Assembly (NCBI GenBank): GCA_001802865.1
Contig: MHAF01000103.1
Span: 1 to 35,269, forward strand
Length of the DNA: 35,269 nucleotides
Direction: 5' to 3'
From: Ignavibacteria bacterium RBG_16_34_14
GTDB lineage: Bacteria > Bacteroidota > Ignavibacteria > Ignavibacteriales > Ignavibacteriaceae
A program made the position numbers and the translations under genes. A model generated the notes under the pieces. That model was not told where the DNA came from and did no database searches. It saw nothing but the letters and a program-made list of their open reading frames with translations. Shown piece by piece: positions 1-35,269 of this stretch; position 1 is the stretch's first letter, and each line of letters begins with the position of its first letter.

Positions 1-306
1 ATTCAACTTTTCTGCATAAACCGGTGCATCCTCTCCTAATCTTAAAAAAGAATCAATAAGGAATTGAGATACTCCCCATATTATGATAATTAAAATGATT
101 AAATCAATAATCACTATAAAGAACATCGGTACTTTATCTTTTTCAAGAAGATTATTGAGCGGAGAGAATAAAAAGAAAAGAAAGTAAGCAACAACAAACG
201 AAAGAAAAATATGATTAAGCTCCACCAGTATAATACCAATAACAAAGAGCCCAATTACAGAGATAAAGAATTTTATGGTTGAATCAACCGATATTTTTTT
301 AGCCAT
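1..306 (-). CDS. AI-2E family transporter-like membrane protein, N-terminal part
   Basis: This is an open frame that begins with ATG at 306 and runs off the window edge, so only the first 102 codons are present. The translation starts MAKKISVDST and then forms two very hydrophobic blocks (about residues 11-45 and 58-80). They are separated by a short polar stretch with the motif SPLNNLL, and a predicted amphipathic part follows. This hydrophobic pattern near the N-terminus, with the family's 'FlfSPlxxxLek' turn, fits the AI-2E/PerM (DUF20) family of polytopic inner-membrane transporters. Members export small molecules or sodium, and the substrate cannot be told from this part. It lies 31 bp downstream of the DUF885 gene on the same strand and is probably the last visible member of the ABC-amylase-DUF885 cluster. 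The family call is moderate because the C-terminal two thirds is missing. Confidence 0.7.
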   Translation of the reverse strand, partial: MAKKISVDSTIKFFISVIGLFVIGIILVELNHIFLSFVVAYFLFFLFSPLNNLLEKDKVPMFFIVIIDLIILIIIIWGVSQFLIDSFLRLGEDAPVYAEKLN

Positions 307-337
307 ATTTTAATAATGTAAGTTTAAACTTCCATAT

Positions 338-1663
338 TCACTTCAATCCCGAAGGAGTTTGTGGGGTTGATAAAAGAACCTTAAATATCTCCCACCTCTT
401 ATCCGGATTATCCGAGGTTCCGCCATTCTTCTCAACGTAACTCTTCACAATATCTTTTCCAAGGTTGTAGTTAATAACATAACTTCTGTACTTCTCTATA
501 AATTGAATATTCTTTTCTGCTTTTTCTGGAGTCATGAGAGAATATTTGATAAGCCAATTCTTTGTTTCCTCTTTATTCCATTTCCCATCAATATAATTTC
601 TTGCTGCTTCATTCCCGGCATATTCAAGTTCATTAAGAAGAAACAGTATTTTATAATATTCATCTGCTTTATCAGGATCTAATCCTGCGAGTGGAAACAA
701 AACTTCTTTTTCAAATTTGATTCTTGAATCGCCAGGGAAAACTACTTCTATTCCGTAGTTTGCGCTTCCTTCGGCAATTAAAGATTGAGGACTGAATAAT
801 GGATAGATGGAGAATTCAACCCAGCCATTTTGCTTGTAAAGATTTTTTTCAAGAAGGACATTATAAACATGATGGCCGGGATATCCTTCGTGAGCTGAAA
901 GATCAACAGCCCGATCAATAAATACCTGTAAATCAGTATTAACCTGAATAACACTATAGCTATTTCCTTTATACCAGTTATAACCACCCCAGGGTTTATT
1001 TATTACATACTCAACAGTAAAGCTTTCATTTGGCGGAAGTGGAATGTGCTGTAGAGTTCTTTTCCTGCATTCCTCAATTGCTGTTGTAAAAACTATGTCG
1101 AGTTTCTCTTTAGGAATTATAAATTGATTCTTAAAATCATTCACCCTTTTTGAAATTTCCCCTTTGCCAGGCAACAGCATATCAAGCTTATTAAATATCT
1201 GTCTATAATGATCTTCAGGGTAGGAAGGAGAAATTGCATCATAAAGTGCTTTTGATTCTTCATCAAAACTTAGTTTACCTCCTGAGATCATAAACAACTT
1301 TGTCTTTGCTGCAAGTATCTGTTTGTAAAGATAGCGGTATCTTAAAGTTTCAAGTTTAGTTGCTTCATAATTTGAAAAGCTCTCTAGTTCATTCAAAAGT
1401 CTGTTTGCTTCTTCACTTAACTGTTTGTGGATTAAGGTATCGTTTCCATCGTGCTTTAATTCTGCCGGTTTCCATTCTTCCGGACCATAATAGGCATCAA
1501 CAAAATCAGCATCGTGCTGTCCTATTTTCAAAACAAGCTTTACATAAGCTTCGGCAATGCTATTCATTTTAAATTCCAGTTCACTATTGGGCTGATGATC
1601 TTTTTTTTCCAAGCAGGAAAATAAAAGAATTCCGGTTATTAAAAGTAAAATTATTTTTTGCAT
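338..1663 (-). CDS. DUF885 family lipoprotein, putative metallopeptidase
   Basis: The protein has 441 residues from the ATG at 1663. The open frame extends back to 1726, but that start would overlap the end of the upstream amylase gene, and the start at 1663 places a typical lipoprotein signal first (MQKIILLLITGILLFSC, lipobox cysteine at residue 17). The mature protein is therefore probably a lipid-anchored envelope protein. The defining motif is HEGYPGHH at residues 258-265. It is the HExxPGHH signature of DUF885, which resembles zinc-peptidase HExxH sites. A downstream EGSANYG segment and an acidic, helix-rich C-terminus also fit the family. The substrate is unknown. The gene lies 28 bp after the amylase and 31 bp before the AI-2E-like gene, all on the minus strand, so co-transcription is likely. 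The family call is firm; the peptidase activity is inferred from the motif. Confidence 0.85.
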   Translation of the reverse strand: MQKIILLLITGILLFSCLEKKDHQPNSELEFKMNSIAEAYVKLVLKIGQHDADFVDAYYGPEEWKPAELKHDGNDTLIHKQLSEEANRLLNELESFSNYEATKLETLRYRYLYKQILAAKTKLFMISGGKLSFDEESKALYDAISPSYPEDHYRQIFNKLDMLLPGKGEISKRVNDFKNQFIIPKEKLDIVFTTAIEECRKRTLQHIPLPPNESFTVEYVINKPWGGYNWYKGNSYSVIQVNTDLQVFIDRAVDLSAHEGYPGHHVYNVLLEKNLYKQNGWVEFSIYPLFSPQSLIAEGSANYGIEVVFPGDSRIKFEKEVLFPLAGLDPDKADEYYKILFLLNELEYAGNEAARNYIDGKWNKEETKNWLIKYSLMTPEKAEKNIQFIEKYRSYVINYNLGKDIVKSYVEKNGGTSDNPDKRWEIFKVLLSTPQTPSGLK

Positions 1664-1691
1664 CTTGTTATTTTTTATATGAAATAATTTC

Positions 1692-4067
1692 TTACTCCAC
1701 ATTAAAAAAAAGATATGCCCTTCCATTCAAATCAATTGGTAGACTATTATTCTTTATCTCAAACTCTTTCCCACTAATTATATCTTTTGCTTTTTTCAGG
1801 TTATAAATTTCCGGTAATATTATATCCAACATTTCATCATTGTTATTCTTATTCAAAACTACAAGTATTCTTTCATTAAAATCAGATCTCAAGTACGCAT
1901 AGCATTCCTTATCAACCAAGAGAGCTTGAAAATCTCCATAACGTAATGCTGAATGAGAATTTCTTGCATTAATAATATTCTTTACATCATCTAAAACTTT
2001 TTGTTCTTCCTTAGAAACCGAATCACCAAACCTCATCATTCTCCTGTTATCGGGGTCTCCTGCACCAGTCATTCCAATTTCATCTCCGTAATAAATTACC
2101 GGCAAACCTGGAATTGTAAGCAGATACGCAAAGCACAATTTCAATTTCTCATAACTTGATTGATGATCAACCTTTGGAGGATTAGTCCACCCAATCTCAT
2201 CAGCATTGGGATTATTCTGGGAAATATCACTATCAGCATAAGCCATAAATCTTACTTTATCATGGCTGTCAATAATGTTTCCCATAAGATGATTTACACC
2301 GTAAATATCAAATGTCTTTTGCATTTCCTTATCAAGATTTTCAAACGATGAATTCTCCTGGGTAAACACAGGAGTTGCTATATCATAAAGATTAAAATTA
2401 AATTGAGCATTAAGCTGCCCGTTGTTAACATAGGAGCTGATCAGTTCATAGCTGCCAAAAGTTTCCCCGATCTGGTAGTAAATTTTCTTTTGTGGAATCT
2501 CCAGCTCTTTTTTTATTTTCTTTGTCAGTAGTCTCCAGAATTCGTTAGGAACATGCTTTACTGCATCGTGGCGGAAACCATCTATGCCTGTTTCTTTGAG
2601 CCACCAAACAGCATTGTCTGTCATTACTTCAAGGGCTTCTTTTGAACCTTCAAAATCAAATGAAGGCATATACGGTTCGAACCATGTTGTAAGCCTGTGC
2701 TCATCCCAGAGTCGTAAATTTTTTCTGCCGTCTGGAAGATCAAGAGTTCCAAACCATTCAGGATGTTCTTTCCAGAATGGATGTTCGATATGAACATGGT
2801 GAGAAACAAAATCAAGAAGGACTTTTGTTCCTTTACTGTGAGCAATCTTAATCATCTTTTTAATCAGGTTCATATCACCAAAATGCTCTTCAATTTTTGT
2901 AGGATGAACAGGCCAGTAACCATGATATCCTGTATAATAACGATGCGGCGGCGGATATTCTTTATAAGCATTTGGAGTATTATCGGCAACAGGAGAAATC
3001 CAGAGAGTATTAACTCCGAGAGAATTGAAATAATCCTCTTCAAGCTTATTAATTATTCCCTGGAGGTCGCCGCCATAATAATTTGCCTGCTTAAGTAGTT
3101 CAGGATGTTTAACAGGAATGCTATTGCTTGAATCTCCATCTGAAAAGCGGTCAATCATTATTGAATAGATTATTGCATCATACCAGGTTGAATCACTATT
3201 CCCAAACGGTTTTCCATCTTTCAACATTATTGTTTGCAGGTTTGAAGTTCTCCCGTTTTCGTTGACTGCAACTCTTAAAGTTTTATTTCCTTTTAATTTT
3301 TCAGAAGGAAGGTCTACAAATATTTTTTTGTCTTTAATTCCAATTACATTTTGCGGAATCAACTCATTATCGAGTAAAGCGATAACTTCTATATTATCTT
3401 TTGATTCAGACTCATAATAAAAAGTAAGAATTGTATTTGTTATTTGGTAAGAATAATCGAGAATATGCAGATAAGCTTTCCCTGTATTGAGAGATTTAAC
3501 TTCAACAACAGAATTCCAATCTCCCAAACCATTCGGCACTTTTTCAGGATTAAGAGAATCAATCACCTCTTTTCCATCTACAAAAAACTTATACTGATAT
3601 ATTCCCGGATCAATCGGAACTTCGATTGTATAAGTTCCATCTTTATCTTCATCATTCATAGGCAATTCGCTTCTATTCCAGCCATTGAAATTTCCAAAAA
3701 GAAAAACTCTTTCAACTGGTTCCCAGGATTTGAAGGAGAAGCCTTTTATTTGCCGTACTGTTGTTTTGTAAAGTAAATGATAAATCTTATCATAAAAATG
3801 AAAAGGAATAACACCGTAACCTTCTGTGTCTTTCATAGAAGTTAATTCAAGATCACCTGTTTCTGCTTCGTAAAAAGCTTTAATAGAAAGATCTGGATTG
3901 AAAGTAACTCTATATTCTTTATCTGTATAAAAAAGATCGCTGATTAAGAAAGTTTTTTTCTCTCCTGCCGTAAGATTAATTAGTTGGATTATTTCATTTA
4001 TTCCCTGGCATGGTGAGCTTGAGGAAAGTATTACAAAGGTTATAAATGCAAGAAGAAGTTTTTTCAT
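1692..4067 (-). CDS. Secreted GH13 alpha-amylase family glycoside hydrolase
   Basis: This 791-residue protein should hydrolyse alpha-glucans or cyclodextrin/pullulan-like substrates outside the cytoplasm. A Sec signal peptide (residues 1-22, ending SSSSPCQG) precedes a domain at about 113-190. That domain has the CBM48/early-set pattern 'VFLFGNFNGWNRSELPM...GIYQYKFFVDG'. A second beta-rich linker domain follows, and the GH13 barrel starts near residue 297 (YSIMIDRFSDGD). The conserved GH13 regions are visible. Region I is DFVSHHV (419-425). Region II is DGFRHDAVKH with nucleophile Asp501. Region III is IGETFGS with acid/base Glu535. Region IV is IIDSHDKVRF with Asp603. The barrel resembles neopullulanase/cyclomaltodextrinase-type enzymes, but subfamily cannot be fixed by eye. 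It follows the ABC exporter gene by 25 bp. Confident as an active-looking GH13 enzyme. Confidence 0.95.
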   Translation of the reverse strand: MKKLLLAFITFVILSSSSPCQGINEIIQLINLTAGEKKTFLISDLFYTDKEYRVTFNPDLSIKAFYEAETGDLELTSMKDTEGYGVIPFHFYDKIYHLLYKTTVRQIKGFSFKSWEPVERVFLFGNFNGWNRSELPMNDEDKDGTYTIEVPIDPGIYQYKFFVDGKEVIDSLNPEKVPNGLGDWNSVVEVKSLNTGKAYLHILDYSYQITNTILTFYYESESKDNIEVIALLDNELIPQNVIGIKDKKIFVDLPSEKLKGNKTLRVAVNENGRTSNLQTIMLKDGKPFGNSDSTWYDAIIYSIMIDRFSDGDSSNSIPVKHPELLKQANYYGGDLQGIINKLEEDYFNSLGVNTLWISPVADNTPNAYKEYPPPHRYYTGYHGYWPVHPTKIEEHFGDMNLIKKMIKIAHSKGTKVLLDFVSHHVHIEHPFWKEHPEWFGTLDLPDGRKNLRLWDEHRLTTWFEPYMPSFDFEGSKEALEVMTDNAVWWLKETGIDGFRHDAVKHVPNEFWRLLTKKIKKELEIPQKKIYYQIGETFGSYELISSYVNNGQLNAQFNFNLYDIATPVFTQENSSFENLDKEMQKTFDIYGVNHLMGNIIDSHDKVRFMAYADSDISQNNPNADEIGWTNPPKVDHQSSYEKLKLCFAYLLTIPGLPVIYYGDEIGMTGAGDPDNRRMMRFGDSVSKEEQKVLDDVKNIINARNSHSALRYGDFQALLVDKECYAYLRSDFNERILVVLNKNNNDEMLDIILPEIYNLKKAKDIISGKEFEIKNNSLPIDLNGRAYLFFNVE

Positions 4068-4092
4068 TTATCTGCCAAAAAAGATTTCATAA

Positions 4093-5877
4093 TTAATTGC
4101 TATTAAGCTGATTAACCAAATTATTTGTAAGCACCGTTTCTCTCTCTCCAATCTGCTGCCTCCACATTGCATAGTATAATCCTTTTAATTCAACAAGCTC
4201 ATCGTGAGAACCGGATTCAATTATCTTTCCTTTTTCAAGCACATAAATTCTGTCTGCGTGCATAACAGTAGAAAGCCTGTGAGCAATAAGAATTGTAATA
4301 AGATGTTTACTTGCGGAAATCTCTTTTATAGTTTCTGTTATATCCTCTTCAGTTAAAGAATCGAGAGAGGAAGTTGCCTCATCAAAAACAAGCAGGTTGG
4401 GTCTTCTCAATAAAGCTCTTGCAATTGAGAGCCTCTGTTTTTCTCCACCTGATACTTTTACACCACCTTCTCCAATAACGGTATCAAGTCCTTTATCAGC
4501 TCTTATCATTAAAGTTTGAGCTGCAGCTTTTTCAAGTACTTCATTACATTCACTGTCGGCTGCTGTTGGGTTAACGAAAAGCAGATTCTCTCTTATTGTC
4601 CCTGAAAACAATTGTGTATCCTGTGTAACAAAACCAATCTGGTTACGGAGCTCATCAAAATCAATTTGATCATTAGTGCTATTGTTATAATAAATTGATC
4701 CTTCATGAGGTTTATATAATCCTACAAGAAGTTTTACAAGAGTAGTTTTACCTGAACCTGAAGGACCTACAAAAGCAATCGTTTCACCTTTACTCACTTC
4801 GAAGAAAATTTCCTGCAGAGCTTTTGTTCTCGATGAGAGATGCTGAAAGCTGACATTTTCAAATCTTAATGAATTAATATCTCCAAGGTAAATGGGTTTA
4901 ACAGGTTTCGTTTCTTTGGGAAGTTTTAAAATATCTTCAAAATTCTCAAGAGATACTTCTGCCTCACGGTAAATGTTTATAATATCTCCCAAACTTTGAA
5001 GCGGACCAAAAATAAAGAATGAATAGAACATCAAAGTTATAAACTGCCCCAACTGAATTTCTCCGGCAAATATCAGGTAAAGCATTAAGAAAAGTATGCT
5101 TGTTCTTAAAAAGTTTACCGAAGTTCCCTGGAAAAAGCTGAGTTTCCTGATATATCTGACTTTTTTCAATTCTAAATCAAGAATTTTATCTGTTGTAGAA
5201 TTTAGTCTATTAATTTCCTGTTTACCGAGACCAAGACTTTTTACAAGCTCGATATTCCTTAAGGATTCTGTAGTGGTTCCTGCAAGTGCAGTTGTTTCTT
5301 TTATAATAACCTTTTGAATCTTCTTAATCTTTCTGCTTAAAAATGAACTGATAAATCCAAGTATCGGGATAGCAGCAAAGAAAACAGGTGCAATGAGCCA
5401 GTGAACATTTATAGAATAAACGAAAACAAATACAACCCCGACAAGAGTTGTGAACAATGTATTTATAAAAGTGCTAATCAGCCTTTCAGTATCGGTCCTT
5501 ACTTTCTGAAGCTTGCCAAGTGTTTCACCGCTCCTTTGATCTTCAAAAAGGGGATAAGGAAGATTAAGCGATTGCATAATTCCATCTGAATAAATTTGAG
5601 CACCGAGTCTTTGCGTAATAACATTCACATAATAATCCTGGAAATTTTTAGCAACCCGTGAAACAAAAGCAACACCAACCATTGCACCAAGAAGTAACCC
5701 AACCCCCTGTATAAAATCATTTGAAGAATATTGGTTAAACTTAGTTGCATATTTGTCTATCAATTTTCCAAAGATGTATGGATCCATCAGAGAAAAAATC
5801 TGGTTTATTGCTGCAAGCACAAGAGCAAGCAGCACAAGCTTCCAGTAATTCTTTAGATATGAGTATAAAAGTTTCAT
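4093..5877 (-). CDS. ABC exporter, fused permease and ATPase (MsbA/lipid exporter type)
   Basis: This 594-residue half-transporter should work as a homodimer in the inner membrane. The first about 300 residues hold six predicted transmembrane helices in the type I exporter arrangement, with the coupling-region sequence LFEDQRSGETLGKL. The nucleotide-binding domain has Walker A GPSGSGKT (371-378), a Q-loop at Gln419, signature SGGEKQRLSIARAL (from 476), Walker B LLVFDE (495-500) with the catalytic Glu, and H-loop His533 (IAHRLSTV). All catalytic residues are intact. The cargo is unknown; lipid or drug export is the usual role. It heads a four-gene minus-strand cluster with gaps of 25, 28 and 31 bp. 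Its start lies only about 33 bp downstream of the HU terminator, so its promoter must be very compact or the operon depends partly on read-through. Confidence 0.93.
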   Translation of the reverse strand: MKLLYSYLKNYWKLVLLALVLAAINQIFSLMDPYIFGKLIDKYATKFNQYSSNDFIQGVGLLLGAMVGVAFVSRVAKNFQDYYVNVITQRLGAQIYSDGIMQSLNLPYPLFEDQRSGETLGKLQKVRTDTERLISTFINTLFTTLVGVVFVFVYSINVHWLIAPVFFAAIPILGFISSFLSRKIKKIQKVIIKETTALAGTTTESLRNIELVKSLGLGKQEINRLNSTTDKILDLELKKVRYIRKLSFFQGTSVNFLRTSILFLMLYLIFAGEIQLGQFITLMFYSFFIFGPLQSLGDIINIYREAEVSLENFEDILKLPKETKPVKPIYLGDINSLRFENVSFQHLSSRTKALQEIFFEVSKGETIAFVGPSGSGKTTLVKLLVGLYKPHEGSIYYNNSTNDQIDFDELRNQIGFVTQDTQLFSGTIRENLLFVNPTAADSECNEVLEKAAAQTLMIRADKGLDTVIGEGGVKVSGGEKQRLSIARALLRRPNLLVFDEATSSLDSLTEEDITETIKEISASKHLITILIAHRLSTVMHADRIYVLEKGKIIESGSHDELVELKGLYYAMWRQQIGERETVLTNNLVNQLNSN

Positions 5878-5910
5878 AAGGATTGGGGAAAATAACTATA
5901 GGCGGGTAAA

Positions 5911-5938
5911 TAAAAAAGACGGAGATAGAACTCCGTCT
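5911..5938 (-). terminator. Rho-independent terminator downstream of HU
   Basis: There is a perfect 8-bp stem, AGACGGAG paired with CTCCGTCT, around a 6-base loop. On the minus strand it is followed by TTTTTTATTT. It sits 48 bp after the HU stop codon and before the ABC exporter start, so it should separate HU transcription from the downstream cluster. Confidence 0.85.
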
Positions 5939-5985
5939 GTTTGCGAAACATAAAACGATCAGAAGAAAGAAATAAGCTCTGCTAC

Positions 5986-6276
5986 TTATTTTTGTAAAAC
6001 AGCATCCTTTGCATGTTTAGCTATTCTGAACTTTAAAGCTTTTCTTGCAGGAATTAAAATCTGTTCGCCGGTAGCAGGATTTCTTCCCATTCTTTCTTTA
6101 CGGTTAACAACAACAAGCTTTCCGATACCCGGAAGTGTAAAGGATTTTTTTGCTTCTTTATAAGCAAGCTTGCTCAGTTCTTCTAGAAACTGGATAGCAA
6201 CTTTTTTTGTAACGTCGGTTTTTGTTGCCAGGTGGTCAACGATCTGGGATTTTGTCATTGGTTTGTTGTCTGCCAT
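5986..6276 (-). CDS. HU/IHF family histone-like DNA-binding protein
   Basis: From the ATG at 6276 this is a 96-residue HU-fold protein that bends and compacts DNA as a dimer. An upstream in-frame start at 6342 would add 22 residues that do not belong to the family. The start at 6276 has AGAAGGG a short distance upstream, whereas the upstream start has no such site. The N-terminal helices (TKSQIVDHLATKT...AIQFLEELSKLA), the LPGIGKL turn and the DNA-intercalating arm RMGRNPATGEQI are all present. The C-terminal helix (ALKFRIAKHAKDAVL) completes the fold. Length is typical for HU (about 90 residues). It is a single-gene unit with its own terminator, divergent from the beta-barrel gene at 6498. 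Confidence 0.95.
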   Translation of the reverse strand: MADNKPMTKSQIVDHLATKTDVTKKVAIQFLEELSKLAYKEAKKSFTLPGIGKLVVVNRKERMGRNPATGEQILIPARKALKFRIAKHAKDAVLQK

Positions 6277-6309
6277 TTTATTTACCCTTCTGTTTAGTTT
6301 GTTAATAAA

Positions 6310-6321
6310 TTCCTTAAGGAA
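6310..6321. promoter_or_regulatory. 12-bp perfect palindrome upstream of HU (possible operator)
   Basis: TTCCTTAAGGAA is a perfect palindrome 34 bp upstream of the chosen HU start, within the 221-bp divergent region. Its placement would suit a dimeric regulator or an HU autoregulatory site. This is inferred from position and symmetry only. Confidence 0.25.
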
Positions 6322-6497
6322 AATAAAGATTATTTTAAACAAACAAAATATTTTTAAGCCTTCTATGAAAATTTTTTTCTTACCTTAAACCTATTTCACA
6401 CCTGATTTTATTATATAAACCTGCTATCCGCTTTGTAGCTTATCATCGAATTCTATATTTTCGGTTTTGATTTTGACTATTATCTTAAACCAGTTGA

Positions 6498-8411
6498 ATG
6501 AAATTTTTTCTTTTTTTGGTTCTTTTTGGTTGTTCGGACCTTTTTCCCCAGGAAATTGATACACTCAGCCAGAGGCGGACCACAGATACAATTAAGACCT
6601 TAACCGATTCCTCATTTGTAATTTCCCGTGATACTCTTTCTTCCGATACCACCGGAATTTTTTCTATACAGGTTGATACTCTCTATCCTTTGTATCAGAA
6701 TCCATTTTATAATGGAAGTTTTTTTGTAAACAGAAGAACGATTGATATGCTTGATTACAGGTATAGCGGGAATTTATTCTCTCCTACCGGCTTCAGTTTT
6801 CTTAAAGATAAAGGGATGATTGGACAACCCAATAAACTTGTTCTTTATGGAAATAGTTTTGGAGCGATAGGTTTCTTTTCTGATGGGATTCGTTTTAATA
6901 ACAGATATACAAATTTACTTGATCTTAATATTATCCAGAGTGAGCTTATAGATTCAATTGAAATTCTTCCTTTACCAAGAGGATTTCTTTATGGAGCTGA
7001 TAGTTATATAGCATCTGTAAATTTTATAGAAAAAGATTTTATAACACCTGCCCCCTATACAAGGATAAAATATTATGAAGGTCCTGAAGGTGAAGCATTC
7101 GTAGATGGAATTTTTAATGTTTCGTTCCTTAATAAGTTTAATCTTTCTTTTGATATTACCAACAGAAATTTTGATGGTATTTATACAAACAGCGATTTCA
7201 GCATCTGGCAGGCAAATGTAAAGCTGAAATATTTTCTCTCTAATTCAATAAATCTAATCGGCTCTTATTATTTAGTAAGTTCTGAACTCGGATTTTTTGG
7301 CGGAGTTGATGCAGACAGTATTTCTAAAATTACAAATGATATAAACAGTGTTCTTTATGATCCTTTACAGGCTCCGGTTGTCAATCCAGCTTTAAGACAA
7401 GAAGTGAACCGGGATAAATTTAAAATAAGAACACTTGGAAAATTTGGAAGCTTCTATACTGATTTAAACTTCTACTATCATTCCGAAATAGAAAAGTATT
7501 CAGGAATTCCTTCAAAGGATGAAATCAAAAATTATATTTGGGGTGCTTTATTAAGACAATCTTATTCCCCAACATTTTTAAGTATTGAACTTAATGGAGT
7601 TTTTGAGAAGAGAGAATTGAACTATTATTTTATTGATACTGTTTCTGGTTTTCAAACAGAAAAGATTGAATACAATGTTTTATCAGTCTCACCGGTTTTT
7701 TCATTGTATTTGCTGGATAGCATTTTTATTCCTTCATTTTTTTATAAACTAACCAACTATTCAAATCTTAATAACTCTTTACATGGTTTTGGAGGAGATG
7801 TTACAGTTACAGTTTTTAATTTCCTGAGTTTGTACGGAGGAATAAGCAGGTTTGATTTTAGTAACGATATGAGAATAAATGTTTATGAGGTTGGTGCAAA
7901 GATTCAATATGACAAATTCATTTCTGATGTTAAATTTTATAGGAGTGAGATTAATCATTCTGTATTCATCCCATTACAAAATAGTTTTACAAGCATTTTA
8001 TTACCAACATTACAGGGTAATCTTTCCGGTTTTGTAGCAAGCATAAATTTTGATTTTTGGAAAATTGGTTTGGAGGGAAAATTTAATTATAACTCATTTC
8101 AGAAAAATCAAAACCCAACTGATTCAGAAATAAAAATGTATGTTAATGGAGGGATTTATTATAAGGATATTCTATTTAATCATAACCTTGATTTAAAAAC
8201 CGGTTTTGATCTTAAGTATTATGATTTTGAATCAGAAAATTTTAAATCTGCTTACCAGATTGATTTTACTGTTGCAGGAATAATTCAGCAGGCTGCAATA
8301 GTTTATTTCTCATGGGAAAATCTTTTTGATGAGCAATATTTTATTGTTCCCTATTATCCTATGAGAGAAAGAGGAATTAGATTTGGAATAGCATGGGAGC
8401 TGTTTAATTGA
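6498..8411 (+). CDS. TonB-dependent-receptor-like outer-membrane beta-barrel protein
   Basis: This protein has 637 residues with a short signal sequence (residues 1-18, MKFFLFLVLFGCSDLFPQ). A Ser/Thr/Asp-rich linker runs to about residue 60. A plug-like segment at about 65-180 includes 'KLVLYGNSFGAIGFFSDGIRFNN' spread around residues 113-135 and 'SIEILPLPRGFLYGADSYIASVNFI', as in TonB receptor plugs. The remainder alternates hydrophobic and polar residues, as expected for antiparallel beta-strands. It ends ENLFDEQYFIVPYYPMRERG followed by a final strand closing in phenylalanine and asparagine, a common ending for TonB-dependent receptors. I see no clear TonB box, and the barrel is shorter than classical receptors (700-1000 residues), so it could be a TonB-independent porin-like relative. 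The ligand is unknown. It is a single gene, divergent from HU and convergent with the response regulator. Confidence 0.75.
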   Translation: MKFFLFLVLFGCSDLFPQEIDTLSQRRTTDTIKTLTDSSFVISRDTLSSDTTGIFSIQVDTLYPLYQNPFYNGSFFVNRRTIDMLDYRYSGNLFSPTGFSFLKDKGMIGQPNKLVLYGNSFGAIGFFSDGIRFNNRYTNLLDLNIIQSELIDSIEILPLPRGFLYGADSYIASVNFIEKDFITPAPYTRIKYYEGPEGEAFVDGIFNVSFLNKFNLSFDITNRNFDGIYTNSDFSIWQANVKLKYFLSNSINLIGSYYLVSSELGFFGGVDADSISKITNDINSVLYDPLQAPVVNPALRQEVNRDKFKIRTLGKFGSFYTDLNFYYHSEIEKYSGIPSKDEIKNYIWGALLRQSYSPTFLSIELNGVFEKRELNYYFIDTVSGFQTEKIEYNVLSVSPVFSLYLLDSIFIPSFFYKLTNYSNLNNSLHGFGGDVTVTVFNFLSLYGGISRFDFSNDMRINVYEVGAKIQYDKFISDVKFYRSEINHSVFIPLQNSFTSILLPTLQGNLSGFVASINFDFWKIGLEGKFNYNSFQKNQNPTDSEIKMYVNGGIYYKDILFNHNLDLKTGFDLKYYDFESENFKSAYQIDFTVAGIIQQAAIVYFSWENLFDEQYFIVPYYPMRERGIRFGIAWELFN

Positions 8412-8413
8412 AG

Positions 8414-8481
8414 AAATTGTCACCCTGAACTTGTTTCAGAGTCTTTTTAGAAGATGCTGAACCAATTCAGCATGACAATTT
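8414..8481. repeat. Imperfect-palindrome intergenic repeat, three-stem type
   Basis: The ends pair perfectly over 9 bp (AAATTGTCA with TGACAATTT). Inside are two hairpins. The first is ACCCTGAA/TTCAGAGT around CTTGT, with one mismatch. The second is ATGCTGAA/TTCAGCAT around CCAA. The whole would fold as a three-way junction. It fills the gap between the convergent beta-barrel and response-regulator genes and could act as a shared transcript end. Its wording (CTGAACTTGTTTCAG) is shared in style with the repeat at 17774. Confidence 0.7.
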
Positions 8482-9200
8482 TAAAGACTCAACCTGTCCT
8501 TAAACTTAATTGCCTGCCTTCGTGAAACTTCAATTTTATGCCCGCCTCTAAGCTTTACAAAAAGCCCGCCATTAAGCCAGGTTTCGATACTATCAATCCA
8601 TTTTAGATTAATAATATGTTTCCTGTTTGCACGGAAGAATGATTTACTGTCTAATCTCTCATCGAGATAATTTAAGGTTCTTAAGATCAGCGGCTTATTC
8701 TCATCAAAGTAAAGACGTACATAATTTCCTTCCGATTCAAACAGCCGGACTGTCTCAAGCTTTACAAACCAGCATCTGTCTCCATCTTTGACAAATACCT
8801 GCTCTTTTTCTGTGAGAATATTACTATCAATCTGGGGCATTCTTTCTTTTTTATTTTTTTCGATTAATTTTTTAACAGTATCTTCAAGCCTTTTGGGTTC
8901 AATAGGTTTTAGAAGATAATCCATAGCATTGTATTCAAATGCTTTTAGTGCATATTCATCATATGCCGTTGTAAAGACGATAATCGGAACGCTGTCTAAT
9001 TCCTCAAGCAAATCAAAACCGCTTTTACCCGGCATCTGGATGTCGAGAAAAACAAGCTCAGGATTAAGCTGAGTTATTTTTTCAAGAGCATCTTCTACAT
9101 TTACAGCTTCACCAACAACATTTATTTCTTTGAAAGGCTGAAGCAGTCTTTTTAATTCAACTCTTGCGAGTCTTTCATCATCAACTATTAATGCTTTCAT
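8481..9200 (-). CDS. LytTR-family response regulator
   Basis: This 239-residue cytoplasmic response regulator should bind DNA when phosphorylated. The N-terminal receiver domain (1-120) has the acidic pair Asp7/Asp8, the phospho-acceptor Asp53 in LVFLDIQMPG, the Thr77-Thr78 switch region and Lys98 in YLLKP. The C-terminal LytTR domain (about 135-239) contains the pattern 'YVRLYFDENKPLILRTLNYLDERL' in two parts, followed by FFRANRKHIINL and KIEVSRRQ, the usual LytTR DNA-binding core. The start is the ATG at 9200, 16 bp after the kinase stop codon, so the two form one transcript and a cognate pair. Target promoters are not identifiable from the sequence. Its stop codon touches the palindromic repeat at 8414-8481. 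Confidence 0.95.
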   Translation of the reverse strand: MKALIVDDERLARVELKRLLQPFKEINVVGEAVNVEDALEKITQLNPELVFLDIQMPGKSGFDLLEELDSVPIIVFTTAYDEYALKAFEYNAMDYLLKPIEPKRLEDTVKKLIEKNKKERMPQIDSNILTEKEQVFVKDGDRCWFVKLETVRLFESEGNYVRLYFDENKPLILRTLNYLDERLDSKSFFRANRKHIINLKWIDSIETWLNGGLFVKLRGGHKIEVSRRQAIKFKDRLSL

Positions 9201-9216
9201 TCTTTATTCCTCCTAT

Positions 9217-10353
9217 TTATCCCGCTAATGGTGGGATTGGAATTATAAGTTCAGCAAGAACTTCGTGTTCATTTTGATTAGAAATTTGAAATTGTGCTTT
9301 TTCTCCATAAATGAGACTAAGCCTGTGTTTGGTATTACTTATCCCAAAGCCAGCGGAAACTTTTATTGCATCAGGATCAATTTGTCCGGTGTTTTTTATT
9401 TTTATATGAAGTTTCGAATCATCTAAGCTTGTTTCGATATTAATTTTTCCGCCTTCGGTTCTTTTTGTAATACCATGTTTAATCCCATTTTCAACAAGTG
9501 TCTGAACCATCATGGGTGGAATTTCTACTTTTCCCGATTTTGAATCAACTTTTATTTCATACTTTAATCTCTCTTCAAAACGGATTTTTTCAAGTGCGAG
9601 ATAATCTTCAACAGCTTGTATCTCTTCTTCAAGAGGAACAGACTCTGCTCTTTCGATTTTTAACGCATACCTTAAAATGTTGGAAAGTTTTGTAACGGCA
9701 GTTTGTGCATTCTGTGGATCTTCTTTTATCAAAGCTCTTATGCTGTTAAGAGCATTGAACATAAAATGAGGATTAAGTTGTGAGCGGAGAGTTCTTAACT
9801 CAAATTCCTTAACTGCATTTTCCCAAATTAATGATTCTATTTCAGCTTTCTTATAATTTTCAAAATAATGAAAAGCAAAATAGATTAAGGACCAAAAAAT
9901 TATTACGCTGCTCAGATTCACAGTTCCAATCAGTAAAGAGGATGGTTTGAATTTGGAAGGATCATATATCTCAAAAATCTGATTTGACGCATAAATGAGG
10001 GAAAATAAAATAGTCCCAACAATTATGCTTGCAATAAAAATTCTCGGTATTAATTTTCTTAAAGAAAGCTCAATCCAGTTATTCTTTTTTATTTTTCCCC
10101 TGTAAAGATGTGTAAAGTATAAGCCGACAGCACACAGAAGAATTGTGCTTATAATTTTTTGCCAGCTTAGAGTATCAACGGTCGCAAGAACCACTAAGTT
10201 TAAAATTGCATAAGCAGACCATCCGGTTACCTGGCAAATTTTATAGAGCTTATTTCTGTCAATCTTTTGTTTTTGTTCTCCCACTCTGTCTGTTAAAGGC
10301 AGTTGTTCATTTAAGTAGCTGCCCTTCTCCTGTCCTTTCGATACATAAAACAT
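9217..10353 (-). CDS. LytS/YehU-type sensor histidine kinase
   Basis: This is a 378-residue inner-membrane sensor. About 40 cytoplasmic residues precede four hydrophobic helices (about 44-62, 66-84, 102-122 and 140-164), which end in a FHYFENYKKAEIESLIWENA linker. The His_kinase domain of this class (PF06580) is clear. His196 sits in LRSQLNPHFMFNALNSIRAL. The ATPase part has the N-box LVENGIKHG (Asn289) and the G-box segment SAGFGISNTKHRL. No periplasmic sensing domain is present; loops between helices are short, so the signal is probably sensed in or at the membrane. It is the first gene of a two-gene minus-strand unit with the LytTR regulator. The ligand is unknown. Confidence 0.93.
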   Translation of the reverse strand: MFYVSKGQEKGSYLNEQLPLTDRVGEQKQKIDRNKLYKICQVTGWSAYAILNLVVLATVDTLSWQKIISTILLCAVGLYFTHLYRGKIKKNNWIELSLRKLIPRIFIASIIVGTILFSLIYASNQIFEIYDPSKFKPSSLLIGTVNLSSVIIFWSLIYFAFHYFENYKKAEIESLIWENAVKEFELRTLRSQLNPHFMFNALNSIRALIKEDPQNAQTAVTKLSNILRYALKIERAESVPLEEEIQAVEDYLALEKIRFEERLKYEIKVDSKSGKVEIPPMMVQTLVENGIKHGITKRTEGGKINIETSLDDSKLHIKIKNTGQIDPDAIKVSAGFGISNTKHRLSLIYGEKAQFQISNQNEHEVLAELIIPIPPLAG

Positions 10354-10510
10354 TGTTAATATAATCTTATCGCTGTTAAAAGAAAATTATTGTTTTATGG
10401 TTTCACCTTTTAAAATTAACTTATATGATGATAAAGCTCCTACCATTTATTATCAGAGGTGTTAAACAGGGATATGTGGGGTTGATTTAAGAAGAAGTTT
10501 TTAAAATAAG

Positions 10511-10541
10511 TCGCAGCACAGATTAGTAATCTGTGCTACGA
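10511..10541. repeat. Palindromic intergenic repeat (AGCACAGATTA type) downstream of rseP
   Basis: The left arm TCGCAGCACAGATTA and the right arm TAATCTGTGCTACGA are inverted copies with one mismatch in 15 positions, separated by a single G. The hairpin lies 9 bp after the rseP stop codon. On the minus strand it is followed by GCGACTTATTTT, so it may also terminate the dxr-rseP transcript, though the U-tract is weak. Confidence 0.7.
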
Positions 10542-10549
10542 TAAAATAT

Positions 10550-11905
10550 TCAAAGCGTCAGTATATCATTATAAATTATAAAAGCCATTAGAAGGAGAAG
10601 GAGAACAAATCCAGTATTCTGTATTGCAACTTTAACTTTAACCGGGATTTCTTTTTTAGTTATTCCTTCTATTAAAATTATTATTAGGTGTCCTCCATCG
10701 AGAACAGGGAAGGGAAGAATATTAATTATAGCTAAACTAAGACTTAACATTGCAAGGAAGATAAGAAAACTTACAAGACCTGTATCAGCCGAGCGTGCGG
10801 CGAACTGTGCGATCTTTACCGGACCTCCAAAAGCTTTTCCAAACTCAAGCTCTCCACCAATAACTTTACCAAGCATACGGAACGTAAGTTTGGTTATTCC
10901 CACAATATCAATCCAGCCATAATAGAAAGATTCAAAGAAACCGTAGCTTTCATATTCAACTTTTCCGGTAAATGGATTACTAATCAATATCCCAATTATA
11001 CCATCAGTACCGGGAGTAACCGCAACATTTAATGTATCGCTATTCCTTGTTAAAAGAATATCTACAGGTTTTTCTTTGCTGTTCCGTATTATTTTAGTAA
11101 CCTGCGAACTTGTATAAACTGATGTATCATTTAATTGTAGAAAAACATCTCCTGCAATGATTCCCACTTTTTCCGCCGGGGAGTTTTTCACCACTTCATT
11201 AATTGTTGGTCTGCCTAATCCTTCGGGTATAAGAAACCTTTCAGAAGTCTCTTCAGGAATCATTGTCCGCGAGAAGGAGAGATATTCTATTTTATCATTA
11301 CGTTCAACTTTAAGAGTAAGATCCTCGCCGAGAGTATTTATAAGAAGTTCCCCAAACAGGTCTTCCCAGTTATTTACTTGTTTTCCATTAACTGCAAGTA
11401 TTTCATCTCCTGAAACAAAACCTATTGAATCAGCAGCACTGTTGGGAATAACATAACCCACTGTGGTTGTTTTGGTAATTGGTTTTTCCTGGAAGTAATT
11501 TCGGCCCCAGAAAATTGCCCAGGCAAGGAGAAGGTTCATTAAAACGCCTGCAGTAATTACAATTACTTTCATCCACACTGGCTTAGCGCGGAATTCATAT
11601 GGTTGGGGTTCCTTATCTGCAAATTTAACATCCATACTTTCATCAACCATACCAGCTATTTTTACATAACCGCCTAAAGGTAAAAGGCAAAGCCTGTAAT
11701 CGGTATTTCCCTGTCCGTCAAAATCTTTTGGTAATTCTCCAAAAGTAAAACCACTTATTTTATTCCAGCCGAAAAGACGTTTACCAAAACCAATTGCAAA
11801 AACATCAGCTCTCATTCCGCAAAGTTTTGCAGCAGCGAAATGACCGAATTCATGAACAAAAACAAGAATACCTATTGTAATAGCAAAATAGATTACATAT
11901 TCCAT
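10550..11905 (-). CDS. rseP: RseP-type site-2 intramembrane metalloprotease
   Basis: This 451-residue inner-membrane zinc protease cleaves transmembrane segments, classically of anti-sigma factors and signal-peptide remnants. The zinc site HEFGH lies at residues 18-22, in the first transmembrane helix. The second conserved motif NILPFPVLDGGH is at 395-406, where Asp403 is the third ligand. Two PDZ domains are recognisable between them. One is around 148-200 (VIPNSAADSIGFVSGDEILAVNGK) and the other around 230-290 (VVKNSPAEKVGIIAGDVFLQLND). The GGPVKIAQ segment precedes the last helices, as in RseP. Length matches E. coli RseP (450). It follows dxr by 87 bp on the same strand, a common pairing, and ends at a palindromic repeat. 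No anti-sigma factor gene is visible nearby. Confidence 0.96.
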   Translation of the reverse strand: MEYVIYFAITIGILVFVHEFGHFAAAKLCGMRADVFAIGFGKRLFGWNKISGFTFGELPKDFDGQGNTDYRLCLLPLGGYVKIAGMVDESMDVKFADKEPQPYEFRAKPVWMKVIVITAGVLMNLLLAWAIFWGRNYFQEKPITKTTTVGYVIPNSAADSIGFVSGDEILAVNGKQVNNWEDLFGELLINTLGEDLTLKVERNDKIEYLSFSRTMIPEETSERFLIPEGLGRPTINEVVKNSPAEKVGIIAGDVFLQLNDTSVYTSSQVTKIIRNSKEKPVDILLTRNSDTLNVAVTPGTDGIIGILISNPFTGKVEYESYGFFESFYYGWIDIVGITKLTFRMLGKVIGGELEFGKAFGGPVKIAQFAARSADTGLVSFLIFLAMLSLSLAIINILPFPVLDGGHLIIILIEGITKKEIPVKVKVAIQNTGFVLLLLLMAFIIYNDILTL

Positions 11906-11992
11906 TTAGAGAGATGCTCCTATAAAAATTCAGAGTGTAAAAATATAAAATAAAACAAATTAAATGCCGTAAAGAATTTAAGAAAAATTATC

Positions 11993-13135
11993 TTAAGTGA
12001 GGCTATCTGCAAACTTGCGTGTAGCTTTATCACACTCAATTATCGTTTCAAGATCGGGAGATTTATGATTTTCAATTTTATTCAAAGCCCTATCAATAAT
12101 TGAAGGAATATGATTGAAGCTTATATTACCATTCAGAAATTTTTCGACAGCAATCTCATTGGCTGCATTAAGAACACATGGTGCAGTTCCTGAAGCAGAA
12201 AGCGTATCATAAGCAAGCTGCAGGCATTTGAACTTATCCAAATCTGGTTCTGAAAAAGTAAGCTCTCTTATTTTTTTAAAATCAGTTTTTGCAAAATCAT
12301 TCTTTAATCTTTCCGGGAAAGAAAGTGCATATTGAATTGGCAGCCTCATATCCGGGATACCAAGCTGAGCTTTAATTGAACCATCTGCAAATTCAACCAT
12401 TGAATGAATAATTGACTGTGGATGAATGACAACTTCAATTTTTTCTTTTGGAAACCCAAAGAGCCAGTGAGCTTCAATTACCTCGAGTCCTTTATTCATT
12501 AATGAAGCAGAATCAATTGTTATTTTATTTCCCATCTTCCAGTTGGGATGAGCAAGTGCTTCCTCAACAGTTACATTATCCAATTCTTTTTTTGTCTTCT
12601 TCAGGAAAGGGCCACCTGAAGCAGTAAGAATAAGTTTTTCTACTTCTTCAATTTTTTCTCCGACAAGACATTGATAAATTGCACTATGTTCAGAATCAAC
12701 AGGTATAATTTCCGCATTATATTCTTTTGCCAGATTTGTTATTAACTCTCCAGCAACAACAAGAGTTTCCTTATTTGCCAGGGCCAATCTTTTTCCTCTT
12801 TTTACTGCTTCAATAGTTGGAAGCAACCCGGCAAAACCAACCATTGCACCGAGCAGAATATCATAATCACAGTTGGCTGCGGCATAGATTAGTCCCTCAA
12901 CTCCGGAAAGTATTTTACAATTGATATTACTGGTGTTTCTCAGCTTTTCAGCAGCGGATTCATTAACAACCACAACAAGTTCAGGTTTGAATTCCTGGAT
13001 CTGAGGTATTAAGAGATCAATTCGGGTATTAATTGTGAGAGCAGAAACCGAGAATTTGTCTGTATGCTTTCTGATTACATCAAGGGCGTTAATTCCGATT
13101 GAGCCTGTTGAACCAAGTATTAAAATATTCTTCAT
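11993..13135 (-). CDS. dxr: 1-deoxy-D-xylulose 5-phosphate reductoisomerase
   Basis: This 380-residue cytoplasmic enzyme converts DXP to 2-C-methyl-D-erythritol 4-phosphate with NADPH, the second step of the MEP isoprenoid pathway. The N-terminal NADPH-binding motif GSTGSIG is at residues 8-14. ANKETLVVAGE, PVDSEHSAIYQCL, LTASGGPF and HPNWKMGNKITIDSASLMNKGLEVIEAHWLF (a family block spanning the metal and substrate sites) are all intact. The start at 13135 (ATG, family-typical MKNILILGS) leaves a 186-bp divergent region shared with the haem-motif porin. The other MEP gene in the window is ispG, about 14 kb away. Length is normal for the family (about 385). Confidence 0.97.
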   Translation of the reverse strand: MKNILILGSTGSIGINALDVIRKHTDKFSVSALTINTRIDLLIPQIQEFKPELVVVVNESAAEKLRNTSNINCKILSGVEGLIYAAANCDYDILLGAMVGFAGLLPTIEAVKRGKRLALANKETLVVAGELITNLAKEYNAEIIPVDSEHSAIYQCLVGEKIEEVEKLILTASGGPFLKKTKKELDNVTVEEALAHPNWKMGNKITIDSASLMNKGLEVIEAHWLFGFPKEKIEVVIHPQSIIHSMVEFADGSIKAQLGIPDMRLPIQYALSFPERLKNDFAKTDFKKIRELTFSEPDLDKFKCLQLAYDTLSASGTAPCVLNAANEIAVEKFLNGNISFNHIPSIIDRALNKIENHKSPDLETIIECDKATRKFADSLT

Positions 13136-13263
13136 CTTTACTCAAAAAAAGCTTTTAAACCTATAAAAGATAGAAATGTTAATCAATGTAATTTACTAAG
13201 ATAGATTCAAAAATATCATCTTTGGAGCTAATGGCACTTTTTGAAATCTTAATGTACTAAAAC

Positions 13264-13292
13264 TTGGCTTTTTAGCATTTCAAAGGTTAAAT
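13264..13292 (+). promoter_or_regulatory. Candidate sigma-70-like promoter of the CXXCH beta-barrel gene
   Basis: TTGGCT and TTAAAT are separated by exactly 17 bp, ending 29 bp before the ATG at 13322. A GAGG Shine-Dalgarno-like site follows 7 bases before the start. The hexamers match consensus only partly, so this is a suggestion from spacing and position. Confidence 0.35.
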
Positions 13293-13321
13293 TCGTTCAT
13301 CCACAAACAATCGAGGTTGCT

Positions 13322-14461
13322 ATGAAAATTAAATATTACCTTCTTTCTTTTCTAATGTTAATCTTTTTTTCAGAAATTCATTCACTGCCAAGATTCAGTT
13401 TAAGAGGAGGTGGTGGGGACTGTTTAGGATGCCATGTTAATCCAACCGGCGGTAATATGAGGAATAAAAGCGGATGGGGTTTTGGGAAAAATGTTCTTCC
13501 TATGATTACTCCTGAGGATGATTTCCAGATGAGCAATAAGATTGGTGATAATATTCAATTAGGACTTGACTTGAGGGGACAAACTCTATTAAAAACGATT
13601 CCTTCGACAGATGGGAATAAATATAAAATAGATTTCCAGAGAATGACCGGAAGCATTTATACTAATATTGATCTTTCAGAAAAGATAAATGTGTTTACAC
13701 GGTATGATTTCATACAGCAAATATGGGAAGCTTATGGAGTTGCACATATTCTACCAAATAACAGCTATGTAAAAGGAGGGGCGTTCCAGCCAAATTACGG
13801 GATAAGGCTTGATGACCATACTGCTTACATAAGAGGAGGAGATCTCGACCTTCTTTTTAGTACAAATGTTAAAACAGGATTACTTTACGATCCCCGTTAT
13901 ATTGAGACTGGTGTAGAATTAGGATTTTATTTTAGTGATTTTGCTTTTTTAACCGCAAGTGTTGGTAACCCGCGCAGTTCATTACTTTTCGAGTACGATC
14001 CTGTTTATACAGCTAATTTAAAAATACAACCTGAGATTGGAGAAAATAAAGCTTTATTCTTTGGTGGTTCAATTGCTGCTTTCAGGGGCTTTATACCTAT
14101 TATAGGTCGTGTTTTTCCGGAAGTAAAAATGTACGGAGGTTATGTTGGATTTGGCATTGGTGATTTTACAATTATGGGAGAATATGATATGGCGAATGAT
14201 TATCTCTATAAAGATTCTGCATCAACAGCTTTAATGGTTGAGGTTGCATATAGAATAATCAAAGGTCTCGAAGCAGTTGTGAGGTTGGATAGATTTGATC
14301 CTAACTCTGATATTGATAAAGATGAATATACCAGAGTTATAATCGGTTTTGAAATTTTCCCATACAGCTTTATAGAAATAAAACCGCAATACAGGATACA
14401 AATGGAAGATCCAAGTATAGATAACGATTCTGCTCTGATTCAGTTTCATATCTGGTATTAA
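13322..14461 (+). CDS. Outer-membrane beta-barrel protein with one c-type haem motif
   Basis: This 379-residue protein has a Sec signal peptide (about residues 1-21, ending EIHS). Directly after it comes DCLGCHVNPTGG, where Cys34, Cys37 and His38 form a CXXCH haem c attachment motif within an otherwise glycine-rich lead. The segment MRNKSGWGFGKN follows. From about residue 75 the sequence alternates in the manner of transmembrane beta-strands (LGLDLRGQTLL, NVFTRYDFIQQIW, KMYGGYVGFGIGDF). It ends in the strand IQFHIW plus tyrosine, a typical outer-membrane insertion signal. The combination suggests an outer-membrane barrel carrying a single haem near the periplasmic face, possibly in electron transfer. 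The haem reading rests on the motif alone. It is a single gene with GAGG upstream of the ATG and a terminator-like hairpin downstream. I do not recognise a named family. Confidence 0.75.
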   Translation: MKIKYYLLSFLMLIFFSEIHSLPRFSLRGGGGDCLGCHVNPTGGNMRNKSGWGFGKNVLPMITPEDDFQMSNKIGDNIQLGLDLRGQTLLKTIPSTDGNKYKIDFQRMTGSIYTNIDLSEKINVFTRYDFIQQIWEAYGVAHILPNNSYVKGGAFQPNYGIRLDDHTAYIRGGDLDLLFSTNVKTGLLYDPRYIETGVELGFYFSDFAFLTASVGNPRSSLLFEYDPVYTANLKIQPEIGENKALFFGGSIAAFRGFIPIIGRVFPEVKMYGGYVGFGIGDFTIMGEYDMANDYLYKDSASTALMVEVAYRIIKGLEAVVRLDRFDPNSDIDKDEYTRVIIGFEIFPYSFIEIKPQYRIQMEDPSIDNDSALIQFHIWY

Positions 14462-14475
14462 GTTTTTTTATTTAA

Positions 14476-14496
14476 GTGAGGCTCATTAAGCCTCAC
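14476..14496 (+). terminator. Terminator-like hairpin after the CXXCH barrel gene
   Basis: GTGAGGCT and AGCCTCAC pair perfectly over 8 bp around a 5-base loop, starting 14 bases after the stop codon. The following sequence ATTTCTTAATT is only moderately T-rich, so termination strength is uncertain. Confidence 0.6.
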
Positions 14497-14606
14497 ATTT
14501 CTTAATTATTCTTTCTATCAAGGTTCTTTTTGGGGAATGGATAATGAAAATCCAAATGACATCCAAGCTTACTTTTAATTTTCCCGAATCCCTCCTCATT
14601 TCTCCC

Positions 14607-14638
14607 TTGAATCACCGATTTAAAAATTGCTAAGTTTG
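14607..14638 (+). promoter_or_regulatory. Candidate Bacteroidetes-type promoter of the TPR-clpX unit
   Basis: TTG, a 21-bp spacer and TAAGTTTG match the TTG/TAnnTTTG pattern known for Bacteroidetes primary sigma factors. The -7 element ends 4 bases before the ATG at 14643. Initiation at the usual distance would give a leaderless or nearly leaderless mRNA. No Shine-Dalgarno site is present. Confidence 0.35.
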
Positions 14639-14642
14639 CACT

Positions 14643-16490
14643 ATGTTAAAACAAATTTTTCCATTTCTAATACTCATAAGCTTCTCTGTTTACTCCCAGC
14701 AGGATATAATGAACCGATTTATGCTTGGGCAGAATCTTGAACAAAGCGGACAGTTTACAAAAGCCAGGCAGATTTTTGAAGAATTATACCGCCAGCAGCC
14801 TAGTAATTTTCAGTTCTTTGATGCACTCAACAGAGTTTATATTCAGTTAAAGGAGTATGATAACTCAATAAGTATTATTGAGCAGCGGTTAAATTCAAAT
14901 CAGCAGGATATTAATCTTTATGGACTTCTGGGAAAAACCTACTACCTGAAAGGTGATGAGAAAAAAGCTTTTGAAACCTGGGATGAGGCTCTCAAAAAAT
15001 TTCCCGATAACCCAACTTCATACCGGACAATGGCAAATTATGCAATTGAAAGAAGAGCTTTTGAAAAAGCAATTGAAATTCTGAATAATGGAAAGGAAGT
15101 AACTGATGATCCAAGAATTTTTTCATTCGATCTTGCTAACATTTATTCCCTTACAATGAGATATAAGGATGCGGCAAAAGAATATTGTGCTTTAATTTCA
15201 TCTTATCCAAACCAGTACCAATTGATTGAATCCAAAATCCTTTCTTATATAAATAAACCTGATGCACTCGATGAAACCATTGAGGTTGTTGAAGAATACA
15301 GGAAAGGTGAGGCACTTGAATTTGATTATATGCTTGCAAGACTTCTGATGGAAAAGGATGAGCTTAATAAAGCATTTGAGATTTATCTGGAGATAGATAA
15401 AAAACAAAATAATCTCGGAGCCGATCTTTATAATTTTGCCAACTTTGCTTATATGGAAAAGGAGTATGAGCTTGCTTCAAAAGTTTTTAATGAAGTAATT
15501 CAGCGGTACCCAAATTCTCCTGTAATATCTTCTGCAAAGCTTGGATATGCTAAAACTATGGAAGAAGTTCTGAATAAAAAATCTGCTGGGGATGATAATT
15601 CCTGGAAACCATTTTATAAATCAGGAAAGCTTAATAATGATGAAATTGAAAAAGTTGTTACTGCATATAATGAACTAACTGAACTTTATCCTCATACAGA
15701 AGTTGCCGGTGAATCTTTATTAAGAATGGGAAAAATTTATTTGTACAAGAAAAATGATCTATCGTCAGCCGAAAATTATTTTAACCGTGTTATTAAAGAT
15801 TATAGAAACTTCCGTTTTATATTTGATGCATATAAAGAACTGGCAGTAATTAATATTTTTAGAGATGATTTAAACTCTGCGGAACAAAATCTTATGAATA
15901 TTGCCGGGAACAATCAGGCTGTTGAAGATCAGAAAAATCTTGCAAGGTATGAGCTTGCAAAAGTTAAATTTTATAATGGAGATTTTTCTTCAGCAAAAAA
16001 GTATCTTAACGAAGTTCTTAATAATTTAAAAGATAATATTGCAAATGATGCAATTGATCTTTCACTTCTTCTGAACACAAATATGAATGATTCGTCTAAT
16101 CTTCTGATATTTGCAAAGGCGGAAAAGTTTACCGCACAGGGAAAATATGAGGAAGCTTCAACTTTATTCAAGGAGGTTGCATCTAACAAGCAGGGTTTCG
16201 TATTGCAAAACAGGGCTGAACTAAGAGAAGCGGAAATTGAACTTGCTATGGGTAATCTTGAAGGATCAATATCTGTCTTAATTGAAATTTCTTCCGAAAA
16301 AGAGAGGAATATATATGCAGACAGAGCATTATTTTTGTTGGGAAGAATCTATCATTATGGCTTAAAAGATGATATTAAAGCCACAGAGATGTTTGAGAGT
16401 TTGCTTGCAAAATTCCCCAACTCCTTATATCTTGATGAAACAAGAGAGGAAATAATAAAAATAAGGGACAAAGTTAAACAAGGAACATAA
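14643..16490 (+). CDS. Secreted tetratricopeptide-repeat protein
   Basis: This 615-residue protein has a signal peptide (residues 1-18, ending SVYSQ), so it acts in the periplasm or at the outer membrane. The rest is a chain of TPR-like helical pairs. Examples are residues 31-60 (EQSGQFTKARQIFEELYRQQ), about 95-125 (LKGDEKKAFETWDEALKKFP) and about 262-290 (MEKEYELASKVFNEVIQRYP). Later units carry the tol-pal/BamD-like pattern 'YPHTEVAGESLLRMGKIYLYKK' and '...KFPNSLYLDETREEI'. No enzymatic domain is visible, so a scaffold or assembly role is likely, but the partner is unknown. Its TAA is immediately followed by the clpX ATG, so the two genes are almost certainly translated from one mRNA. The repeat count was estimated by eye. 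Confidence 0.85.
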   Translation: MLKQIFPFLILISFSVYSQQDIMNRFMLGQNLEQSGQFTKARQIFEELYRQQPSNFQFFDALNRVYIQLKEYDNSISIIEQRLNSNQQDINLYGLLGKTYYLKGDEKKAFETWDEALKKFPDNPTSYRTMANYAIERRAFEKAIEILNNGKEVTDDPRIFSFDLANIYSLTMRYKDAAKEYCALISSYPNQYQLIESKILSYINKPDALDETIEVVEEYRKGEALEFDYMLARLLMEKDELNKAFEIYLEIDKKQNNLGADLYNFANFAYMEKEYELASKVFNEVIQRYPNSPVISSAKLGYAKTMEEVLNKKSAGDDNSWKPFYKSGKLNNDEIEKVVTAYNELTELYPHTEVAGESLLRMGKIYLYKKNDLSSAENYFNRVIKDYRNFRFIFDAYKELAVINIFRDDLNSAEQNLMNIAGNNQAVEDQKNLARYELAKVKFYNGDFSSAKKYLNEVLNNLKDNIANDAIDLSLLLNTNMNDSSNLLIFAKAEKFTAQGKYEEASTLFKEVASNKQGFVLQNRAELREAEIELAMGNLEGSISVLIEISSEKERNIYADRALFLLGRIYHYGLKDDIKATEMFESLLAKFPNSLYLDETREEIIKIRDKVKQGT

Positions 16491-17741
16491 ATGGCTAAAA
16501 AGCAGAACCAAAAAATAGTTAAATGTTCTTTTTGCGGAAGAGATGGCAGTGAAGTCGGGAGTATGATTGCTGGTCCGGATGTGTATATCTGCGATATTTG
16601 TATTGGAAGCAGTGTAGATATTCTCAGGAATAACCTGGCTGCTTTTAATAATACAAAGACAAAAAGTTATGAGCACCATACACCTTCAACAATAAAAAAA
16701 TCTCTTGATGAATATGTAATCGGACAGGAGAGAGCAAAGAAAGTTTTATCGGTTGCGGTTTATAATCATTATAAAAGAATTAATTCCCGTTCAAATTTCT
16801 TTGAGTTTGATGATGTTGAAATTGAAAAGAGCAATATACTTTTAATGGGTCCTACAGGAGTAGGAAAAACTCTTCTTGCACAAACACTTTCTAAAATTCT
16901 TGATGTGCCTTTTGCAATTGCAGATGCAACGACTTTAACAGAAGCCGGCTATGTTGGCGATGATGTTGAAACTGTTCTTGTCCATCTTTTGCAGGCTGCA
17001 GATTATAACCTAGAACGTGCTCAGCGAGGTATTGTTTACATTGATGAAATTGATAAGATTGCGAGGAAGAGTGAGAGTGCGTCAATAACAAGAGATGTTT
17101 CCGGTGAAGGCGTACAGCAGGCACTGCTTAAGATTCTTGAGGGTACGGTTGCGGGGGTTCCGCCAAAAGGAGGAAGAAAACATCCTGAGCAGAGTTTAAT
17201 AAATGTTAACACAAAAAATATTTTGTTTATAGTCGGCGGGGCTTTTGAAAGTATTGACAAAATTATTGCAGCAAGGATTAACAAAAATAAGATGGGCTTT
17301 ATCTCTGATATAAAAAGTAAAAATAATGATGAGGATTTGTTAAAATATGTTCAGCCGGAGGACCTTTTACGTTTTGGTTTAATCCCTGAACTTATAGGCA
17401 GACTCCCTGTTATCGCTCCGCTTCATGCTCTTTCTAAAGAGGCATTCAAAAGCATTCTTACAGAACCAAAGAATGCAATACTCAAGCAATATAAAAAATT
17501 ATTTATGATGGAAGGAATAGAGCTTGAGTTCGATCCTTTTTCAATTGAAGCAATCGTTGGAAAAGCTATGGAAAGAAAAACCGGTGCGCGAGCACTTCGT
17601 TCAATAGTTGAAGATATAATGCTTGATATAATGTTTGATTTACCTAACAAAGATAAAGTTGAGAAATGTATTATAACCAAAGATGTGATTGAAAAAGGTT
17701 TAGAGCCTATTTATCTCGAAAGTGACAGGAAATCAGCATAA
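16491..17741 (+). CDS. clpX: ATP-dependent Clp protease ATP-binding subunit ClpX
   Basis: This 416-residue AAA+ unfoldase feeds substrates to ClpP. The N-terminal zinc-binding domain has Cys12, Cys15, Cys34 and Cys37. The AAA+ core shows Walker A GPTGVGKT (120-127), the pore-loop GYVG (153-156), Walker B IDEID (184-188), the RKH loop in GGRKHPEQ and the sensor-2 block [13 protein letters not shown]. The ClpP-docking loop position reads NKMGFISD, so the usual IGF tripeptide is MGF. No clpP gene is in the window. The ATG follows the upstream TPR stop codon with no gap, which indicates translational coupling. Length is close to E. coli ClpX (424). Confidence 0.97.
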
Positions 17742-17773
17742 TAGAATATTTAATAATTGATTTATGGATTGTC

Positions 17774-17794
17774 ATGCCGGACTTGTTCCGGCAT
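17774..17794. repeat. Palindromic intergenic repeat after clpX
   Basis: ATGCCGGA and TCCGGCAT form a perfect 8-bp stem around CTTGT, flanked by GTC and CTCTTTG. It begins 33 bases after the clpX stop codon, so it could also end the TPR-clpX transcript on the plus strand. The loop CTTGT is the same as in the first hairpin of the repeat at 8414. Confidence 0.65.
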
Positions 17795-17822
17795 CTCTTT
17801 GTAATAATAAATAATTTTTGCC

Positions 17823-19091
17823 ATGGATTTGAAAATGTTTGATAAGATTTTATTGTTAGTGTGCGCTTTAAATTTCTTTATTTTTTCCCAATCCAAAATC
17901 ATTATCTACATGGATCTTCAGCAAACCGATCATCTTAAAGCATATGGCATAACTTTCCACGCTCTAATAGATGGAGTAAAAGCGGATTGGCTTCTCAATT
18001 ACAGGGGTGGTTCTTTTATGATTGATCACTCAGATAAAATTGCTACTGAATGCAGGATTGAGGGAGTTGCTTTCGATATTATTTCATTTTCAGAATCTGT
18101 TAGTATTTATGCTGAAGTGCAGAGTGAAGATAATAATATGGATGTTATTAGGTTAGAGAAGGCTCCGAAGATAGCTGTTTATGTTCCTCCTGGATTCCAG
18201 CCATGGGATGATGCTGTTACACTTGCACTTGAATATGCAAAAGTTCCTTATGATAAAATATGGAATGATGAAATCCTTCGCGGCGATCTTCAAAATTATG
18301 ACTGGCTTCACCTGCATCACGAGGATTTTACAGGACAGTATGGAAAGTTTTTTGCAAGTTTTGCAAATGCACAATGGTATATTGATCAACAGATTCAATA
18401 TGAAAATAATGCAAAGAAGAATGGATTTAAAAAAGTTTCCAAGATGATGGAAATTGTTTCACAGACAATTAAAAGTTACATAGCGCAAGGAGGATTTCTT
18501 TTTGCGATGTGTTCAGCCACCGATTCTTATGATATTTCTCTTGCAGCAGAAAATGTAGATATATGTGCTTCAATGTATGATGGCGATGCGGCTGATCCAA
18601 ATGCTCAGGAAAAACTTGATTTCTCAAAGTCGCTTGCATTTGAAAGCTTTAAGCTTGAGATGAATCCTTATGTTTATGAATACAGTGATATAGATATTCA
18701 GCCAATTGAAATAGGCAATTTCGAAAATGATTATTTCACACTTTTTGAATTCTCTGCAAAATATGATCCTGTACCAACGATGCTTACACAAGACCATGCA
18801 AATGTTATCCGCGGATTTATGGGACAAACAACAATGTTCAGGGGAGAACTGATTAAAAAATCAGTCACTAATCTTGCCGAAAGACAGGGTACAAATCAGG
18901 TCAGATACATTCATGGTAATTTCGGAAGGGGAACGTTTACTTTTTATGGGGGACACGACCCCGAAGATTACCAGCATGCAGTAGGAGATCCGCCAACAGA
19001 TCTTAACCTGTATAAAAACTCTCCCGGCTACCGTTTAATTCTTAACAACATCCTTTTCCCTGCAGCAACAAAGAAAAAACAAAAAACTTAA
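17823..19091 (+). CDS. Uncharacterised conserved secreted protein
   Basis: The protein has 422 residues from the ATG at 17823; a second in-frame ATG at 17835 gives an equally good signal peptide (MFDKILLLVCALNFFIFSQS). The mature part opens KIIIYMDLQQTDHLKAYG and contains DWLLNYRGGSFM. A central block LHLHHEDFTGQYG is followed by GGFLFAMCSATDSYDISLA, which looks like a nucleophile-elbow turn of a class I amidotransferase or flavodoxin-like fold. The C-terminus has GNFGRGTFTFYGGHDPEDY. From memory, close relatives in Bacteroidetes are often labelled asparagine synthetase B. I see neither the N-terminal catalytic cysteine nor the ATP-pyrophosphatase motif of that enzyme, so I do not use the name. 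The function is unknown. The gene follows clpX by 81 bp behind a palindromic repeat and is probably separate. Confidence 0.75.
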   Translation: MDLKMFDKILLLVCALNFFIFSQSKIIIYMDLQQTDHLKAYGITFHALIDGVKADWLLNYRGGSFMIDHSDKIATECRIEGVAFDIISFSESVSIYAEVQSEDNNMDVIRLEKAPKIAVYVPPGFQPWDDAVTLALEYAKVPYDKIWNDEILRGDLQNYDWLHLHHEDFTGQYGKFFASFANAQWYIDQQIQYENNAKKNGFKKVSKMMEIVSQTIKSYIAQGGFLFAMCSATDSYDISLAAENVDICASMYDGDAADPNAQEKLDFSKSLAFESFKLEMNPYVYEYSDIDIQPIEIGNFENDYFTLFEFSAKYDPVPTMLTQDHANVIRGFMGQTTMFRGELIKKSVTNLAERQGTNQVRYIHGNFGRGTFTFYGGHDPEDYQHAVGDPPTDLNLYKNSPGYRLILNNILFPAATKKKQKT

Positions 19092-19141
19092 GCTTAATAG
19101 TAGTTAGTTAGTTTATTATCTTTTGCGTTAGAATAAATGTA

Positions 19142-19207
19142 ATTGCGAGTCCCAATTTATTGGGACGCAATCTAATGAAAAGATTACTTCGCTTCGCTCG
19201 TAATGAC
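19142..19207. repeat. Composite palindromic repeat upstream of the FAH-family gene
   Basis: A hairpin GTCCCAA-TTTA-TTGGGAC is enclosed by ATTGC/GCAAT. A second stem ATTAC/GTAAT follows around TTCGCTTCGCTC. The wording ATTGCGAG... and ...CTTCGCTCGTAATGACA resembles a dispersed intergenic repeat seen in many bacterial genomes. An open frame through the repeat continues into the FAH gene, but it is not part of that protein. Confidence 0.65.
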
Positions 19208-19228
19208 AAAAACACAATTATAGGATTT

Positions 19229-19885
19229 ATGAAAAAAATAAAAATCCAAAACAACAATAAAGAATTTACTGTTGGCAAAATAGTTTGCGTTGGCAGAAAT
19301 TATTTTGAACATATTAAGGAACTCGGAAATGAAATTCCTGAAAAACCTGTTATTTTCTTAAAGCCATCGTCTTCATTAATTTTTTCAGGTGATGAAATTA
19401 TTTATCCATCTTTTTCATCAGAAATGCACCATGAAGTGGAGCTTGTTCTTTTAATAGGAAAGAGAATTAAGGATGGAAATATATCTGAAGCCAAAGATGC
19501 AATTATTGGTTACGGTGTAGGTCTTGATATGACTCTACGAGATATCCAAAACGAACTAAAAAAGAAAGGGCATCCCTGGACAATTGCAAAATGTTTTGAT
19601 ACTTCAGCAGTTGTTTCTGATTTTATTCTAAAAGGGAATTATAAGCTTACTTTGAATGAAGAAATATCTCTTTCCGTAAACGGAATAATAAAACAGAAAG
19701 AAAGGCTTAACAAAATGATTTTCAATCCCGCACAGATTATTGAATATATTTCAACCTTAATGACTCTTGAAGAAGGTGATCTTGTTTTTACTGGAACACC
19801 TGCAGGAGTAAGTAAAGTGAATAAGGGAGATAAGTTAAACGCCGAGATAAGTGGAGTAGCAAAATTAGGAAGTAGTATTAAATAA
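19229..19885 (+). CDS. Fumarylacetoacetate hydrolase (FAH) family protein
   Basis: From the ATG at 19229 this is a 218-residue cytoplasmic metal-dependent hydrolase or decarboxylase. The start is chosen because AGGA lies 4 bases upstream and the family begins there. The longer frame from 19160 only translates the palindromic repeat. Family motifs are VGRNYFEHIKELGN (21-34), PVIFLKPSSSL (40-50), the metal ligands Glu69 and Glu71 in HHEVELVLLIGK and Asp100 in GYGVGLDMTLRD, KCFDTSA, and DLVFTGTPAGVSKV near the C-terminus. The size fits the YcgM/acylpyruvase group rather than true fumarylacetoacetase, and the substrate is probably a small 2-oxo acid (inferred). It converges on the ruvA remnant, with only 9 bp between stop codons. 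Confidence 0.92.
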   Translation: MKKIKIQNNNKEFTVGKIVCVGRNYFEHIKELGNEIPEKPVIFLKPSSSLIFSGDEIIYPSFSSEMHHEVELVLLIGKRIKDGNISEAKDAIIGYGVGLDMTLRDIQNELKKKGHPWTIAKCFDTSAVVSDFILKGNYKLTLNEEISLSVNGIIKQKERLNKMIFNPAQIIEYISTLMTLEEGDLVFTGTPAGVSKVNKGDKLNAEISGVAKLGSSIK

Positions 19886-19894
19886 TAATCTGTT

Positions 19895-20103
19895 TCATCT
19901 ACTATTGAAACTTCCGAGGGTCTTCTTAATTAATTCTTCAATTGAAATATCTTTCGAAGTGCTTAAAATTTCTCTAACTGCATTTTCTGCCAATTTGTAA
20001 TTGTAGCCCAATGTTGTAAGTGCAGAAATTGCTTCCTGTTTTATGCTGTAAGAAATTGTTTGCCCTTCACTTTCTTTGAACTTATCAACTTTGCTGCGGA
20101 GTT
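19895..20103 (-). pseudogene. ruvA: Detached second copy of the 3' end of ruvA
   Basis: On the minus strand this reads in frame as the last about 66 codons of RuvA (LRSKVDKFKESEGQ through ISIEELIKKTLGSF), followed by NSR and a stop. Positions 19904-20101 align without gaps to 20679-20876 at the end of the intact ruvA. By hand count 168 of 198 bases match. Of the changed codons about 20 are synonymous and 6 alter the amino acid. There are no internal stops, but there is no start or upstream RuvA domain. The match stops abruptly 12 bases after the hicA stop codon. It holds domain III of RuvA (the RuvB-contacting helices) only, so it is not functional by itself. It is most simply a leftover of an insertion into ruvA. 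Confidence 0.9.
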
Positions 20104-20115
20104 AAATAATTCCAA

Positions 20116-20352
20116 TTATTTCTTTAATGCTGAAAAAAATTCTTCCTTCTTCAATCCGCAATCTTCTTCAATTATCTTTAACAATAATTTTTTCTTAATA
20201 TCCTTTCCTTTATGAATTGGAACTACAGTCATTTTCTTAGTTGAAGGATTAATAAGTATTAAGTGGCTTCCTTTTTGCCTGTCTTTAACAAAGCCAAATT
20301 TTTCCAGTCCTTTGATTACTTCTCTTGGTTTAAGACTTGGAACGGATTTCAT
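20116..20352 (-). CDS. hicA: HicA family toxin (mRNA interferase)
   Basis: This 78-residue protein belongs to the HicA/YcfA family, small dsRBD-fold ribonucleases that cut mRNA and tmRNA. It has the family signature: an N-terminal 'K.REVIKGLEKFGF' helix, then RQKGSHLILIN with the catalytic His30, then a basic VPIHKGKDIKKKLLLKI segment. Length is typical (60-85). Its ATG directly abuts the hicB stop codon (TAA-ATG), so antitoxin and toxin are translationally coupled with the antitoxin first, an order known among HicAB systems. The pair lies between the intact ruvA and a broken ruvA end, which marks it as an insertion. All key residues appear intact, so an active toxin is likely. Confidence 0.9.
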   Translation of the reverse strand: MKSVPSLKPREVIKGLEKFGFVKDRQKGSHLILINPSTKKMTVVPIHKGKDIKKKLLLKIIEEDCGLKKEEFFSALKK

Positions 20353-20583
20353 TTATATAACAACTTCAATAGTGCTTTGATATATATTTTTAGGAACTGG
20401 TACAGAATTATTGTGAGATATCAAACTCTCTAAATATAATTCAATAGCTTCTGTTATATTAACTTCAGCTTCTTCAAGAGTATCACCCTGAGAGTGACAT
20501 CCTGGTAAAGAAGGAACATAAGCTATGTAGCCACCTTCTTCCGCCGCTTCATATATAACCGGATATGAATACTTCTTTTTCAT
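20353..20583 (-). CDS. hicB: HicB family antitoxin
   Basis: This 76-residue protein has the partial RNase H-like fold of HicB. The hallmark YIAYVPSLPGCHSQGDTLEEAE (residues 19-40) is followed by an EAIELYLESL helix. It neutralises HicA by direct binding. No C-terminal HTH or ribbon-helix-helix domain is present, so it is the short form and may autoregulate weakly or not at all. The ATG at 20583 is preceded by GAGGAAGGG, one of the strongest ribosome-binding sites in the window, unlike the neighbouring repair genes. A promoter-like pair of hexamers lies at 20608-20636. It stands 89 bp downstream of the intact ruvA stop codon. Confidence 0.9.
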   Translation of the reverse strand: MKKKYSYPVIYEAAEEGGYIAYVPSLPGCHSQGDTLEEAEVNITEAIELYLESLISHNNSVPVPKNIYQSTIEVVI

Positions 20584-20607
20584 CCCTTCCTCAATCTTAT
20601 TTTTTAT

Positions 20608-20636
20608 TTTATATGTGCTAACTATTAGATTTCCAA
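20608..20636 (-). promoter_or_regulatory. Candidate sigma-70-like promoter of hicBA
   Basis: On the minus strand TTGGAA and TATAAA are separated by exactly 17 bp, with AT following the -10. They lie in the 89-bp gap between ruvA and hicB, 25 bases upstream of the hicB start. Independent transcription of the toxin-antitoxin pair is therefore likely. Confidence 0.5.
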
Positions 20637-20672
20637 TAATTAATTTAAAAAAATCACTCGTTAGAATCTATC

Positions 20673-21254
20673 TTACTTATTCAAACTCCCCAAGGTTTTC
20701 TTAATCAACTCCTCAAGAGAAATATCTTTCGAAGTGCTCAAAATTTCTCTCACTGCATTTTCCGCCATTTTATAATTATAGCCTAAAGTTGTAAGAGCAG
20801 AAATTGCTTCCTGCTTTATGCTGTAAGAAATATTTTGTCCTTCACTTTCTTTTATCTTGTCAACTTTGCCACGAAGTTCAAGAACAACTCTTTCTGCGGT
20901 TTTTCTTCCTACTCCAGGTATGGCAATTAACCTTGAGATATTTCCCGCTTCAATTGCTTCTTTAAGTTCATCAACCCGGATACCTGAAAGAACATTCAGC
21001 CCCAGCTTTGGCCCGATTCCGTTTACGCTAATTAAAAGTTCAAACATTTCTTTTTCTGTTTCATTATAAAAACCAAAGAGAGTTATGGAATCTTCTCTAA
21101 CGCTGGTATAGATATGAAGTGAAACTTCTTTCTTATCAGAAATACTCTCGAAAGTATTTATTGAAATGTTTACTGAATAACCAACTCCATTTACATCTAA
21201 AAGAAGTTTTGTTGGTCTGAGAGTAATTATGTTGCCGTTTAAATAGCCGATCAT
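20673..21254 (-). CDS. ruvA: Holliday junction branch migration protein RuvA
   Basis: This 193-residue cytoplasmic protein binds Holliday junctions as a tetramer and loads the RuvB motor. Domain I begins MIGYLNGNIITLRP and contains LLDVNGVGYSVNIS. The two helix-hairpin-helix motifs read LLISVNGIGPKLGLNVLSG and LIAIPGVGRKTAERVVLELR. Domain III covers about residues 145-193 (YSIKQEAISALTTLGYNYKMAENAV). Length is normal for the family (about 200). It is the last housekeeping gene of the recJ-yebC-ruvC block and is separated from ruvC by the four-helix-bundle insertion. Its final 198 codon-aligned bases (20679-20876) have a diverged second copy downstream of hicBA, so this 3' end may have been supplied by the insertion. 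No ruvB is in the window. Confidence 0.96.
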   Translation of the reverse strand: MIGYLNGNIITLRPTKLLLDVNGVGYSVNISINTFESISDKKEVSLHIYTSVREDSITLFGFYNETEKEMFELLISVNGIGPKLGLNVLSGIRVDELKEAIEAGNISRLIAIPGVGRKTAERVVLELRGKVDKIKESEGQNISYSIKQEAISALTTLGYNYKMAENAVREILSTSKDISLEELIKKTLGSLNK

Positions 21255-21260
21255 AAAAAA

Positions 21261-21290
21261 GATTAAAAAATTTAAAGATTGAAAAATTGA
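21261..21290. repeat. Left 30-bp inverted repeat flanking the four-helix-bundle gene
   Basis: This A-rich segment is an inverted copy of 21740-21769 with 26 of 30 positions matching. It contains the stop codon of the four-helix-bundle gene (21272-21274). Low complexity weakens the case, but the match is longer and more exact than AT-richness alone would readily give. Confidence 0.55.
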
Positions 21291-21709
21291 AAAAATAAGA
21301 TTATAAATGAGCTGGCTTTTGTAAGTTTTCCTTTAATAGCATACCTTCTTAAATACTTTATAAAGTTTGAAATCTGAGTTATAATCTTAATTGAAAGTTC
21401 ATAATTAATATTAAAAGAATTCTTTGATATATAATCCAAATCTAAAGCAACATAAAGCATTGATCTGACTTCGCCTGCCGATCCTTTTGAATATTTTAAA
21501 AACTTTATAAACTCTTTGTTGTTATTTCTTTCATCCCGCCTTGGCGGGACAGCAATATTATTCATGATTGAAACAGCTGCTCTTTGGATTTGATCTTTTA
21601 ATCCAAAATCTTTTCTAAAATTATCTGAAGAAGTCAACTCATATATTGATTTGACAAACTCCCTTGCATCCTGCCAAACTTTTAAATCTTCAAATGACGC
21701 AGCTTTCAT
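21272..21709 (-). CDS. Four-helix-bundle protein (23S rRNA intervening-sequence / S23 family)
   Basis: This 145-residue protein matches the family once found in 23S rRNA intervening sequences and related to the Avd accessory protein of diversity-generating retroelements. Signatures are FEDLKVWQDAREFVKSIYEL at the start, IQRAAVSIMNNIA, NKEFIKFLKYSKGSAGEVRSMLYVALDL and a final helix. The usual 'NIAEG..R' turn is replaced by NIAVPPRRDERNNNKEF. The PPRR segment is encoded by the perfect palindrome at 21534-21549. The ATG at 21709 has GGAGGT 3 bases upstream. The gene splits ruvC from ruvA and is bounded by inverted repeats, so it looks like a small mobile cassette. The biochemical role is unknown. 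The last residues (FFQFFNL) come from the left repeat and are probably not ancestral. Confidence 0.88.
   Translation of the reverse strand: MKAASFEDLKVWQDAREFVKSIYELTSSDNFRKDFGLKDQIQRAAVSIMNNIAVPPRRDERNNNKEFIKFLKYSKGSAGEVRSMLYVALDLDYISKNSFNINYELSIKIITQISNFIKYLRRYAIKGKLTKASSFIILFFQFFNL
21534..21549. repeat. GC-rich palindrome inside the four-helix-bundle coding sequence
   Basis: TCCCGCC-TT-GGCGGGA is a perfect 7-bp stem with a 2-base loop, strikingly GC-rich in this AT-rich gene. It falls where the family normally has a short NIAEG turn, and reads in frame, so it adds or replaces residues without breaking the protein. It resembles palindromic elements known to insert into coding sequences. 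Confidence 0.6.
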
Positions 21710-21739
21710 TTTACCTCCATTAATTTTAAAATTTAGAAA

Positions 21740-21769
21740 TTAATCTTTTAATCTTTAAATTTTTCAATC
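21740..21769. repeat. Right 30-bp inverted repeat flanking the four-helix-bundle gene
   Basis: This is the inverted partner of 21261-21290, with 4 mismatches in 30. It overlaps the ruvC 3' end and supplies its last codons (Lys-Phe-Lys-Asp) and stop codon at 21748-21750. Confidence 0.55.
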
Positions 21770-22311
21770 TTGTAATCCGGCATAATCCTTTCCGGAAACT
21801 GTTCAATAAACGACTTCCAATCTTTTCCATGTTTTTTGTGATTACCCATTCGAAATGCATGACATAACGCAACTGCTAATGCATCCGATTCATCAAATCT
21901 CATTTTTTTTTCTTTTACTGAAAGTAGAGTTTTAATCATATATGAAACCTGCTCTTTTGAAGCGGCACCTTTTCCCACAACCGATTTTTTTATTTCTCTT
22001 GGAGAATATTCGCTCATTGGAACTTTACAATGTGCAGCGGCAAGTATGGCAGCACCCCGTGCATATCCGATCTTCATAGCAGATTGGACATTCCTACCAT
22101 AAAAAGCTGTTTCAATAGCAAATTCATCTGGCTTATAAAGTTTTATAAGATTTAAAAGTTCATTGTAAATAATAACTAATTTATTTGGGAGAGAATTATT
22201 TGAGGAGAGTTTTATCACTCCATTTTTAATTAGAGAGAATGTGCTGCCATCCTGCTTGATAATTCCGAACCCGGTTAAATTTGTTCCTGGGTCCACTCCA
22301 AAAATTATCAT
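21748..22311 (-). CDS. ruvC: Crossover junction endodeoxyribonuclease RuvC
   Basis: This 187-residue dimeric nuclease cuts Holliday junctions symmetrically. The RNase H-like active site is visible. Asp7 is in GVDPGTNLTGFGI, Glu67 in FAIETAFYGRN, and Asp140 and Asp143 in RFDESDALAVALCHA. The segment EYSPREIKKSVVGKGAASKEQV is the family's DNA-binding loop. Length is slightly above E. coli RuvC (173), partly because the C-terminus (KIEKFKD) runs into the A-rich inverted repeat bordering the next gene. It starts 3 bases after the yebC stop codon, so it is translationally linked to yebC. The four-helix-bundle gene separates it from its usual neighbour ruvA. Confidence 0.96.
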   Translation of the reverse strand: MIIFGVDPGTNLTGFGIIKQDGSTFSLIKNGVIKLSSNNSLPNKLVIIYNELLNLIKLYKPDEFAIETAFYGRNVQSAMKIGYARGAAILAAAHCKVPMSEYSPREIKKSVVGKGAASKEQVSYMIKTLLSVKEKKMRFDESDALAVALCHAFRMGNHKKHGKDWKSFIEQFPERIMPDYKIEKFKD

Positions 22312-22314
22312 TTG

Positions 22315-23061
22315 TTAAACTGATTTCTTAATTAATTCTTCATCAAAATCGGCATTAGAATAAACGTTCTGAACGTCATCTAAATCTTCAAGAGCTTCGA
22401 TTAGCTTAATAACTTTTTCACCATCTTCTCCTGAAACGGAGATTATATTCTGTGCAATCCACTGAAGAGAAGCATTTTCAATATTAAATTTTTTCTCTGC
22501 AAGGGCTCTTCTTACAGGTTCAAAAGATTCAATTGATGTCTGGATTTCGTAATAATCATCTTCTGTCCGGAGATCATCAGCACCAGCATCAAGGATTATT
22601 TCCATGATATCATCTTCAGATTTACCTTGTTTTGGTAAACTTAAAATTCCTTTCCTATGAAACATCCATGCAACAGAACCACTTTCTCCAAGAGTTCCAC
22701 CGTGTTTACTGAATACATGTCTTACTTCGGCAACAGTTCTGTTTTTATTATCTGTAGCTACTTCGACCATCAAAGCTATTCCTGCGGGAGCATAACCTTC
22801 ATAAGTAAATTCATGGTATGTTACACCTTCGAGTTCACCCGTAGCTTTTTTAATTGCTCTCTCGATATTGTCTTGAGGCATATTCGCCGACTTTGCGTTA
22901 TCTATTGCGAGTCTTAATCTTGGATTTCCGGCAGGATCACCTCCACCTTCCCTTGCTGCAATTGTAATTTCTTTGATAAGCTTTGTAAACATTTTACCAC
23001 GCTTGGTATCAATTACTGCTTTTTTTCTTTTGGTTGTTGCCCATTTTGAATGACCCGACAT
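22315..23061 (-). CDS. yebC: YebC/PmpR family protein (TACO1 family)
   Basis: This 248-residue protein starts [20 protein letters not shown] and has [50 protein letters not shown] and [20 protein letters not shown], all hallmark blocks of YebC/TACO1. Members have been described as DNA-binding regulators and, more recently, as helpers of translation through difficult peptide stretches. Which role applies here cannot be judged from sequence. Its ATG overlaps the recJ stop codon by one base (TAATG) and its stop lies 3 bases before ruvC, an arrangement that often places yebC with ruvC in bacteria. Length is normal. Confidence 0.97.
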
Positions 23062-24791
23062 TAAACTAACTCCTCAATTTTCTCATTAATTCTTATATCT
23101 TTGAATTTAAACTGTGGGAAAAAACGACCATCTCTTGTTGTTTTATCAATTGAAAATACCACATCAATTTTGGAATTATTTTTTAATAGATCTTCACAGA
23201 AATTTCCCATATTAAAACCAATGCAATCGAAAACTTTTTCGCAGCCATCCTGCTTAAGAGTTACGATCAAATGATTTGTTCCTACTATTCTCGGAGGGCT
23301 TGCAACCTTTACATCTTCACATAAAAAGACAGGTCTCATATTGCTTGGACCAAATGGAGAAAACTGATCAAGTATCCTGAGAAATTTAGGAGTTATTTCT
23401 GAAAATTTTAATTTGGAATCAATAGTAATCTCAGGAAACAAATCGTCCTTTATAAGAGATTCTTTTACAATACTATTAAAACGGGTTCTGAATTCTTCAA
23501 GTTTATCTACTTCAACAGCAAGTCCGGCTGCAGCCTGATGCCCTCCAAAATGGATCAGAATATCCTCACATCTTCTCAAAGCTTCATAAATATTAAATTT
23601 AGATATGCTGCGTGCAGATCCCTTTGCAATACCATCAACGGTTGTAAGCATTATTGTAGGTCTGTAATATTTTTCTACAAGGCGTGATGCTACAATACCA
23701 ATTACACCCGGGTGCCAGTCCTGCTGATGCAGAATAATTGCAAGTTCATTCTGAAGATCGAGAGAACTCTCAACAAGTTCAAGTGCGTTGTCAAAAGTAT
23801 CAACATCAAGTTTTCTTCTTTCATAATTTTCAGTTTCAAGAACCTGCGCAAGCTGAAGAGCCTCATCTTTTTTATCTGTAATTAAAAGGTTGACTGCTCT
23901 ATGTGCATCACCTAATCTGCCAACTGCATTAATTCTGGGTGCGATCGTAAAAACAATCTGTCCAGATGTAAGTGCACCGGGATGTATTCCTGCGCTTTCA
24001 ATTAAAGCTTCAATCCCAGGTCTTGGATTATTATTTACAATGTTTATTCCTTCCTTAACAAGAATCCTGTTTTCATCTGTAAGAGGAACAATATCTGCTG
24101 CACCGGCAAGTGCAACAAGATCAAGATATTTTAACGGTAAGATTCTTTTCCCTATTCTGTCAGCAACTCCTTGGGCAAGTTTGAAAGCAATGCCTGCACC
24201 AGAAAGATATTTGAAAGGATAGTTACACGAAGGCTTTAATGGGTCGAGAACCGCAACCGCATTTGGTAAAATTTCTTTAGGCTGATGATGATCGCAGATA
24301 ATAACATCAATACCAAGTTTATTTGCATAATCTGTTTCCTCTATTGCAGTAATTCCACAATCAACAGAAATTAATAAAGTTGCATCAATGCTTTTTACAT
24401 GATCAACACCTGCTGAAGATAATCCATATCCTTCCGTTAATCGTTTAGGGATATAAAAATCAATATTGGCATCAAGTTCTTTAAGGAAAAGATAAAGAAG
24501 TGCAGTTGCGCAAGTACCATCAACATCATAATCCCCAAAGATGCAGATTTTTTCATTTTCTGTAAGAGCTTTGATTATCCGCATCGTTGCAGTATCCATT
24601 CCATCCATTAAAAAAGGATTATGTAATGAATCAATGGAAGGGCGAAAGAAAGATTTTGCTTGTGTAAAATTCCTGATGTTTCTGAGAATTAAAAGGCGGG
24701 TTAATATTTCAGAAATATTGAGACTATCTGCCAAAGATTTTACGGCATATTCATCCTGAATGTATTGTAATTTCCAGCGGTTTTTAGCCAT
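23061..24791 (-). CDS. recJ: Single-stranded-DNA-specific exonuclease RecJ
   Basis: This 576-residue DHH-family exonuclease degrades single-stranded DNA 5' to 3' in repair. The manganese site is intact. [13 protein letters not shown] has the DYDVDG motif at 87-92. Next come [10 protein letters not shown] and [10 protein letters not shown] with DHH at 167-169. The DHHA1 part shows [18 protein letters not shown] (from the LAIILHQQ segment) and [13 protein letters not shown]. The OB-fold follows ([17 protein letters not shown]). Length matches bacterial RecJ (about 570). Its ATG is only about 25 bases downstream of the 3' end of the RNase P RNA with no terminator between. It overlaps yebC by one base and opens the repair operon. 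Confidence 0.96.
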
Positions 24792-24815
24792 AATTTTTTC
24801 ATTTTATAAGAACAA

Positions 24816-25239
24816 GAGCACAGTTCAATCTTGTAAGCCGAATTCTGTTTCCTGACGAAGTCGGGATGGCAATTATTTATCTTCTCCTGTTATTACTAAC
24901 AGGCTCAAGCAGTCTACCCGGAAACCTGTCCCACTGATTGCAGGGCACCAAAGCAGAACACCTTTGTTCTCCATTACGGAGATTAGTTCCCTTATTTGAC
25001 CTTGCTTCGGGTGGGGTTTACCCTGCCTCCGATATTACTATCGGAGCGGTAGGCTCTTACCCTGCCTTTTCACCTTTACCCCCCGACTTTGTCGGAGAGA
25101 AGTATATTTTCTGTGGCACTTTCCATTCCCGAAAATTCGGGATCCGGGAATTACCCGGCACCCTGTTCTGTGAAGTTCGGACTTTCCTCCCTTCCCGATT
25201 TAAATCGGAAAAAGCAATTGCCCGAATTGAACTGTACTT
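24816..25239 (-). ncRNA. rnpB: RNase P RNA, bacterial type A
   Basis: The minus strand carries the catalytic RNA that trims tRNA 5' leaders. The 5' conserved core GGAGGAAAGTCCGAACTTC lies near 25172-25190. The 3' core ACAGAATTCGGCTTACA (24832-24848) is also present. The two ends close a 12-bp P1 helix, GTACAGTTCAAT with ATTGAACTGTGC, which fixes the limits. A GGTAAACCCCACC segment and the GGGTAAGAGCCTACCG block lie between. Several stems are short palindromic helices (CCCGAATTTTCGGG, CCGACAAAGTCGG, CCGATTTAAATCGG). At about 424 nt it is slightly long. A weak -10 (TAGAAT at 25242-25247) precedes it. No terminator lies before recJ. Confidence 0.96.
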
Positions 25240-25427
25240 TTATTCTAAAATTTTTCGCTATACGATAATATATTAACCTTATCTAAACTTTAAATATTGT
25301 TAATTTATAATTAACAGATGTTACTTAATGCGGCTAATATAATAAATTGAGGAGATTAAAGCAGTATAAATTGATAAGTGTTAAGAGAAAGATCTTATTC
25401 CTTTATTAAAAGTTTCAATTTTTGGTG

Positions 25428-26156
25428 TTAATCAGGTTCAGACTGCTCAGCAATTTCCGGGGAAACAAGAATTCTTCCGCAATATTCACAAAAGAAGAGC
25501 TTATTGTTTCTTCTTATTTCCAATTGTCTTTGAGAAGGAACGATATTATGGCAGCCTGCACAAGCTGATCTTTTTATGGTAACCACAGCCTTTCCCTTTT
25601 TTGCTTTTCTGATTTTGATATAAGCTGTATAATCCGGCTTTTTAGTTAGGTCAACAATTTCCTTCCGCTGAGCTTTTAATTTGGCTTCTTCTTTCTCATT
25701 GGCTTTTATTATTTCTTTAAGGTCAGCCTGCTTTTCTTTTAATTCTTCATTTAAAGTGTCGAGCAGCGGGCTTACTTCCTCTATTTCATCGGTCAGTCTT
25801 TTACTTAAATCCGCGAGGGCATTATTTTCTGCTTCAAGTTTTTTAATCTGATCTTCCGTATGATCAATCTCTTTGGTTAGTGCATCATACTCTTTGTTAT
25901 TTCTAACCTGATAGAGTTGAGCCTTGAATTTTTTCTGATTAGTCAGGAGCTTTTCTTCTTCTTCTTCATTTTCTTCTCTTTTTTCAAGCGATTCTTTTTT
26001 CTCTTTCCCCTTTTCTGCAATGCTTTTTTTAATATCATTTATTTTTGTTTCCAGAGATTCAACCATATGAGGCAAGTCTCCCCTAAGCTCTTCTAATTCG
26101 TCTAGCTGATCATCAATCAACTGCAGTTCATAAAGAATTTTCAATCTGTTTATCAA
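25428..26156 (-). CDS. Coiled-coil protein with C4-type zinc ribbon (DUF164 / CT398 family)
   Basis: This 242-residue protein has a long charged coiled coil at about residues 10-170, rich in Glu and Lys. It ends in a zinc ribbon with Cys199, Cys202, Cys223 and Cys226 (CAGC...CEYC). The pattern KAVVTIKRSACAGCHNIVP followed by FCEYCGRIL is typical of the zf-RING_7/CT398 family. Relatives in other bacteria have been linked to nucleic-acid binding or to secretion-associated scaffolds, but the role is not settled. It starts 5 bases after the stop codon of the Nif3-family gene, a pairing seen in many genomes, which suggests the two work together. Confidence 0.9.
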   Translation of the reverse strand: MINRLKILYELQLIDDQLDELEELRGDLPHMVESLETKINDIKKSIAEKGKEKKESLEKREENEEEEEKLLTNQKKFKAQLYQVRNNKEYDALTKEIDHTEDQIKKLEAENNALADLSKRLTDEIEEVSPLLDTLNEELKEKQADLKEIIKANEKEEAKLKAQRKEIVDLTKKPDYTAYIKIRKAKKGKAVVTIKRSACAGCHNIVPSQRQLEIRRNNKLFFCEYCGRILVSPEIAEQSEPD

Positions 26157-26161
26157 TTTAT

Positions 26162-27280
26162 TTACGCTCCTGAATTGTTATAAAAATTTACTGGGTTAGC
26201 ATTTCTGCTATATTTAAAAACTTTTATTTTATTTTCTTTCGTTAATGCTGTAAGTCTTTCATTAAGCTCATTTAAAGAAAAAATTTCTGTTTCGTAATGC
26301 CCCGCATCTATAAGAAGCAGCTGATCTTCATTTTCAAAAAATGTATGATATTTAATATCAGCAGTTATATAAGCATTAGCCCCTTCTTTAATTGCATTTG
26401 AGATAAATTCTGAACCAGAACCACCACATACTGCTACAGTTTTTATTTTACTTCCTTTACCGCCAGTATATCTGAAATTTTTTATTTTCAGACATTTAGA
26501 AATATGATCTAAAAATTCATCCTGATTCATCGGATTAATAGTTTCCCCAATTGCACCAACTCCATAATTAGTGTGTTCATTATTAAGTGGATAAACATCA
26601 TAAGCTATCTCTTCATACGGATGAACTTTTTTTACTTCAGATAATATTTTTTCTAATTTCCAGGAATCAATCAATACTTCTAACTTAATTTCATCAACCC
26701 TTTCATAATTAAGTTTCTTACCAATTGATGGAGATGTTTTTTCAGATCCTTTGAATGAACCTTCACCTTTTGTCCTGAAACCGCAATGAGAATATTCACC
26801 GATATTGCCGCCGCCGTTTTCAAAGATAGCATTTGCAACTTTTTCAAAGTGACTATCAGGCACAAAAATTACAAGTTTGTATTGTTTGGATTTAAGATTA
26901 GCAAGAAAGCGGATATTCTTAAGCTTTAAAGTTTTGGCAAGTTGGAAACTTACTCCGTCTTTTGTAAAATCAAGATTTGTATGGGCAGAAAAGAGGGTTA
27001 TATCATGCCTTAATAATTTTTCTACTAATAAAGAATTTTTATCTCTGTCAGTATCAATTGTTCTTATAGGATTAAAAAGCATCGGGTGGTGAGTTATAAT
27101 AAGATTGCAATTTTTATTTATAGCTTCATTAACCGCTCTCATGTTCAAATCCAACGACAGCAATATGTTCTTAACTTTCCTTTCTGAAGAGCCAACCTGC
27201 AAACCAACGTTATCTTTATTCCAGGCTATTTCTTTAGGGGCCCAATTTTCTATGTATTTAAATATTTCTTCGCAAGTCAT
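26162..27280 (-). CDS. Nif3-like dinuclear metal centre protein
   Basis: From the ATG at 27280 this is a 372-residue protein. An upstream in-frame GTG at 27295 lies inside the hairpin stem and is unlikely to be used. The family forms toroidal hexamers with a two-metal site; the substrate remains uncertain. Metal-binding blocks are NLIITHHPMLFNPI near the N-terminus, FSAHTNLD, and LLIDAGHYETE near the C-terminus. The central insertion domain is of the PII-like type (ANLKSKQYKLVIFVPDSHFEKVANAIF... and ...HPYEEIAYDVY), making it the long form of about 370 residues. It is followed after 5 bases by the zinc-ribbon gene. A strong hairpin with T-tract sits directly before the start codon, so no normal leader or Shine-Dalgarno site is present. 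Confidence 0.92.
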   Translation of the reverse strand: MTCEEIFKYIENWAPKEIAWNKDNVGLQVGSSERKVKNILLSLDLNMRAVNEAINKNCNLIITHHPMLFNPIRTIDTDRDKNSLLVEKLLRHDITLFSAHTNLDFTKDGVSFQLAKTLKLKNIRFLANLKSKQYKLVIFVPDSHFEKVANAIFENGGGNIGEYSHCGFRTKGEGSFKGSEKTSPSIGKKLNYERVDEIKLEVLIDSWKLEKILSEVKKVHPYEEIAYDVYPLNNEHTNYGVGAIGETINPMNQDEFLDHISKCLKIKNFRYTGGKGSKIKTVAVCGGSGSEFISNAIKEGANAYITADIKYHTFFENEDQLLLIDAGHYETEIFSLNELNERLTALTKENKIKVFKYSRNANPVNFYNNSGA

Positions 27281-27282
27281 AT

Positions 27283-27319
27283 AAAAAAAATGCACTTCTA
27301 AGTTTGAAGTGCATTTTTT
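27283..27319 (-). terminator. Bidirectional terminator-like hairpin between ispG and nif3-family gene
   Basis: The 14-bp perfect stem pairs 27285-27298 with 27306-27319 (core TGCACTTC/GAAGTGCA) around a 7-base loop. On the minus strand it is followed by eight T, as a strong intrinsic terminator of the ispG transcript. T-rich sequence also follows on the plus strand. Its minus-strand T-tract ends only 2 bases before the Nif3-family ATG. Confidence 0.85.
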
Positions 27320-27471
27320 GTTTTAATTTTTAATTTATTGGTAGTTCGATAAGGTATTCTAAAAAGAAATTTTAATTTCACTCTTTTTTCGGTTATGATA
27401 TTAAGCAGGTAAATTTAGCTTATTCTCCTCTAATATTCAATAAATTTTTAGATGCTTCACATCACTTAAAA

Positions 27472-29484
27472 TTATATTACTGTAATAGCCGTTTCTATCC
27501 ACTTTTCATCTTCTTTTATTAACTGTATTAAAACATCAACAGCATCTTCTGCAGGAATATTTCTTTTTACAATATTTTTTTCCTTGTAAAGAGTAATTTT
27601 TCCAACACCGGAACCTACATAACCATAATCAGCATCGGCCATTTCACCAGGACCGTTAACAATGCATCCCATTATAGCTATCTTAATGCCTTTCAGATGT
27701 TCGGTTCTTTTGCGGATCATTTCTGTAGTTTCCTGCAAATCAAAAAGAGTTCTACCACAGGAAGGACAAGCGATGTATTCAGTTTTGGAAATTCTTACTC
27801 TTGCCGCCTGTAGAATTCCAAATAGAGTTCTATTAATTATCTTTTCTTTTGATTCATCTTTTATAAGTTTTTTGATGTAATTATTATTTCCTGCTTTAGA
27901 GATAAAATCATTTTGAACTTCGGTCCAAACACCATCACCATAACCATCAATTAAAAGAGAACCAAAATCTGTTGATGCAAATAACCTAAACTGGTCTAAG
28001 CTTAAATTATTATAAGAACGCCTGACAATAACGGGATGACTTACTTCATTATTTGTTAACTCAAAGAATGCTCTTCGCTGCTCTGCTATTCCATGTTCAT
28101 TTTCTGTGGTAAGAACTAAAACAAGATTAGTATCTTCTTTTATTTTATTGATGAACTCTGTTGTAAGAGAATTTAAATCTGCCAAAACAAATTTTATAAT
28201 GCTTCTACCAGGTTCAGAGTTAAGATATTCATTATCTGTATAAAGAGGACTTCCTAAATTTTTATTCTCTTGTCTTAGCCAGAAATTATAATCATAAATA
28301 GCTCTTAACCCATTAGGGATATCAAAAGGCAAGGATTGATTCCCAAGATATAATAAATCAGGAGCTATATCGCTCATTTTCCATTTATCAGTTTCAGCAT
28401 TATAAAAGTATCCTATATCAGAAAGATCTTTATGATCTTTTATCTCTCTTTTGCTGTAATCGGCAACTACTCTTGCAACATTTCCTCCTCCTATACCAGC
28501 AGTTTCAAAAGTATGTCTTTTTTCATATTCCAAAGGATTAAAAGGTATTACCCCAGCTGATTTTATTGGTTGATGATTTTCTCTTCCTTTGTACCTATCT
28601 GCAAGCATTATGGCAACAGGAGCTTCATATTCAGGATCTTCTGTTAAAGAAACTCTTATCGTATCTCCCAGACCATCTTCAAGTAAAGTTCCGATGCCAA
28701 CAGCAGATTTGATTCTGCCATCTTCACCACCGCCGGCTTCTGTTACACCAAGATGAAGAGGATAATTCATTCCTTCTTCTTTCATCTTTTGTACAAGGAG
28801 TCTATAAGCCTGCACCATCACTTGCGGGTTGCTCGCTTTCATAGAAAGAACAATATCATAATAATTAAGCTCTTCACATATCCTTACAAACTCTAAAGCT
28901 GATTCAACCATTCCAAGAGGAGTATCGCCATATCGGTTCATTATCCTGTCTGAAAGCGAACCATGATTTGTCCCTATTCTCATTGCGGTACCATATTCTT
29001 TACAAATTTTAACAAGAGGAGAGAACTTATTTTTTATTCTTTCAAGCTCTGATTCATACTTGTCATCTGTGTATTCTATAACCTCAAATTTTTTTCTATC
29101 TGCATAGTTACCAGGGTTAACTCTTACCTTCTCAACAATTCTTGCTGCAATCTCTGCGGCATTTGGAGTAAAATGTATGTCTGCAATCAAGGGGACATCA
29201 TAACCCCGGACTCTCAATTCTTTTTTTATGTTTTCAAGATTTTGTGCTTCAAGCTTGCTTGGTGCAGTTATCCTTACATAATCACATCCTGATTCAACCA
29301 TCCTGATTGTCTGCCCGATCGTAGCTTTAGTATCCATGGTATCAGTTATGGTCATTGATTGAATCCTTATTGGATTATTTCCTCCCAAGGGAATATTTCC
29401 AACACGAACTTCTCTTGTTTTATAGCGGGAATATTTAGTTAGGCTGTTGCAGTATTCTTTGAATTTTGAAACGGGTTCTACCAT
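27472..29484 (-). CDS. ispG: 4-hydroxy-3-methylbut-2-en-1-yl diphosphate synthase, long form
   Basis: This 670-residue Fe-S enzyme converts MEcPP to HMBPP, the penultimate MEP-pathway step. The N-terminal TIM barrel shows TREVRVGNIPLGGNNPIRIQ, QSMTITDTMDTKAT, VRITAPSKLEAQNL and LIADIHFTP. The C-terminal part has YIACPSCGRTLFD and IAIMGCIVNGPGEMADADYG, carrying the three 4Fe-4S cysteines. Between them is a large extra domain at about residues 290-560, so the protein is nearly twice the length of the E. coli enzyme (372). This three-domain form is known from plants, Chlorobi and Bacteroidetes, which supports the taxonomic guess. The ATG at 29484 gives MVEPVSKFKEYCNSL, a normal start. It forms its own unit, ended by the hairpin at 27283-27319. 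Confidence 0.96.
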   Translation of the reverse strand: MVEPVSKFKEYCNSLTKYSRYKTREVRVGNIPLGGNNPIRIQSMTITDTMDTKATIGQTIRMVESGCDYVRITAPSKLEAQNLENIKKELRVRGYDVPLIADIHFTPNAAEIAARIVEKVRVNPGNYADRKKFEVIEYTDDKYESELERIKNKFSPLVKICKEYGTAMRIGTNHGSLSDRIMNRYGDTPLGMVESALEFVRICEELNYYDIVLSMKASNPQVMVQAYRLLVQKMKEEGMNYPLHLGVTEAGGGEDGRIKSAVGIGTLLEDGLGDTIRVSLTEDPEYEAPVAIMLADRYKGRENHQPIKSAGVIPFNPLEYEKRHTFETAGIGGGNVARVVADYSKREIKDHKDLSDIGYFYNAETDKWKMSDIAPDLLYLGNQSLPFDIPNGLRAIYDYNFWLRQENKNLGSPLYTDNEYLNSEPGRSIIKFVLADLNSLTTEFINKIKEDTNLVLVLTTENEHGIAEQRRAFFELTNNEVSHPVIVRRSYNNLSLDQFRLFASTDFGSLLIDGYGDGVWTEVQNDFISKAGNNNYIKKLIKDESKEKIINRTLFGILQAARVRISKTEYIACPSCGRTLFDLQETTEMIRKRTEHLKGIKIAIMGCIVNGPGEMADADYGYVGSGVGKITLYKEKNIVKRNIPAEDAVDVLIQLIKEDEKWIETAITVI

Positions 29485-29623
29485 AAATCAATTAATGTTG
29501 AATATAAATTTCACCAAAAAAATGTAATAAAATAAAGTCTGATTTTATTCGCTTGTTGATGGGAATATACTAAATGCGAGAACGGTTTTAAAGTAACCTG
29601 TATAACTTATAATCTAACCAATT

Positions 29624-30187
29624 TCAATAATCGGGCATAATTTCCATATAGAAGGGATGGAGCCGGAATAATGAATCCTGCAGTTCTGAACCTTCCAATT
29701 TCTTTTTAGAAAATTCATATCCCAGGTCATTATATTGTTTCTCAAGCCAGTAGGTAAGCGGTTTTGGTTTAAGAAATTCTATAGTGTTAATTTTATACTC
29801 TATCAAAGCGCCTTTGCACATTTCACATGGTTCGTAAGTAGTAACTATTTTCATTGAATCACGACTGAGATAGTCGAAAGTTTCAAGTCCAACGTTTCTT
29901 ATTGCATCCGATATTGCATTAATAATTGCATGCCCACCTGCTTCAGAATCTCTTACTACAGTATTATATCCTCTTCCTATTATTTCGAAATTGTAGATAA
30001 GAATTGCAGAAATAGGCATATCATTGCTTTTAAGTGCATTTTGTCCTATAGCATCAAGTTCTCTTTTGTATTGCACAATTAATTTCTTTTTTGAGGAAAC
30101 CTGGTAAAATTGAGTTCTCAAAGCAAAGATGATAACAATTAAAAAGAGAATAAGTGAGAGGAGTAATGTAAACTTCTTAAGTTTCAA
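29624..30187 (-). CDS. Membrane-anchored deaminase-fold protein without the catalytic glutamate
   Basis: This 187-residue protein has a short basic N-terminus, one strong hydrophobic helix (about residues 6-26) and then a cytidine/deoxycytidylate deaminase-like domain. The zinc ligands are present: His86, and Cys121 and Cys124 in TTYEPCEMCKGALIEYKI. The first motif reads GGHAIINAI, where the family has HAE, so residue 88 is Ile rather than the proton-shuttling Glu. The surrounding pattern (MPISAILIYNFEIIGRGYN) is like TadA or guanine deaminase. The charge pattern (MKLKK first) suggests the domain faces the periplasm, though a lipid-anchored cytoplasmic orientation cannot be excluded. A non-catalytic or altered role is inferred. 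It stands alone, divergent from dnaG. Confidence 0.8.
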   Translation of the reverse strand: MKLKKFTLLLSLILFLIVIIFALRTQFYQVSSKKKLIVQYKRELDAIGQNALKSNDMPISAILIYNFEIIGRGYNTVVRDSEAGGHAIINAISDAIRNVGLETFDYLSRDSMKIVTTYEPCEMCKGALIEYKINTIEFLKPKPLTYWLEKQYNDLGYEFSKKKLEGSELQDSLFRLHPFYMEIMPDY

Positions 30188-30274
30188 TTTATGTTACCCA
30201 AATTATTAATGTAGATTGTTCTGTTTAATTAGCTAAATTTTATTCTATAAGATTTTTAGTAAATTTCTGATCGT

Positions 30275-30315
30275 GCTTGCCTAATCCGATTTAATCAAAA
30301 GTAGGCAAGCTTTTT
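30275..30315 (+). terminator. Terminator-like hairpin in the dnaG leader (possible attenuator)
   Basis: GCTTGCCTA and TAGGCAAGC form a perfect 9-bp stem around an 18-base loop, followed directly by TTTTT. It ends 15 bases before the dnaG ATG. A TATAAG box at 30246-30251 could start a transcript just upstream. The minus-strand version has no T-tract, so it points towards dnaG. Confidence 0.65.
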
Positions 30316-30330
30316 CATAAAGCAAAAACT

Positions 30331-32211
30331 ATGCGAATACCAGAAAGCAAAATAGAGGAAATTCGGTCTGCGGCAAGCATTGTAGATGTAATTTCTGGAT
30401 ATGTACAGCTAAGAAAAAGAGGAAGAAATTACCTCGGATTATGTCCTTTTCACTCAGAAAAAACCCCTTCTTTCACAGTAAGTGACGAAAAACAGATATT
30501 TCATTGCTTTGGCTGCCATGCGGGTGGCAATGTTTATAAATTCCTTATGGATTATGAAAAGATATCATTTGTTGAAGCTGTTCAGGAACTTGCAAAGCAG
30601 CTTGGGATAGAAATCGAGTATGAATCAACTCCTGGAGATGAAAAGCAAAGCGAACAAGAGCTTCTTTATGATATAAATACTGAAGCAGCAAAATATTTCT
30701 ACAATAATCTTCAAAATTCTTATGAAGGAGAAATCGCAAGAAAATATCTCCATGAAAGAAAGATTAAACCTCAGACTATTAATTCATTTGGTTTGGGTTA
30801 TGCTTTAAGAGGGTGGGAATACTTTCTGAACTTTGCAAATGAAAAAAAACTCGATATTGAGAAAGTAACTGAACTTGGCCTCATAGGGAAAAATGAAGAT
30901 GGGAGACACTATGATAAATTTACAGGAAGATTAATCTTCCCGATTTTTTCTCCTAATGGACGTGTAGTTGCCTTTGCAGGAAGAATTCTGGACGAAAGAG
31001 AGAAATCAGCAAAATATTTAAACTCACCTGAATCTTTAGTTTATATTAAAGGTAGAATTTTATACGGACTCTCTTTTGCAAAAGATGAAATAAGAAAATT
31101 AGACAAAGCTATTCTCGTTGAAGGTTATATGGATCTTATTTCATTGGTTCAGGCAGGAATTAAAAATGTTGTTGCTGTCTCAGGAACAGCCTTAACAGAA
31201 GATCAGGTTCAGCTTCTTTCAAGATATACTAAAAATATTGTTTTGTTGTTTGATGCCGATACTGCAGGCATAAAAGCTTCTATGAGAAGTATTGAACTTT
31301 TATTGAAGAGAGATATTGAAGTAAAGATCGCAACTCTTCCTGCGGGTGAAGATCCTGATTCATTCATTAATAATTATGGAAAAGAGAAGTTTGAGGAAAC
31401 AATTTCTTATGCACAGAATTTTCTTGAGTATCAATCAGAGTATTATGAAAAGCAGGGAATGTTTGCTGATCCTGCTAAGATGAGTGAAGCAATAAGAGAA
31501 CTGGTTAAATCAGCAGCATTAATAAATGATGAACTGAAACGAAATCTTCTGATAAAATCAATTGCAAAGAAATTTAACCTTAGAGAAATTCTTATTGAAA
31601 ATGAACTTGAAAAAATTCTTAAGAAGGAAAGATCGTCGTCTAAAATTGTAAAACACATAGGTGAGGAAAACACAGCTAAAAAGATTATTGAAACTGTTTC
31701 TGATACAAAGATATCTGATTCAGAGTTTAGCACCGAGAAAGAAATAATTAAACTTCTCTTTGAAGGTGAAAAAGATGTTGTAGATTTAATAATTCATCAT
31801 GTTGATCAGTACGATTTTAGAATTCCTTTTAATCAAGAGCTTTTTAGTCTTGTTGCAGAAACTTATAATGAAGGAGAGCCTATAATTGCAGGAGCTTTAA
31901 TAGATAAAATGAAAGATGAAAAATCCGAATCTTATCTGAGAGAAATAACTTTTGAAAAATACGGCATTAGTAAAATTTGGGATGATATTTATCCGGGTGC
32001 AGATGAAAAGCAGATTCTTGTGAAATATGCAAAAGATACTCTCAAGAAATTTAAGCTTCAGCAGGTAAACAGAAGAATTAATGAAAATCATAAAAGACTC
32101 GAAGAAGCGGTCGAAGAAACAGAAAAACTTAAGATAATGAAAGAAAATCTTGAACTTGAAAAAGAAAAGAATTTGGTTGCAAAAGAATTGAGCAGTGAAG
32201 AAGTCGTTTAA
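30331..32211 (+). CDS. dnaG: DNA primase DnaG
   Basis: This 626-residue replicative primase makes RNA primers at the fork. The N-terminal CHC2 zinc site has Cys38, His41, Cys59 and Cys62 (LCPFHSEKTPSF...HCFGCHAGGN). The catalytic core holds the Toprim motif ILVEGYMDL with Glu264 and the acidic VLLFDADTAG at about 304-313. Basic residues of the RNA-polymerase-like domain are present (YLNSPESLVYIKG). The C-terminal about 190 residues are helical and should contact the DnaB helicase. The ATG at 30331 gives MRIPESKIEEIR, the family-typical beginning. It precedes recQ by 49 bp and sits behind the hairpin in the leader. No rpsU or rpoD neighbour is present. Confidence 0.97.
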   Translation: MRIPESKIEEIRSAASIVDVISGYVQLRKRGRNYLGLCPFHSEKTPSFTVSDEKQIFHCFGCHAGGNVYKFLMDYEKISFVEAVQELAKQLGIEIEYESTPGDEKQSEQELLYDINTEAAKYFYNNLQNSYEGEIARKYLHERKIKPQTINSFGLGYALRGWEYFLNFANEKKLDIEKVTELGLIGKNEDGRHYDKFTGRLIFPIFSPNGRVVAFAGRILDEREKSAKYLNSPESLVYIKGRILYGLSFAKDEIRKLDKAILVEGYMDLISLVQAGIKNVVAVSGTALTEDQVQLLSRYTKNIVLLFDADTAGIKASMRSIELLLKRDIEVKIATLPAGEDPDSFINNYGKEKFEETISYAQNFLEYQSEYYEKQGMFADPAKMSEAIRELVKSAALINDELKRNLLIKSIAKKFNLREILIENELEKILKKERSSSKIVKHIGEENTAKKIIETVSDTKISDSEFSTEKEIIKLLFEGEKDVVDLIIHHVDQYDFRIPFNQELFSLVAETYNEGEPIIAGALIDKMKDEKSESYLREITFEKYGISKIWDDIYPGADEKQILVKYAKDTLKKFKLQQVNRRINENHKRLEEAVEETEKLKIMKENLELEKEKNLVAKELSSEEVV

Positions 32212-32260
32212 TTAAATTTAATCCCACAATAATTTCTAATAAAAATTTTTAATTCTGTAT

Positions 32261-34432
32261 TTGGATAAAGCAAAACAAATACTAAAAGATGTTTTCGGAT
32301 ACGATTCTTTCAGGCCTCTTCAGAGTGAGATTATTCAAAACATATTAAATAAAAGAGATACTCTTGTAATTATGCCAACCGGCGGGGGTAAATCTGTCTG
32401 CTATCAAATTCCTGCTCTCATCTTTGAAGGATTAACGGTTGTAATTTCTCCTCTAATCTCTTTAATGAAAGATCAGGTTGAACAGCTGAAACAACTTGGG
32501 GTGCAAACTGTATTGCTAAACAGTTCTTTATCTGCGGAAGCTTACAGGTATAATTTTCAAAGTGTAAAAAACAATAAAGCAAAGCTTCTTTATATCGCAC
32601 CAGAATCTTTGGGTAAAGAGGAAATATCAAATCTGTTAAATAGTACAAAAATTGATTGCATTACAGTTGATGAAGCACATTGTATTTCTGAATGGGGACA
32701 TGATTTCAGAAAAGATTACAGGCAGCTTGGAACCTTCAGAAATAAATTTCCCTCTGCCGTGTGCATTGGTTTTACTGCAACAGCTACACCAAGAGTGCAG
32801 GATGATATAATTAAAAATTTAAAAATGCTAAATGCTAAAAAGTTTATCGCAAGCTTTAACAGGAAAAATCTTTTTTTGCAGGTAATACCCAAAAGAAATT
32901 CTTTTCAACAGACAATTGAATTTCTAAACCGACATAAAAACCAATCCGGAATTATTTATTGCTTTTCGCGCAGGCAGGTAGATGAACTTAGTGAAGATTT
33001 ATCAAATCTTGGTTTTTCAACTAAACCTTATCATGCTGGTTTATCAGATGACGAAAGAAATAAAAACCAGGATCTTTTTATTAAAGATGAAATTCAGATT
33101 ATTGTTGCTACTATTGCTTTCGGTATGGGAATAAATAAATCGAATGTAAGATTTGTACTTCATCATGATCTTCCCAAAAATATTGAATCTTATTACCAGG
33201 AAATCGGCAGATCGGGTCGTGATGGCTTAAGAGCAGAATGCCTCCTTCTTTTCAGTTATGCTGATATTTCAAAAATAAATTACTTTATTGACCAGAAGGA
33301 AGATGATGTTGAAAGGTTTTCAGCCAAAGTTCATTTAGATGCAATTGTTAAATATGCCGAAACCGAAATTTGCAGAAGATATCCACTTATAAACTATTTT
33401 GGCGAAAATTATAAAAACGATAATTGTGTTATGTGCGATAATTGCATAGCAGATGTAAAGGAAATGGGTGATATTACAATTCCCGCACAGAAATTTTTAT
33501 CAGCAGTAAAAAGAACAGGAGAAATTTTTGGTGTCAATTATATTATAGATGTTCTTTTAGGAAATGATTCGGATAGAATTGTTGGTAATGGTCATCAAAA
33601 TTTGTCTCTTTTTGGTATCGGAAAAGAATTTAACAAGAAGCAATGGCAAACATTTGCTCATCAATTTATCCGGAAAGAGCTTCTTGCAAGAGATTTAGAA
33701 TTCGGCAGCCTTAAACTTTCTGAAAAAGCTTCAGGTGTATTATTTAAGAACGAAAAAGTCTTGGGGTATATAAAAGAACCTAAAACTCCCTCTCATAAAC
33801 TGAAATCAGATAAGGTTTATGATGAAGAATTATTCGAACATCTGAGGAAAAAACGTAAAGATTTAGCTGATGAATTTAATGTTCCTCCTTATGTTATTTT
33901 TTCAGACCGATCATTAACTGAAATGGCAACAAAATATCCCCAAGATGAATCAAGCTTTTTGAATATAACCGGAGTAGGAATCAGAAAACTTGAAAGTTAT
34001 GGTAATATATTTTTATCCATCATTAAGAGTTACTGTTTTAGAAAAAATATTAATATTGTTCCTGTTAAACAAACAAGAAGTCGCAGGCAAAACCGACATG
34101 AAATGGGAAAACCTAAATATGTGGTTGTTAGCGAATCTTATAATGACGGCAGTTCAATCGATGAACTTGCTAAAGAATATGAAGTAAAACCGCAGACAAT
34201 TATAAGTCATGTTGCCCGATATGCAAATGATGGAAATAAAATCAGAACGAATGGATTATTAGAAAAGTTATCTGTTACTGCGGAATATCATCAAAAAGTA
34301 TTTGAAGTATTTAATATTGAAGGAACAACAACTTTAAAAAATATTTATGATAAGTTTAACCAGGAAGTTTCTTATGAAGATTTACATATTCTCAGATTAA
34401 TATATCTTCAAAAAATAAAAGTTCAGTTATAG
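32261..34432 (+). CDS. recQ: ATP-dependent DNA helicase RecQ
   Basis: This 723-residue 3'-5' DNA helicase is used in recombination and stalled-fork repair. The start is a TTG at 32261; the first in-frame ATG would fall at residue 38, just before the Walker A motif, and would remove motif 0 (FGYDSFRPLQ), so TTG is used. Walker A PTGGGKS is at 39-45, DEAH at 137-140, TATATP follows, and motif VI reads QEIGRSGRDG. The zinc site is CRRYPLINYFGE...CVMCDNC. RQC and HRDC domains (DRSLTEMATKYP) follow. A final helix-turn-helix extension (residues about 610-723, including EYEVKPQTIISHV) matches the long RecQ form of Bacteroidetes-like bacteria. No clear Shine-Dalgarno site is present. Probably co-transcribed with dnaG. 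Confidence 0.96.
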   Translation: MDKAKQILKDVFGYDSFRPLQSEIIQNILNKRDTLVIMPTGGGKSVCYQIPALIFEGLTVVISPLISLMKDQVEQLKQLGVQTVLLNSSLSAEAYRYNFQSVKNNKAKLLYIAPESLGKEEISNLLNSTKIDCITVDEAHCISEWGHDFRKDYRQLGTFRNKFPSAVCIGFTATATPRVQDDIIKNLKMLNAKKFIASFNRKNLFLQVIPKRNSFQQTIEFLNRHKNQSGIIYCFSRRQVDELSEDLSNLGFSTKPYHAGLSDDERNKNQDLFIKDEIQIIVATIAFGMGINKSNVRFVLHHDLPKNIESYYQEIGRSGRDGLRAECLLLFSYADISKINYFIDQKEDDVERFSAKVHLDAIVKYAETEICRRYPLINYFGENYKNDNCVMCDNCIADVKEMGDITIPAQKFLSAVKRTGEIFGVNYIIDVLLGNDSDRIVGNGHQNLSLFGIGKEFNKKQWQTFAHQFIRKELLARDLEFGSLKLSEKASGVLFKNEKVLGYIKEPKTPSHKLKSDKVYDEELFEHLRKKRKDLADEFNVPPYVIFSDRSLTEMATKYPQDESSFLNITGVGIRKLESYGNIFLSIIKSYCFRKNINIVPVKQTRSRRQNRHEMGKPKYVVVSESYNDGSSIDELAKEYEVKPQTIISHVARYANDGNKIRTNGLLEKLSVTAEYHQKVFEVFNIEGTTTLKNIYDKFNQEVSYEDLHILRLIYLQKIKVQL

Positions 34433-34577
34433 AACAACTCTGATATAGTAGGAACAGAACCAAAATACTTTTTATTCAGGTATTCTTTCTTTAATTTTTC
34501 ATTATAAAAATAACATTTGGCGTTTCACTTTTCACGTTTACATGAAGCAATACCGACAAGCTAAAACAGGAAAATTA

Positions 34578-34769
34578 ATGATTGATATTCTTCCGGATAA
34601 ATGCGACTTCTGCGGCTGCTGCGTAGGAATTTGCCCCGAAGATGCAATTGAATTAAAAGAAGCAGAGATTTTTATAATTGATTCAAGATGCACTAATTGT
34701 TCTAAATGTGTATGGTCTTGTCCCATTGAGGTTATTAAGTTTAATAAGGAAGGAGTCCTTTATAAGTAA
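34578..34769 (+). CDS. Small 2[4Fe-4S] ferredoxin
   Basis: From the ATG at 34578, with AGGA 6 bases upstream, this is a 63-residue ferredoxin. An alternative ATG at 34542 would add 12 residues (MKQYRQAKTGKL) that lack family character. Two complete cluster motifs are present: Cys9, Cys12, Cys15 and Cys19 (CDFCGCCVGICP), and Cys38, Cys41, Cys44 and Cys48 (CTNCSKCVWSCP). It is a soluble low-potential electron carrier. The next gene, 183 bp downstream on the same strand, is a geranylgeranyl-reductase-family flavoprotein. Such reductases take electrons from ferredoxins in some organisms, so this protein is a plausible donor (inferred from adjacency). Confidence 0.92.
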   Translation: MIDILPDKCDFCGCCVGICPEDAIELKEAEIFIIDSRCTNCSKCVWSCPIEVIKFNKEGVLYK

Positions 34770-34770
34770 G

Positions 34771-34903
34771 CAGTATGCCATTGACAGTAGGCAGTAATTG
34801 TGGGCAAAGTCTTCAGTCGTCAGTTTGCAATCGATAAAATTTAAATCTACTATTTTCAGAAATAGTTGTGAATTATGATTGCCAACTGAAAACTGCCTAC
34901 TTT
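34771..34903. repeat. Long nested palindromic repeat built of CAGT words
   Basis: AGTAGGCAGT (34786-34795) pairs with ACTGCCTACT (34892-34901). Inside, CAGTTTGCAATC (34821-34832) pairs with GATTGCCAACTG (34877-34888) with one mismatch. The left arm repeats CAGT at irregular intervals. The whole would fold into a long hairpin. It fills most of the gap between the ferredoxin and the flavoprotein gene. Confidence 0.6.
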
Positions 34904-34952
34904 GTGATGACAAGAGGAGTAACAAGAAGTTAATTGAAAATAAACTGATGAG

Positions 34953-35269
34953 ATGAAAAACGAATACGATATAATAGTAATTGGTGCCGGACCCGCCGGA
35001 AGCATAGCTGCAAGATATGCAGCCAAACATGGAGTTTCGGTTTTATTGCTGGAGAAAGACAGAGATGTTGGTTATCCCGTAAGATGCGGAGAAGCAATTA
35101 GCAAAGCAGGGGTTGAAGAGTTTATTAAACCCGATCCCAAATGGATTGCAGCAACGATTAGTAAATTTTCTTTTAATGCACCGGATGGAACAGAAGTTAT
35201 TTTAGATTTTGGTGAAGCGGGTTATGTTCTTGAAAGAAGAATTTTTGATTATGAACTTGCAAGAACTGC
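34953..35269 (+). CDS. Geranylgeranyl-reductase-family FAD-dependent oxidoreductase, N-terminal part
   Basis: The frame begins with ATG at 34953 and is cut by the window edge after 105 codons. The Rossmann FAD motif IGAGPAGSIAA lies at residues 10-20, and the acidic end of the second strand is LLLEKD (31-36). GYPVRCGEAIS at 40-50 is the segment characteristic of the geranylgeranyl reductase (GGR) family, as in archaeal digeranylgeranylglycerolipid reductase and bacterial menaquinone- or chlorophyll-side-chain reductases. The enzyme should saturate double bonds of an isoprenoid chain. The chain cannot be named from this part. The upstream ferredoxin is a likely electron partner. The family call is good because the CGEAIS segment is distinctive. 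Confidence 0.85.
   Translation, partial: MKNEYDIIVIGAGPAGSIAARYAAKHGVSVLLLEKDRDVGYPVRCGEAISKAGVEEFIKPDPKWIAATISKFSFNAPDGTEVILDFGEAGYVLERRIFDYELART

Follow-up and report, generated by a model that had tools for sequence, protein, structure and literature searches.

The fused barrel gene and its setting

The stretch of DNA analysed here (the window) comprises 35,269 nucleotides of a contig from Ignavibacteria bacterium RBG_16_34_14. Positions 13322..14461 of its forward strand hold an open reading frame that runs from an ATG at 13322 to a TAA at 14461 and encodes 379 amino acids, which translation and comparison with homologues suggest to be a fused monohaem cytochrome-porin. The protein consists of a signal peptide, followed by LPRFSLRGGGGDCLGCHVNPTGGNMRNKSGWGFGKN and then by a barrel that terminates in QFHIWY. 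Its N-terminus is hydrophobic, with a putative cleavage site after residue 21 (FFSEIHS, then LPRF). The signal peptide (residues 1-21; 13322..13384, +) was assigned from this hydrophobic start, with cleavage placed by the family consensus, between A and LPRF. It is followed by a putative haem module (residues 22-58; 13385..13495, +) of the form LPRF..C34xxC37H38..NPTGG..R47N..G51, recognized by its invariant residues, a structural model and kinship in hhalign comparisons. The haem-attachment motif itself, CLGCH (residues 34-38; 13421..13435, +), is kept in all homologues read. It begins at residue 34, i.e., residue 13 of the predicted mature protein, in agreement with an earlier note on this DNA that had placed it about 12 residues past the cleavage site. 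The protein has no cysteines other than C34 and C37.

Among the ORFs of the window, the fused barrel protein is the sole case of an exported N-terminal CxxCH; of the remaining two CxxCH motifs, one is in a DnaG-type primase and the other in a Zn-ribbon protein. On the 5′ side the gene is separated by 187 bp from dxr, which runs in the opposite direction, and on the 3′ side lie genes for a TPR protein and clpX. A consensus scan found a terminator-like hairpin of 8 pairs directly after the stop codon (14476..14496, +), which suggests a single-gene transcript. No redox genes adjoin the fused barrel gene in the window or in the genus relative G002. Elsewhere in the window, a 637-amino acid protein (6498-8411, +) has a Porin_10 match at its C-terminus and a TonB-receptor plug match. 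A 422-amino acid exported protein with no Pfam match (17823-19091, +) occupies a position beside clpX that is conserved in several relatives.

Barrel structure

An AlphaFold model built from 62 sequences (pLDDT 86.7, pTM 0.85) folds residues 78-378 (13553..14455, +) into a porin barrel of 16 strands. The last strand ends beside the C-terminal QFHIWY, which bears out the barrel with a C-terminal aromatic strand described in the earlier note. According to Foldseek, the best matches among solved structures are the phosphate-selective porins OprP (2o4v) and OprO (4rjx/4rjw), which share only 12-13% identity with the window protein and differ from it in having no haem module. The window protein has no Pfam match to the family of these porins, Porin_O_P (PF07396), which one of 21 members of the window protein's family matched (E 5e-4). 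Searches of Pfam, NCBIfam and PDB sequences with the window protein returned nothing useful, and a profile search of PDB sequences likewise gave no significant match. An aGPT-Pplase3 match (E 0.12) was dismissed as noise.

In the model, CxxCH is flanked by helices at residues 23-28 and 49-58. The haem module was disordered when 28 close sequences were supplied to AlphaFold and mostly resolved with the 62 diverse ones. The haem loop (residues 31-50) is of low confidence (about 54) in a model that contains no haem, and such a value might be expected of a haem loop modelled in this way. Strand 5 is followed by a 39-residue loop with a GxRxDDHT signature (residues 156-194; 13787..13903, +), defined from model strands and loop lengths, that occupies the position of porin loop L3.

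Distribution and conservation of the family

A single-sequence search found full-length homologues with 45-87% identity in 34 of the 58 nearest genomes, including its own. When 297 genomes of the phylum were searched with a profile, 62 gave matches, and almost all of these fall within the class Ignavibacteria. One near-copy was found by single-sequence search of genome contigs, and plasmid records searched with the window protein gave no match. The gene tree requires four changes of genome family label (minimum 3; shuffled mean 29), and this close agreement suggests mostly vertical inheritance.

CxxCH is invariant in the 30 nearest homologues, which were aligned without selection for the motif, and is present in every distant homologue with an N-terminal module that was read, down to ~20% identity. 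Because the motif is invariant, its occurrence by chance is excluded. Residues invariant in a 62-sequence alignment reaching 19% identity include P23, C34, C37, H38, G43, G51 and G81, along with R85, M108, G153, G160, H166, G248 and G342; R47, D164, D165 and H376 each exceed 90%. The earlier note had proposed that conservation of both cysteines and the histidine be checked, and all three are thus absolutely conserved. Homologues lacking the cysteines, which it regarded as evidence against haem binding, do not occur among those that have the N-terminal module. Thirteen weak, barrel-only matches without CxxCH lack this module altogether, and all three that were tested resemble Porin_O_P, so we rejected haem loss as an explanation for them. 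Such haemless barrels may be the source of the family's barrel.

The note had also raised the question of a second axial ligand. M108 (strand 2; 13643..13645, +) is present in 41/41 sequences of a second set and in 62/62 of the alignment, but strand alternation suggests that its side chain points outward, and we disfavour it as the distal haem ligand. H166 (13817..13819, +) is likewise conserved in 41/41 and is a candidate for the distal ligand or for a metal site with D164/D165. H376 (14447..14449, +) is conserved in 39/41, with Lys in its place in L066 and Tyr in L067. It lies on the last strand, on the lumen side near the periplasmic end, and hydrophobic alternation also turns D83, R85, E199, E352 and R358 toward the lumen. 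Judged by conservation and predicted facing, H166 and H376 are the best candidates, and one or the other is probably the distal haem ligand.

Relation to Cyc2 and other haem protein families

Cyc2 is a fused cytochrome-porin and Fe(II) oxidase in which one polypeptide carries one haem (Keffer et al. 2021, PMC8406198). The closest structures to its barrel are OprO/OprP, and outer-membrane Cyc2 is positive in a haem stain (PMC8406198). The window protein shares with Cyc2 a signal peptide, a single CxxCH at the mature N-terminus, a one-polypeptide construction and a 16-strand barrel with an OprO/OprP-like fold, and its 379 residues exceed the 365-residue floor for Cyc2 (PMC8406198). However, Cyc2 is defined by AXPXFAR[Q/K][T/Y] and PXL around CXXCH (Keffer et al., PMC8406198), and the window protein has neither. 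Upstream of CXXCH it reads SLPRFSLRG (family consensus ALPRFALR), which keeps the P, the F and the spacing of the Cyc2 motif but not FAR[Q/K][T/Y], and NPTGG stands in place of PXL four residues after CXXCH. The family has signatures of its own that are unlike Cyc2, namely NP[TSA]GG..RN..G, the DDHT loop and the C-terminal His.

To obtain Cyc2 seeds, a made-up Cyc2-like consensus peptide was used to retrieve real Cyc2 genes from plasmid records; six Cyc2-like genes were found there, each with a c-type cytochrome gene among its near neighbours. With the signal peptide excluded, hhalign gave 95.8% between the haem modules of the window family and canonical Cyc2, with a pairwise E of 8e-9 that is not database-corrected. 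In a control comparison, Cyc2 and the temptin-like module had little in common beyond CxxCH (46%). The barrels of the window family and canonical Cyc2 scored 0.1%, and canonical Cyc2 reached only 2% against the barrel of a Cyc2-motif group of this order. By profile comparison, the haem modules of Cyc2 and the window family are related. We conclude that the window family is a distinct family that is Cyc2-like by architecture and is not to be filed as Cyc2.

The order has further fused monohaem barrels. One family of them, which carries the Cyc2 motif (AIPAFARKY..CKTCH..FPAL), is widespread, and the window's own genome encodes a second fused monohaem barrel (GIPSFSRKYQTSCSTCH) at L146:92-1336 (+; G000:C51). 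Its product has 415 amino acids and a Cyc2-like N-terminus (GIPSFSRKYQTSCSTCHYAFPML). No correlation was found between the window-family gene and the Cyc2-motif family. Canonical Cyc2 genes (ARQTN..CSACH..PELTPFGRLFKLNGYT) are present in Ignavibacteria at L151:3638-5026 (-), L152 and L153. All three adjoin small cytochrome c genes, and L151 carries a window-family member on the same contig. The earlier note treated a one-piece, one-haem barrel as unusual, a premise that is outdated given Cyc2 (PMC8406198) and the Cyc2-motif genes of this same genome. That idea is not new; the novelty lies in a family with a distinct signature and candidate ligand residues and, in one lineage, in a haem partner sorted by the type 9 secretion system (T9SS).

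Comparisons were also made with multihaem conduits and with other monohaem proteins. The role proposed here is like that of MtrAB and Pcc/OmbB, in which electrons cross the outer membrane through a barrel, but those systems use a separate multihaem cytochrome, whereas the window protein would carry one haem on the same chain. A cluster of separate barrel and multihaem genes, which characterizes porin-cytochrome (Mtr/Pcc) systems, is absent from the window. Temptin_C-type monohaem proteins (PF24784) have CxxCHxxPxGGxxRNxxG in common with the window protein (hhalign 98.2% over 22 columns, no signal peptide). In contrast to the window protein, which is a barrel, they are soluble, surface-sorted and barrel-less; it has no Pfam match to Temptin_C, and only the short haem motif is common to both. 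The Temptin_C family is named for an animal pheromone protein.

Gene neighbours in relatives

The earlier note observed that the gene is isolated and that no gene for a multihaem cytochrome lies close to it. This holds for the window but not for the family, where monohaem, 5-6-haem and Rieske neighbours occur elsewhere. Within 200 bp on the same strand, a CxxCH gene accompanies 15/63 family genes compared with 21/546 other genes of the same loci (OR 7.8, P 3e-7, shared ancestry uncorrected). Same-strand neighbours in other families include PSCyt1-like cytochromes (L105, L179, L181, L186), Rieske proteins (L158, L160, L166, L171, L172, L154) and YceI proteins (L158, L163), with 5-6-haem lipoproteins directly beside the barrel gene in L154 and L172. 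At L154:1368-8055, a three-gene unit encoding a pentahaem lipoprotein, the fused monohaem barrel and a Rieske-like lipoprotein is duplicated in tandem. The genes rseP and dxr lie near the fused barrel gene in 9/21 loci.

The suggestion that relatives might occur beside cytochrome genes is also borne out in one sister family (f2), in several genomes of which a monohaem gene lies directly upstream on the same strand at 8-150 bp (once 318 bp). Its product is a secreted protein of 220-242 amino acids with CxNCHxxPxGGGxRNxFG, a DSDGDGF segment and a T9SS sorting domain, and is Temptin_C by Pfam (E about 1e-15). A search of the window's genome (79% complete) revealed no such upstream gene. No description of a T9SS-sorted haem partner was found in a literature search of limited coverage. 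Temptin_C-type matches occur in 22/58 genomes (E < 1e-3), including a few to the porin's own haem module. Temptin_C-type (PF24784) CxxCH proteins lie at L095:10438-11100 (-), L096:10731-11399 (-), L155:333-1286 (-) and L156:997-2628 (+), and in L101 and L102; most have a T9SS sorting domain and some exceed 500 amino acids.

Two further kinds of neighbour were noted. Near the fused barrel gene, some secreted proteins of PSCyt1-like or comparable type have Cx4CH (e.g., SCVNEGCH, TCAFSQCH) instead of CxxCH (L183:4904-5620, -; L185:5088-5804, -; L160:3879-4439, +; L175:8072-8464, -); this motif is possibly an unusual haem-attachment site. In several families a membrane protein of ~100 amino acids with conserved YTKD/YSKD..FGT..FGLLP is encoded 14-25 bp downstream of the barrel (L163:6111-6440, +; L168:4546-4857, -; L171:3716-4009, +; L175:5499-5789, -); the L168 copy, when tested, had no Pfam match.

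CcsA/CcmF-type haem-attachment genes are present in 58/58 genomes, the window's own included. A long-match COX1 terminal oxidase (E below 1e-140) is present in 34/34 genomes with the fused barrel gene and absent from 6/24 without it (P 0.003, uncorrected, shared ancestry ignored), which hints at a link to aerobic respiration.

Discussion

The reading that we favour, with a probability of roughly 0.7, is a fused monohaem cytochrome-porin that acts in the manner of Cyc2 and conducts electrons across the outer membrane. The invariance of CxxCH, the OprP/OprO-like barrel, the kinship of the haem module with that of Cyc2, the CcsA/CcmF genes, the redox neighbours and COX1 all speak for it. Against it stand the lack of an adjacent redox gene in the window and the genus, canonical Cyc2 barrels whose sequences do not align with this one and the absence of both Cyc2 motifs. 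The low-confidence, haem-free loop of the model also counts against it, as do neighbour and oxidase statistics that ignore shared ancestry. What the analysis shows directly is the anatomy of the sequence, the invariance of its key residues, the predicted fold, the likeness of the haem module to that of Cyc2 and the redox genes beside relatives; that haem is bound, how the protein is oriented, which residue ligates the haem, which way electrons flow and what donates them is what we infer for such a conduit. The invariant motif and the barrel model uphold the earlier picture of a single chain in which an outer-membrane barrel probably holds a single haem c at its mouth, and the protein very probably carries haem.

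In the mechanism that we propose, the apoprotein would be exported and a CcsA-type system would attach haem covalently to C34/C37 in the periplasm. The OprP-like barrel would insert into the outer membrane, leaving the short N-terminal haem module at its periplasmic mouth, and the conserved long extracellular loop with its DDH signature would, with charged lumen residues, lead inward to the haem. Coordination would probably be completed by H166 or H376. Single electrons would then be exchanged between an external partner, either small or bound to the surface, and a carrier in the periplasm that ultimately connects with the respiratory chain.

A closer equivalence, in which the protein is a true Cyc2 in function, i.e., a dedicated oxidase that passes electrons from dissolved Fe(II) to the aerobic chain, is possible but rather unlikely. 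The shared architecture, barrel fold and haem-module kinship would fit such a role, as would the COX1 association and the FeGenie iron-oxidation genes of Ignavibacteriales, reported in a survey of sites dominated by cluster 3 Cyc2 (PMC8478452). However, neither AXPXFAR[Q/K][T/Y] nor PXL is present, distinct Cyc2-motif genes, uncorrelated with the window-family gene, are present in the order and in this genome, and the redox neighbours are varied in a manner atypical of Cyc2.

Alternatively, the protein could be an OprP/OprO-type porin selective for a solute, with a haem that has a structural or sensory role and conducts no electrons. Its OprP/OprO-like barrel, the haemless Porin_O_P-type genes that match part of the C-terminal barrel, the conserved charged residues lining the lumen and the isolation of the gene in the window are consistent with that role. 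We nevertheless consider it improbable, as the C, C and H are absolutely conserved, redox gene neighbours recur and the haem module is akin to that of Cyc2. That CxxCH serves another metal or a disulphide is very improbable: Cys-x-x-Cys can form disulphides, the loop is loose in the apo model and the support for haem is a consensus, but the histidine varies no more than the cysteines do, exported CxxCH together with haem-attachment genes normally means haem c, and Cyc2, with a related module, has been haem-stained in outer membranes (PMC8406198).

Beyond the conduit itself, we can speculate, quite tentatively, on a class-wide outer-membrane redox family whose L3 histidine would extend into the barrel and there either ligate the haem or hold a substrate metal situated over it. 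The barrel of one lineage would pair with a monohaem protein that is exported to the surface by the T9SS and has the same haem motif, giving a route of two single-haem units with no multihaem wire. This broader proposal is doubtful as a whole.

Conclusions

Cyc2 motifs are today's means of recognizing monohaem cytochrome-porins. Since this family lacks them, a gene found in 34/58 of the nearest genomes has likely escaped notice or been taken, with no evidence, for a sign of iron oxidation. With H166 and M108 invariant and H376 nearly so, the way in which a one-haem porin holds its haem becomes testable by three point mutants. The T9SS-sorted haem partner, in turn, suggests a route to placing a redox protein on the cell surface beside the conduit.
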